From NCBI GenBank assembly GCA_963565915.1, contig OY751486.1:62001-126000 (forward strand): 64,000 nucleotides of DNA. The letters are read 5' to 3'. The translations under genes and the position numbers were made by a program. This document shows, in pieces, positions 1-64,000 of the stretch (the first letter of the stretch is position 1; each line of letters starts with the position of its first letter). The notes beneath the pieces are model-generated. The model made no database searches. It saw only the letters and a program-made list of their open reading frames with translations, and was not told the DNA's origin. The stretch comes from Entoloma clypeatum (taxonomy: Eukaryota > Basidiomycota > Agaricomycetes > Agaricales > Entolomataceae).

Positions 1-1779
1 TTGCCGCGTAGCGAGCCCGATGACGAGCCACGAGTACCCACTCCAGAGCCTGAGCAAGTACCAGATCGACCGATCAGGGAACGACGAGTTCGGAGAATGC
101 CAGACAGCATCTATGGGGAAGACACCCCTGCTTCTGATCTTGAAAAAATGGATCGAAGACGTAGATTGGGCGGTCAAACGGCATGGATGAACGATCTCCT
201 GATGGAAGCAATCTCCATCCAAGTAGGCATCATCGAAATGTCACACAAAGACATATACTCTCTTCCGAACAAAGAAGATTGGTATGCGGCAGAACGAAAA
301 GAGCTAGACATGCTCAAAAGCCGCGGGGTGATCACGGAGTTAGTACCCCTACCTACAGGGAGGAAAGCTCTAAGGAACAAATGGGTTTACAACGAAAAAT
401 CCGACGGGCGTTTGAAAGCGCGCCTTGTTGCAAAAGGTTTCTCACAGGTAGAAGGGATTGACTTCGATCAGATCTTCTCACCAGTAGTGAGATACGAGAC
501 CGTCCGATTAATTCTGGCATTGACAGCCCTTGAAGGGTGGTTCATGACACTCTTGGACGTCTCAGCAGCCTTCCTCTATGGAACACTCCGTGAGGTAATT
601 TACATGCAACAGCCTGAGGGCTACATAGTAAAAGGAAAAGAAAACCTCGTGTACCGACTATACAAAGCCCTATACGGACTCAAGCAGGCCGCATTAGCCT
701 GGTGGAGGGAACTCGATTCCTCCATGAAAAAGCTCGGCTTTGTCCGGCTTCACTCCGATGCGGGAGTTTTCATTCACACAAGTACCAAAGGGGAAACTGT
801 GATCGCCGTCATTTATGTCGATGACTCTGCTTTTCTCGGCACAAACCAGGAATACACGCTGGAAAAAAAGAAGGCCTTCATGACAACATGGGAATGTAGG
901 GACCTAGGCCACCTAGTCCCTGATGGGGAACCAAAAGAATTTCTCTCTATCCAAATAAGGCAACGTGGGAAGAGGATCTTCATTGATCAAGTACCCTACC
1001 TTGAGAAAATTCTCGCACGCATGGGGATGAGCGAATCTAATGCCACCCATACCCCACTCCCAACGGGCTACAAACCCATGAAATCTGAAGATGAACCCAA
1101 TGTGGAACTCAGATCCAAATACCAATCCATCATCGGATCATTATTGTACTTAATGATCGGGACAAGACCCGACATTTGTTTCGCCGTAATCAAAATGTCC
1201 CAATTTTCCGCAAACCCTACCAAACGCCATTCAGAAGTGGCAAGGGATATTTGCAGGTATTTGAAGGCAACAAAAAATTACGCGATCATGTACGATGGTG
1301 ATTCTGGGAAAGAAATCTACACATTCACAGACTCCGATTGGGCGTCAGACGAAAACACCAGGAAGTCCACCACTGGTTACTTCGTATCGCTGGCATCTGG
1401 AGCAGTAACCTGGGTTTCATCGGCGCAAAAAACCATTGCCCTCTCTTCCACGGAAGCAGAATACATGGCGCTATCAGATTGCAGTCGCGCAGTAACATGG
1501 CTTAGAAGCATGCTTGCCGAGCTTGGAATGCAGATCAGATCAGTACCGATCTACGGAGATAACAACGGCTCCGTCTTTATCGCATCCAACCCTGTAACTG
1601 AGAAGCGATCCAAGCACATTGACGTGCGATTCCACTTCGTCAGAGAAAAAGTCTCCGAAGGGATAATTACGGTCGAATTCATTGAAGGAGTGAACAACCC
1701 TGCAGACCTTTTAACTAAGAATCTGGGGAAAATCCTCTTCAACAAGTTTATCCCGTACTTCGGTTTGATAAAAAACTAG
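1..1779 (+). CDS. copia Pol polyprotein, RT and RNase H part (partial)
   Basis: This is the C-terminal part of a copia-type polyprotein, open from the first base of the window, so the true start lies upstream. It makes the reverse transcriptase that copies element RNA to cDNA inside virus-like particles and the RNase H that degrades the template. After an acidic linker (residues 1-50) come the RT motifs: KARLVAKGF, then QIFSPVVR, LDVSAAFLYG with the first catalytic Asp, and YVDDSAFLG, the YxDD box with the other two. RNase H follows, with TDSDW, SSTEAEYMA and a late D in YGDNNG. The frame has no internal stop and ends at a TAG 73 bp before the 3' LTR. Family assignment is certain. Activity cannot be judged because gag, protease and integrase are out of view. 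Confidence 0.95.
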   Translation: MPRSEPDDEPRVPTPEPEQVPDRPIRERRVRRMPDSIYGEDTPASDLEKMDRRRRLGGQTAWMNDLLMEAISIQVGIIEMSHKDIYSLPNKEDWYAAERKELDMLKSRGVITELVPLPTGRKALRNKWVYNEKSDGRLKARLVAKGFSQVEGIDFDQIFSPVVRYETVRLILALTALEGWFMTLLDVSAAFLYGTLREVIYMQQPEGYIVKGKENLVYRLYKALYGLKQAALAWWRELDSSMKKLGFVRLHSDAGVFIHTSTKGETVIAVIYVDDSAFLGTNQEYTLEKKKAFMTTWECRDLGHLVPDGEPKEFLSIQIRQRGKRIFIDQVPYLEKILARMGMSESNATHTPLPTGYKPMKSEDEPNVELRSKYQSIIGSLLYLMIGTRPDICFAVIKMSQFSANPTKRHSEVARDICRYLKATKNYAIMYDGDSGKEIYTFTDSDWASDENTRKSTTGYFVSLASGAVTWVSSAQKTIALSSTEAEYMALSDCSRAVTWLRSMLAELGMQIRSVPIYGDNNGSVFIASNPVTEKRSKHIDVRFHFVREKVSEGIITVEFIEGVNNPADLLTKNLGKILFNKFIPYFGLIKN

Positions 1780-1852
1780 GCGAAACAGAGTACCTATATA
1801 TATGTGGGAAAAAGTAAAGATGTATTTAGAGTATGTACTAAATATGGGGGGG

Positions 1853-2161
1853 TGTTGAAACTTTTCCCATCACGTAGATTAGATTAGATTAGATTACATC
1901 ACGTGACCTTTACATATCTTCATTACATACTTGTTTGGTTGGCACAAACAGTAGTACGGTATATAAGACCAGGAAACTGTCAATATCAACAAGTTGTCTC
2001 TTGACTCTTAACCAGCTCCATCGCTCTTACCAGCCTCAACCGCTCTCACCAGCCTTACCCCTCCAAACCATGTAAGTGACCATAGCGGTATTCTAGAGTA
2101 CTTCCACTGTAGCTATGTTGCTCAGTACACCTGTGGCTAGCACCCAGGTGGAACTTCAACA
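1853..2161 (+). repeat. 3' LTR of copia A1
   Basis: The 309-bp LTR is bounded by perfect short inverted ends TGTTGAA and TTCAACA and preceded by the polypurine tract. It contains GGTATATAAG (TATA-like, about 1958-1967). Near its 3' end, at 2069-2076, is ATGTAAGT, a consensus splice donor that coincides with a start-stop ATG-TAA. The same LTR recurs at 24979, 30524, 47746 and 49612. Confidence 0.95.
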
Positions 2162-3063
2162 TTTCCCCATCACCATTCTGCCTCATGTAGTTAAATGATA
2201 TACTCATCTTGTTGATGCTCGAGCTCCTACGCCAGCCGAGAACCACACTGCTCTCCTCCTCGTTTATTTCTGTGTCTGGTGTCTGCGTTTGCAACACTCA
2301 CACTCAGCTTGTCGGATTGCCTTTGTCGTCCACCTTGCAGGTGGAGACGGAGGAGGCGGAGGCAGCGAAGCGCGGCTCAGACACAGTGCTTCGGAGACAA
2401 TGTCAATTACTCACAGTTAAATCAGAGGAAAGAATGTTTGATGATTAAATACTATTTGTGACCGACCTTCGTTACGGTGATATTTTATTCAGAGCAAGTC
2501 CTCATCCTATTTAATTGTAGTTTAATCCTTTATAATTTAATATCATTGCACTTAGTGAGCAATATGAGTGCTCACCGTGTCCACTGAGTGCATATTTTCT
2601 TCGTTGATCATTGTGAAGCCAAATGAAGGTTTCGGGTTTTTCCCGATGCCGTGTTTCGTCGCCGCGTTTGAATGGGCGCGCAGGGCTCTGAACAGGTGTG
2701 GGGCGGGGGCTGGGCGGACAAACGTGGGCGTGGGGTGGAGGGTGGGCACGGGGGGGTATGACCGACCTATATCTACTTCCCCAACCCGAACGGTGATCGA
2801 GAGCATAGGCAGGAAGCGCGGTGTTTTGTCGCCGCGTGTGAATGGGCATCTTGATGGGCATGTGAGGCTTTGAACAGGTGTGGGGCGGGGGCTGGGTGGA
2901 CCAACGTGGGTGTGGGGTGCAGGGTGGGCGCGGGGGCGTATGCTAACCATTGTATATGTTTTTTTTTTTTGACTATTCACAAAATTATGGAACGAAGTGA
3001 GAGAAGGGGGGACATACATGAAAATGGGTTCATGGATATGAACCCTGGTGTAAATTTTAGTGC
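2162..3063. other. non-coding stretch with a GC-rich direct repeat
   Basis: I find no supported gene here. The only structure is a diverged direct repeat of about 125 bp: 2643-2762 and 2816-2942 both run from a GTCGCCGCG box through a GGTGTGGGGCGGGGGCTGGG core. The open frames over it on both strands are by-products of the GC bias. The left end, 2209-2450, has one arginine/glutamate-rich frame with no recognisable domain. Confidence 0.5.
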
Positions 3064-3065
3064 TA

Positions 3066-3683
3066 TGGTGCAGTGCGCCTTACGGCCGCCACTTTTGGAC
3101 AGCGGCGGAATTGCCCGGCAAAAAAAATTCAAATTTGTCATGGGAAGAGCGGGGGCCGCAACAAGGGGTTGGATATCCTACAGTAATTTGCAATAGAAAA
3201 ATACTTTATTGAGTTTTTTTGGGGTGCAGTCAAGCGATATCTTTGGGAGCACTGTGATTACACTTTCGAGACGTTGAAGGAAAACATGCCGGACGCACTT
3301 GCATCAGTATCCGTTGAGACCATCCGGAAATGGGAGCATAGGATGAAAAGATGGATGGAGGCATATCGGGGTGGACTGGATGCGAAACAGGCTCAAATCC
3401 AGGTCAAAGCATTCAGTTCACGGCGCTACACATCGCACAGAAGGGTTCCAGAGCGGGTCGCAGCCCAATTTGACATGTAATTACCTTGTTTGGTACTAGG
3501 CGGCGGAATCGACCACCCCAAAAACAAGAACTTCCACAGTTTTGAGTATTTTGACAAACCGTTTTAGGGTTTTGTTCCTCTCATCAAAACAAGCATTTTG
3601 GCTAAAGGACTAAGAAATCTGACTTTTTTTTCAGGAGGAATTTTGGTTGTACAAAAGTAGCGGCTTTAAGGCGCACTGCACCA
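3066..3683 (+). mobile_element. TA-flanked DNA transposon relic with TIRs
   Basis: This is a 618-bp element with imperfect terminal inverted repeats of about 31 bp. The left end begins TGGTGCAGTGCGCCTTA, and the right end is its reverse complement with a few differences. TA lies directly outside both ends (3064-3065 and 3684-3685), the duplication expected of Tc1/mariner/pogo-type (IS630-related) transposons. It retains only the last part of a transposase gene, so it is an internally deleted, non-autonomous derivative. Confidence 0.75.
3187..3480 (+). pseudogene. C-terminal fragment of a DDE-type transposase
   Basis: The last roughly 97 codons of a transposase lie inside the TIR element. The recognisable start is IEFFWGAVKRYL at 3208-3243, which resembles the segment carrying the last catalytic acidic residue of eukaryotic DDE transposases. 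A basic, tryptophan-rich C-terminus with SVETIRKWEHRM follows, and the frame ends at TAA. There is no start codon and no N-terminal DNA-binding or first catalytic region, so it cannot make a functional enzyme. The exact superfamily is inferred from the TA duplication and the motif. Confidence 0.6.
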
Positions 3684-3957
3684 TACAAAATAATATATTT
3701 TTTCATGTATGTTTGCCCTTCCATCAGTTCCTGTACATTACATGCGACGGGGGGAACCGCCGAACATAGGTAAACCACGCCCAACTGATGTGCCGAGATC
3801 TACGTGATCGGCAGGTCAAACCAAAAATAGATTGATTTGAACAGGCACGGAAAGGAACCAAATTGAGCGAGGGCGGGAGCGGGAAAAGTTGGAAGGCATG
3901 GGGAGATTAATCAATCACATGAGTATCACCTACTGGGACCAGCAGATCGGGCAGATC

Positions 3958-3985
3958 GGTGATATATCATGTCTGATATATCACC
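3958..3985. repeat. perfect 12-bp inverted repeat
   Basis: GGTGATATATCA and TGATATATCACC face each other across a 4-base spacer. A third half-site (TGATATATCACC) lies at 4043-4054. It could be the abutting ends of a small element or a dyad binding site; nothing nearby decides between them. Confidence 0.55.
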
Positions 3986-4193
3986 CAGCTACCTGTGATT
4001 AATGCTGTGGATGCAACACGATCGTGCTAAGGTATTAGGATTTGATATATCACCCCTACTGACTAGGCTGTACATATTGCCCTATATATATACTCTGTAC
4101 TTAGTATGGCGAGACATGGAAATCGGAAACACCACAATATATAAAAAAAACTATGGCGTTTGGCAGCAATTGATGATAAATATTAAAGACACA

Positions 4194-4400
4194 CTACATG
4201 GAAGTGCCAGCCTGAAAGCCGGATGTACCAGCAAGTCGTGCTTCCAGTACCTGAATCTGTCGCACGAGATCATCCATTCTTTTGTCCGCTTCGTTCTTCT
4301 CTTTCTGCACTTCCTGGGCCCTCTCATCTGCTTCCCTCTTCCCTTTCTCTGCTTCATCCTTCCCTTTCCGTGCTTCCTCTGCATCAGCAAAACCTGGAGA
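4194..4400 (-). pseudogene. coiled-coil-encoding fragment, left copy
   Basis: On the minus strand this encodes a highly charged stretch rich in EAR, GKDEA and KREA repeats, predicted by eye to form a coiled coil. The DNA between about 4331 and 4385 is closely related to 6661-6712, which encodes a similar stretch in the same orientation. I do not recognise a family. It may be an exon fragment of an unknown gene, duplicated on both sides of the palindrome that lies between the copies. Confidence 0.3.
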
Positions 4401-4439
4401 CGCTGGGGAGTGTCCAGAGCACTCTGGAGCGCCATAGCA

Positions 4440-4612
4440 CTGTAGCGAAGGGTTCTGATTTGAGAGCGCTCTGTAGCAACCTGCCATCACTCTGTAGCAA
4501 CCTGTAGCAATCTGCCATCACTATGTAGCAATCTGTAGCAACCTGCCATTCCTCTGTAGTGCTACAGAGCAACCTCTCATGACTTTGTATCACTACAGAC
4601 TGTGTTGCTTCA
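4440..4612. repeat. CTGTAGCAA short-repeat cluster, left
   Basis: Tandem, slightly degenerate units of CTGTAGCAACCTGCCATCA-type sequence. The reverse complement of a similar CTACA/TTGCTA-rich tract lies at about 6500-6620. In both places the tract sits between a coiled-coil-like fragment and the GC-rich palindrome. Confidence 0.5.
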
Positions 4613-4734
4613 ATGCTATCAATTGCCATAATATTGGCTCATTCATTGCATTCACTTGTAACACACGAAAGTGAATATCAAAAATCGATCTCATTTGTGG
4701 GCGAATTCTACCAGACTACGAAACTATGGGAGAA

Positions 4735-6240
4735 ATACCGAATGTCGCGCCAAACCCGAGTCAAGTCCCCCCGCCCCACGCGTCAGGTCCCCCGTCGTCC
4801 CCGCGTGCGCTGTGTCGTTCCCCCGCCGTCCTCGTGTCTCGTATGCCGTGCTTCAGCACGTCCCGCCCCTTTCCCGTGTCCTGCCAAAGAGAAGTCCCCC
4901 GCCCCACGGGTCCCTCGGCAATGCGTTGTTACCCGTCCCTCGACCAGGCGTTGCCACGTCCCCTCGGGGCCAATTCGCATGTTTCGCGGTTCCTGTGTCC
5001 CCCCCGCCGTTCCTCGCGCGTGTCCTGCCGTTTTCGCGTGTTCTGGACCGTTCCCCGCCGTCCTCGCGTCTTGTATGCCGTGCTTCGTGTCCCGCCGTGC
5101 TCACGTGTCTCGTCAGTGGCCTGTTTCTAACGTGAAGGCGGGGTGCTTACCTAGGTAGGTGGGTCCGCGGCCCTCGTTTGAAGGGAGGGAGGAGGCATCG
5201 ACCGAGGAAGGAGTGGAGGCAGGTGGAGGGAGATGATGGGGGAAGGCAAGAAGTCGTGAAGTGGAGCTCGGTTATTGACAAACAATCGGCATGTTCCGGA
5301 CCAGGCACCATGATGAAATATCGGAGCTTGCCGAACCTGGCAACGGCCGAAAGTCCAAGAATATTCTAAGTCCCCATTATTGCCCCCATCACGTCTTCTT
5401 ACCTCCCCCCATCACCTCCCTCCACTTGCCTCGACTCCCTCCTGCGTCGATGCCTCCTCCCTCCGAGGGCCATGAACCCACCTATTCAGGTAAGCATCCC
5501 GCCCACGTCAGAAACAGGCCACTGACGAGACACGTGAGAACGGCGGGACATGAAGCACGGCATACAGACGTGAGGACGGCGGGGGAACGACACGGCGCAC
5601 GCGAGGACGGTGGGAAACGGTACAGAACACGCGAAAACGGCAGGACACGCACGAGGAACGGCGGAGGGAATGCAGGAACGGCGGGACATGTGAATAGGCC
5701 CCGAGGTGTGGCCACGCCTGCTGAGGGACGGGTAACTACGCATTGCCGAGGGACACGTGGGGCGGGGGACTTCTCTTTGGCAGGACACGGGAAAGGGGCG
5801 GGACGTGCTGAAGCACGGCATACGAGACACGAGGACGGCGGGGGAACGACACAGCGCACGCGAGGACGGCGGGGCACGCGAGAACAGCGGGGAATGGTAC
5901 AGAACACGCCAAAACGGCAGGACACGCGCAAGGAACGGCGGAGGGAACGCGGGAACAGCGGGAGGTGCGCGAGAAACAGCACCCGAGACACCAGAACGGC
6001 GGGGGTGGGACACCGCGAGGAACGAACGACACGAGATACGCGAGAACGGCGGGGGAATGGTACAGCACATGCGAGACCAGCAGGCCACGCGCGAGGAACG
6101 GCACCCGAGACGCCAGAACGGCGGCAGGCACACGCGGGAGGGGCGGAACGGGGGCGGCAACGGTGAGCGAAGGGCGGGACATATCTGAATACGGCCAGGG
6201 GCCAGGTGATGAACGACCAGGTAGCATATATACAGGAAGC
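4735..6240. repeat. 1.5-kb GC-rich fold-back palindrome with minisatellite arms
   Basis: A left arm (about 4735-5290) and right arm (about 5345-6240) are imperfect reverse complements around a centre near 5310-5340. For example, 4850-4990 matches the reverse complement of about 5690-5840, and 5150-5270 matches that of about 5385-5500. Both arms are built of degenerate units around the core ACGGCGGGACACGCGAGG. Long open frames run on both strands because the repeat lacks stop-forming triplets; they have no domain similarity and I do not call them genes. The structure fits a fold-back element or an inverted minisatellite duplication. Confidence 0.7.
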
Positions 6241-6399
6241 TAGGGGTAACTGTTCACGCATTTTTGTATGAGGGCCGTGTTTCAGTACATGTCAGTTCCA
6301 ATGCATTTTCTGTTTTCGGAGCACAATGTTCTTTTTTCCCGTGCTCTCGTGGCATCATCAGTTATCGTGCTTGGTTTTTTTGTCTGCAAGATTAATACA

Positions 6400-6620
6400 C
6401 TTGGTGAGTATGGCTTACTAGGTTACTATGATGATTTGGCAGTTCCATGGTATGAAGTATTACAAGGCTATGGCTTACTAGGCTACTACAATACTAAGGC
6501 AGTTCTATGTTACAACGCTACATCTTGCTACATCTTGCTACAGCCCTAAGTTACACTGCTACAACATGCTATGGCACTACACCACACTACAGGTTTGATA
6601 GTGTTTGCTACAGTTTGCTA
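6400..6620. repeat. CTACA-rich short-repeat cluster, right
   Basis: Repeats of GCTTACTAGGCTACTA and CTACATCTTGCTACA type. The part around 6600-6640 (TTTGCTATGAGCCCAAATCAGGG) is an approximate reverse complement of about 4445-4480, so it belongs with the left cluster as outer flanks of the palindrome. Confidence 0.4.
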
Positions 6621-6802
6621 TGAGCCCAAATCAGGGTTTGCTGATGTGCCGCCTCTTCCGCTTCCCTCTTCCCTTGGTCTGCTTCGTCCTTCCCTTTCCG
6701 TGCTTCCTCTGCCATCTCTTCCGCTTCCATCTTCCTCTTCTGTGTTTCTCTCATTTTCATCAGTGCTTGCTCAACAGCTTGTTCGGCTTGCGATATCTGC
6801 AA
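6608..6802 (-). pseudogene. coiled-coil-encoding fragment, right copy
   Basis: This minus-strand open frame encodes a run of Glu/Lys/Ala-rich heptad-like sequence, closely related at DNA level to the fragment at 4194-4400. The function is unknown. Both copies could be exons of the same diverged gene family; no full gene model can be supported. Confidence 0.3.
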
Positions 6803-6833
6803 TTATTCGTTAGTCAACCAAAGCAGTGGCTCA

Positions 6834-7677
6834 TTAATAAGAGTTATACTGAAGAATTAACCGCAGATATGCGCTCTTCGAAAGTATTCTTGATTTCTTC
6901 GACAAGCGCCGTTCGTCGGGTATAAATTTGAAACTGCCTGTACTTGCCCCCAATTTCGTCATAAACCTCCACTTCTGCATTGTGTTGGTGAGTTCGTTCA
7001 ATAGAGTGCACATGGTATAAGACCTGTGTCCCAGAAAAATGGTGTTCGAGGACAGAATGTCAGAGAACCAGAAGCATTGGCATTTGAAGAGCCGATACTT
7101 GTCACTATGGTCATGTACCACCTTCGCGATGATAGCCAGATCAAGAAGGGTGATAGAAACCTTCTCGCAGTTTAGCTTCGCAGTTTAGCTTTTCGATGCA
7201 CTTGTCGGCGATCGGCCACCCTTGCGTGGTCCTGACGTGATTGCGGGCAGGAAGCTTCTTCACGAGCGCCAGAGAGGATTGAGATAAGCATGTGGAGATG
7301 TCATGAAGAGGCTTTTGGTCGGGGGCATCATCGATGCGAGTGGGAAGAGGTTCTCCAGCGGCGCATTCGATGCGGAGGTAGCGCGTCTGGTCTAGGTCTG
7401 GAAGTAAAACCTCGGCGATGAGATACTCGTGTTCGGGGTGTTTCCTTTCTTTGTAGCGGCGCACCGCTGCGACTTTAAGGGAAGGTATGGAAGCACAATG
7501 CACAGGGCCGGAGTCAGGATCATGGGAACAGTACAGATGAAGGAGGGAACGCTCCCAGTCCTCGATGCTAACATCTACTGGGAATTCCTCAGTATAAAAA
7601 GGTTTTGCTGACATGCCTAGGATACGTCCAAAGGTATGAAAAAAGTTTCGGAGTGAGGCAAAGGCGTTTCCAGGCAT
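6834..7677 (-). pseudogene. unknown fungal protein gene, frameshifted by a 13-bp duplication
   Basis: I do not recognise this protein. The start chosen is the ATG at 7677, because the longer frame begins only at a non-ATG codon. About 165 residues can be read, with a DWERSLLHLY segment and HPEHEYLIAEVL, before the frame shifts. The downstream frame (7160 to 6834) continues naturally with SITLLDLAIIAKVVHDH and FKCQCFWF. The shift is caused by an exact 13-bp tandem duplication at 7166-7191: removing one unit brings the two frames into register (13 leaves remainder 1, and the frames differ by exactly that). The gene was therefore intact recently, or the duplication is an assembly error. It has no visible domain, signal peptide or membrane span. 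Confidence 0.5.
7166..7191. repeat. 13-bp exact tandem duplication
   Basis: CGCAGTTTAGCTT occurs twice back to back (7166-7178 and 7179-7191). It is the cause of the frameshift in the minus-strand gene at 6834-7677. Confidence 0.95.
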
Positions 7678-7739
7678 CTTGGATGCAAAGTGAGAGTGGC
7701 TTTTAAATGTGCCAAACGAAGTTGTAACACGCTGCAACC

Positions 7740-10240
7740 ACGCATGAAAGTGCAGGGGAAAGTTTGCTCGTGTTGTGGGTCACCAAACACGCCAGTACGG
7801 TGTACCTGATATCGTCCCTGAACCCGCCGTCGACGCCGAATCTCAAGGATGAGAAGAAGGCAGTTGAGCCAGGAGGCGGAGCGGAGGAGACGGGCCGTGA
7901 GGGTGAAGTCTGTCAGGGGGAGAGCGACAGGGATGATTGGTGGCTGTTGGACAAGGTCAAGTCATTCTATAAAGATGCATCACCTTTGCATCCAAGGTGC
8001 GTTGTAATCCTGCAGTATTTATCTGCTCTCTTGTTCGTCAAAGCCATAGCGTGCATCCTAGAGCTCCCCACATTCAGCCAACTTTTCTGGCTTGCAGCTC
8101 AAAGTTGTCTCGGCCATAATATTGTCCGACGTGTGGGGGTTGTGAAAGTTGGTCTTTCGGGAGTGCAGGTGTGTTGGGTAACTTGCTCTGGTTCCCCTCT
8201 GTAGCCTCAAATCGACAACTGAAGGCACCGGCTGATTGGAGTGTCCGTCGCCAAGGTATGTTCCCAAGCCGCCAACACCAACTCGTCCTCATTCCTGCCA
8301 GTCAAAAAGCATGCAATTCCTCGACTTGTTGCAGAACAACCTCGACAAAAAATCGGCCCCCCCCCCTTCTTCTCATATTGATCAATATCCCAGGTTAATC
8401 AAATGTGCTCGTTTCTTACCGATTCCATCGCCGTCGCCATTCCCGTCGCTCGAGAAGATTGAGAGTGCTGTTGAAGGGGAAATGGCTACTCTAAGGTCGA
8501 TCAGCTCTCGGCGTTCGCTTCCATAGTCACTCGCGTCGTTCTTGAAGTTGGGATACAAGGTATCCTTGGCAGTCAGGCAAAGTCGACAGTGTGTAACGTG
8601 CACGTACGTCTACCTCATTCCCCCCAATATTTTTACCCCTCCGACTGATGAATCGGATGTTAGAAAAGAGGTTCCAACCTTACGGATCAAGTACGGTCAA
8701 TCTCAAGGCCATTGCATGGGGATCTCAGTGAGCTCGTCAATGTCGATATCCCCAAATACCCCAACAGGACTCAGCTCATCGTCGACCTCAGCTCCCCATC
8801 GCTCCCCCTCTCCCTCCTCTCCATCCGCTCCGATGTCACCTTTGTCCTGGCCTCCGCCTCCACTTCCACCGTAGGCAGCCACCAAATGCAACAGTCCATG
8901 TAAGGTCATTATAATGTTTGCAGTAATTCCTGACCAGCTTGTGTTAATGTTTGCCTCATTATATTGGCTCTTGTCTGCTACCTGTTGCTTCCCTCCCTCG
9001 TCATAATTCTGTTCTTCCCCTCATTATAAATGTTCCCATTATAATTCCCCCTCGTTATGATGAAGGCCCTCGGCTATCACCGAACTCACGCCACATCTCG
9101 TCGTTGCCATCAACAGTGAGCAAGGACAACGCAGACCGTGTCCTCAAGATGTTGCTGTAGCCTTAATTATTTTGATCCAGAATAAAAAAAAATGTTCTCG
9201 TCGCGCGATCATGCGACAAGAACACCAATTATGATAGTGAAGAGAATTACATATGGAGGGACCCCACCCTCAAGCGCGTAACTACCGCCCCTCGGCCCCC
9301 TCTTGATTCTCTCCCACCCGCCTTCGTGTGTAGCCAACCCTGCCCCCTCCCCCCCTCGCGCTCGCGTGTGCGTTGAGCCTATCGCTGGACGGGGCGGTCA
9401 CGGTTTACAGTCGTGGACGCGTGAGGCTCGCCCGCGCGTCTCCTGTCGATGGGGTGATCAGCAAGGTATGGTTGTGACGGGATGTGGTGTACATAGGGCT
9501 TACCGAGTCGCGCTTGGTGGTTGTCATGTACGGGGAGTTCTGGGGAACGAGGAGGGGGGAAAGGTGATGGGGGAAGAAACGAGAGGTGACAAGGCACTTG
9601 GATTCGTCTTCAATATTCGGAAGTTGCCGAGGTCAAGGCCTAATCGGTTGCGTGACCTCAACGCCGGAACTTGCCGGACGTTCCCGATTACCATCAGGCT
9701 TTGAATCCGGCACCAACACCCCAGCAACGTCATCAACGATGCTCAATAACGTCCCCGCCCATTCCCCGCGCCTCCCTCTGCCCCCCCCCCCAACTCTCCC
9801 AGGGATTCACGTGCCCTTCCCCGCAATCTCCGCAGCCATCGAATCAGTTCTGCACCTCACCGACGTCAATTAAATTGCATCCAACGCCATCGATGACGCT
9901 CCACAACGTCAGCGCCTCCTCCTGCGTGCTCCCGACGCTACCCACGACCAGACCACGGGTAAGTCTCACTCATCTGTCGGTACGTTTGCTCACTGCACCC
10001 CGCAGGCCCTCACCACTTGAAGGGCAGCAAAGCTATTCAACGCCGCAGAGCACGCTCGGCGACGTTGCAAACGGCGAACCAGGTATGCTCAACTCCCTCC
10101 CTCTGCGAATGCTAGGCACACTCTCTCACGGATTACTTGTTGGCAGGGGTTGACAGGTCGTTTTCCATGGCGTGACCCGCCCCGCTCGCGTCTGACGCTG
10201 ACGCCGCTGCACGCCGCCACGCCCGGACATAACCGCTGCA
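7740..10240. other. stretch without a supportable gene
   Basis: Several short frames occur, none with a recognisable domain, consistent splice pattern or conserved start. A 30-bp near-perfect hairpin lies at about 9193-9222: GTTCTCGTCGC and GCGACAAGAAC flank 8 bases, with one mismatch. 9740-9800 is a C-rich low-complexity tract. Part of this stretch may be the 5' flank of the KDZ transposon that starts near 10245, but I could not find that element's terminal repeats. Confidence 0.4.
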
Positions 10241-10244
10241 CAGA

Positions 10245-13200
10245 ATGCCCAAAGCCTCGGCCAAGGGGGGTGTATCCCGGAGCGTGAAGCACACCAACGC
10301 CTCGCCTCACGTTTCAGCGCACAAGCGAGTCCGCCAGCTAACCACACGCGGTCTCGAGCGCGAGCGCCAGGAATCGCGATCCCGCTTGGCTCGAAATCTT
10401 CAAGGCAGGCCACACTGTCCGCGTTCTGAAGAAAAGGAACCTTCACTAACTCCGCACCAGGTCTCAGTGCCTCGACGCGGGAAATTCTTAACCCTGTCGA
10501 AGAACCAATGGACACTGGCGCCGACAACGATGCTGGGGAGTGGGAGGATATCGGGATGAATGTCATTGGACCGGATATCATGGGAGGGGAGGAAGGGACC
10601 GCCAACGTGCCGGACATCGTTCACGATCTGCGCGACATTGTATCAAGCAGGTATGTGTACTCTGGTGCACCGGGGCATTCCAATCTCACCACGAATAGGT
10701 GGCGAAAGCGTTGGTATCGTGACGAGCGTTCGTGGAAATTACGAGCGTTCGTGGAAATTACGACGTGACTCGCTTCATCGCAACTGGGAGCCCCTTATGA
10801 GCGACCTCGCCGATGCATATCTTCATTGGCACAATGCCTCAGCGAACAATGACCCTCCCTCATCTTCACCGGCCGAGGGGACCTTCAGCTATGACTTTAA
10901 CATTAACGCCATCGATATCTACTCCCTCTCGACGACAGCAACTATCCCGCGCACCGCGGATACTGTGTCGACGGCTTCAGCACTCATGCGTGCGGGGTTC
11001 GTTGGGTCATCTCCGGAATCCCCCGCCTTTGCTATATCCCTCAAGACCCTCGAATTATACCGCGTCATACGCATTCATCGGGCATCTTACAGTGTTGAGG
11101 CCTTTGCGAAGGTCTTATGCTATCAATACGGCGTAAGTGACAACGAGTTGGGCTAACCACCCCCCTTTGACGACCTTTATTGTAGCTACCCTACATACGG
11201 AGGTACCGAACCATACTTTCTGACACGTTTGATATCTACCTCGAGGTTCGACGTATCGTCGACAAACGGGTGGCTCAGGCACTTCGGCGAGATACCCCGA
11301 ACTACAGGGTCCTGAATGCGTGTCCTCCTTGCTCCTACGAGGTGCATTCCTTGTTTTAACTATGTCAACAGTGACTCATCGTTGCACAGCTGGAGGGTGA
11401 ACCAGAGCTTGATTGGAGGCGGCTAGTGGTGCTGGACGGCAACAGCTCGCTCAAACGCATGAACGGGATCGGTGATCGCGAAGTCGCTGACAAGCGGATC
11501 TTCAAAAGAGCGACTACTTTTTGCCAAGCGAATTTGTTGATCAATTTGCCAACAAGGTGAAGTCTCGCCCCAAACCCACCTCCGCTGATTCCGACGACGA
11601 GAGTGGAAGTGAGGATGAAGAGGAGGCTGGCGACCCAACGGATGGAGGTACGGGGCCATCTGGATGCACCGACAACTGGAAGGCTGCCGTGTCAGATGAG
11701 AAGAAGAAGATGTGGGCCGTTTTTGCCGAGTCGGGGATTTTCGCGAGCGCGTGTTGTCATGGGTTTATCTTGTGGCTCGTGGACATGGTGAGAAGTGGTG
11801 AATTGTATGTGCCTGAACATATCTTTTTTCCACGTCAATAGTTGACAGCCATCTTTTTTACAGGGCGAAGTATCCACTTGCGATAGTCGCCAAGGCGCTG
11901 GAGGTCCTCAAAACTCGCAATCTCATTGGCTACGACATCGGCTGCGCATTCGGCGACACCATCACCTCGACATCCTTAGGCCCTCTTTTCGCTGAGCAAG
12001 GCTTTCGTTGCTGTGTAAACGCCTTCTATGGCTATTCCCACAACTACCTCTGCCAGCTGCAACATCACCCCAATGTCATCAAGGGGATGGGTCTGGAGGA
12101 TCTCGAGACATTGGAGCGGGTTTTTAGTTTGTCGAACTCCCTTGCTTCAGTCACCCGCTATATGAGCGCGTATCGACGCCGCATGTTCATTCTCTACTTC
12201 CAACAGTGGGACACCGAAAAGTATCAAAATCTGGCGCTCATGCTTCATCAAAACTATATCCAGGCCCTCAAGATTATCGACGATAATACGAAGGACGTCG
12301 AGGACGTCCTCAAGCTCAGGAATCTAACTTACGAGGACCTCGATGCCTTCATTGCTTCCGAGCTCACTTATTTTGAAAAGCTCGGCAAGGAATCCGACGA
12401 CGATTTACATGCTATTGCCTTCGTTGAACTTCTCGAAGAGCTGTGGACCGCAAGGTGAGTTTTGTTGGCAGCATGTTATGGTTCTAACCAGGCACCAAGG
12501 GCAAAGCTTGACGACGCCTCAGCACAATTTCGAACACAGACCCCTCAAGATTACCAATTCATTTCCCCTGATACTACCTATGCTCACAACCTGTCAGCCA
12601 CACGGCGTGCCGATACCGAGCGCCGCCGACTGCGCGAACGACATGATCGGATCGAAACTGAGGTTCTCCAGCTAGAAGAGCGGATGGACATCCACAAGCC
12701 CTGAATACCAGGCAACTGTGCAACATATCACGACACGGCAATACCAGAAGGCCCCTGACAAACTACAAGGCCTGGTCGTCAAACGCCTCTTCGAACTGCA
12801 TCGCCTCAACCTCTCGCACACAGGTTCGTTGTTTCTAACCCGAGAGTGAAGTCTCACGATTGAACACCGCTCAAAGGCCATTCGCACCGCCGTCAAGCAA
12901 TATAACAAATTCACCGCACCTCTTGGTCGACCTACTCTTGACTGGAGCAAGGTCTCACATTATAGCTTTTTGGATGAGTTTAATATCCTCCGTGATACAC
13001 GAAATGACATGTCTTCGCAGCCGTGGGTTGACTTAGTCGTCCGCGAGACTATGCGAAAGTACCAGCGGCTCAAACGTGCGAAGGAGGAGCAGGGCCGCTG
13101 CAACGTTGAAATTAAGCGGCTCCACACTTCCATTGTTGATGAAGATCACTTGTTTGACACCATCGCCGATCGCGACCATGGGCCACTTGGAAATGAAATA

Positions 13201-13482
13201 CGAGATTTCATCCGACGACGTCGCGCGATCAATAATAGGCTTCTTGACCGCATCCACGATATTTTTGAACTTCGTGGCTTCACGGGTGACCGGAAACCTG
13301 GTGTGAGGAAGGGTGTTACTGCGCGAGCTGGAGCTGGCAATGCTGTGGCTGGGGAATTGCAAACTCAAACAGGAGAGGCTGGTGCTAGGCGAGCTGAGCC
13401 TGACAGTGAGGATGAAGAGCTGGATGATGAGGCGATGGGGGATATTGGCAGCCTTGTTGATTTTGTCACAAATATTGTTTAA
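10245..13482 (+). pseudogene. KDZ (Kyakuja-Dileera-Zisupton) transposase, broken
   Basis: This is a large multi-exon transposase gene of the KDZ superfamily, common in mushroom genomes. It starts at an ATG with a basic N-terminus, then an acidic linker (10508-10650). Clear GT-AG introns lie at 10651-10698, 11133-11185, 11342-11389, 11805-11863 and 12455-12499. Family hallmarks are CPPCSYELEGEPEL followed by VVLDGNSSLKR, the GIFASACCHGF segment, YDIGCAFG, VNAFYGYSHNYLCQ and GLEDLETLERVFS. The C-terminal helical region is at 12970-13482. Four lesions are visible: a 19-bp tandem duplication (10723-10760), a duplicated AG at 11507-11510, an extra C near 12698-12700, and an unclear junction near 12830-12880. 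No terminal inverted repeats or target duplication were found. The family call is firm; the gene cannot be translated as it stands. Confidence 0.85.
10723..10760. repeat. 19-bp exact tandem duplication in the KDZ gene
   Basis: A 19-bp unit beginning CGAGCGTTCG is present twice (10723-10741 and 10742-10760). Removing one unit joins the reading frame before it to the frame that encodes the next KDZ segment (RRDSLHRNWEP). Confidence 0.95.
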
Positions 13483-14557
13483 TTGATCTTGTGTTCCGTG
13501 TTAATCTTCTGATACTGAGTTTACAACTCCTTTCTCAATTCTGGGTATTGAATTTGACGAGGATCCTCATGTCGTTAGTAATTGACCCATGAATGCCGCC
13601 GTTGCTTCATCTCTCGAAGCCCTCAAGGAAGTCTCGACTCTGCATATCATAATCCACCGTTTCTGCGACTTCCATTTATCACGGATGATACATAGTGAAC
13701 AGAATCTAAAGTTGGGAAAGATTGGAGAGCGAAAGAAGAGGGACGGTACATTGTGATATTGAATGAGTGAAATTACAGGTCTCATCTATAACAGCACCTC
13801 ATAGATTAGCTAACTCAGTAGCTAACTCGAGTAATTCCAAACGATAGACGGCCGCCGCCCTGACCAACATCGTTATTCGTGAACCGAACCATTCAAAAGC
13901 ATAGGAACTCGAATGAATACAGCATAGGATTTTTCATTCACGCGATGTGTACGTTCTATGAATCTTGACCGTGATGCTGAGGTGATTGTACATCTTTTCT
14001 CCCTCAATTGCAGATTTTGCTCAAGAACCGAATGGAGGGAAGAGATATCGGGAAGCGCGAGAATAAAAGGGATGTGAAACGTGAGGCCCGCTCGGATGTT
14101 GGACTCAAGTTGATGAATCTTTCTTCCCTCAAGATTTCCCTGCTCCCTCACCACTGCCATCGACATTGGAGACGCCCAGGTGAGTACTCCTGACCGTCTG
14201 CCCCCAGCTGTTTTTGTGGGTGGCCACCCCTTTCCTCACCTCCTACCGTTGGTAGTCGCCGTTTGCAGAGACAGCTACTCGCTGCCGTTCGCCTCACTCT
14301 TTCACTTTGCACCTTCCCTGCCATAACCTTTTGTTGACACAGATTATATTCTGCCCGCAATGGGGATCGGGATGGGCCTAGATGGATACTTGTCGGAACT
14401 GGATGAACCTGTAGCGGAGCGGCTGAGACTGCCAGCGGATGTTCTTTTCGATGCATAAGCGGAGGTCTGACGAGGCTAGCTGTGGTGCTGCAATCTAGCC
14501 GATCGCGCAGGGGCACACACATATGGGGTAATGATCCTTTTTGCCTCCGTTCGATTG
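13483..14557. other. stretch without a supportable gene
   Basis: This is the 3' flank of the KDZ gene followed by sequence with no recognised feature. Minus-strand frames at 13873-14166 and 14148-14576 lack domains, and the second runs into the MITE. The right terminal repeat of the KDZ element should lie here but was not recognised. Confidence 0.35.
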
Positions 14558-14559
14558 TA

Positions 14560-14933
14560 CTATCGTCCGCCCTCACTTCGCTGCGGCTGTGCTGTCGTCC
14601 TCACTTCGCGCGATTTTCTCTATCTGGCTCTTCTACTGTACATTACTCTTGATCGACCAGGTATCAAAAAAGATTGTATCAAATAATTCACGATCCCACT
14701 CAAAGAAGGGGAAAAGCAGAATTGTAGTGAAGATCCACTATTATCAGTGTTTGCCTGCCAGAATTGGGAATCGTCACGCTACGAAGCCACCGCATAATGC
14801 CGTGAAGGAGTTTGGGGCTGTTTGGAGCAGAATGTCAGCGGACTGTGAAAACCTTCCGCCGGCCGCCGTGACTGATGTGACCAGCGAAGTGAGGACGAGA
14901 GCACAGCCGCAGCGAAGTGAGGGCGGACGATAG
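14560..14933. mobile_element. MITE with 50-bp TIRs and TA duplication
   Basis: A 374-bp non-coding element. Its terminal inverted repeats of about 50 bp begin CTATCGTCCGCCCTCACTTC at the left and end with the reverse complement at the right. TA flanks both ends (14558-14559 and 14934-14935). There is no transposase, so it depended on a Tc1/mariner-like enzyme in trans. Confidence 0.8.
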
Positions 14934-14987
14934 TATTTTGCTGTGCCATGCGTTTGCTCCTACACCATCACAGCACCTTGCACGAAC

Positions 14988-15408
14988 ATGTCGGGCGCGA
15001 GGTTTGTGTTCGCATATCCATCTGGAAAGCTGTATCCGGGCAAGGTGGCATCGGGTGTATACCCGAAGATGTGAGTTGTTCTTAGGTTTCTCGTCATAGC
15101 ACACAAATCATTCGTTCAACAGGCAATTTTGTATTGGGGGAAATGCTCTGAAACCATTCACCGTCAATGTTGAATGCCTTTCAGAAGAATATGCCTGTCG
15201 TGTCCCCGGCCTCTTGCAGCCCGTTGTGGACGAGTTTCAAACCTCCGACCACGACTCCATCCTCAAGCACATCGACAAACATCCGAATTGGCAGAGGATC
15301 TGCAACTTAATGGATTCTCAGAGTGGCAGGTTCTGGTTCGTGTATTTGGGGGAAACTGTTGGGTTATATGCCGTCCAGTGGGTTTCTTTTATATCATCTC
15401 AAACTTAG
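14988..15408 (+). CDS. small unknown gene model, two exons
   Basis: ATG at 14988 gives exon 1 (14988-15070). A 52-nt intron with GTGAGT and a ttcaacAG acceptor (15071-15122) follows, and exon 2 stays in frame to a TAG at 15408. The protein of about 122 residues begins with an FVFAYPSGKLYPGK segment, and exon 2 contains FWFVYLGETVGLYA. That segment faintly resembles the V-x-x-G-x-x-x-G-x-Y/F pattern of RNase H1/viroplasmin N-terminal domains, but the match is too weak to name it. An alternative 3' splice from about 15378 is possible. It lies 55 bp from a MITE and may itself be a relic. Confidence 0.35.
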
Positions 15409-15752
15409 TGTAAGTAATGAATGACTATATTCATATCCAGCGTGAGCTTTCATTTACCGAGGTCTACTGCCCTTATTCTTGTTTCTCGATTAATGTTGTG
15501 CCTCTGGCTCGGGATATTGATGAGAGCCAACCATGCAGGGCAAAGCTGCAACCTCCCAGTCAAGTGAACGGCTTGACCAGTTCTGAAAACATGGCTGAGC
15601 TGGGAAATGTGCAGTATCATCCCCTTCAGCCATCTGAGGAGCCCATCATCTCTCATCAAGATTCCCAAAATGATTGTGAGGCCCTGTCTGCTCCTCATTC
15701 CTGCAAGCAGAACCGGATCTGAGGATCCAAAATCAATGTCCTGAAATGGCAA

Positions 15753-15842
15753 GTACAAAATTTGTGCCACAAGAAAGACTTGAACTCTGAAAGCACAAAT
15801 GATTCTTTTAACACCACTTAACCAACTGAGCCACAAGACCAT
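15753..15842 (-). mobile_element. tRNA-derived SINE head with Pol III A and B boxes
   Basis: On the minus strand, starting GGTCTTGTGGCTCAG at about 15840, a tRNA-like sequence carries a perfect A box (TGGCTCAGTTGG, 15822-15833). A recognisable B box (AGTTCAAGTCT, 15776-15786) follows 35 nt later. The two halves of the acceptor stem do not pair, and the sequence continues into non-tRNA DNA to the left. It is therefore read as the head of a SINE, not a functional tRNA gene. The 3' end and target duplication were not resolved. Confidence 0.5.
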
Positions 15843-15924
15843 TATATTTCATTGCTCACAATCACTCTACATACATCCCATTTTCCCACTTACTAAATAA
15901 GCACATGCCAGTTGTGTTATGATT

Positions 15925-17438
15925 TGGTCTACTCGTTTTGTCTCAGGACAGAATGTCTCAGACCTCTTCGAAATCCTCTTTGGTGTGGGTCAAGGCTCGG
16001 CGCTCTCCCCCATCCTTTCCGGCATCTATCTTTCGCCGGCCCTCAGAATCTTCTACAGCCGTGGACACGCGCAGTACCTGGATCTCTTCTCCTTCGTAGA
16101 TGATGGCATGCTCATCGCCCAGTCTTCTGACCTTGACGCTATCGGCTCCCACCTACGGGCTGGCCGAAAAGCCATCGACAGCATCCTCATAGACATGGGG
16201 CTGGCCACTGAACCGACAAAAGACGAACTTATGTTCTTCACCCGAACCGTCTCTCCGTCATACCCCATCGTTCGACTACCTGGTCAACCTCCCCTCCAAG
16301 TCAAGGCCTTTTGGCGCTACCTCAGCTTCTTCTTCGATCGTCGTCTGACCTTCAATGAGCACAGACGCTTCTATGCCACCAAGGCGCTCACATCCATTCC
16401 CCTCCTCCTTGGCAACTCCTCATGCGGTCTCCCACCCCGCCTCAAACGCCTCCTGTATGTGTCGTGCGTCATGCCGATCCTCACTTACGGATGCCAACTC
16501 TGGTACTACAACGGTCCACGCCTCAAAACTGCTTTCAACCTGTTGAACTCAGTCCACTATAGAGCCACCAGATGGATCACCGGCGCTTTCAATCGGTCGC
16601 CTACCGGGGGTGTCCTCGCTATTGCGGGGCTCATGCCTGCTAGACAACACATCACCAAGCTTGTGCAGCGCTCTCGGATCAGAGCCGCCCAGCTTCCAGT
16701 CACTCATCCTGTCGTCTGCGAGCTCCTGCTCAAGGCGGAGGATAAAACCCCTAGCTCAATCGTCGACATTCAAAACCTGATGATCGCCGTCAAACTTGAG
16801 AGATCCGACTACCTGAGCGACGAGGCTCACCCAGGAAATCGCATACTCGACCTCTACCCGGACTCCTTCATCTGGGACGCCCCACAGGTCGATGACGACA
16901 AGAAGCGTTACACCTACCTCAAAGACATCCTCACCACCGCCGAGGAAGAAAACCACCAAGCGGCCTTCTGCATCGCTGCCCGGCCCAGTGTCGGTAAGAC
17001 GTTGTCATCGGCAGTCGCGGTAGTCCGCTTCGCCCCCTCCATTGGTCGTCACGCTCAAGACCCCCATATGACCAGAGCCAGCGCAGGTAGAAGTCTCGCC
17101 CCTGAGACTCTCATCGTCGCCACCCTTCTTGGCCTTAGCAAGGTCATCACCCACGCACCTTATGTCACGGAGATCCACATCTTCACCCGAAACATACAGG
17201 CTGTCCGACTCGCCCTCGACACAGGTTCCATTCATGCGGGCCACTCTGTCTCTTGCGGCATTTCCCGCCTCCTCCGGCCCTTCCTCGCTGGATCGACACA
17301 CCTCTCACGTCTGAGTGGGGTTCTGCCTTCCCCAACCCCTCACGTCACTTCAAATCGACCCAAGGAACAGCTTTGTCTCCTCTGTTGCCAACTTTGCCCG
17401 TACTGCTGCCGCCACCAGTGCCGTAGACGGATGGCGCC
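15925..17438 (+). pseudogene. LINE reverse transcriptase and RNase H region (truncated)
   Basis: The frame starts inside the RT domain. GVGQGSALSPILSGIYL at about 15982-16032 is the LINE RT motif before the catalytic pair, and FVDDGMLI at about 16096-16119 carries the two catalytic Asp (F/YxDD). A thumb region follows, then an RNase H-like segment around 17000-17300. There TRNIQA stands where an intact enzyme would have TDN, suggesting loss of a catalytic Asp. A frameshift near 17340 moves the coding frame; in the new frame, DGWR reads directly across the gypsy-1 insertion into 23559. It cannot be expressed as a whole protein. Confidence 0.85.
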
Positions 17439-17882
17439 TGTAAGGGCGACCTTACGATCCAAGACTCAAACTCAGATACTTGCAAGGGAGATCCGAAGTT
17501 TAGATTGAGCAGTCTGATAAGTAATACAACACACACCTTGCAAGGGAGATCCGAAGAGAAAGTTCTAAGGATTCCCCTGCAAGCTAGCGAGATAAATAGT
17601 AAAATGAGATATGAAATAAAAGATAAAACGAGACATAGGAATGATGAGTAATGGTCGGGAGTAGGGATGGGGGATGAATGGAAACGAGATGAATGATAGT
17701 ACCTGCGATCCGACGTGCGGAGGAGCGGAGGGGCGCGGAGTCGTCGGATGTGGAGAGGTGCAGAGAGGTGAATAAGATATCAGAGGCAACAGATACGATC
17801 GGAGGGCGTCGGAGGGCGTCGGAGGGCGTCGGAGATGGTGGAAATGAACGGAAAGGGAAAGTGCAAAGTGGTTGCCCTTACA
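17439..17882 (-). repeat. gypsy-1 3' LTR
   Basis: A 444-bp LTR, the element's 3' end on the minus strand. It contains a directly repeated CTTGCAAGGGAGATCCGAAG and a small tandem GGAGGGCGTC array. The solo LTR at 30944-31288 lacks the segment between the two direct repeats. Confidence 0.95.
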
Positions 17883-17893
17883 TCACCCCCCCT

Positions 17894-20800
17894 TCAAGGC
17901 ACGGCGTCTCGACGTGTCAGGCGAAACGAGTCGAATATCGCAGCGGAGATCCGACGCGGAGCTCCCGGATGACGTCGGTAGAAGTCGCGGACTAGGCGCG
18001 GAGCGTGGACATTGTCTTCTGCTTCCCAGGAATTCTCTTCGTAGCCATATCCCTTCCATTTGACCAAGAATTGAAGCTTGCCTCGATGCAGTCGGCTGTC
18101 CAAGAGGTTTTCAACATCATACTCCAATTCTTCTCCCACTACCGTCGGAGGCGGAGGAGAGCGGACTTGGCGTCGGAAAGGGTCGTCGGGAACTAGTGAA
18201 AGTTTGACGACGTGGAATACTGGGTGAATGCGGGACATGGAAGGGGGAAGGCGAAGTTCATAGGCATGTGTTCCGACAGGTCGGACCACTGGGAAAGGGC
18301 CTACGTACCGATGTGCAAGTTTTTTTGTGGGTCAGGTGGTTTTGAGGTCCGATGAGTCTAAAAAGACCTTGTCCCCCGGGCGGAATGTCGGAGTGGTGCT
18401 CCGATGCTGGTTGTAGTATCGCGCCATGTCGTCTTTTGCCTTTGTTAGTGCTGCGCGAGCCTCTTCCAGAGCGGACTTCATCCGCTCGCTGAAATCCGCT
18501 ACCGCCTCGATTTCCGTCCGCTTCTCGCGAGGTTCGAATCCCATGCGCGGATGGCGGCCGGTGTCAATGTAGAACGGAGTTTGACGTGTCGATGCGTGAA
18601 CATGGTTGTTGTATGCAAATTCAGCCATCGGAAGCCATTCGTCCCAATCATCTTGACGTTCATTGACGAATAGGCGAAGATATTGTTCCAATCCTTGATT
18701 GACCTGCTCCGTCTGTCCGTCCGACTGCGGATGGTAGGCTGTCGAGGCAGCAATCTTAATGCCAAGTAGCCTATATAGTTCGCGCGTGAACTTGGCGACA
18801 AACTGTGGTCCGCGGTCGGAGACAATGGCCTCCGGTAGTGCGTGGAGTTTCCAGACGTTTTGAATATAGGAGCGTGCAGTCCTGAGTGCGGAGATGTCGG
18901 AGTGCATCGGGATGAAGTGTCCCCGCTTCCCTACTGAGTCCACTACCACCATGATAGCGTCGTAGCCGTGGGCTTCTGGTAGTACAGTAATGAAGTCAAC
19001 ACTGGTTACTTGCCACCGCTCCGTGGGGACCGGTAGTGGATTGAGCTCTCCAGAGGGCGGAGTGCGTCGGACCTTGGTGCGGAGGCATGAGTCGCATGTC
19101 TTGCAATATTGACCTATTAAACGAGACATGTGTGGCCACCAGTAATTGCGCGACACCAGTTCCAAGGTTTTCCACCGTCCCGGATGTCCGGCCACCGGAG
19201 TGTCGTGGTGTTGTGTGAGGATCCGATGACGCAGTTGGGGATTATTAGGAACATAGATACGATCCCTGAAGTAGAGCAAACCTTCCGCTTGCCTCCACTC
19301 CGCACTTCGGACGGACCCCGCTCCGACGGTCGGAAGGGATCTGACGACCTCCGCCACACTATCCTCCAGTAGCCCCTCTCGGATTCCCTGTCGGACCTGG
19401 CAGAGGACGTCGCGTTCTTCCCCTTGAACAGTTACCCCACGCATTGCTCGCACTGCAAACAATTCTGGTCGAAGAAGGATGATGTTTTCATTGTCCCACG
19501 ATCCGTCTCCGTGGTCCGCTCGTCGGGACAAAGCATCGGACTTGCCCATTGACTTGCCAGGTCGATGGTGCATTTTAAAATCGAAACGAGCGAGGTATAA
19601 GGACCATCTAGCTTGTCGTCGATTTAGTTTTTGAGCTGTCATGAAGTACTCAAGATTTTTGTGGTCCGTCCAAATCTCCACTGTCTTCTCCGCTCCTTCA
19701 AGGAAGTGCCTCCACTCCTCTAATGCGCGGACCACTGCCAACATCTCCTTGTCATAGATCTCGTAGTTGCGTTCCACCGGACTGAGGCTTTTGGAATAGA
19801 ATGCGACAGGGTGCCACTTACCGTCCTCTGTTGGTTGGGACAGTACTGCTCCGGTTGCAAAGTCCGAGCTATCCGCTTCTACCCGCCACTCCTTTCGATG
19901 ATCAGCTAAGACCAGGATCGGAGCGGATGTAATCCTCCGCTTCAACTCCGCAAATGCGGACACTTCTCCTTCCTTCCAAGACCAGAGGTGCCCCTTCTTC
20001 GTGAGCTCGAAAAGAGGGCGCGCGATGTCCGAAAACCCTTCAATAAAACGGCGATAGAAGTTAGTGAACCCCAGAAAGGACTGTACTTCTCGGACGTTTG
20101 TCGGAGCAGGCCACTCCGCGACCCCCGCTACTTTCACCGGATCCATCTCTACGCGTCCTTGTTCAATAATAAGGCCTAAGTATTCAATGCGCGTTTGCTC
20201 AAACTCGCATTTCTCTGGTTTTAGATAGAGTTTGTGTTCGCGAAGTCGTTCCAGTACAATCCGTGTGACCCTCCGATGTTCCGCAAGGGTCTCCGTGAAG
20301 ATGAGTATATCGTCAAGGTAAACACAAACTACACCTTCAGTGATAAGGTCCTGAAAGATCTCGTTCATCATAGTCTGGAATGTGGATGGACTATTAGTGA
20401 GGCCGAAGAACATCACCAATGGTTCATAGAGTCCGCGATTGGTCCGAAAAGCGGCCTTCCACTCGTCTCCGGGTTTTATCCGTACATTGTTGTAACCCCA
20501 GCGGATGTCGAGTTTGGTGAAGTATTGAGCGCGTTGAAGTTTATTGATCAGTTCGGATATGAGCGGAAGCGGATACTTGTTTTTGATAGTTTTGGAATTG
20601 AGTGACCGGTAGTCTTGTACAAGACGAAGGGAGCCATCCTTTTTCTTGATATAGAACACCGGAGATGCCATCGGAGACTTGGAAGGGCGAATCCGACCAG
20701 TTGCAAGGTTTTCCTCCAAAAACGCGTCGAGTTCTTTCTGTTCGTTCGGGGCGAGCGGATATACCTTACAACCCGCCGGAGAGGCGTCCGGAACAAGTTC

Positions 20801-21964
20801 AATGGTGTGGTCCCACGTCCGCTCTTCCGGTAAGGTGTCGAAAGAGGTCTTTGAGAATACATCTTTGAAGTCAAACAAGTGGTCTGGTACAGAATCGCGG
20901 AAAGATTTGGGTTTCTGGTTACTGAGGAAGGCCTCCGATAGACGTTGCGAGATATTGGATGAAGCGCGGATGAACTCCGCCTCCGCAGGTACTGTTCCGA
21001 CAAAAAGGCGGTCTCCCTCCTCAAACTCATCCTCTTCCTCATCGTCTTCCGCTAACTCCTCCGTTTCTTCTCCTTCTGTGACGTCCTCCACCCATGGGCC
21101 GCGTGGAGCCTCCTCCTCTAGACCGGACGTCGGAGTGGAACCCATCCGACAGGCTCGGATGCGGACTTGTTCGAACTTCCGCTCCTTCCGCTCTTGGGCT
21201 GCCTCCTGTTGGCATGTCCGACATCGTGCAGGACACCGGCTCATCTTCACTTCCCCTGAAGTCCAATCTACCTCGGGGTTGTGTTCTTTGAGCCAAGTGA
21301 AGCCTAACACGATTTCTTGTTTTCCCAAACTTGTGACTGCAAGCTGGGTCCGTTCCGAGTGATCCCGATAGCGGAGCACTACATCCAACACCTCCGTTAT
21401 TGCTCCGGCCTTGTTTGGAGTTCCGTCGATGTTGTATACCGGAATTGCGCGTTGTAGTTTTCGAGTAGAGAGTCGGTGTTTCTCGACCAGAGTACGTTCA
21501 ATAAACGATCCTGTTGCCCCACTGTCGAGTAAGGCCTTTTGTGATAGTATGTCTTTAGTGTCGGTAGTTTCGAGAACTATGTCTAGTTCGAGGGAATTGT
21601 CGGAGCGAGCGGCTGCGGCGAGAACATATTGTTTTGGAAGCCGCCGCTCCCACTTAGAGAAGCGGATGCGGATAGGGTTTGCGGAGTTGGGTGCGACTAT
21701 AGGATCGTTTGCAGGCTTAGAGATGGAGGGTATAGGATCATATTGTTCCATAAATAAGGCAGCATAACGATTTTTAGTAGACAACGAGGGCGCACTGTTC
21801 ACTCGTTGTGAGGAGGAAAATCCTCCTGTCCTCCCTCCGACTCCGCAGACTCCGTGGGCGGAACGGAGTTGCCTTCCGCCGCGTCCTTGACCACGAGTTG
21901 TTCCATGATAAACTCGTCTTGTTCCTCCATCGTCATGAATCGGACGTCGAAGCGAAGGGGGCAT
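17894..21964 (-). pseudogene. gypsy-1 Pol polyprotein with chromodomain, one TGA
   Basis: A single frame of about 1,356 codons is interrupted only by a TGA at 18332-18334 (expected CGA, Arg). Domains in order are an aspartic protease (LLDSGATGSFI), RT with YLDDILIF, RNase H with VEADSSDFATGAV and TDHKNLEYF, and integrase. The integrase has the HHCC zinc finger (HHDTPVAGHPGRW and CKTCDSC) and the DDE triad (SVDFITVLP, SDRGPQF, the E of GQTEQVNQ). After the TGA comes a chromodomain (YDVENLLDSRLHRGKLQFLVKW, then ENSWEA), which in related elements directs integration to marked chromatin. Pol overlaps gag by about 165 nt in the -1 frame, implying -1 frameshifting. No canonical slippery heptamer was recognised at the overlap. 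Confidence 0.93.
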
Positions 21965-22953
21965 TCACGACTGAAGTGACCCGTTTTGTTACATCTGAAG
22001 CATGCATTGGCATTCTTGCCTTTGACGCGTGAAGTATCAATGTCCATTGCATTAGGGTCCCTTGTCAGCAGAGCGGATGCGGATGCGACCGGAGCTGTAC
22101 ACGGAGTGAATGGAATGTAGGGGCGAGGGAATACTGAGGTGCCAGGTACTCTTGGTCCGACGACGTTGCGGAAGGCAGATGTGCGGGTCGGAGCAGTGGC
22201 TTTGAAGGCTTTGTTGGCAATTCTATTGTCGTCGTTGACTCGTGCTGCAGAGTACCACTCATCGGGGTTGTCGTCCGCAGGCCGTCCGTGGGTCAGGGTG
22301 GCGATCTCGTTCTGAATGTCGGAACGGAGACCATGGCGGAATTTGAGTACTATATTGGTATCCTCCTGATAGCCTGCTTTGTCAATGTAGTCTTTGAACT
22401 CGTCAATATAGGTCTCGACATCCCGTTGACCTTGATAATAGGATTCTCCTTCGAGGATCAGTCTCGCGTCCTGTTCCTCATTCTTCGGAGTGAACTCCGT
22501 TGTAAAGACGGCGCGGAAGTCCACCCAAGTCCGATAAGGCGGAGCACCGGTCCTCCGCTCTTGTCGGATAATGCGATCCGCAAAGCGTGCTGCGCGTCCA
22601 CTCTTCATGAAAGATAAGGCCCAATAAATTTTAGCGTGGTCGTCTGCGAACTGTTCCGGAGCCAGCCCCATAAACAATTCACAGGAGTTTAGAAAGGTCC
22701 AGCCATTTGCGCGCGATCCGTCGAAGTCTGACGGATTGGCGGGTTTTGCTCGACGCACGCCCGGATTGGCCGGAGCGAGCGGAGCAGGTGGAGGTGCGGG
22801 TGCGGGAGCAGGTGGGATAGGTGGCGGAGCTGGGGCAGGAATTGCGTTGAAGGCGAGGAGGAGTTGGTCAAGTTGAGTAGAGATATCAGCGAGAGTTTGA
22901 CGTTGTTCCTGGAACTTGTGCTCGAGCTGTTCAAGGCGATTGGGGTCGTCCAT
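21799..22953 (-). CDS. gypsy-1 Gag
   Basis: A 384-residue capsid/nucleocapsid precursor starting at ATG 22953. It has an N-terminal coiled coil (LEQLEHKFQEQRQTL), a Pro/Ala-rich linker (about residues 50-70) and a retrotransposon gag core with MGLAPEQFADDHAKIYWAL. One CCHC zinc knuckle (CFRCNKTGHFSRECP) lies near residue 325, and the tail is acidic. The frame is intact. It packages element RNA into virus-like particles and overlaps pol in the -1 frame. Confidence 0.93.
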   Translation of the reverse strand: MDDPNRLEQLEHKFQEQRQTLADISTQLDQLLLAFNAIPAPAPPPIPPAPAPAPPPAPLAPANPGVRRAKPANPSDFDGSRANGWTFLNSCELFMGLAPEQFADDHAKIYWALSFMKSGRAARFADRIIRQERRTGAPPYRTWVDFRAVFTTEFTPKNEEQDARLILEGESYYQGQRDVETYIDEFKDYIDKAGYQEDTNIVLKFRHGLRSDIQNEIATLTHGRPADDNPDEWYSAARVNDDNRIANKAFKATAPTRTSAFRNVVGPRVPGTSVFPRPYIPFTPCTAPVASASALLTRDPNAMDIDTSRVKGKNANACFRCNKTGHFSRECPLRFDVRFMTMEEQDEFIMEQLVVKDAAEGNSVPPTESAESEGGQEDFPPHNE

Positions 22954-23102
22954 TACTATGCGCGGAGCAGAATCACCAGTTACGGAGAGGTAATTAGAAG
23001 AACTGGAAGGGGTGTGAGATGTATCGGAGTCGGACGCGGACGAAGCTACTCCGAAGCGCGGAATCGTGACAACGATGCAATCGGACCCGGTCCAATTAGA
23101 TG

Positions 23103-23112
23103 AGAACTTTCT
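23103..23112 (-). promoter_or_regulatory. gypsy-1 putative self-primer binding site
   Basis: Two bases inside the 5' LTR (23115-23558), the minus strand reads AGAAAGTTCT. The LTR itself carries the exact 10-base complement AGAACTTTCT (minus strand, 23233-23242), about 30 nt downstream of an AT-rich TATTTAT tract. This matches the Tf1/sushi arrangement, where the RNA 5' end folds back to prime cDNA synthesis. No tRNA-complementary site was seen here. Confidence 0.55.
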
Positions 23113-23114
23113 AC

Positions 23115-23558
23115 TGTAAGGGCGACCTTACGATCCAAGACTCAAACTCAGATACTTGCAAGGGAGATCCGAAGTTTAGATTGAGCAGTCTGATAAGTAA
23201 TACAACACACACCTTGCAAGGGAGATCCGAAGAGAAAGTTCTAAGGATTCCCCTGCAAGCTAGCGAGATAAATAGTAAAATGAGATATGAAATAAAAGAT
23301 AAAACGAGACATAGGAATGATGAGTAATGGTCGGGAGTAGGGATGGGGGATGAATGGAAACGAGATGAATGATAGTACCTGCGATCCGACGTGCGGAGGA
23401 GCGGAGGGGCGCGGAGTCGTCGGATGTGGAGAGGTGCAGAGAGGTGAATAAGATATCAGAGGCAACAGATACGATCGGAGGGCGTCGGAGGGCGTCGGAG
23501 GGCGTTGGAGATGGTGGAAATGAACGGAAAGGGAAAGTGCAAAGTGGTTGCCCTTACA
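23115..23558 (-). repeat. gypsy-1 5' LTR
   Basis: A 444-bp LTR at the transcriptional start side of the minus-strand element, nearly identical to the LTR at 17439-17882. Confidence 0.95.
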
Positions 23559-23943
23559 GCGCCAACTTCATTCCGCCCCCGAATTCCGAGGTCGCTCCTT
23601 CCTCCCTCTCCACACCGGAGACAAAGAGAAGGTATTCCAGCCGGACCACGTCAAAGGTGGACCCTGGCTCAATTCCTGGGCGGGCAACAACAACGCGCTG
23701 TTCGCTCGCCTCACCCGCGCCACCCTGGGTCATGCCCCCATTGGTGCATACAGACAACGCTTCAAACATCCAGGCCCATTTACATGCGCCTGCGACGATG
23801 GCACTCTCGAGACGGTTGATCACCTCCTCCACAAATGTCCTCTCTTTGATAGGGACGACGTCTCCAACAAACGGTACAACATCGGCAATTTCCTGGGGAT
23901 GCTCTCAAACCATCCCGCGTTATTCGCCTTTCCCCCACCCTAA
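23559..23943 (+). pseudogene. LINE C-terminal zinc-finger region
   Basis: This is the continuation of the LINE frame after gypsy-1: NFIPPPEFRGRSFLP, then a Cys/His motif of the form C-x-C, then ETVDHLLHKCPLFD, ending at TAA. Such a C-terminal zinc finger (C-x-C...H...C) is typical of LINEs with RNase H. It is the same ORF as 15925-17438, physically separated by the insertion. Confidence 0.8.
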
Positions 23944-24262
23944 CTTATCGGGTGAGCTTCAGTGCTATGTTTTCTCTCTTTCACGGTCTCTTTAGTTACT
24001 ACGGTCTCTGCCTACGGGCGTATGTAGTTTATATACGGGGTCTGTTCTGGTGGACTTGATCCATGGGCGGACCCCACTCTAGGATACTTATATATTTCTC
24101 CGCACATGTGCCGTGACCACAGGGCATTACTCTCCAATACTCTCGTATGTAGTTCTCGTTAAATTTGTAACTTAGTGTACAAGACCGGACTGCGATCGGG
24201 CGCCGGAATATAAATTGAGGTTTTTAAAAAAAAAAAAAAAAAAAAAAAGTTGTGTTATGATT

Positions 24263-24580
24263 AACCATCCCGCGTTATTCGCCTTCCCCCCACCCTAATT
24301 TATCGGGTGAGCTTCAGTGTTATGGTTTTCTTTCTTTCACAGTCTCTTTAGTTACTACGGTCTCTGCCTACGGGCGTATGTAGTTTATATACGGGGTCTG
24401 TTCTGGTGGACTTGATCCATGGGTGGACCCCACTCTCAGATACTTATATATATTTCTCTCCGCACATGTGCCGTGACCACAGGGCATTACTCTCCAATAC
24501 TCTCGTATGTAGTTCTCGTTAAATTTGTAACCTAGTGTACAAGACCGGACTGCGATCGGGCGCCGGAATATAAATTGAGG

Positions 24581-24614
<34 letters not shown>
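24263..24614 (+). mobile_element. second, short LINE 3' copy
   Basis: This repeats the last about 340 bp of the LINE (compare 23911-24248), with scattered substitutions and its own longer poly(A), 24588-24614. It is flanked by the same 14-bp duplication GTTGTGTTATGATT (24249-24262 and 24615-24628). The tandem therefore has three copies of one target site. Confidence 0.9.
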
Positions 24615-24615
<1 letters not shown>

Positions 24616-24978
24616 TTGTGTTATGATTGCTCTTATCTTATCCTATTATCTAATCTCATCTTTATCTTATCTCTTTATCTTATCTCATCTTATCCTATCT
24701 CTTGATCTTATCCTATCTTATCTGAAACCTTTATCTTATCCTACCTCATGTTAGACACATGTTATTCTAGAACAGTCTTAGTTACTGTGCACCTCATTTA
24801 TGCCTCATGGTATTTACATATATAAGTAGCCTACTTTCCTTTGTATTCTGTAGCTTGTTCTCTTGAGATCCCATGTGGGTCAATAGTCAGCATTGCTCCT
24901 TTGTCTTGATGGCATCATATCACCTCTCCTTGCACGTTTTATGTTCGGGCCTGTGGATGTAGTCGTCAGACTCACATG

Positions 24979-25287
24979 TGTTGAAACTTTTCCCATCACG
25001 TAGATTAGATTAGATTAGATTACATCACGTGGCATTTACATATCTTCATTACATACTTGTTTGGTTGGTACAAACAGTAGTACGGTATATAAGACCAGGA
25101 AACTGTCAATATCAACAAGTTGTCTCTTGACTCTTAACCAGCTCCATCGCTCTTACCAGCCTCAACCGCTCTCACCAGCCTCACCCCTCCCAAACCATGT
25201 AAGTGGCTAGAACGGTTATGTAGAGTACTTCCACTGTAGCAGGTTGCTCAGTACATCTGTGGCTAACGCCCAGGTGGAACTTCAACA
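24979..25287 (+). repeat. copia A2 5' LTR
   Basis: 309 bp, TGTTGAA to TTCAACA. It includes a TATA-like GGTATATAAG at about 25084-25093 and the splice-donor-like ATGTAAGT at 25197-25204. Confidence 0.95.
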
Positions 25288-25637
25288 GGTTATGGGCCCC
25301 GGATAGCAGAGGGACTTGGGAAACGCTGGCAACAGCGAGTACCTGCCCACTCTACCCTGGTTGGCAAAGAACCGATCGAAAGATCTAGGTTCTGAGTCTT
25401 ACTTCTTCACATATGAACCTGGGAACGCCATTACGACAAGTACCTGTCATGAAACATCCCTAAGGGGATTGACCTAGTACACTCCATGTGGAAACATTGA
25501 TCGCACCTTATACGTTTCTGACATATAAAGGGTTTTCCCGTGACCGCTATTCCTAAAGGGAATATGTCATAAGGAATCATTTAATTGTTTTCTTAAATCA
25601 TATTCATAACACATCACTGATTGGGAACCCTTTTTAG
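25199..25637 (+). promoter_or_regulatory. predicted leader intron of copia A2
   Basis: Donor GTAAGT at 25199 in the LTR, branch-like CTGAT at about 25616-25620 and acceptor CCCTTTTTAG at 25637, 11 nt before the gag ATG (25649). Splicing would remove the start-stop ATGTAA and the whole primer binding site. The donor hexamer is kept in the LTR at 49612 even though the overlapping ATG is lost there, which favours a splice function. Confidence 0.55.
25288..25302 (+). promoter_or_regulatory. primer binding site, half-tRNA-iMet type
   Basis: GGTTATGGGCCCCGG directly follows the 5' LTR. It matches the primer binding site type of Drosophila copia, which pairs with the anticodon-loop end of a cleaved initiator-Met tRNA rather than with the tRNA 3' end. 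The same sequence follows the copia-B LTR at 36529. Confidence 0.7.
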
Positions 25638-25648
25638 ATTCATCTACA

Positions 25649-28600
25649 ATGTCTACCTCTTGCTCTGCCCTCGACTCCATCGCCATCTTCGACGGCATTG
25701 ACTACCAGAGTTGGGCCGAAAAAATGAAGTCGTACCTTCTCCATCAAGGAGTCTGGCGCCTCGTATCCGGCGACATTGAGCGCCCCGACATCAAGGACTT
25801 TATGGTCACAGTCTCCACCCCTGCCTCCGCCACTTCAACATCTGCGACATCTGCGACTCAACCTCCGGCGGTCACTATCACTGTCGACCATCCCGCCTTC
25901 GCCAAAGAAAAGAAGGCCTGGATCAGAGACGACGACATGGCTCTGGGTTCCATCCGTCTCAAAGTCTCCGAAGCTATCAGGAGGCACATCAAGGACGCCT
26001 CAACCTCAAAGGAAGCTTGGACATCTTTGAAAGACGCGTATTCGAAGGTCTCCCCCGCCACCATTTTTGGCGACTTCAAGGCTGCTGCCTCCTTCAAGCT
26101 CTCGGGTCGCGACCCCGTACCGGAAATCGAGCACCTCGGATCACTCTTCGCTCGCCTCAGCGACGCGAAGTTCATCATGCCTGATCTGATGCAGACTATG
26201 ATCCTGGCAAGTGCCATCCCTGACGCTTGGTCGTCTCTCTCCACTGCCCTCTTCCAGGTCTACGACACCGATGACTTCACATGGCAGGCCGTCGCCGACA
26301 GCATCGTATCGGAGTACAGGCGCAAGTATGCAATTGGGTCTACTCGGGCGTCCAACGAGCAGGCCCGGAAAATCTCCGGGACCAAGCGAAAGGGGCAAGA
26401 CCCCAAATGGGAAAAGCAAACAGCGCCGAGTACCTCACGTAACAATGCTGACGAGCAGCCTAACTCGACCGACCCGAGTACCGCTTCTGAAAAGAAGAAG
26501 GGAAAGGGACGCTGGCGCAACCAGAAGAAACGCGCCAACAATGCCAACAACGACTCTGACCACGCCGAGGAAATGGTCGAATTCATCGCACCGGCCATTG
26601 AGCAGTCCCCTCGTGATCCTGCTCCCTGTCCTCTTCCTCCTCGTCAACGTGCCCCTTGCCCTCTCCCTCCTCGTCATGCACCTACCTTCACCACTGTAAC
26701 GGGCCGCGGGAAAACTACGAGTACCGCACAGCCTGAATCGGAGAAAATGCAGTCACTCCTGCAACGCATGAACCCGCCTCCTTCTCAGTACACCGGGCTT
26801 CCCTCTGGAAAGCCGTCTGTGTGGAAAAAGAACGAGAGGGTGCGAAGACTCGCCCGAGAAATTGGTGCTCAACCCTCTGGGTCAAACCTCCGTATCTTAG
26901 ATACCATCATTCCTGACATCGACGAAAGGCCGGCTAAACAGCGTCGCGTAGCCCCGTCGATAGAAGAATCACTGAAAATGATGGACATCGACCAGGAACG
27001 GATGGGGCCGGATGTATTTGAGGACGAGATAGAACTTGACGGTTCGTCAAAACCCTTTCTTAAACCTTACCAATTGCAGAAAGCTAACAATACCTCTCAA
27101 CAGACGTATGACATAATAGCCAGTACCAGTACAGAATGCGTAGATCACTTTAGCAGTGATTTACATAAAAAATATATTAAACATTTTGCTTCTTGTACAC
27201 ATTGTAAGGAAAAAGAACGCGCGCAGTGGATATTAGATTCCGGCGCCTCTTTACACTTCACCTATGAGTTTAAGGACTTTGCATATTATAGACCTCTCAC
27301 GGTCAAGCGGTTCGTCCAAACTGCAGCCAAAGGGAAGAAACTGGAAATTCTTGGAGTTGGGGCTGTTCCAGTACGGCACACCCTAAATGGGGAAGTTAAA
27401 ACCCATCTTCTCAGACCGGTGTTCTACATCCCGGACATGGACACACGTCTATTGTCCCTAGGCGTCTTCCTTAACCATGGTTACAAAGTAGACGGGACTT
27501 GTGGAGAAATTAACATCTCCAAAGGGCTGAGCAAAATCCAGTTTTCGCCCCACATCCTTGGTCAGACCATTTACTGGTTAGACACTGAAATACGCTATGA
27601 CCAGATCCATGCAATCTCGAGCGAAATCACTGTTGAAACATGGCACAAGCGCCTTGGTCACCCAAATGATCAAGCACTCCGAAAGATTCCCACCAGTACC
27701 AAAGGGGTACCTGAAACACTAGTACGTGAGAAATCACAGGAAAGTTGCACAGGTTGCCTCAAAGGGAAAATGCCGAATCAGTCATATCCCAATTCGATAA
27801 GAAGGGCAACAAAAACCTTTGATCTGATCCATTCCGATCTCAAACAAATATCCACGGCATCATACCACAAATATAAATATTTCCTTACGTTTTTGGACGA
27901 TTTTTCATCCCACGTCTGGGTCGTCCTGCTTAGGAAGAAGTCGGATGCTATCATGGCACTATGACAATTCCTTGCGATGATCCAGAATCAATTCGCCGCC
28001 ACTCCTAGGAAATGGCGAGTTGATGGAGGTGGAGAATTTAACGAATACAAGGATGTACTTGCCGATCATGGAGTTCTGATCAACATCACGCTCCCGTATC
28101 AGCACCAGCAGAATGGTAGAGCAGAACAGATAAATCGAACCCTGTGGGAGAAATCTCAGGCCTTGCGCTTCGACGTGTGCTTACCCCCTATGTGGTGGGA
28201 ATTCTGTTTGGAACATGCAGCGTTTCTCTACAACAGAACTCCCATGCAGCGTCTCAAATGGAATACCCCTTACTTCAGGGTGACCAATGAGATCCCCGAT
28301 ATGTCAAGCATCAGAGTCTTCGGATATCAGGCATATGTGTATATCCCAAAGGAAAAACGTAGAAATTCCCTGGAGTCTAGATCTCGATTGATGATTTATC
28401 TCGGATTAAAGCCAGGGGTCAAAGGATACCGTTTCATGGATCCTGAGACTAATACAATTTTCATGGGTGGGAAAGCTATCTTTGATGAAAGCAAGTACCC
28501 TAGATGCCACATCGACCCTTTGCCAGAAAACCATCCAGAAATGGAAAACCCAGAACCAGCTGATGAGTTTGAGGACCTCATTCCCGGAAACGATGACAAT

Positions 28601-30448
28601 GACAGTCATTACAAAAAACATCACGACCCTGTTCCCACTGGACAGGATCACCCTGAATCAGACGATGATTTGCCGCGTAGCGAGCCCGATGACGAGCCAC
28701 GAGTACCCACTCCAGAGCCCGAGCAAGTACCAGATCGACCGATCAGGGAACGACGAGTTCGGAGAATGCCAGACAGCATCTATGGGGAAGACACCCCTGC
28801 TTCTGATCTTGAAAAAATGGATTGAAGACGTAGATTGGGCGGTCAAACAGCATGGATGAACGATCTCCTGATGGAGGCAATCTCCATCCAAGTAGGCATC
28901 ATCGAAATGTCACACAAAGACATATACTCTCTTCCGAACAAAGAAGATTGGTATGCGGCAGAACGAAAAGAGCTAGACATGCTCAAAAGCCGCGGGGTGA
29001 TCACGGAGTTAGTACCCCTACCTACAGGGAGGAAAGCTCTAAGGAACAAATGGGTTTACAACGAAAAATCCGACGGGCGTTTGAAAGCGCGCCTTGTTGC
29101 AAAAGGTTTCTCACAGGTAGAAGGGATTGACTTCGATCAGATCTTCTCACCAGTAGTGAGATACGAGACCGTCCGATTAATTCTGGCATTGACAGCCCTT
29201 GAAGGGTGGTTCATGACACTCTTGGACGTCTCAGCAGCCTTCCTCTATGGAACACTCCGTGAGGTAATTTACATGCAACAGCCTGAGGGCTACATAGTAA
29301 AAGGAAAAGAAAACCTCGTGTACCGACTATACAAAGCCCTATACGGACTCAAGCAGGCCGCATTAGCCTGGTGGAGGGAACTCGATTCCTCCATGAAAAA
29401 GCTCGGCTTTGTCCGGCTTCACTCCGATGCGGGAGTTTTCATTCACACAAGTACCAAAGGGGAAACTGTGATCGCCGTCATTTATGTCGATGACTCTGCT
29501 TTTCTCGGCACAAACCAGGAATACACGCTGGAAAAAAAGAAGGCCTTCATGACAACATGGGAATGTAGGGACCTAGGCCACCTAGTCCCTGATGGGGAAC
29601 CAAAAGAATTTCTCTCTATCCAAATAAGGCAACGTGGGAAGAGGATCTTCATTGATCAAGTACCCTACCTTGAGAAAATTCTCGCACGCATGGGGATGAG
29701 CGAATCTAATGCCACCCATACCCCACTCCCAATGGGCTACAAACCCATGAAATCTGAAGATGAACCCAATGCGGAACTCAGATCCAAATACCAATCCATC
29801 ATCGGATCATTATTGTACTTAATGATCGGGACAAGACCCGACATTTGTTTCGCCGTAATTAAAATGTCCCAATTTTCCGCAAACCCTACCAAACGCCATT
29901 TAGAAGTGGCAAGGGATATTTGCAGGTATTTGAAGGCAACAAAAAATTACGCGATCATGTATGATGGTGATTCTGGGAAAGGAATCTACGCATTCACAGA
30001 CTCCGATTGGGTGTCAGACGAAAACACCAGGAAGTCCACCACTGGTTACTTCGTATCGCTGGCATCTGGAGCAGTAACCTGGGTTTCATCGGCGCAAAAA
30101 ACCATTGCCCTCTCTTCCACGGAAGCAGAATACATGGCGCTATCAGATTGCAGTCGCGCAGTGACATGGCTTAGAAGCATGCTTGCCGAGCTTGGAATGC
30201 AGATCAGATCAGTACCGATCTACGGAGATAACAATGGCTCCGTCTTTATCGCATCCAACCCTGTAACTGAGAAGCGATCCAAGCACATTGACGTGCGATT
30301 CCACTTCGTCAGAGAAAAAGTCTCCGAAGGGATAATTACGGTCGAATTCATTGAAGGAGTGAACAACCCTGCAGACCTTTTAACTAAGAATCTGGGGAAA
30401 ATCCTCTTCAACAAGTTTATCCCGTACTTTGGATTGATAAAAAACTAG
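25649..30448 (+). pseudogene. copia A2 Gag-Pol polyprotein, two TGA stops
   Basis: One frame runs from ATG 25649 to TAG 30448. The gag part has the copia gag core (IFDGIDYQSWAEKMKSYLLHQG at its start) and an Arg/Lys-rich stretch, but no CCHC knuckle was seen. Then come protease (WILDSGASLHF), the integrase zinc finger (WHKRLGHPN, CTGC), the integrase core (HSDLKQI, VDGGGEF, E in GRAEQINRTL), RT (YVDDSAFLG) and RNase H (TDSDW). Stops are TGA at 27962-27964, where A3 has CGA, and TGA at 28823-28825, where A1 has CGA. The second TGA separates integrase from RT; the downstream frame has no ATG of its own at the junction. It is a dead copy unless read through. Confidence 0.93.
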
Positions 30449-30523
30449 GTGAAACAGAGTACCTATATATATATGTGGGAAAAAGTAAGATGTATTTAGA
30501 AGTATGTACTAAATATGGGGGGG

Positions 30524-30832
30524 TGTTGAAACTTTTCCCATCACGTAGATCAGATTAGATTAGATTACATCACGTGACATTTACATATCTTCATTACATA
30601 CTTGTTTGGTTGGTACAAACAGTAGTACGGTATATAAGACCAGGAAACTGTCAATATCAACAAGTTGTCTCTTGACTCTTAACCAGCTCCATCGCTCCTA
30701 CCAGCCTCAACCGCTCTCACCAGCCTCACCCCTCCCAAACCATGTAAGTGGCTAGAACGGTTATGTAGAGTACTTCCACTGTAGCAGGTTACTCAGTACA
30801 TCTGTGGCTAACGCCCAGGTGGAACTTCAACA
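30524..30832 (+). repeat. copia A2 3' LTR
   Basis: 309 bp, same ends as the 5' LTR, followed by the ACATG duplication and then the last 11 bp of the interrupted solo LTR. Confidence 0.95.
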
Positions 30833-30943
30833 ACATGTCGCCTCAACAAGTTGTTTTTGACAAGAGCCGTTCCTCTTCCTCTAACCACCACCATTGATTG
30901 TTAGGCGCCCGCGTTTTTCGTCGATCCGTGCTGGTTGTAGTAG

Positions 30944-31288
30944 TGTAAGGGCAACCTTACGATCCAAGACTCAAACTCAGATACTTGCAAGGGAGATCCG
31001 AAGAGAAAGTTCTAAGGATTCCCCTGCAAGCTAGCTGCGATAAATAGTAAAATGAGATATGAAATAAGAGATAAAACGAGACGCATGAATGATGAGCAAT
31101 GATCGGGAGTAGCGATGAAGGATGAATGGAAACAAGATGAATGATAGTACCTGCGATCTGACGTATGCGGAGAGGCGGATAAGATGTCGGAGACAGCGGA
31201 TACGATCGGAGGACGTCGGAGATGGTGGAATAGAAAGGAAAGGAGGAAAGTAAAGGAAAAGTGAAAAGTGAAAATGGTTGCCCTTACA
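30944..31288 (-). mobile_element. solo LTR of the gypsy-1 family
   Basis: A 345-bp LTR with the TGTAAGGGC and GCCCTTACA ends of gypsy-1 and a 5-bp duplication AGTAG on both sides (30939-30943 and 31289-31293). No internal region is present, so it is the product of LTR-LTR recombination. Orientation is assigned by similarity to gypsy-1. Confidence 0.93.
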
Positions 31289-32166
31289 AGTAGCACAGTA
31301 GCATCCAACACATCCTCTGTGCAGGTCTGGGTCTTTGACCTTGCATTGATACTACAATCTCGTCCTTCATGCCTCGCAAGAAGCCTTCCAAGCAGCAGAA
31401 TGCACCTAGTGTGCCCATTCCTGGCGCTCCCCCTGTAACAATGATCTTCTCCCAGATAATCATCCTCTCCACAAATACTTGGTTCGCCCCATTTTTGCCA
31501 ACATAGAACACACCGATTTCCTCGGCGATCTCGAACGTTCATTCTGCATGGACACCGTGAAATACTACTTTCGCGAGTCCCCTTTCACCTTTTCTGAACT
31601 GTCCCCAACATTCCGAAACCGTCTAAAGTACTTCTCGTCATGGATTGACCATTACACAGAACACTGACAGTTGGCGAACTCATCCACCCAGACGCCTTCA
31701 CCACCCCCTCCCCCACCAGCACCAGCTGCCCGCCAGTCCTGCTCGACGCAGACTCTCCCTCCCACGCACAAGGCACGTTCCTCACAAACACCTCATGCCC
31801 CCCACGCCTCTGCAGCAGCCCAGACCCGCTACAAGCGCCCACCCTTTCCTCCGTGCCTTCCCAGGCGCCGCCTCATGCTTGCGCTTCTGTGGCAGTCCAG
31901 GCCTCAGCCCTAGACCCACAAATGCCCACACCTCTTGCGCCTCCCCCGGCGCCTTCATCTCCCACACACTCCTACGCCTCTGTGGCCTCCACTTCCCCCA
32001 CACCCTCTCGTGCCCCCTCTCCCCTCCCTGTTCCTGTCCTGAAAGGGCCTTCAGTGGCTCCTCCGTCAGCTCCCCCTCCCCGGAAGGCTTTCTCCCCTTT
32101 GCTTCCGCCTTTCCCCCCCAGGATGCGCTCTCCATGCCCTCCCTCTCCCCCTTTCTTCCCCTACAT
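31289..32166. other. degenerate Pro/Ser/Thr-rich sequence, possible LINE ORF1 relic
   Basis: The short frames 31479-31667 and 31853-32236 (plus) cover this stretch. An ATG at 31369 begins a basic segment (PRKKPSKQQN), and further on SYASV-like and S-x-Q-T repeats sit in Pro-rich sequence split over frames. This composition is seen in some LINE ORF1 proteins, but no zinc finger or other diagnostic motif is present. I therefore do not name it. Confidence 0.3.
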
Positions 32167-34922
32167 TTCCAAGGTTTTCCACCGTCCAGGATGTCCGGCC
32201 ACCGGAGTGTCATGGTGTTGTGTGAGGATCCAATGACGCAGTTGGGGATTGTTAGGAACATAGATACGATCCCTGAAGTAGAGCAAACCTTCCGCTTGCC
32301 TCCACTCCGCACCACGGATGGACCCCGCTCCGACGGTCGGAAGGGATTTGACGACCTCCGCCACACTATCCTCCAGTAACCCCTCTCGGATTCCCTGTCG
32401 GACCTGGTGGAGGACGTCGCATTCTTCCCCTTGAACAGTTACCCCACGCATTGCTCGCACTGCAAACAATTCTGGTCGAAGAAGGATGATGTTTTCATTG
32501 TCCCACGATCCGTCTCCGTGGTCCGCTCGTCGGGACAAAGCATCGGACTTGCCCATTGACTTGCCAGGTTGATGATGCATTTTGAAATCGAAACGAGCGA
32601 GGTATAAGGACCATCTAGCCTGTCGTCGATTTAGTTTTTGAGCTGTCATGAAATACTCAAGATTTTTGTGGTCCGTCCAAATCTCCATTGTCTTCTCCAC
32701 TCCTTCAAGGAAGTGCCTCCACTCCTCCAATGCATGGACCACCGGCAACATCTCCTTGTCGTAGATCTCGTAGTTGCATTCCACTGGACTAAGGCTTTTG
32801 GAATAGAATGCGACAGGGTGCCACTTACCGTCCTCTGTTGGTTGGGACAGTACTGCTCCGGTTGCAAAGTCTGAGCTATCCGCTTCTATCCGCCACTCCT
32901 TTCCATGATCAGCTAAGACCAGGATTGGAGCAGATGTAATCCTCCGCTTCAACTCCGCAAATGCGGACACTTCTCCCTCCCTCCAAGACCAGAGGTGCCC
33001 TTTCTTTGTACGGCAATAGAAGTTAGTGAATCCCAGAAAGGACTGTACTTCTCGGACGTTTGTCGGAGCAGGCCACTCCATGACCCCCGCTACCTTCACC
33101 GGATCCATCTCTACGTGTCCTTGTTCAATAATAAGGCCTAGGTATTCAATGCGCGTTTGTTCAAACTTACATTTCTCTGGTTTTAGATAGAGTTTGTGTT
33201 CGCAAAGTCGTTCCAGTACGATCCGTGTGACTCTCCGATGCTCTGCAAGGGTCTCCGTGAAGATGAGTATGTCATCAAGGTAAACACAGACTACACATTC
33301 AGTGATAAGGTCCTGAAAGATCTCGTTCATCATAGTCTGGAATGTGGATGGACTATTAGTGAGGCCGAAGAACATCACCAACAGTTCATAGAGTCCGCGA
33401 TTGGTCTGAAAAGCGGCCTTCCACTCGTCTCCGGGTTTTATCTGCACATTGTTGTAGCCCCAGCAGATGTCGAGCTTGGTGAAGTATTGAGCGCGTTGAA
33501 GTTTATTGATCAGTTCGGATATGAGCGGAAGCGGATACTTGTTTTTGATAGTTTTGGAATTGAGTGACCGGTAGTCTTGTACAAGACGAAGCGAGCTATC
33601 CTTCTTCTTGATGTAGAATACTGAGATGCCATCGGAGACTTGGAAGGGCGAATCCGACCAGTTGCAAGGTTTTCCTCCAAAAACGCGTTGAGTTCCTTCT
33701 GTTCCTTCGGAGCAAGCGGATATACCTTACACCCCGCCGGAGAGGCGTCCGGAACAAGTTCAATGGCATGGTCCCAAGTCCGCTCTTCCGGTAAGGTGTC
33801 GAAAGAGGTCTTTGAGAATACATCTTTGAAGTCAAACAAGTGGTCTGGTACAGAGTCACGGAAAGATTTAGGTTTTTGGTTACTAAGGAAGGCCTCCAAT
33901 AGACGTTGCGAGATATTGGATGAAGCGCGGATGAACTCCGCCTCCGCGGGTACTGTTCCGACAAAAAGGCGGTCTCCCTCCTCAAACTCATCCTCTTCCT
34001 CATCATCTTCCGCTAACTCCTCCACTTCTTCTCCTTCTGTGACATCCTCCACCCATGGGCCGCGTGGAGCCTCCTCCTCTAGACCGGACGTCGGAGTGGA
34101 ACCCACCCGACAGGCTCGGATGCGGACTTGTTCAAACTTCCGCTCCTTCCGCTCTTGGGCTGCCTCTTGGTGGCATGTCCGGCATCGTGCAGGACACCGG
34201 CTCATCTTCACTTCCCCTGACATCCAATCTACCTCGGGGTTGTGTTCTTTGAGCCAAGTGAAGCCTAGCACAATTTCTTGTTTTCCCAAACTTGTGACTG
34301 CAAGCTGGGTCCGTTCCGAGTGATCCCGATAGCAGAGCACTACATCCAACACCTCCGTTATTGCTCCGGCCTTGTTTGGAGTTCCGTCGATGTTGTATAC
34401 CGGAATTGCGCGTTGTAGTTTTCGAGTAGAGAGTCGATGTTTCTCAACCAGAGTGCGTTCAATAAACGACCCTGTTGCCCCGCTGTCAAGTAAGGCCTTT
34501 TGTGATAGTGTGTCTTTGGTGTCAGTAGTTTCAAGAACTATGTCTAGTTCAATAGAATTGTCGGAGTGAGCGGAGGCGAGGACATATTGTTTTGGAAGCC
34601 GACGCTCCCATTTAGAGAGGCGAAGGCGGATGGGATTTGCGGAGTTGGGTGCGACTATGGGATCGTTTGCAGGCTTAGAGATGGAGGGTATAGGATCATA
34701 TTGTTCCATAAATAAGGCAGCATAACAATTTTTAGCAGACAACGAGGGCGCACTGTTCACTTGCTGTGGGGAGGAAAATCCTCCTGTCCTTCCTCCGACT
34801 CCGCAGACTCTGTGGGCAGAACGGAGTTGCCTTCTGCTGCGTCCTTGACCATGAGTTGTTCCATAACAAACTCGTCCTGCTCCTCCGTTGTCATGAAGTG
34901 AACGTCGAAGAGAAGGGGGCAT
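32167..34922 (-). pseudogene. gypsy-2 Pol fragment
   Basis: Protease (LLDSGATGSFI), RT (YLDDILIF), RNase H and the beginning of integrase (HHDTPVAGHPGRWKTLE) can be read on the minus strand. Lesions are loss of everything after the integrase zinc-finger start, a 1-base deletion near 33628 within the RT region, and a deletion of about 45 bp at 33009 that removes the segment between FY and TKKGHLW. It is clearly non-functional. Confidence 0.9.
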
Positions 34923-35911
34923 TCATGACTAAAGTGACCCGTTTTGTTACATCTGAAGCATGCATTGGCATTCTTGCCTTTGACGCGTGAAGTATCAATG
35001 TCCATTGCATTGGGGTCCCTTGTCAGCAGAGCGGATGCGGATGCGACCGGAGCTGTACACGGAGTGAATGGAATGTAGGGGCGAGGGAATACTGAGGTGC
35101 CAGGTACTCTTGGTCCGACAACATTGCAGAAGGCGGAGGTGCGGGTCAGAGCAGTGGCTTTGAAGGCTTTGTTGGCAATCCTATTGTCGTCATTGACTCG
35201 TGCTGCAGAGTACCACTCATCGGGGTTGTCATCCGCAGGTCGTCCGTGGGTCAGGGTGGCAATCTCGTTCTGAATGTCGGAACGGAGACCATGGTGGAAT
35301 TTGAGTATGATGTTGGTATCCTCCTGATAGCCCGCTTTGTCAATGTAGTCTTTGAACTTGTCAATATAGGTCTCGACATCCCGTTGGCCTTGATAATAGG
35401 ATTCTCCTTTGAGGATCAGTCTCGCATCCTGTTCCTCATTCTTCGGAGTGGACTCCACTGTAAAGACTGCACGGAAGTCCACCCAAGTCCAATAAGGCGG
35501 AGCACCGGTCCTCCGCTCCTGTCGGATAATGCGATCCGCAAAGCGTGCTGCACGTCCACTCTTCATGAAAGATAAAGCCCAATAAATTTTAGCGTGGTCG
35601 TCTGCGAACTGTTCCAGAGCCAGCCCCATAAACAATTCACAGGAGTTTAGAAAGGTCCAGCCATTTGCGCATGATCCATCGAAGTCCGACGGATTGGCAG
35701 GTTTTGCTCGACGCACTCCCGGATTGGCTGGAGCGAGCGGAGCGGGTATAATAGCGGGTGCAGGAGCAGGTGGGATAGGTGGCGGAGCTGGGGCAGGAAT
35801 TGCGTTGAAGGCAAGGAGGAGTTGGTCAAGTTGAGTCGAGATATCAGCGAGAGTTTGACGTTGTTCCTGGAACTCGTGCTCAAGCTGTTCAAGGTGATTG
35901 GGGTCGTCCAT
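34757..35911 (-). CDS. gypsy-2 Gag
   Basis: A 384-residue Gag, the same length as the gypsy-1 protein, starting at ATG 35911. The frame is still open, with the coiled coil, the Pro/Ala-rich linker and the zinc knuckle CFRCNKTGHFSHECP. Many substitutions relative to gypsy-1 are conservative or trace to CpG transitions (R to H, R to C). It could in principle be translated, but its promoter LTR is interrupted by copia-B. Confidence 0.85.
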   Translation of the reverse strand: MDDPNHLEQLEHEFQEQRQTLADISTQLDQLLLAFNAIPAPAPPPIPPAPAPAIIPAPLAPANPGVRRAKPANPSDFDGSCANGWTFLNSCELFMGLALEQFADDHAKIYWALSFMKSGRAARFADRIIRQERRTGAPPYWTWVDFRAVFTVESTPKNEEQDARLILKGESYYQGQRDVETYIDKFKDYIDKAGYQEDTNIILKFHHGLRSDIQNEIATLTHGRPADDNPDEWYSAARVNDDNRIANKAFKATALTRTSAFCNVVGPRVPGTSVFPRPYIPFTPCTAPVASASALLTRDPNAMDIDTSRVKGKNANACFRCNKTGHFSHECPLLFDVHFMTTEEQDEFVMEQLMVKDAAEGNSVLPTESAESEEGQEDFPPHSK

Positions 35912-36085
35912 TACTATGCGCGGAGCAGAATCACCAGTTACGGAGAGGTAATTAGAAGAACTGGAAGGGGTGTGAGATGTATCGGAGTCGGACGCGGACG
36001 AAGCTGCTCCGAAGCGCGGAATTGTGACAATGATGCAATCGGACCCGGTCCAATTAGAAGAGAACTTTCTACTGTAAGGGCGACC

Positions 36086-36528
36086 TGTTGAGAATACATT
36101 CTAGACGGATGTCTCGACAGTCAATCACATGTCTATAAACATGTGTATTCCCATATGGAGTTACATATGGAAGTGTTCTAGACTTAGAACAATCTAGACT
36201 CGCTCTAGATCCCTGACTCATTAGATATGTGTCAGACGTGCATAACATATGTCATGTTATGTCACATCATGTGCTTGTCACACTATATGACTATAAGTCA
36301 CATATTACCATATATGTGAGTTTATGGTTCTGCGACAGAACTCAGTTTGTACTTGTTTGTACATGGTCTGTGCGCATCCTTGTAGGTATAAATACTTGAT
36401 GTATCTGTATCTGCAATAATAGGACTTTATCAAGTACCTTCATCACTCAAGCTCTTCTCGCTCTTCTTGCCTCCAATGTGAGTATCTTACCCAGGCTTCC
36501 CTGCGTATGTAGGTGTGCTGTTTCAATA
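36086..36528 (+). repeat. copia-B 5' LTR
   Basis: 443 bp. It has TATA-like GGTATAAATA at about 36386-36395 and a donor-like ATGTGAGT at 36476-36483. It ends TCAATA instead of the usual CA; the 3' LTR ends the same way, so this is a family trait and not a mutation. Confidence 0.9.
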
Positions 36529-36543
36529 GGTTATGGGCCCCGG
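36529..36543 (+). promoter_or_regulatory. copia-B primer binding site
   Basis: GGTTATGGGCCCCGG abuts the LTR, the same half-tRNA-iMet type site as in copia A2, although the LTRs of the two families are unrelated beyond their ends. Confidence 0.7.
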
Positions 36544-37600
36544 TTTGCCCGGTACAGTCTGCGCACTCTAACGGAGTTGCTGCGACTGTCTAGCCTGTTA
36601 GATACTAACCTGGCCTAGCCAGTGAGCGCGAGTCTTAAAAAGCGCCCTTTGGGCTGCTACCGCCTCTTTAGCTAGTAGCATAGACTAGTCTAAGTTAGTT
36701 ATCTGGTTTGATACTCGGAGGTTCCAGACTAGTGAGCGCCCTTTGGGCTGCACCTAGTTCTGATGTCCAAGACTAGCAAAGCGCCCCTAGGGCTGCATCT
36801 AGTTCTTGATCTAGACTAGGGCCTTTTATGGCCTACGTCTATATTTGGACATTTTGTATAAAGCCTGTGGCTTGAGCGCCTTGATAGGCAGCCGCCACAC
36901 CCCTGTGAAAAAACCCTCTCTTGTATCTGCGCCTTCTTTTGGCTGCAATCTAGATTTGGGGTTTTCTCACGCTGTGTCATGTCCTGTCTGGCATTTGGTT
37001 TTAACCAAATCAAGATGTGCTGACGTTTGGACATCACGATTCTCAGGAACTTTCTGTTCCTTGAACCCTTTTTTTTCGTCGATCGATCTTGATCCATTGC
37101 ACCCTGTACCTGATAGAAGCACCCTTTTTGGGTTGCCTCAGGGACTTCCCATTATTATGGTTGCACGATCTCAGATTTGATGCTGACTTAAAAATCGTTC
37201 CTAGATGAAAGGATCTTGCATCTGCTTCCATTATGGTTTCATTCAAGCAAACCATTGGTCACACCGTGACATCCGCGTTATTCAGCGTGATGACGGTTTC
37301 CACAGACGACACCTCTGTACTCTGAATTGCATGGTCACACCACGCATTCGGAAGGTGAAAGTCACGCAATTGCGATACGGACGGCATGCATGCCATATCT
37401 GTACTCGCAAATGTGGAAAGAAAAAAGCAGTATGCATCCCCATCTACATTCTCTTCACTCGTTGAACTATGACTCTAGGATCCCTGGGCGCCACGCCCAA
37501 GTAACATCCAAAGAGCTCAAACGAGGGACTTACCGTCCCCCTTCAATCATAGTGGCGATGAAGAAAGGAGAATCACACCCGAGGTTACACCCGGGGTAAT

Positions 37601-37640
37601 AAAGATGGAGCAATCGCCTGAACTATAGGCGACCATCTTT
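37601..37640 (+). other. two-tier hairpin upstream of copia-B gag
   Basis: AAAGATGG pairs with CCATCTTT, and inside it TCGCC pairs with GGCGA around a 9-base loop, with a 5-base bulge on the left arm. It lies in the predicted leader intron, 158 nt before the gag ATG. Confidence 0.65.
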
Positions 37641-37797
37641 AAGTAAATACCACAGCATTGTGACCCCTAGTCACATAAATAAAGGCTATTACATAAACTC
37701 TCTCTGACATGTGTCACAAACAATTCAGACAATACCTCTTATCGGTTCAAATTGGTCTTGAATATTTGCTGACCACTGTTTCTTTTTAGAAACAAAC

Positions 37798-38661
37798 ATG
37801 TCTTCAATCACTTCTTTGATTGCTGTTCCCGTTCTTGACGGCACAAACTACCCTGAGTGGGCGAACACCATGTGTTCGTTCCTTAGATCTCAGGATTTGT
37901 GGCAAATTGTTGATGGTGCTGAGAAGCGACCCTTGATGTCTGCTAACCTTACAAGGAAAGCCCATACAACTAAAGTCAAGGCATGGAACATTAGGGATCA
38001 AATGGCTTTAGCCAATATTCGACTTCGTGTCGACCTGTCGATCAAACTCACCAAGAATATGTCTTCTGAGACTTGGTTTGAGTTGAAGAATAGGTTCGGA
38101 CGAGCTGTTTATGAAACAGTTCTGTCTGACATTCGTGCTGCATTGTCCTTCAAACTTTCTATGAAGCGACAACCTGCAACCGAGATTGATTATCTTGATA
38201 AAATCTTTGATCATCTCGGCGCACATCATTATATTTCTCCATCGACTCGGGCCCTAATGCTTCTATCTGCCCTCCCGTCTCCTGATTGGAATGACTTTGC
38301 CATAGAAACCCTTCTTTACAATGATGATCTCACCTATGATAAGATTCGAGAATTAATTGTTGAAACATACAATCATCATCATGTTGATCCTGTTCCCGAT
38401 TTGTCACTTGAGGATTACCTTTACGGTATAGGTATCTCCTATGATCCTCAACCGACATCGTGCGATGTTTTTCATCAGCCGTTTCGGAACTTATGGAAAA
38501 AGAAGTCTTTTTTATCTGCGCCAACAGACCCTGGTGCTCTGCGCTACTCTAGCTGCGTCGCCGGTCTGGTGCATGATGCCGTCATAACAGAACAATGCAA
38601 GGGTCCACCCGTCGACAAGTACGACATAGCGTTTCCACGCCTGGACCTTATAACAGCATAA
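37798..38661 (+). CDS. copia-B Gag-like protein
   Basis: 287 residues from ATG 37798. The N-terminus (PVLDGTNYPEWANTMCSFLRSQDLWQ) is the copia-type gag signature, followed by AWNIRDQMALANIRL and a helical core like the gag part of copia A2. After about residue 205 the sequence is unlike the usual continuation, with no CCHC zinc knuckle and no protease. The frame ends at TAA 38661. It would form the capsid of virus-like particles. Since it is the element's only sizeable ORF, retention of an open frame suggests that Gag is needed in cis or was lost recently. Homology is certain at the N-terminal half and uncertain at the C-terminus. Confidence 0.8.
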   Translation: MSSITSLIAVPVLDGTNYPEWANTMCSFLRSQDLWQIVDGAEKRPLMSANLTRKAHTTKVKAWNIRDQMALANIRLRVDLSIKLTKNMSSETWFELKNRFGRAVYETVLSDIRAALSFKLSMKRQPATEIDYLDKIFDHLGAHHYISPSTRALMLLSALPSPDWNDFAIETLLYNDDLTYDKIRELIVETYNHHHVDPVPDLSLEDYLYGIGISYDPQPTSCDVFHQPFRNLWKKKSFLSAPTDPGALRYSSCVAGLVHDAVITEQCKGPPVDKYDIAFPRLDLITA

Positions 38662-41316
38662 TCATTGTGTAGAACGATTGTATTTTCTTTCTTTGCAATC
38701 AATACATTGATTTGCAATGTGTTCATATTTTGAACGAAAGAAAGAGAGATTTAAAAAATGCAAATGCATTTTATGTTCAAATAACTTATATCCAGTCTGG
38801 AATAATTCCAATAAGTTGGATGTGCTGTTGAGCCACCTACTATAAAGGAAACAATCTTTTCTTTTCAGGAATTAATATTCCACCTTATATTGGATAAGAC
38901 AAAAAATGCTTTCAAAGCATTTAAAAAGTAATATTGTATTCGTGCGCTATGGCATTTGCATAACACTTATTCTGCGCCTTGACAGGCTGCGATAGTGTTC
39001 AAAAATTGTCATTCTGGCTGCCAATATATAATACTTTATTATGCGAAGAAGAGTTTTTCAACCCTTCAACCTAAATCGATTCAAATTGGTCTAGCCAACC
39101 AATCTTGTTTCTCCACTCTTTCACCAAAAGTAGTGATGATTTGGGGCAATGCAAAGCTTCTTATCTGAACTCTCCATTTCTTGCATGGGAATGATCTCTG
39201 ATGCATCTTGCGCCTTTTAGGCTGGCATTGCATTTTGACTTATAAGGCATCTGCGCTTTAATCAAGCAGCGATGGCCTTGTCACAGAATCATATAGGGAT
39301 GACCGTGATGGTACACACCCTATGGCAAAAATGGATATAGTCAAAAAATCAGATTGTATCACAGCTTACAAATATTGCTGGAATAAATCGCCTGAGAGTA
39401 ATTACCTCAGCATAACTTGGAGAGTAATTCCTCCGCAGTTTGCGATTATTTTTTCTGCATGAATTTCTGGTTTCCCAACCAAGTTCTGCATCTATTTCAG
39501 TATATGCTCTTTGAAAGCCAAAGATACAGGGAAATGATTGCCATACTTGACTGTGAAAAGGGGGAGAATATAGAGAAACATTTTAATGGCAGCATTCTGC
39601 GCTATTTGCTTTGCGATACCATTGCTAGAAGACTGATCTTTGATCTTTTGATCACTATCAGATGCATTGCTTCGTATACAACACTCTATAGGTTGTACCA
39701 TTAAAGGAGCGCCGTGACCGCTGCATACTTGTCAAATGGTCAACTTAAACAAAGGAAAAAGCTTATCCCAGCTTATACCCCTATGATTTCTCACCTAGAA
39801 ACGATGAATTCTGGATAAAAGAGAATATTATATGAATCGATCCATTAGTCTTATCAGACTATTGTTGGGTTCTATTCCCAAGTATATCTTCTATGATTAC
39901 TTGATGAAGCATCTTAATTGATGGCTTACTAATAATGCATTAATTTGCATTAAATGGTTCTTGGAATACCAAGATTACTATTGATTGCATGAAACGCATC
40001 AGAGTGCTTGTTACACTCTTGAGATTTGGATCAACCCATCATCTGATCTGCGCCTTGTTTTGGCTGCGACAATGATCTGGTTCTTGCATTGAGTAGAGCG
40101 CCTGTGTTGGCTGCCTCCTTTGATAAACAAGACCAAATAACACCCTCATGCGTTATTGTTGTATCATGCAACAAACATAGTAAATCTGTGTTGATGTCTT
40201 AGAGTGGATTCTCTATTGACCTCTGAACATAAATCGGTTGTTCACCAACATAAGTATTACCAACTACAAAGAACTACATTGCAAGTCATTTATTTGACTA
40301 TAATCTGCAATATTGCTTGCACATCATCACATATAACAGTTGGCTTGATTGCCTATAAAATCTGTAAAATATACTCCACGGAATTGGTTTTCAGGGGAAG
40401 TTAATTCATTCTCTATTAACCCTAAAAAAACAATCCACATGATGTTTGCTTGTCTAACCTTTGCATAACAATGTGTGCCCCTTTGGGCTTGCCACAGTTA
40501 CTAGGCTTGATTATATCTGCGCCCAAATAATGGCTGCAATATTTAATTATTGCGATTATATTTTGCAATAGCTTGGATAGTACGTCAGACGATATGGGAA
40601 ACGATGACGAAACTACCAGCTGTCTCAGATATTATATTCTGAAGACTCAACGTCCACTATGACGATAAACTAGACCCTACTCCGGAAACAGAGCATAAAC
40701 TATCACAGTGGACTCTGAACCTAACTAGTTCATCCACATCCCTGAAGTCTGGAGTATTACACTCGACTCAGATGATATTATCTATAAACACACCTTAAGT
40801 GTTGCCATGATAATATTACATACTCAGGATAAAGGCCCCCTGGTCTAAATCCATGGTTGTTAGCGCCTTATTTGGCAGCTTCCCAGAGTATTAATAAGCT
40901 ATTTATAGCTTAGATCATGCCAAGCATGATATCATCAGTTGGTTAAATGACCCTTTGAGCCAGATCAAGTCTAACGAGCTCTTAATTGAGTTATGTCTTC
41001 TGACTTATCCCCGGCCTTAGTGCCACATGCTCTTTCCATACTAGTTCTTGCGCTACTACTGGCTGCAACTACTATGTGATCCATAAAAAACTGAGTACCA
41101 CTACGTCTTGAGCGCCTTCTTGGGCTGCCTGCATTGGTAGTCTCATTTTTGTGTGAATCATGGTCAAAACCATTGATACTCATCTGGAATGACAATAAAC
41201 TATCACACGTGGTTTGCTGATGCAATCAGGCCAAACACCTGACTCAGCATGGTCCGTGCGAGATAGGCAAAGCCTTAAATACGCTCCTCAAAGTCGAATT
41301 TTAGAGCAGGCTTCCA
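38662..41316. other. non-coding body of copia-B
   Basis: AT-rich internal region without any open frame of interest; pol motifs were looked for and not found in any frame. Its only recurring structure is the GC stem-loop motif described separately. Confidence 0.7.
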
Positions 41317-41502
41317 ATGGCATTCTTCGCCTACTTCTCCACCGCCTTCTACACTCGCTTCGCACATGCCGACCAGTTGACGCATGTTGCCTCGACCAAC
41401 GCCAGCAACACCACCACCACCACTACTGCAGCCTCCGCCGCTGCTTCCTCATCGCCCTCTAGCAGTAACACTGCTACGACCACCGACGACAAGAAACGTT
41501 GA
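41317..41502 (+). CDS. small ORF near the 3' end of copia-B
   Basis: 61 codons from ATG 41317 in a good context (CCAATGGC), just after acceptor-like ATTTTAG and GAGCAG. The peptide has a hydrophobic aromatic N-terminus (MAFFAYFSTAFYTRFAHA), a Thr/Ser/Ala low-complexity middle and a charged end (DDKKR). The N-terminus could act as a signal or membrane anchor. No family is recognised. It could be an accessory product of the element, a captured host fragment, or chance. Confidence 0.35.
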   Translation: MAFFAYFSTAFYTRFAHADQLTHVASTNASNTTTTTTAASAAASSSPSSSNTATTTDDKKR

Positions 41503-42233
41503 AGGAAAACTAAAGTAGGTAGTGGTAGAAGTAATTAAATAATCAATTACTTCAGTGGCTGCTCTAAGCCCTACACTGGCTGCTTCAAGCGCCATTATGG
41601 CTGCATGTTTATTGCGCTATTTCATATCTCTCAAAGGTATTTTTATCCTTTGATGATCTATTGATCTCAGATTGACTTCTGATGAGACCTGTCTATTCTT
41701 GTTTTGGAATTAGACTTATGGGTCTCTGATAAGACCTTAAATGACAGCGTATGCTAAACGACACAGCAGATCCCCTTTAGCGCCCTTACGGCTGCTGCCA
41801 TTTAATTTGGCTCTTCACTAGGACTTGAATATCTTCTTGTGAGCAAGTATTGAAACCTGACGGAATCACACTTGAGGGGGAGTGTTGAGAATACATTCTA
41901 GACGGATGTCTCGACAGTCAATCACATGTCTATAAACATGTGTATTCCCATATGGAGTTACATATGGAAGTGTTCTAGACTTAGAACAATCTAGACTCGC
42001 TCTAGATCCTTGACTCATTAGATATGTGTCAGACGTGCATAACATATGTCATGTTATGTCACATCATGTGCTTGTCACACTATATGACTATAAGTCACAT
42101 ATTACCATATATGTGAGTTTATGGTTCTGCGACAGAACTCAGTTTGTACTTGTTTGTACATGGTCTGTGCGCATCCTTGTAGGTATAAATACTTGATGTA
42201 TCTGTATCTGCAATAATAGGACTTTATCAAGTA

Positions 42234-43831
42234 CAGTGACTCAAAAAAATGATTCAATGTTTGACACTTTTTGAATATCTGTTGAATAACTTTGTATCTG
42301 ATATAAATAATACCAGGATGTTGGTATATGGAAGGAAGCATTTCATCAGGGCCATCCATCAAAAAAACAATTATGTAATTCCAATTAGTATCTATGGAAA
42401 TATGATCAGTTTAAAACAGGAACTCATTGAATCAATTATTTGAGGGGGTATCAGAAATATCAGAATCTGATGCTCCACTGATTCTATAGCAACCAATGAG
42501 TGACAAATAGTTGCTATAGTGATGCTACCTTTGATTGGACCTGGACTGAAGGTATTTAAGCAGTCAAAATGCCCTCAGGATGTTTTAAATTCAACACGCA
42601 CCTATTTCCTTTTTTCAGAAGAAAAACATCATTTTTCTGGTCATTCCACCCACTCTATTGCATCTAGCCTGGGTATCAGTCAGCCTACTGTATCCAGAGT
42701 GCTCCAGGACCTTGTTTCCAATTGCCAAACTTCTTCTGCTCGTCGTACTTCCAAGTATTCACTATTGCTCATCATGCAGTTATTCAACAAATTACAACTG
42801 GCAAGGCTGCCAATACTGTGGAGGCCACCAACCACATCAATACCACCATTCCCAGCCCTGTCTCCTCACAAACCATCAGAAATCCCCTCAAAAGGAATGA
42901 GTTCAAGGCAGAAACAAAGAAAAAAAACCATACCTCAAATTGGCACATCACAAGCAATGGTTGGCCTTTGCTCTCAAGTACAAGGAGTGGACTGTGGAGG
43001 ACTGTAAGAGGGTTATTTGATCAGATGAGACAAAAATCAACAGATTTGGGTCAGATGGGAAGCAGTGGGTCTGGAAAAAAAAAGGAGAGGGGTTGATTGA
43101 AAGAGAGGTGGAGGAAACACTGAAGTTTTGAGGTGGAAACATCATAGTATGGGACTGTATGGAATGGAATGGAGTTGGGAAACTTGCAGAGGTTGAGGGG
43201 AGGATGGGTGGTGATTAGTATGTGGCCATTTTGGAGGGTTACTTGCTGCCCAGCATTGATGAAAGTGGAATTTTTGAAGAGACAGTAATTTTTTAGCAGG
43301 ACAATAACCCCAAGCACATCTCCAACAAGGCTATGGAGAAGCAAGGAATTGTGGTCCAGGATTGGCCTTCATAGTCTCCAGATATGAAGATGCAACAGAG
43401 CAGGTGGAATGACTATTGGCGGCCAGAGAAAGGATGTTTTTCTTCTGAGCAGAGGAGATGGGACACATGTTGAATTTGAAATATCTTGAGAGCATTTGGA
43501 CTGCTTAAATACCTTCAGTCCAGGTCCAATCAAAGGTAGCATCACTATAGCAACTATTTGTCACTCATTGGTTGCTATAGAATCAGTGGAGCATCAGATT
43601 CTGATATTTCTGATACCCCCTCAAATAATTGATTCAATGAGTTCCTGTTTTAAACTAATCATATCTCCATAGATACTAATCAGAATTACATAATTGTTTT
43701 TTTGATGGATGGCCCTGATCAAATGCTTCCTTCCATATACCAGCATCCTGGTATTATTTATATCAGATACAAAGTTATTCAACAGATATTCAAAAAGTGT
43801 CAAACATTGAATCATTTTTTTTGAGTCACTG
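42234..43831 (+). mobile_element. Tc1/mariner-like transposon with long TIRs
   Basis: A 1598-bp element beginning CAGTGACTCAAAAAAA and ending with its reverse complement, flanked by TA (42232-42233 and 43832-43833). The inverted repeats extend about 360 bp inwards (42234 to about 42596, and about 43467 to 43831), far longer than usual for the group. They contain repeats of TAGCAACTATTTGTCACTCA type. The empty site is seen in the copia-B 5' LTR at 36452-36458. Confidence 0.93.
42519..43400 (+). pseudogene. Tc1-like transposase, broken
   Basis: Recognisable pieces in order are an N-terminal helix-turn-helix (SIASSLGISQPTVSRVL, about 42650-42705), the first catalytic Asp in SDETKINRFGSDGKQWVWKK (about 43021-43082) and the second in QDNNPKH (about 43301). 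They are spread over more than one frame. A TGA at 43018-43020 stands where Trp is expected, and a TAG precedes QDNN where Gln is expected. The third acidic residue is not convincingly seen. This copy is dead. Confidence 0.8.
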
Positions 43832-43930
43832 TACCTTCATCACTCAAGCTCTTCTCGCTCTTCTTGCCTCCAATGTGAGTATCTTACCCAGGCTTCCCTG
43901 CGTATGTAGGTGTGCTGTTTCAATACGACC

Positions 43931-44350
43931 TTATGATCCAAGAGTCAAACTCAGATACTTGCAAGGGAGATCCGAAGGTTAGATTGAGCAGTCTGATAAG
44001 TAATACAACACACACCTTGCAAGGGAGATCCAAAGAGAAAGTTCTAAGGATTCCCCTGCAAGCTAGCGAGATAAATAGTAAAATGAGATATGAAATAAGA
44101 GATAAAATGAGACACATGAATGATGAGCAATGATCGGGAGTAGCAATGAAGGATGAATGGAAACAAGATGAATGATAGTACCTGCGATCCGACGTGCGGA
44201 GTAGCGGATGGGGGCAGAGTCGTCGGATGCGGGGAGGCAGATAAGATGTCGGAGACAGTGGATACAATCGGAGGATGTCGGAGATGGTGGAATAGAAAGG
44301 AAAGGAAGAAAGGAAAGGTAAAGTAAAAAGTGAAAGTGGTTGCCCTTACA
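43931..44350 (-). repeat. gypsy-2 5' LTR, main part
   Basis: Continuation of the LTR that begins at 36073-36085, ending GCCCTTACA at 44350. After it copia A3 sequence resumes. Confidence 0.93.
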
Positions 44351-47300
44351 TACAGAGTGCGTAGATCACTTCAGCAGTGATCTACACAAAAAATATATTA
44401 AACATTTTGCCTCTTGTACACATTGTAAGGAAAAAGAACGCGCGCAATGGATCTTAGATTCCGGTGCCTCTTTACACTTCACCTATGAGTTTAAGGACTT
44501 CACATATTATAGACCTCTCACGGTCAAGCATTTTGTCCAAACTGCAGCTAAAGGGAAAAAAACTGGAAATTCTCGGAGTTGGGGCCATTCCAGTATGGCA
44601 CACCCTAAATGGGGAAGTTAAAACCCATCTTCTCAGACCAGTGTTCTACATCCCGGACATGGACACACGTCTATTGTCCCTAGGCGTCTTCCTTAACCAT
44701 GGTTACAAAGTAGACGGGACTTGTGGAGAAATCAACATCTCCAAAGGGCTGAGCAAAATCCAGTTTTTGCCCCACATCCTTGGTCAAACCATTTACTGGT
44801 TAGACACTGAAATACGCTATGACCAGATCCATGCGATCTCAAGCGAAATCACTGTTGAAACATGGCACAAGCGCCTTGGTCACCCAAATGATCAAGCACT
44901 CCGAAAGATTCCCACCAGTACCAAAGGGGTACCTGAAACACTAGTATGTGAGAAATCACAGGAAAGTTGCACAGGTTGCCTCAAAGGGAAAGTGCCAAAT
45001 CAGTCATATCCCAATTTGATGACAAGGGCAACCAAAACCTTTGATCTGATCCATTCCGATCTCAAACAGATATCCACGGCATCATACCATAAATATAAAT
45101 ATTTCCTCACGTTTTTGGACAATCTTTCATCCCACGTCTGGGTTGTCTTGCTTAGAAAGAAGTCGGATGCCATCACGGCACTGCGACAATTTCTTGCGAT
45201 GATCCAGAATCAGTTCGCTGCCACTCCTAAAAAATGGCAAGTTGATGGAGGTGGAGAGTTTGACGAATACAAGGATGTACTTGCCGATCATGGAGTTCTG
45301 ATCGACATCACGCTCCCGTATCAGCACCAGCAGAACGGTAGAGCAGAACAGATAAATCGAACCCTGTGGGAGAAATCTCAGGCCTTGCGCTTCGACGTGT
45401 GCTTACCCCCTATGTGGTGGGAATTCTGTTTGGAACATGCAGCGTTTCTCTACAACAGAACGCCCATGCAGCGTCTCAAATGGAATACCCCTTACTTCAG
45501 GGTGACCAATGAGATCCCCGATATGTCAAGCATCAGAGTCTTCGGATATCAGGCATATGTGTATATCCCAAAGGAAAAACGTAGAAATTCCCTGGAGTCT
45601 AGATCTCGATTGATGATTTATCTCGGATTAAAGCCAGGGGTCAAAGGATACCGTTTCATGGATCCTGAGACTAATACAATTTTCATGGGTGGGAAAGCTA
45701 TCTTTGATGAAAGCAAGTACCCTAGATGCCACATCGACCCTTTGCCAGAAAACCATCCAGAAATGGAAAACCCAGAACCAGCTGATGAGTTTGAGGACCT
45801 CATTCCCGGAAACGATGACAATGACAGTCATTACAAAAAACATCACGACCCTGTTCCCACTGGACAGGATCACCCTGAATCAGACGATGATTTGCCGCGT
45901 AGCGAGCCCGATGACGAGCCACGAGTACCCACTCCAGAGCCCGAGCAAGTACCAGATCGACCGATCAGGGAACGACGAGTTCGGAGAATGCCAGACAGCA
46001 TCTATGGGGAAGACACCCCTGCTTCTGATCTTGAAAAAATGGATTGAAGACGTAGATTGGGCGGTCAAACAGCATGGATGAACGATCTCCTGATGGAGGC
46101 AATCTCCATCCAAGTAGGCATCATCGAAATGTCACACAAAGACATATACTCTCTTCCGAACAAAGAAGATTGGTATGCGGCAGAACGAAAAGAGCTAGAC
46201 ATGCTCAAAAGCCGCGGGGTGATCACGGAGTTAGTACCCCTACCTACAGGGAGGAAAGCTCTAAGGAACAAATGGGTTTACAACGAAAAATCCGACGGGC
46301 GTTTGAAAGCGCGCCTTGTTGCAAAAGGTTTCTCACAGGTAGAAGGGATTGACTTCGATCAGATCTTCTCACCAGTAGTGAGATACGAGACCGTCCGATT
46401 AATTCTGGCATTGACAGCCCTTGAAGGGTGGTTCATGACACTCTTGGACGTCTCAGCAGCCTTCCTCTATGGAACACTCCGTGAGGTAATTTACATGCAA
46501 CAGCCTGAGGGCTACATAGTAAAAGGAAAAGAAAACCTCGTGTACCGACTATACAAAGCCCTATACGGACTCAAGCAGGCCGCATTAGCCTGGTGGAGGG
46601 AACTCGATTCCTCCATGAAAAAGCTCGGCTTTGTCCGGCTTCACTCCGATGCGGGAGTTTTCATTCACACAAGTACCAAAGGGGAAACTGTGATCGCCGT
46701 CATTTATGTCGATGACTCTGCTTTTCTCGGCACAAACCAGGAATACACGCTGGAAAAAAAGAAGGCCTTCATGACAACATGGGAATGTAGGGACCTAGGC
46801 CACCTAGTCCCTGATGGGGAACCAAAAGAATTTCTCTCTATCCAAATAAGGCAACGTGGGAAGAGGATCTTCATTGATCAAGTACCCTACCTTGAGAAAA
46901 TTCTCGCACGCATGGGGATGAGCGAATCTAATGCCACCCATACCCCACTCCCAATGGGCTACAAACCCATGAAATCTGAAGATGAACCCAATGCGGAACT
47001 CAGATCCAAATACCAATCCATCATCGGATCATTATTGTACTTAATGATCGGGACAAGACCCGACATTTGTTTCGCCGTAATTAAAATGTCCCAATTTTCC
47101 GCAAACCCTACCAAACGCCATTTAGAAGTGGCAAGGGATATTTGCAGGTATTTGAAGGCAACAAAAAATTACGCGATCATGTATGATGGTGATTCTGGGA
47201 AAGGAATCTACGCATTCACAGACTCCGATTGGGTGTCAGACGAAAACACCAGGAAGTCCACCACTGGTTACTTCGTATCGCTGGCATCTGGAGCAGTAAC

Positions 47301-47670
47301 CTGGGTTTCATCGGCGCAAAAAACCATTGCCCTCTCTTCCACGGAAGCAGAATACATGGCGCTATCAGATTGCAGTCGCGCAGTGACATGGCTTAGAAGC
47401 ATGCTTGCCGAGCTTGGAATGCAGATCAGATCAGTACCGATCTACGGAGATAACAATGGCTCCGTCTTTATCGCATCCAACCCTGTAACTGAGAAGCGAT
47501 CCAAGCACATTGACGTGCGATTCCACTTCGTCAGAGAAAAAGTCTCCGAAGGGATAATTACGGTCGAATTCATTGAAGGAGTGAACAACCCTGCAGACCT
47601 TTTAACTAAGAATCTGGGGAAAATCCTCTTCAACAAGTTTATCCCGTACTTTGGATTGATAAAAAACTAG
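44351..47670 (+). pseudogene. copia A3 Pol (protease, integrase, RT, RNase H)
   Basis: It covers WILDSGASLHF (protease), the integrase zinc finger and core, YVDDSAFLG (RT) and RNase H. Lesions are an extra A in the run at about 44560-44568 that shifts the frame after protease, and TGA at 46045-46047, shared with A2 through the copied block. At 45184-45186 it keeps CGA where A2 has TGA, so the conversion tract begins after that point. The RT/RNase H part, 46057-47670, is identical at protein level to A2. Confidence 0.9.
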
Positions 47671-47745
47671 GTGAAACAGAGTACCTATATATATATGTGG
47701 GAAAAAGTAAGATGTATTTAGAAGTATGTACTAAATATGGGGGGG

Positions 47746-48054
47746 TGTTGAAACTTTTCCCATCACGTAGATCAGATTAGATTAGATTACATCACGTGAC
47801 ATTTACATATCTTCATTACATACTTGTTTGGTTGGTACAAACAGTAGTACGGTATATAAGACCAGGAAACTGTCAATATCAACAAGTTGTCTCTTGACTC
47901 TTAACCAGCTCCATCGCTCCTACCAGCCTCAACCGCTCTCACCAGCCTCACCCCTCCCAAACCATGTAAGTGGCTAGAACGGTTATGTAGAGTACTTCCA
48001 CTGTAGCAGGTTACTCAGTACATCTGTGGCTAACGCCCAGGTGGAACTTCAACA
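47746..48054 (+). repeat. copied 3' LTR of copia A2
   Basis: 309-bp LTR identical to 30524-30832, part of the duplicated block. Confidence 0.93.
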
Positions 48055-48165
48055 ACATGTCGCCTCAACAAGTTGTTTTTGACAAGAGCCGTTCCTCTTC
48101 CTCTAACCACCACCATTGATTGTTAGGCGCCCGCGTTTTTCGTCGATCCGTGCTGGTTGTAGTAG

Positions 48166-48510
48166 TGTAAGGGCAACCTTACGATCCAAGACTCAAACTC
48201 AGATACTTGCAAGGGAGATCCGAAGAGAAAGTTCTAAGGATTCCCCTGCAAGCTAGCTGCGATAAATAGTAAAATGAGATATGAAATAAGAGATAAAACG
48301 AGACGCATGAATGATGAGCAATGATCGGGAGTAGCGATGAAGGATGAATGGAAACAAGATGAATGATAGTACCTGCGATCTGACGTATGCGGAGAGGCGG
48401 ATAAGATGTCGGAGACAGCGGATACGATCGGAGGACGTCGGAGATGGTGGAATAGAAAGGAAAGGAGGAAAGTAAAGGAAAAGTGAAAAGTGAAAATGGT
48501 TGCCCTTACA
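48166..48510 (-). repeat. copied solo LTR of the gypsy-1 family
   Basis: Copy of 30944-31288 with the same AGTAG flanks, part of the duplicated block. It is not an independent insertion. Confidence 0.93.
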
Positions 48511-48975
48511 AGTAGCACAGTAGCATCCAACACATCCTCTGTGCAGGTCTGGGTCTTTGACCTTGCATTGATACTACAATCTCGTCCTTCATGCCTCGCA
48601 AGAAGCCTTCCAAGCAGCAGAATGCACCTAGTGTGCCCATTCCTGGCGCTCCCCCTGTAACAATGATCTTCTCCCAGATAATCATCCTCTCCACAAATAC
48701 TTGGTTCGCCCCATTTTTGCCAACATAGAACACACCGATTTCCTCGGCGATCTCGAACGTTCATTCTGCATGGACACCGTGAAATACTACTTTCGCGAGT
48801 CCCCTTTCACCTTTTCTGAACTGTCCCCAACATTCCGAAACCGTCTAAAGTACTTCTCGTCATGGATTGACCATTACACAGAACACTGACAGTTGGCGAA
48901 CTCATCCACCCAGACGCCTTCACCACCCCCTCCCCCACCAGCACCAGCTGCCCGCCAGTCCTGCTCGACGCAGAC

Positions 48976-49542
48976 AACCCTACCAAACGCCATTTAGAAG
49001 TGGCAAGGGATGTTTGCAGGTATTTGAAGGCAACAAAAGATTACGCGATCATGTATGATGGTGATTCTGGGAAAGGAATCTACGCATTTACAGACTCTGA
49101 TTGGGCGTCAGACGAAAACACCAGAAAATCCACCACTGGTTACTTCATATCGCTGGCGTCTGGAGCAGTAACATGGGTTTCATCGGCGCAAAAAACCATT
49201 GCCCTCTCTTCCACAGAAGCAGAGTACATGGCGCTATCAGATTGCAGTCGCACAGTGACATGGCTTAGAAGCATGCTTGCCGAACTTGGAATGCAGATCG
49301 GATCAGTTCCGATATATGGAGACAACAATGGCTCCGTCTTTATCGCATCCAATCCTGTAACTGAGAAGCGATCCAAGCACATCGACGTGCGATTCCACTT
49401 TGTCAGAGAAAAAGTATCCGAAGGAATTATTATGGTCGAATTCATCAAAGGAGTGAATAACCCTGCAGACCTTTTAACTAAGAATCTGGGGAAAATCCTC
49501 TTCAACAAGTTTATCCCGTACTTTGGATTACTTAAAAACTAG
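48976..49542 (+). pseudogene. copia A3 RNase H end (original 3' part)
   Basis: It begins abruptly inside the RT/RNase H linker (NPTKRHLEVARD) and runs through TDSDW, SSTEAEYMA and YGDNNG to a TAG at 49542. It differs from A2 at scattered sites, at about the level seen in 44351-45462. This supports the view that both are parts of the original A3 element. Confidence 0.85.
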
Positions 49543-49611
49543 ACGAAGAAAGAGTACCTATATGGGAAAAAGTAAAGATGTATTTAGAAGTATGTACTAA
49601 ATATGGGGGGG

Positions 49612-49922
49612 TGTTGAAACTTTTCCATCACGTAGATTAGATTAGATTATATTACATCACGTGACCATTTACACATCTTCGATTACATACTTATTTGGTT
49701 GGTACAAACAGTAGTACGGTATATAAGACCAGGAAACTGTCAATATCAACAAGTTGTCTCTTGACTCTTAACCAGCTCCATCGCTCTTACCAGCCTCAAC
49801 CGCTCTCACCAGCCTCACCCTTTCCAATCCAAGTAAGTAACTAGAACAGTTAAGTAGAGTACTTCCACTGTAGCTGTGTTGCTCAGTACATCTGCGGCTA
49901 GTGCCCAGGTGGAACTTCAACA
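49612..49922 (+). repeat. copia A3 original 3' LTR
   Basis: 311 bp, TGTTGAA to TTCAACA, preceded by the polypurine tract. It carries AAGTAAGT where the other LTRs have ATGTAAGT: the donor is kept and the ATG is lost. Confidence 0.93.
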
Positions 49923-51167
49923 GTCACTGCCAGACAGAATCACATAAACCAGGGTACCCTCGGATAGCCCTCGTCAAGGGCTTTTGGAATAACCAAACAC
50001 CAAGGGGAACGGTGCCACAGATCGCGAGATATGGCCGAAATATGAAAAGGACCGCAAGTCGGCACAAAAACGCGAATGGCGACGTCCATGGCGCGGAATG
50101 GGGTAAACCCATACATCGGCGGAAAGCGCAAGGGCTTTTGAACGAGACCTGGGCAAAGGCGAACGGTGCGGCGGTTCCAGAGATAGAGCCGAAAATGTGA
50201 AAAAGGCGGATAGTTGGTGATAGAGGGTGAGGAAGTGATGATAGAGGGAAGACCAGGTAGGGAAAGGGACTGTCCAAAGAGGCCTTTCAGATGCAAGAGA
50301 GACCTTGGAGAAACATAGCCTGGTTCCCAAGATATGGGCCAATCTTCCTGCCAGCTCATCAACACCAGCACAACAACAACCACATCAGTACTATGGCAAT
50401 CTTGATGGCAATGTTGCTTAATTTATACTTGGTGTACTTGGGCCGGCACTAAGTCACATCTAAGTACTCGACATAGCTTAATTTGTACTTGAACAAATAG
50501 TTACTTAATATCTTCTTGCACAGATTCTAAGTCACTTAAAGTCGGAGTCATGTTTACTGCCTTAGATGCGAGTTGACCAAGTCAAATTCAAGTACATTCG
50601 CAAGCATTGAAGAACATTTAAGGCCATGTTTTACACCAAGTATACTCAGCATTTCTATGCTTCCTCGCATCACCAAGATAAGACCAAGAACATATGAAGA
50701 CCATTTCCAGTGTCAAGCAGCCAAGGAAGCAATCAAGCGCAGCCTCAGATTTTCACGGCTTGCAAAACGTCACCCAAAGCTATCTTCAAGAAGTCAAGAT
50801 CTAGCCAAACACTCAAAGGGTCAAGAAAAGCACACAATAAGTCCATCTATTTGGCCACCAAGGGCCAGCAAAGTCTAATTTCGAACAAGGACAGTAATCA
50901 TTAAGCAAAAACAAAGTAGGCATATGAGTTGAATCATATGCCAGCGGACGGGGACAGAGTGGGGGTTGAAGGACAAGATAGGTAAAAGCATAGAATAGAT
51001 ATGTGGATAGAAGTGTTTTGAGGGGGATGGGGATAAGCAAAGCAGCACATTGATGAGACAGCACATCGGTGAAACAGTATGTTGACAAGACAGTATGTTG
51101 ACGAGACAAACGATTACTGCTTGGAAAATCAGATTCACACTCAAAAAAGAAATGAACGGAACATACA
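49923..51167. other. stretch without a gene; one 75-bp direct repeat
   Basis: 49974-50050 and 50128-50205 are diverged direct repeats (CAAGGGCTTTTG..., GAACGGTGC..., GCCGAAA...). 50400-50900 is AT-rich unique-looking sequence. The frames on both strands show no domain. Confidence 0.4.
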
Positions 51168-51690
51168 TCAAACTTCCTGTGGTTGCTCGTTATCGCTGCC
51201 ATCGCTGCCGTCACCTTCAGCAAGAAAAGCACACTCATCATCTTGATCCGTTTCCGTTTGAGATGATTTACTACCGCCTGGTCGCGCAGCCTTCGCGAAC
51301 TGCATTGCATTGTTGAATATGACCGTGACTTGCTCATGACTTAGGTTCTTGATGCTCGTCAGATATGACCGTGTAGCATGGCCCCATCCATCTTCTGAGA
51401 AAGCAAGGGATCACATGGCTTTCTTCCCGCTTGCTGGATTGACAGTAATCGTGAGGCCGATTGCCTTTCCTGTCCTCCTCGCCACTTCAACACTCTCAAT
51501 GGTGATATTTCCGGCCTTCCAAAGATTCAGTGCACGTTCAAGCTATTGCCAATGTCAACAAATTCAAATGATAACGAACAACAACATACTGCTGTAATGG
51601 CCAATGCGAGGGCAGCAGTTGGCATACCTTTTTCGGGACAAAGGTTAGGGACGTTGCAGAAACCTGAAATAGCAGTGAAGTGAACAGCAA
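51168..51690 (-). pseudogene. C-terminal part of an unknown fungal gene
   Basis: On the minus strand a frame with a segment GMPTAALALAITA is followed by a clear intron (GTATGTTG to GGCAATAG). The frame then continues with LERALNLWKAGNITIES, SGKKAM, a TGA at 51411-51413, SLAFSEDGWGHATRSYL, and an acidic tail ending at TGA 51168-51170. The TGA fits a CGA-to-TGA change. The gene's 5' part would lie beyond gypsy-3, but the sequence there is Plavaka, so the rest was not found. The family is not recognised. Confidence 0.45.
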
Positions 51691-51694
51691 GAAC

Positions 51695-52082
51695 TGTTAC
51701 GGACTTACCGTTTTGTATGTTACGCACTTTTTCCTTGCATTGTACCTTCGTCATTTCTTTGACTCATCGGACCGCTTATTCATTTACCTTTACTCTACCA
51801 TTCTCCTTTAGTATACTTCGCTCCCGCGCTGACTCGCACTCCGCAGTAGGGATTACTCAGTCCACAGTCGTCTGACTCATTTCGCACTGCCTTTCTGCAG
51901 TTACTGACTCATCCGTACTGCCTTCCGCAGCTACTGACTCACTCGCTACCGCTCGTAGCCAGTACTATATAAACCCCATGTACCATAGCTACATTCCTTA
52001 GATTTAGCAATCACTTTGCTCTTCGCCTTTCCACTTCCTGCATACTCTGCCCGAACCTTGGAACAGTTTGTTAAGCATAACA
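51695..52082 (+). repeat. gypsy-3 5' LTR
   Basis: 388 bp. U3 carries an array of TGACTCA sites, then TATATAAA at 51966-51973. The predicted RNA start is near 52000 and U5 ends in GCATAACA. Confidence 0.92.
51760..51973 (+). promoter_or_regulatory. gypsy-3 promoter with TGACTCA array
   Basis: TGACTCA, the binding site of Gcn4/AP-1-type bZIP factors, occurs at 51760, 51873, 51905 and 51935, with TGACTCG at 51830. A TATA box follows at 51966-51973. The diverged 3' LTR keeps the motif at 58049, 58100 and 58183 before its TATA box at 58215-58222. Confidence 0.6.
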
Positions 52083-52084
52083 AG

Positions 52085-52095
52085 TTGCTAAATCT
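52085..52095 (+). promoter_or_regulatory. gypsy-3 self-primer binding site
   Basis: TTGCTAAATCT, two bases after the LTR, is the exact complement of AGATTTAGCAA at 52000-52010, about 27 nt after the TATA box, where the RNA should start. Eleven bases is the primer length used by the fission-yeast element Tf1. Confidence 0.75.
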
Positions 52096-52103
52096 CGTTA
52101 GGT

Positions 52104-53740
52104 TTGCCCAGAGCGAAGAGAGCAACTACCAGACGAGTCAATACGTCGCGCTTCTTTGAAGACCTTACCAGTAACCCATTCAGCATGCCAGAAGCCCGAC
52201 AGGAGGAGCTAAGTCCTCGAGACAGTATCGATTTTACACTCATCCAGCAGTACATCGAATTGGAGATCCGTCACATCCTACAGCAGGTGCTTGACGAAGA
52301 ACTAGACAACGACGAGCATCGCCCCCACGGCGAGATAGCAGAGAGCATCCATCTTGCTCGGCAACACCAGATCGCGCGTTACAACGCCCGACAGAACGAA
52401 CTCGAAAGCTTTCGCGTTCAAGAAGGACCTCAGACAGGTCGGATCACAGAGATCAGAGAGTTTATCGGTGTCCAGACAACCGTTATCAGAAGATTGATTA
52501 GGACGCTCACATCGAGACGTCCCAGAGCCACATCATCACATCTTACTCAAAGCAGCAGATCTACGCCCACTTCACCACCGAAGAACAACAGACCGAGTAC
52601 AACCGCTGGGCACGAAACGAGAGACTTGACCCCTTCTCGAGACCAACAGACGCGCAGGAACAGAGATTCCTTAGAGATTTACAGAGGAAATACTCTGAAC
52701 GTTTTGCCACCGATTCCGCCGACGAGTCCCCTGACGAATTTACTTTTGACTCCGCGCAGTCAGATATTGAACAGATGCCTAGAACAGGGACTCATTTTCA
52801 ATCCTTACCTGTATCCCGAACCCCATCTTCATCCCAACAACCCGACTCCTCTTCTCCTCCACAGACTCTAAACATGGCAGAAGCTCCGGCTGTACAAACA
52901 ATGGATACATCCAAGATCATCAAGGACCCTGGGATGTTCAAGGACAGATACACCTTTGACGAGTGGTGGAAAGCCACCAAACTATACATCAGGTTCCAAA
53001 AGAGCCTCACAGACGATCAGAAGATTCTTGCGGTGTTATCCCGCATGATGGAAGGGTCCGGCAGACACTGGGCCAGTAACAAGTTAGACGCTCTTGCCGT
53101 TGACAACGAGAACATCACCTGGCTAGGTTTTTCCGATGATATCGCCACATGATTCTCCATTGCCAACAAGTCGGTCGCTGCCAAAGCGAGACTCGAAGTC
53201 CTGAAACAAGAGAAACGCACTGTTGATGAATTCTTGGATGAATTTGAAGAACTCTTGAAACTGTCAAACCTTGGCGAAGAAACTGGGAAATACATCCTAG
53301 AAAAGAACGTCAACCGCAGAATCTCTGAACAAGTGGCCAGCGATGGCAAGACGTACACCGATTATGCAAAGGAGATCCGAAACAAGGGACGACAGATGGA
53401 AGGACACGCACTGGTCATCCGAGGTGGCAGCGACATGCGCACCGGATCGGGTACCACTTATGGTGGTCAGGGCAAGGCCATGGAGATTGACAAAGCAGGG
53501 GTAGCCCGTTGCTACAACTGTCAACGCTTCGGTCATCTGGCTAAAGACTGTAGCGCTCCAAAGAAGAAAGATGGTCGCAAGTGTTTCAACTGTGACCAAG
53601 AAGGCCATATCGCGCGCAACTGCCGCAAGCCGAAGAAGAACTCCAGAAGGATTAGGAAGGTGTCCGAGGAAGATGCTGAGAATGATGAAACCACAATCTT
53701 AGAAGCCGACGAGAAGGATTTTTCCGAAGGGTCCGATTAA
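52104..53740 (+). pseudogene. gypsy-3 Gag, one frameshift and one TGA
   Basis: The first ATG in the frame is 52185; upstream the frame is open to TTG at 52104, which may be a mutated start. A 1-base deletion near 52499 moves the frame (RRLIR to DAHIETSQSHI). The gag core follows (FKDRYTFDEWWKATKLYIRFQ). TGA at 53150-53152 interrupts before FSIANKSVAAKARLE, again fitting CGA-to-TGA. Two CCHC zinc knuckles (CYNCQRFGHLAKDC and CFNCDQEGHIARNC) and an acidic tail end at TAA 53740. The nucleocapsid part would bind genomic RNA. As written, no full Gag can be made. Confidence 0.88.
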
Positions 53741-53781
53741 ACGACGCTAAGTCGCAACCCTTATCTATTAAACGGACTTGC

Positions 53782-56700
53782 TTGCCTTGTATGACTGCAG
53801 ACAATAGAACCTATGTCATCCCTGCCAAGCGAGCCACTGCGTCAACTAAGATTGTGAAGGGAGATAAACCTCTAAAAAGACGAGAAATCAGGCTGTTAGC
53901 TCAGCTCAGGACACGACGAGGACCAAAGGTTATCCGACCTGAGGTTGACAGCGGATGTGAACGCACATACATCCATCCCAGAATAGTACGCGAACAGAAC
54001 CTCCCCACGCGAGGAATACCGCCCATAGCAATTCTAAATGTGGATGGATCACCAAATCGACAACAGAAAGTGAGCCAACTTGCCGAAGTCAAACTGGATT
54101 TGGGAGCACATCAGGAAACCATGGAAGCAATGGTACTGGACATTGGGAGAACGGACATGCTCTTGGGACATGACTGGTTGGTACACCACAACCCCACAAT
54201 CAATTGGACAACCGGCGCGGTAACATTTAACCGGTGCCCAACAACATGTCGAACCAAACACTCGGGTTTTAGGATTAACCTTAATGGTCGCAAACACCGG
54301 GTTCGCATGGTTGAGGTGCGTGACAAAGATGCACCCAAAAAGTCGGATCAGAAATGGAAGCCTGGAGACCCTATTTTGGAAGCTGTCACTCCCACACCAC
54401 CTCCCACAACCAAACGACCCTCATATGTTGAACGATTTGCTCATCTTTTTGAGAAAGAGAACTTTGACAAGATCCCAAAGGAGAGGGAATGGGACCATGG
54501 TATCGAACTTACACCGGACGCACCAAAGGAACTAGGGGGAAATACATATCCCATGACGCAAAAGGAACAAGAAGAATTGGACGCATTCATTGACGAGGGC
54601 CTAGCAACAGGAAAGATCCGCCCGTCCAAATCCCCTTATGCCTCCCCTTGCTTCTTCATCAACAAAAAGGATGGCTCCAAACGATTGGTACAAGATTACC
54701 GCATGGTCAATAAATTCACGGTCAAAGACAAGTTCCCACTCCCACGAATATCCGATCTCTTGGACGTACTGAAAGATGCGGTCTACTTCAATAAAATGGA
54801 CATCATGTGGGGCTATAACAATGTCCGGATTAAAGAGGGCGACGAATGGAAAGCTGCCTTCCTCACCAGTCGAGGATTGTTCGAACCATTGGTCATGTTT
54901 TTCGGTCTTTGCAACTCCCCGGGAACGTTCTCTCGAATGATGGCTAGTCTATTCCGGGACCAGATCCGCCGACGTATCTGCGTGATCTACATGGATGACA
55001 TTGTGGTTATCGGTAAAACCAAGGAAGAACTCGCGAGAAACACTGAAGAAATCCTACAGATCCTATCGGACAATGATTTGTTCCTAAAAGAGAAGAAGTG
55101 TTTATGGGAAGTAACGAAATGTCCTATATTGGGATATGTGGTTGGGGAGGGACGTGTTGAGATGGAAACTGAGAAGGTGGATACAATTCGAAACTGGCGA
55201 GCACCCACATCAAAAAAGGAAGTTCAGAAGTTCCTTGGATTTGCTAACTTCTATCGACAATTTATTGAAGGGTACTCAAACATCGCAAAACCTCTCACCG
55301 CACTCACAGGCAGTACAGCATTTACTTGGGGACCAACAGAGCAGCAAGCTTTTGAAGGTCTCATACGGGCAATTACATCGGCACCAGTCTTGGCATTACC
55401 GAAACCAGAGGGACAGTTCAGGGTTGAAACCGATGCATCGGGCTATGCAATTGGAGCAGTACTCTCTCAGAAGCAAGACGACAAATGGCACCCCATCGCG
55501 TTCTTGTCACGTACCATGTCCGCGGCCGAACAGAATTACGAGATATATGACAAGGAACTCCTGGCGGTTGTGGAAGCATTAAAAGATTGGAGACACTATC
55601 TGCTCGAAGCCAGGGAACGTTTTGAAATCTTGACCGATCACAAGAACCTGGAATATTTCCGTCGTCCTCAGGACCTGAATCAACGACAGCGACGCTGGAA
55701 AATGAAGTTACAAGACTATGACTTCGAATTACGGCATGTGCCCGGCAAGACCAATGCAAAAGCGGACATCCTGTCACGCTTACCCTGGTATGAAGCAGAA
55801 CTCGAACCACAGGACAGTGACCAAATGCTCAAGGAGGGACTATTCTTGAAACAGTTGGAATCAGAAGATGTGGTACAAATGGAGATGTTCACGGAGGAAC
55901 AATTCTTTGAAGGGGGTGAGACATCTGATTCCATCAAAATTGGAAACATCACAACCATCGAAAACCCATGGATCGCACACATCAAGGCTTCGAACCGCAT
56001 GGAGACAGAAGTAGCGCAGGGCCTAAAAAAGAATCCTCATTGGTATCAACAGGAGAATGGGATCACCTATGCAGGAGAACGAGTCTATGTCCCGCCAGAT
56101 CCACAATTACGACAAGAATTGATGTTCGAGTCACACGATGCACCAGTGGCTGGACATCCAGGACAGTACCGGACACATGAACTCCTCACATGCACCTACT
56201 GGTGGCCTACCATACTACATGATGTGAAGAAGTATGTGAAGGGTTGCGACACTTGTCAATGCAACAAGATTAACCGACAAAAGCGACATGCTCCGCTACA
56301 TCCCCATGCAGCACCAAGTCACCCATGGGAAGACATAGGAATCGACGTCGTGAGACCGATACCAGAATCTGATGGAAAAAACGCAATTCTGGTCATCACA
56401 GATAGACATTCGAAGATGCTTCACCTTATTCCGACAACCGTGGAACTATCAGCTGAAGGATTAGCCAAGATCTATTGGGATCAGATATGGAAGCTTCATG
56501 GGATCCCCAAGAAGATCATCAGCGATAGGGGACCGCAGTTCGCCGCGAAGTTCATGGAGATACTCTGCCGCATGTTAGGGATCAAGAGGAACCTGTCCAC
56601 GGCATACCATCCACAAACAGATGGACAGGCTGAACGATCACATCAGGAAACGGAGGCGTTCTTACGAAACTTTGTCAACCATCTACAGGATGATTGGGCT

Positions 56701-57390
56701 GAATGGATTGCAATCGCAGAGTTCCAGTACAATGACAAAGAACATCAGGCGACGAAGCACACCCCATTCTACCTCAACTACGGTTTACATTCGTGGAAGG
56801 GAGAGCTCGTGTTAGAAGATACCAATCCGGCTGCCAACGACTTCTTGAAAAAACTCAAACAGGCACGAGAAGAAGCCAATGCTGCGCTGAAACAAGCACA
56901 GGATCAGATGAAGAAGACAGTTGACACACGGCGAAGTCCGTCTCGGGACTACCGCATCAGAGACAAGGTGTGGCTGGAAGGGACTAACATCAGGACCAAT
57001 CGCCCCTCAAAGAAACTTGATGCACTCCGACATGGACCATTCAAAGTCCTAGAGAAGAAAGGAGCTAGCGCATACCTTCTTGATCTTCCAAAGACTTGGA
57101 AGATGATTCACCCTGTGTTCAACGAGACCCTGTTGTCACCATATGAAACTCCGAAGTACGCCATCCAGAAAAAGAAACCAGCCCCTGATCCGATCATCGT
57201 CGAAGGACGAGAAGAGTACCATGTGTCTACAATCCTAGACTCTCGAAAGTTCCGCGGAAAGATCCAGTACCTCGTCCAGTGGGAAGGATATGGTCCAGAA
57301 GAGAACACATGTGAACCTCGAGCTAATGTTCAGAACGCTCAAGATTTGATCCGTGATTTCCATCAGCAAAACCCGTCTCGCCCACGATAA
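53782..57390 (+). CDS. gypsy-3 Pol polyprotein with chromodomain
   Basis: 1202 codons without interruption; the first ATG within the frame is soon after its start. Domains in order are protease (VDSGCERTY, about residues 54-62), RT with LVQDYRMVNKF and YMDDIVVI, RNase H (VETDASGYAIGAV, TDHKNLEYF), and the integrase zinc finger (HDAPVAGHPGQY, CDTCQ). The integrase core has D in GIDVV, SDRGPQF and E of GQAERSHQ. The C-terminal chromodomain (YHVSTILDSRKFRGKIQYLVQWEGYG) has Cys at 57310-57312 where Trp of the methyl-lysine cage is normal. The 41-nt gap to gag and different frames suggest translation by frameshifting or reinitiation. This is the best preserved pol in the window. Confidence 0.95.
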   Translation: MPCMTADNRTYVIPAKRATASTKIVKGDKPLKRREIRLLAQLRTRRGPKVIRPEVDSGCERTYIHPRIVREQNLPTRGIPPIAILNVDGSPNRQQKVSQLAEVKLDLGAHQETMEAMVLDIGRTDMLLGHDWLVHHNPTINWTTGAVTFNRCPTTCRTKHSGFRINLNGRKHRVRMVEVRDKDAPKKSDQKWKPGDPILEAVTPTPPPTTKRPSYVERFAHLFEKENFDKIPKEREWDHGIELTPDAPKELGGNTYPMTQKEQEELDAFIDEGLATGKIRPSKSPYASPCFFINKKDGSKRLVQDYRMVNKFTVKDKFPLPRISDLLDVLKDAVYFNKMDIMWGYNNVRIKEGDEWKAAFLTSRGLFEPLVMFFGLCNSPGTFSRMMASLFRDQIRRRICVIYMDDIVVIGKTKEELARNTEEILQILSDNDLFLKEKKCLWEVTKCPILGYVVGEGRVEMETEKVDTIRNWRAPTSKKEVQKFLGFANFYRQFIEGYSNIAKPLTALTGSTAFTWGPTEQQAFEGLIRAITSAPVLALPKPEGQFRVETDASGYAIGAVLSQKQDDKWHPIAFLSRTMSAAEQNYEIYDKELLAVVEALKDWRHYLLEARERFEILTDHKNLEYFRRPQDLNQRQRRWKMKLQDYDFELRHVPGKTNAKADILSRLPWYEAELEPQDSDQMLKEGLFLKQLESEDVVQMEMFTEEQFFEGGETSDSIKIGNITTIENPWIAHIKASNRMETEVAQGLKKNPHWYQQENGITYAGERVYVPPDPQLRQELMFESHDAPVAGHPGQYRTHELLTCTYWWPTILHDVKKYVKGCDTCQCNKINRQKRHAPLHPHAAPSHPWEDIGIDVVRPIPESDGKNAILVITDRHSKMLHLIPTTVELSAEGLAKIYWDQIWKLHGIPKKIISDRGPQFAAKFMEILCRMLGIKRNLSTAYHPQTDGQAERSHQETEAFLRNFVNHLQDDWAEWIAIAEFQYNDKEHQATKHTPFYLNYGLHSWKGELVLEDTNPAANDFLKKLKQAREEANAALKQAQDQMKKTVDTRRSPSRDYRIRDKVWLEGTNIRTNRPSKKLDALRHGPFKVLEKKGASAYLLDLPKTWKMIHPVFNETLLSPYETPKYAIQKKKPAPDPIIVEGREEYHVSTILDSRKFRGKIQYLVQWEGYGPEENTCEPRANVQNAQDLIRDFHQQNPSRPR

Positions 57391-57524
57391 AAGACGGCTC
57401 TCAGAATCCATGACAAGTATCGACCTCACCAGTCAACCACACACCGAGTTCCCCGCTCTAGTCCTTTTCCCTGCCCAATATAGCCTCCCCCTTCTTCTTC
57501 TACCTCTCAACCATCCTCACCGCC

Positions 57525-57895
57525 ATGTCCAACACCACCGTTACCTCCACCTCTACCACCGACATCAACCCCGCCATCGCCGCCCTTATGAACGAAGCAC
57601 TCTCTATGAGAGACCAAATCCATGCTCTCGAAACTTCCCTTGCCGACCTCCTCCATCGCCAGATGCATATGCGGCTTCACTCGCTGTCCAACCTACCGTC
57701 GCCCCGAGTCCCAAGGAAAAACAGATTCTCGGAAATTACACCAGCACCCTCGTAATCGAGAATCAACGTATTCGGCTGGCTATCAAAGGCCTCGAACTCG
57801 CCGTAGCCATCAACGAGGAGTTGATATATGATTGGAGCCTCAAGGAAAGTCCGAACTGGTCCGATCCCGGCCACAACGAGGGATGGGGACAGTGA
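57525..57895 (+). pseudogene. additional ORF between gypsy-3 pol and the 3' LTR
   Basis: ATG 57525 opens a frame (INPAIAALMNEALSMRDQIHALETSLADLLH, coiled-coil-like). Near 57660 the sensible reading passes to another frame (DAYAASLAVQPTVAPSPKEKQILGNYTSTLVIENQRIR in pieces) that ends at TGA 57895, only 34 bp before the LTR. Together they give about 120 residues. There is no signal peptide or membrane span, so it is not an env gene. Either one base was lost or the ORF uses frameshifting. No known family is recognised. Confidence 0.5.
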
Positions 57896-57929
57896 CTCTG
57901 TGAGGACACAGAGCTAGGAGAGGGGAACA

Positions 57930-58331
57930 TGTTACGGACTCTACGGTATGAGGACCATGTCATATCTTTTACTTATCAGCCCGACTCGGCGCCCTCTTAC
58001 GAGCTTACTATGTCTAATGTCTACTTTCGCAACCTTCGATTTCCAGTCTGACTCATTACATTACTTTGTCATCCCCTTTAGTATACTTCGCTCCCGCGCT
58101 GACTCACTTTCTGCAGTCAGCTTACTCACTGTACATAGCCTTCTGCAGTCGCCTTACTCATGTGCACTGCCTTCCGCAGTACTGACTCATCCGCTACCGC
58201 CTATAGTCAGTACCTATATAAACCTCTTGTACTATAGTAGATTCCTTAGATTTAGCAATCACTTTGCTCTTCGCCTTTCCACTTTCCTGCATACTCTGCC
58301 CGAACCTTGGAACGGTTTGTTAAGCATAACA
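57930..58331 (+). repeat. gypsy-3 3' LTR
   Basis: 402 bp. From about 58076 onward (TTTAGTATACTTCGCTCCCG) it resembles the 5' LTR closely, with small indels. The first about 145 bp are almost unalignable to the 5' LTR apart from TGTTACGGACT. Confidence 0.92.
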
Positions 58332-58355
58332 AGACAAAAGGATGTAGAATCAAAA

Positions 58356-61202
58356 CTAACGGCTCAGCCACTTTGCAAGCTCAATGGTCGGCAACCTTCT
58401 TGGCCCTGAGACTTCGCCTCCATTGTCGTCTTCATTTTCTTCATTGGTTGTTGGTTGAGGGTTCACCTGAGTTGGCAAGTCGATGTCCACTTCTTCACCC
58501 TCTAAAGCCTCAATGTGTTCCAGCTCTGCAATAATTGCCTCTGCGATGACTCGCATTAGAATGAGAAAGACAGTCATAAAACGGAGCGTAATCACCTAGT
58601 CTTGCCAAGATTTCTGATAAACATGTTCCATTGAGCATGCCGCGGTTAGCAAAGTCAGCGCGAGAGGCGGCAAGTTTGTCGAGCTGCTGGTTTGTAAGAA
58701 GCATCTGATAGAGAGCCTTGAAGCGGCTGGAGCGTTGCCAGGGTTCTTTGACGGCCTGGATATGCTTGTTCTCTGTCATAGATGAACAAAGGCCATTTGG
58801 TGTGCCAAATGCATGGATTGACGCTGTGTTGCCAACACCCTTCTGAACAAAGATTTTGCGGTATTTATGAAACTGGTCCAGCACATCTTCGATCTCTCGT
58901 AGAGTATTTGTATCATGAACATTCTGCCGGGCCAAGTAAATGAAATCCAGCAAGGCATGAAGCGCTCGCACCATGTCTACCAGTACATATCCCTCAATGG
59001 CGGGCAAATAGACCTTTGGTTTAGTAAAAGATTAGTTGTGTCCATATGTGGCGGGAAACAACATTTGCCTTGCCTTCATGGGTGCCTTAGAGTCATCTCC
59101 AGTCCACTGTTTGAAGCCTCTGCCTTGAGAAAAACGGCGCAAACCAGAGAAAGGAGCTGCGGCGGCAATGCTACAGGCAACTTAGCTCCATGAGCTTGAC
59201 GAATATGTTTCAAATGAAGCTGGCAAACCATCGATCAATATCATCAATAATTATATTTGACTGAGCCTCGCCATGAGTTGCTTTTAGGTATTCCTCTATC
59301 CATGTCACCATGTGATCCTTAAATGTGCCCTTGATAACTTGATGCAGGAGGTCCGGTGAGATAAGTTCATAGATGTCTGCGCGAGGAAAGTCCTTGGTAA
59401 ATGGCTGTGACACTTAATTAAGTATAGCTCTCACCAAAGAAACAATGACTTACGACAAGATCGCCTACAAGACCATATTCATCCCATAATTCCCCTAATG
59501 TCAATTCCTCCAACAATGCAATAGTATGGTTCAACCGCCATGGTGCATAATGTAATCCATCAAGGTCATTTGATGGTGCTATGCATCTATTATATATTAG
59601 TTGGATATGAAACAAGATGTTAAAATGAAAATGTCTTACTTTGGACACCATCCCTGAACGATGCAAGTCAGAAGACACTGTTCGGGATAGTCGGCTATAT
59701 AGGGCCCGATTCCGTATATGGCTCGTCTAAAATGATCATCAGCGCATCGGACAACTTCTGCCTTGGTCATTCCTGGCTTCAGGGACTGGAGGATCATGGT
59801 GAGAGTTGTGTGTACAAGCTGCCGACAAAATTTGCGAAATTTGCTGCAATTGATGTGGCATTTTTCAGCTGAAAATGGAATAAAGATGCAAGAAAAGATA
59901 TATTCAGAATTGAAAAGAATCCAAGTAAGACAAGGCCATTTCGGTGGGCACGCCGAGTATTATTATGAATATTCCCAATCGATAGATATATTGGCCAGTA
60001 TTCATTATTGCCGGTTGCAACTGAGACTGTGGTTTTGTCGCTTCCGAGGATGATGGGTATGAACATAGCTCCCTGACTCTGAATCTCGGGGTCTTCACTG
60101 ATCAGATCCTGCCATATTGCAGCTTAGGAGAATGCATGGAGTGAAGGACAAAAACATACTGCCTGTTTCCATGCCCAATTAGCGGACATGAAGTCGTGAT
60201 AGCGGCAATTTTTGTCTGCGTCATATTCGCGAAAAGGTGTGTAATTGAATTCGTCCTTGAAATCTGGGTTTGCGATAAGGTTGTGGACAAGTGCCTGTGG
60301 ATCCCTGAACCACACTTCATACTCAGAGTCCATCCATGAAGGCACTTCACCATGTTCGGGACGTGCTCCTGTATGTGATAACAAAAAGGACTGCCACGGC
60401 ACATTGCCGAGCTCTGTAGAGTCAATAACATTGTACAGATCTTTATGATTATGGAATGGGGGGTGCGCATTGTAAGGGGCAAGACTTGCCACCCAGAGAC
60501 TGAGGAGGATGTTGATATTGCCGGCGGACATCTGCACCCGGCGAAAGAGAATGTCAGCAACCTCAAACTCAAGACGGTTACTACAGTATATGGTGTCCAG
60601 TTGTCAGGCCCAAGATCTGATCCACGTGGAGTGGGAGGAGTCCTCTGAGGAATATCGGATCCAAATTCATCGCAGATTTTGCCTATGACATAACATTAGT
60701 AGATGGTAACAATGAAACATTCTAGCATACCAGTCAAGTGTGGGTGGTATTCTCGACGAAGCCCACTTTGGTGTGATTCACTTTGACAACTCGCGTTTTC
60801 ATCGTCTCTGGCCAGAGATGAAGAGTTCGTCATGGAACTATCCACTTCCTTGTCAGTACCATTCCGAGCTCCACCATGTCGGGAGTTTGAGTCATTACCC
60901 CAATCCGGCATGTCCCAGTTGTTGAAATCAAGACCAGGCACATTTTCAAAGTCTGAGGGAGCAACATCAAAATTTGGTGGTGTTGCATGTTCGTTCGGTT
61001 CCTCAAAATTGAGCCGAGGCGACAGCGGAGAATTTGACCATGTCAACACATCAAAATTGAACCTGTGATATGAAAGTGAGCATTGATATGTGCCCACCAA
61101 ATTAATGAAGATCAATGTACTGGATCGTTTCCCAAGGATTTGGCTCCTCAGGGATTGAGTATTCACTTTCAAGATCCCTGACCGATGTGCAATCAGCTTC
61201 AT
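58356..61202 (-). pseudogene. Plavaka transposase gene with introns
   Basis: Transposase of the Plavaka group (EnSpm/CACTA-like, basidiomycetes), read on the minus strand through at least six short GT-AG introns. Markers in order are TPPTPRGSDLGPDNWTPY, VQMSAGNINILLSLW, FHNHKDLYNVIDST, LGNVPWQSF, MFIPIILGSDKTTVSVATG, YLSIGNIHNNTRRAHRN, DYPEQCLLTC, PRADIYELISPDLLHQVIKG, GFKQWTGDDSK, GTPNGLCSSMTENKH, AVKEPWQRSSR and MLLTNQQLDKLAASRADF. A TA duplication at about 60587-60591 shifts the frame before VADILFRR. The usual SLPRQHS segment before FGTPNGLCSS is missing. The start beyond 61202 is uncertain, and gypsy-4 is inserted just upstream at 61365. Confidence 0.85.
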
Positions 61203-61364
61203 TACATTGGGTAAAATGTCAGCAATTACTTACGAGTAGGGGGTGTCTCCGAAAGGCATTAGCCAAGGATTTGGCTCCTTGTAGCTCTCCTCATCACTCA
61301 AAAGTTCACTCTGATTAAGGCTAAGTCATTCTCATTAGGGATTCAGAAATGAAGACATAATTAC
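61203..61364. other. upstream part of the Plavaka gene
   Basis: Probably 5' coding or leader sequence of the Plavaka gene, cut by gypsy-4. A GGATTTGGCTCCT phrase occurs twice (about 61136 and 61268). Confidence 0.35.
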
Positions 61365-61652
61365 TGTTGAGGCGACGCTAAGTCCAACGACGTCGCGAGC
61401 CCAAACTTAAGAACGAAGTGGAAGATGTGAAGTGAACTGAATTGCCCAGAGACCCAGCGGGAATCTCAAGAGAACAAGCTATCGAATACAAGTGAAAGTA
61501 CTCTACTTATATATGTAAATTCCATGAGGCTGCGTTGTGGCAGCGTCATGCTGCGTGATAATAATGAGATGTCCTCATGTGCGATATGATGTAGATAAGA
61601 TAAGATCGAGATAAGATAAGATAAAGTGAAAAGTGAAAATACGATCATAACA
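61365..61652 (-). repeat. gypsy-4 3' LTR
   Basis: 288 bp with TGTT and AACA ends. It has a GATAAGATAAGAT-rich U3 (plus strand 61594-61625) and a TATATAAGTA TATA region on the minus strand near 61505-61515. Confidence 0.88.
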
Positions 61653-61663
61653 TTACCCCCTTT

Positions 61664-64000
61664 CTAGATCTCGACTTCCAGGCGAGATATGATGTCGTTC
61701 GGGGTGTTCGTGAAATTTTCATATGGTTTAAATTCCAATCCTTCAAAGATGTTTGCGCGTAAGCGCCGAGGTGCATTCGGGTTTAATTTAAAGAAGTCCT
61801 CCACCGCTTCCTTGGCATGTTCTAGGTGATCCTCGGGTTCCCACGTGTTGTGGTCCTGAGTCAGACCCTCCCATTGCACTAAATATTCCAGCTTTCCTCT
61901 CTTCAACCTTGAGTCAATAACTTTTGCGACATCGTACTCCTCTTCGCCATTGATAACTATCGGGTTTGGTGCCTGCACCCTTTGTGACATAAATAGTGGT
62001 TCCTTAAATAACCGGACTCGTGATACATTGATGACCGGGTGGATTTTCCAGGTTTTCGGTAATTTAAGTTCTACGGCGTGTGACGAAATGATTTTGGTTA
62101 TGGTATAGGGTCCAATCCATCGTTCGGCAAGTTTCTTTAAGGGTCGGTTCAACTTCAGGTCTTTAGTCGATAACCAAACTTTGTCGCCAACTTTGTAAAC
62201 TGGTGCATCACCCCGTTTCAGGTTCGCATACCGTTCCATCTCTTCTCGTGCTTTTACTAGCGCCGCTTCCGCCTCCTCATGAATCTTCTTCATTCGTTCT
62301 GCGAATTCTTTTGCCGGTTCTGACTTTTCTGCCCTCCGAGGTTCTACGCCCATCCTAGGGTTAAACCCATAATTTACATAGAACGGCGAGAACTGAGTTG
62401 CCGTGTGAATTTTATTATTATAGGCGAACTCCGCGGTTGCCATCCATTCGGGCCAATCTGTTTGCCGATGGGAAATAAATGATCTTAGATATTGTTCCAA
62501 CTCCTGGTTGATGCGTTCCGTCTGTCCGTCTGTTTGCGGATGATACGCCGTTGATAATTTAGTTGTGATCCCCAATATTTTATTTAGTTCCTTCATAAAT
62601 ATTGCCGCAAATTGTGGTCCTCGATCTGACGTTAACGATTCTGGCAGTCCATGAAGTTTCCAGACTTCGTCCCGATATAGTTTAGCTAATCCTTCTGCTG
62701 AGACTTCATCGCGTGTTTTGATAAAGTGTGATTGCTTTGTTGATCTGCAAGCCACGACTAATACTGCGTTGTACCCCTGAGCTTCTGGGAGTCCTACAAT
62801 AAAATCTGCTGTGACATGTTTCCATGGTCCTGCATGTTCCGTGTTTGCTTTTAATTTACCGGCTAGCGGTTGAGGCACGTTTTTTGATCGTTGACATCTG
62901 TCGCAGCCCTCGACGTATGCTTTGACCATGTTTGTAATACTAGGCCACCAATAATTACGTGTAACCAATTCCAGGGTCTTCCACTGCCCTGGGTGTCCTG
63001 CAACTGGGTTGTCGTGGTGTAATTTAATTATTTCCTCCCTGAGTTCCTGACTTTTCGGAACATAAACCTTTCCTCTATGTAACCAGAGTCCCTGCTCTTC
63101 ATGCCATTCATCTGCGCGCAATGTTTTGGTATTTGTTTTCTTTAACTCTTCCACTGCTTTCAACACTTGTTCATCAAACTCCTTGGCATCCCTGATGCGT
63201 TTTAATAGTTTACTTTCTTCTCCATCAATAAGTATGTGACCTCGATCCATTGCTCGCAAGTGGAAGTATTCCGGTTTTAATAATGTTACGTCTTCGTTGT
63301 CATTTTCCACCCCCTTTCTATGATCGACCCTTCTCGAAAGAGCGTCCGCCTTTCCCATTGAGGTGCCAGCTTTGTGTATTAATTTAAAGTTGAAGCGTGT
63401 TAGATACAACGCCCAGCGTGCTTGTCTGCGATTAAGCTTTCGTCCCTGCATGAAGTACTCGAGGTTTTTATGATCGGTCCAGATCTCGACCTCATGTTTG
63501 GCTCCTTCAAGGTGGTGTCTCCATGCTTCCAGCGCTCGAATTATGCCCAGCATTTCTTTATCGTGTACGTCGTAATTTCGTTCCACATCATTTAATCCTT
63601 TAGATAGAAAGGCACATGGCCTCCATTTCTCATCCTCGCATTCCATAGATAGAATTGCTCCTGTAGCAAAGTCCGATGCGTCTGATTCTACTCTCAACTT
63701 CCGATCCGGATCGGGAGATACTAATATAGGTGCTTCCGTAAATAATTTCTTTAGCATATCAAACGCTTCCTCCTGTTCCTCTTTCCAATTCCAGATTGTT
63801 TCTTTCCTTGTTAATTTATGTAAGGGCCCTGCCACTTTAGAGAAGTCCTTGACAAATCTTCGATAGAAATTGGCCAATCCTAGAAACGACTGAACTTCTT
63901 TGACTTTTGTTGGTTTCGGCCATTGTTTGATGGCGTCTACTTTTGAAGGATCCATTCGAATTCCGTCTTTCCCAATAATTAACCCTAAGAACTCTATTTC
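61664..64000 (-). CDS. gypsy-4 Pol, from late RT to chromodomain (partial)
   Basis: The frame is open from the window edge (EIEFLGLIIGKDGIRMDP, the end of RT) to TAG at 61664. It contains the RT end (VQSFLGLANFYRRF), RNase H (VESDASDFATGAI, TDHKNLEYF), the integrase zinc finger (HHDNPVAGHPGQW, CDRCQ) and the integrase core (TADFIVGLP, SDRGPQF, E in GQTERINQ). The chromodomain is EEYDVAKVIDSRLKRGKLEYL, with W in HNTWEP retained. There are no stops or shifts. It looks intact as far as seen; the protease, Gag and 5' LTR are outside the window. Confidence 0.95.
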   Translation of the reverse strand, partial: EIEFLGLIIGKDGIRMDPSKVDAIKQWPKPTKVKEVQSFLGLANFYRRFVKDFSKVAGPLHKLTRKETIWNWKEEQEEAFDMLKKLFTEAPILVSPDPDRKLRVESDASDFATGAILSMECEDEKWRPCAFLSKGLNDVERNYDVHDKEMLGIIRALEAWRHHLEGAKHEVEIWTDHKNLEYFMQGRKLNRRQARWALYLTRFNFKLIHKAGTSMGKADALSRRVDHRKGVENDNEDVTLLKPEYFHLRAMDRGHILIDGEESKLLKRIRDAKEFDEQVLKAVEELKKTNTKTLRADEWHEEQGLWLHRGKVYVPKSQELREEIIKLHHDNPVAGHPGQWKTLELVTRNYWWPSITNMVKAYVEGCDRCQRSKNVPQPLAGKLKANTEHAGPWKHVTADFIVGLPEAQGYNAVLVVACRSTKQSHFIKTRDEVSAEGLAKLYRDEVWKLHGLPESLTSDRGPQFAAIFMKELNKILGITTKLSTAYHPQTDGQTERINQELEQYLRSFISHRQTDWPEWMATAEFAYNNKIHTATQFSPFYVNYGFNPRMGVEPRRAEKSEPAKEFAERMKKIHEEAEAALVKAREEMERYANLKRGDAPVYKVGDKVWLSTKDLKLNRPLKKLAERWIGPYTITKIISSHAVELKLPKTWKIHPVINVSRVRLFKEPLFMSQRVQAPNPIVINGEEEYDVAKVIDSRLKRGKLEYLVQWEGLTQDHNTWEPEDHLEHAKEAVEDFFKLNPNAPRRLRANIFEGLEFKPYENFTNTPNDIISRLEVEI

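Follow-up and report, generated by a model that had tools for sequence, protein, structure and literature searches.

The TR-GAG elements of plants have long terminal repeats (LTRs), a primer site and a purine tract and encode only gag; we know of no repeated hairpin in them. The literature found on these elements concerns plants, judging by titles and the opening parts of abstracts. A question of interest here is how gag-only elements obtain a share of another element's enzymes. To our knowledge, packaging signals of copia elements have been little studied outside yeast. Ty1 is an element of the copia type. Its packaging sequences are located in the first 580 nt, counted from the 5′ end, and internal sequence is dispensable when the proteins are supplied in trans (PMC4974528, in part). 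In the fungal copia element GalEa, a Conserved Hairpin Site lies directly 3′ of the 5′ LTR and replaces the primer site (PMC5445492, in part). The GC clusters of yeast mitochondria are mobile, and one type of cluster exhibits more changes in its loop than elsewhere (PMC4478555, in part). Double-hairpin elements, considered by title only, were grouped with GC clusters among the closest known systems. In the literature searched, we found no retrotransposon described as carrying a repeated bulged hairpin.

The element described here, called family A (the labels A, B and C were coined in this analysis), shares some features with each of these systems. As in Ty1, structured RNA is present near the 5′ end, but family A repeats one short hairpin about 18 times along its RNA (compare PMC4974528, in part). 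As in GalEa, a fungal copia element has a conserved hairpin in which one mismatch is constant and the loop varies; unlike GalEa, family A has a presumed primer site (GGTTATGGGCCCCGG at 36529), and its hairpin has another sequence and is repeated (compare PMC5445492, in part). The hairpins of family A resemble GC clusters in being many and GC-rich and differ from them in that they are located in a 5.7 Mb contig, on one strand and in one element group (compare PMC4478555, in part), without insertion polymorphism among aligning copies at 21 sites.

A gag-only copia element in the window

The window, a stretch of 64,000 nucleotides of Entoloma clypeatum DNA, contains the family A element between positions 36086 and 42233 (Table 1). 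It presents the features of TR-GAG elements, i.e., LTRs, a presumed primer site, a purine tract and a single gag ORF without pol: no frame of at least 150 aa is present between 38662 and 42233, 3′ of gag. A zinc knuckle was looked for in the Gag proteins of families A and B and is absent from both, and protein searches with A gag and the B leader ORF as queries yielded no homologs at E 0.001. Other copies have the 5′ LTR stretch again at their 3′ end, over up to 437–451 aligned bases. A search with positions 36086–37700 produced 42 rows, mostly 95–97% identical; 29 other copies were read in their 5′ part, 12 of them also in the 3′ part. LTR pairs are 98.6–100% identical in the 11 of 12 A copies that were comparable, five of them (two compared over a partial LTR) without any difference, indicating that family A moved recently.

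Table 1. Features of the family A element, with positions counted along the window
Feature	Position	Strand	Basis or remark
5′ LTR, family A	36086..36528	+	starts TGTTGA, ends before primer site
Putative primer binding site GGTTATGGGCCCCGG	36529..36543	+	role inferred from place
Hairpin with 2-base insert in A (interrupted)	36561..36583	+	read by eye
Hairpin, leader	36642..36657	+	pattern count and copy comparison
Hairpin, leader	36736..36751	+	closing pair C-G in A, G-C in relatives
Hairpin, leader	36781..36796	+	outer stem z −3.16
Hairpin, leader	36876..36892	+	bulge A in window copy
Hairpin, leader	36929..36946	+	at tip of long irregular stem
Hairpin, leader	37119..37136	+	GCACCC/GGGTTGC
gag ORF, 287 aa, PF14223	37798..38661	+	mostly open in other copies
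Hairpin within gag ORF, GCGCTACTCTAGCTGC	38541..38556	+	inner pair T-A
Hairpin, 3′ non-coding part	38974..38990	+	pattern count and copy comparison
Eroded hairpin GCGCCTTTTAGGCTGG	39210..39225	+	
Hairpin with T-A pairs	39253..39270	+	GCGCTT/AAGCAGC
Hairpin	40050..40067	+	loop two bases shorter in L042 and L077
Hairpin	40098..40114	+	pattern count and copy comparison
Eroded hairpin	40475..40492	+	GCGCCCC in 12/12 other copies
Hairpin	40519..40537	+	12 other copies with inner pair T-G
Hairpin, bulge A	40863..40879	+	pattern count and copy comparison
Hairpin	41050..41066	+	homolog of family B leader hairpin
Hairpin	41112..41128	+	homolog of family B U5 hairpin
Hairpin	41589..41604	+	L077 form eroded
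Hairpin	41780..41795	+	within ~28 nt missing from L077
Polypurine tract	41871..41882	+	directly 5′ of 3′ LTR
3′ LTR, broken off	41883..42233	+	another transposon seems to start at 42233

The original prediction was a series of about 19 bulged hairpins, all on the sense strand and none inside gag. Between 36561 and 41795, the strict hairpin GCGCC-loop-GGC[T/A]GC occurs 13 times in sense and never in antisense orientation, for a mean expectation of 0.01 in 300 dinucleotide shuffles, so that the motif withstands comparison with both shuffled sequence and the opposite strand. A looser pattern gives 16 sense matches and one antisense match, versus 0.06 in shuffles. Adding 37119 brings the number to 17 hairpins, and the interrupted 36561 together with the eroded 39210 and 40475 bring it to 20. 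The predicted number is thus a fair one. The single bulge expected in all hairpins is indeed general and located on the 3′ side (16 one-base forms, one two-base form and no unbulged form). The exclusion from gag does not hold, since the full bulged hairpin 38541 lies within this ORF, with a stem that 22 of the 29 other copies retain intact.

Two of the particular changes predicted, GCTT/AAGC at 39253 and a T-G wobble at 41050, proved real: the 12 other copies read at these sites have them as well, with one copy per site lacking an outer base. The paired change ACCC/GGGT at 37119 turned out not to be two-sided: 19 of 29 other copies have GCGCCC...GGGT with a G.T wobble and the 10 with GCACCC...GGGT show a step on one side only, at a CpG. 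At 36876, all 29 other copies have G in place of the A bulge.

When folded with 75 bases on each side, 13 of 16 hairpins have an inner-stem probability of at least 0.8 (the exceptions being 36736, 40519 and 41589), and the outermost G-C pair falls below 0.5 in five. The longer outer stems fold better than shuffles (mean z −0.88 for 19 hairpins versus −0.13 for 100 random places), with positive z values in five of the 19; no conservation of such long outer stems was seen by eye in family B. Rfam covariance models run over 36080–42240 gave no hit with an E value of 1 or below.

Distribution of the hairpin in the genome

The genome-wide counts cover 60.1 Mb in 20 contigs, the window being part of the 5.7 Mb contig mentioned above. 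The strict motif has 846 matches (440 + 406), versus 158 (82 + 76) for a control of the same composition with a scrambled 3′ arm. The reversed pattern has 54 + 39 matches; since this control is richer in CpG than the motif, the scrambled arm was used as the baseline. Motif places were sorted by element on contig 1, where some LTR partners were assigned by flank pattern alone. The 84 places of this contig comprise 44 in five A copies, 15 in family B (two of them in gag), five in a third group, C, and 20 elsewhere. All 64 element-borne places are in the sense direction of their element. The 20 remaining places compare with 21 for the scrambled arm on the same contig; many of the 19 whose surroundings were viewed (all except 5889629) are located in open frames or other repeats. 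The contig 1 excess is therefore limited to three related groups, indicating that the hairpin belongs to them and is not a general repeat of the genome.

Stems vary less than loops among family A copies

At the 21 sites viewed, all aligning copies (11–30 per site, non-aligning copies being left out of the count) carry the hairpin stretch, so that the expected presence at the same places is borne out in the copies read. Most stem changes among A copies correspond to CpG decay. At non-CpG positions, variation in the stems of the 16 clear hairpins is about one quarter of that in loops or flanks. Variable non-CpG sites number 4/122 in these stems versus 137/1452 in GC-matched non-coding sequence (Fisher p 0.02), and the corresponding numbers for CpG sites are 24/743 versus 279/4486 (p 0.0009). 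Counted as cells, non-CpG departures amount to 6/2357 in stems, 24/1832 in loops and 308/27098 in other GC-matched non-coding sequence. A site bootstrap for these 16 hairpins gives p 0.005. With 38541, 39210 and 40475 added, i.e., 19 hairpins, the effect shrinks from about 4-fold to 2.6-fold (sites 6/145 versus 137/1442, p 0.03; stem cells 12/2752); 36561 was left out of both sets. Stems thus change more slowly than loops and flanks, as expected for conserved RNA elements, and less markedly so with the three additional hairpins; the p values are modest. Singletons alone show no significant stem deficit (0.09), and the deficit is mainly found in variants shared among copies, which would fit selection acting during replication of the element.

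The four outer pairs hardly vary and therefore carry little information on covariation. Pair 5, partly ascertained by the search pattern, is C-G, T-A or T.G in 42 of 44 rows and C.A in two. Pair 6, which is outside the search pattern, is of the Watson-Crick kind in 27 of 42 rows, among which all four types occur, versus 10.1 in shuffles. This result was unchanged after the addition of 12 rows (eroded homologs and some family B sites); because rows of one lineage are related, these numbers are not probabilities.

Homologous hairpins in diverged relatives

The gag matches of other groups range from 88% downward (L042 66%, L077 68%, L078 65%, L079 50%), and for the gag of A versus that of L077, dS is 0.64 and dN/dS 0.34. 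Three loci of group C, L042, L077 and L043, were compared where each reaches. Hairpin 36642 is kept in all three with a different loop. Hairpin 36736 is kept in L042 and L077, and in L043 with one outer base changed; its flanks are near-identical among relatives, whereas the tip is CTTTG, GCTTTC or GTTTTTC, giving lengths of 16, 17 or 18 bases and an exchange of the closing pair with pairing retained. A form of 37119 is kept in L043 and L079, mismatched in L042 and shortened in L077. Eroded forms of 36876 are present in L042, L077, L043 and L079. L042 and L077 retain hairpin 40050, L077 without its last base, and 40098 is altered. The interrupted hairpin 36561 has a counterpart of regular form, GCGCTCTAATGGAGCTGC, in L077 (homology judged by position and flank).

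Other hairpins correspond to clean gaps in relatives: 41780 is missing from L077, and the pair 39210/39253 is missing from L042, L077 and L078 (a gap of about 80 nt), indicating that hairpins are gained or lost between families. L078 contains no hairpin in 6.1 kb, and no alignment was obtained at the places of the leader hairpins for L080, L081 and L082. The absence of several A hairpins from relatives was counted against the explanation favoured below.

An enzyme-coding relative shares the hairpin

Family B encodes the copia domain set, including RT and integrase, and shares LTR stretches, the primer site and the purine tract with family A; it is a candidate helper for A. The 15 bases GGTTATGGGCCCCGG are identical after the B LTR, and they also occur at 25288 in another copia element, so that the primer site does not single out B. 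At the position of the polypurine tract, the B copies L039 and L044 have GTGAGGGGGAG and L041 has GTGAGGGGAAG.

The B LTR carries the hairpin GCGCCCTTTGGGCTGC about 20 bases before its end. The flank pattern of this hairpin, which misses hairpins whose flanks changed, identifies 202 places; among the 100 places listed, six have a changed stem base, 15 an A-for-T bulge and none a changed loop. L039 and L044 contain this U5 hairpin, a second one in the leader and two in gag; in the third B copy, L041, two of the four are intact and two were lost by base changes. The hairpins of B, up to four, are thus all located in the 5′ third of the RNA. Two of the A hairpins, 41050 and 41112, are homologous to the B leader and U5 hairpins over 69 and 44–81 bases, respectively.

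The hairpins of B lie in coding frames, and we compared their number with synonymous shuffles. The ORFs of L039 and L044 contain four sense hairpins each versus about 0.4 in shuffles, i.e., two in the leader ORF (0.31–0.33 expected, P ~0.02) and two in gag-pol (~0.09 expected, P at most 0.003), the two copies being related. The peptides SALWAA and ALLLAA alone yield B hairpins in about 8–12% of synonymous shuffles. The hairpins of B are in excess of codon needs.

Possible roles of the hairpin

The idea that the hairpins are conserved RNA elements is supported by their positions, the stem rates, the comparison with shuffles and antisense strand and the homologous hairpins with other loops in relatives. 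Of the refuting outcomes named with the original prediction, none appeared in the copy comparison, the stem rates, the shuffles or the antisense count. The sense-strand stems are quite probably under selection. The hairpin is shared by related copia elements, including an enzyme-coding one, and therefore looks like a conserved RNA handle. Its most likely use would be RNA recognition for packaging or replication in trans, as suggested by its position, its sharing with B and its copy number. We propose that 5′-GCGCY-loop(4–8 nt)-RGC[U/A/G]GC-3′ may be a sense-RNA recognition element of one copia group, putatively bound by a protein of the B machinery or by the Gag of A or B. Family A has about 18 copies along its RNA, with stems kept under selection, and family B up to four; the extra hairpins would help the uptake of A RNA, by retention in particles or during replication, in competition with B RNA. 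We give this account as a whole a probability of roughly 0.45. A packaging-type role is favoured by where the enzyme-coding relative has its hairpins, in U5, leader and gag, since such signals usually lie there; the lack of a zinc knuckle in either Gag and the distribution of hairpins along the whole A RNA count against it. It is more doubtful that A multiplied the recognition hairpin of B from about four to about 18, its non-coding body serving as multivalent bait for the helper machinery. If the proposed account is true, it would provide a reason for keeping a 3 kb non-coding body, and a short, countable hairpin common to both partners, frequent in the parasite and scarce in the likely helper, would permit a direct dose test of RNA selection by copia elements.

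Another RNA function, such as nuclear export of unspliced RNA, stability, dimer formation, localisation or a shield against silencing, is possible but rather unlikely. The evidence for selected stems fits any RNA-binding role, and a spread over the whole RNA is more in line with export or stability than with a packaging signal at the 5′ end, but the location of the B hairpins at U5, leader and early gag is the one usual for packaging or priming signals.

The original prediction had also envisaged a small self-copying palindrome, comparable to mitochondrial GC clusters, which is now disfavoured and appears improbable. The absence from relatives of the segments with 41780 (~28 nt) and 39210/39253 (~80 nt), and the contrast between GC-rich hairpins and an AT-rich body, would agree with such mobility. 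However, the orientation is single (64/64 on contig 1), there is no excess on this contig outside the element group, the A copies read show no absence polymorphism, and the stems are constrained.

Still less credible is a functionless by-product in A, either of duplicated hairpin-rich segments of an ancestor or of B leader codons (SALWAA, ALLLAA). In its favour, hairpins 36736 and 36781 have common flanks, and 41050 and 41112 have their homologs in coding parts of B; against it, differences in loop length between homologous sites are out of frame, stems evolve more slowly than flanks, and synonymous shuffles do not reach the B count. Finally, a palindrome acting as DNA, e.g., bound by a host protein or the integrase, is highly improbable, for although the tests used do not strictly separate DNA from RNA, orientation is one-sided, loop length is free, and sense-strand G.T pairs outnumber A.C pairs (13 versus 7, a weak difference). 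The recognition of sense RNA remains our preferred reading.

Other matches to the hairpin

The matches of L040, L054 and L055 were set aside, being located within an open frame of another repeat. The repeat containing L047 is also adjacent to two C loci, and the assignment of L047 is the least certain. A scan of viral contigs for the exact 16-mer detected 13 stretches, taken as chance, each with one copy of the 16-mer, at most two more loose matches and no array. The version of the motif with a C-A mismatch is not enriched genome-wide (137 versus 160 in the control). The T-A version, with 232 genome-wide matches versus 177 for the reversed-pattern control, shows a weak excess to which the gag copies of family A contribute.

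An open reading frame upstream of gag in family B

The enzyme-coding copia family B carries an ORF of 278 aa, whose ATG lies within the LTR (in U5) and whose frame continues across the presumed primer binding site to a stop upstream of gag. Residues 1–278 were fully covered in 88 of 140 genome rows, 68 of which were stop-free, and the three pairs compared gave dN/dS values of 0.25–0.43. The product, with a single strong hydrophobic stretch and nine cysteines, matched no Pfam family above the cutoff, and a protein search for homologs found none. In the MDG1 elements of insects, small membrane ORFs have been described ahead of gag (PMC11952523).

Coordinates of features in the copia elements
Feature	Locus	Position
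278-aa ORF, family B	L039	973–1806
278-aa ORF, family B	L044	556–1389
Other copia	window	25288
Missing ~60 bp, family A copy	window	38853/38854
B-like pieces, A 3′ region	window	41009–41147
Transposon in A 3′ LTR	window	42234–43500

Other features of the related elements

The window copy of the gag-only family A lacks about 60 bp present in the 29 other copies, as judged from an alignment break and, for two of the 29, from the sequence itself. Its 3′ LTR is broken by a transposon that, from its ORF and CAGTG end, we take to be Tc1/mariner-like. The 3′ region contains a leader-like piece of family B followed by a U5-like piece, an order reversed relative to B; these pieces look as if they had been acquired by template switching.

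Another copia in the window has a primer site identical to that of A and no hairpin match nearby in the motif scan, making it a useful negative control.

A second recurring hairpin, sense GCTGAGC-N-GCTCGC (read from antisense rows) with its bulge on the 5′ side, occurs in elements of the third related group, C (L042, L077 and L078).
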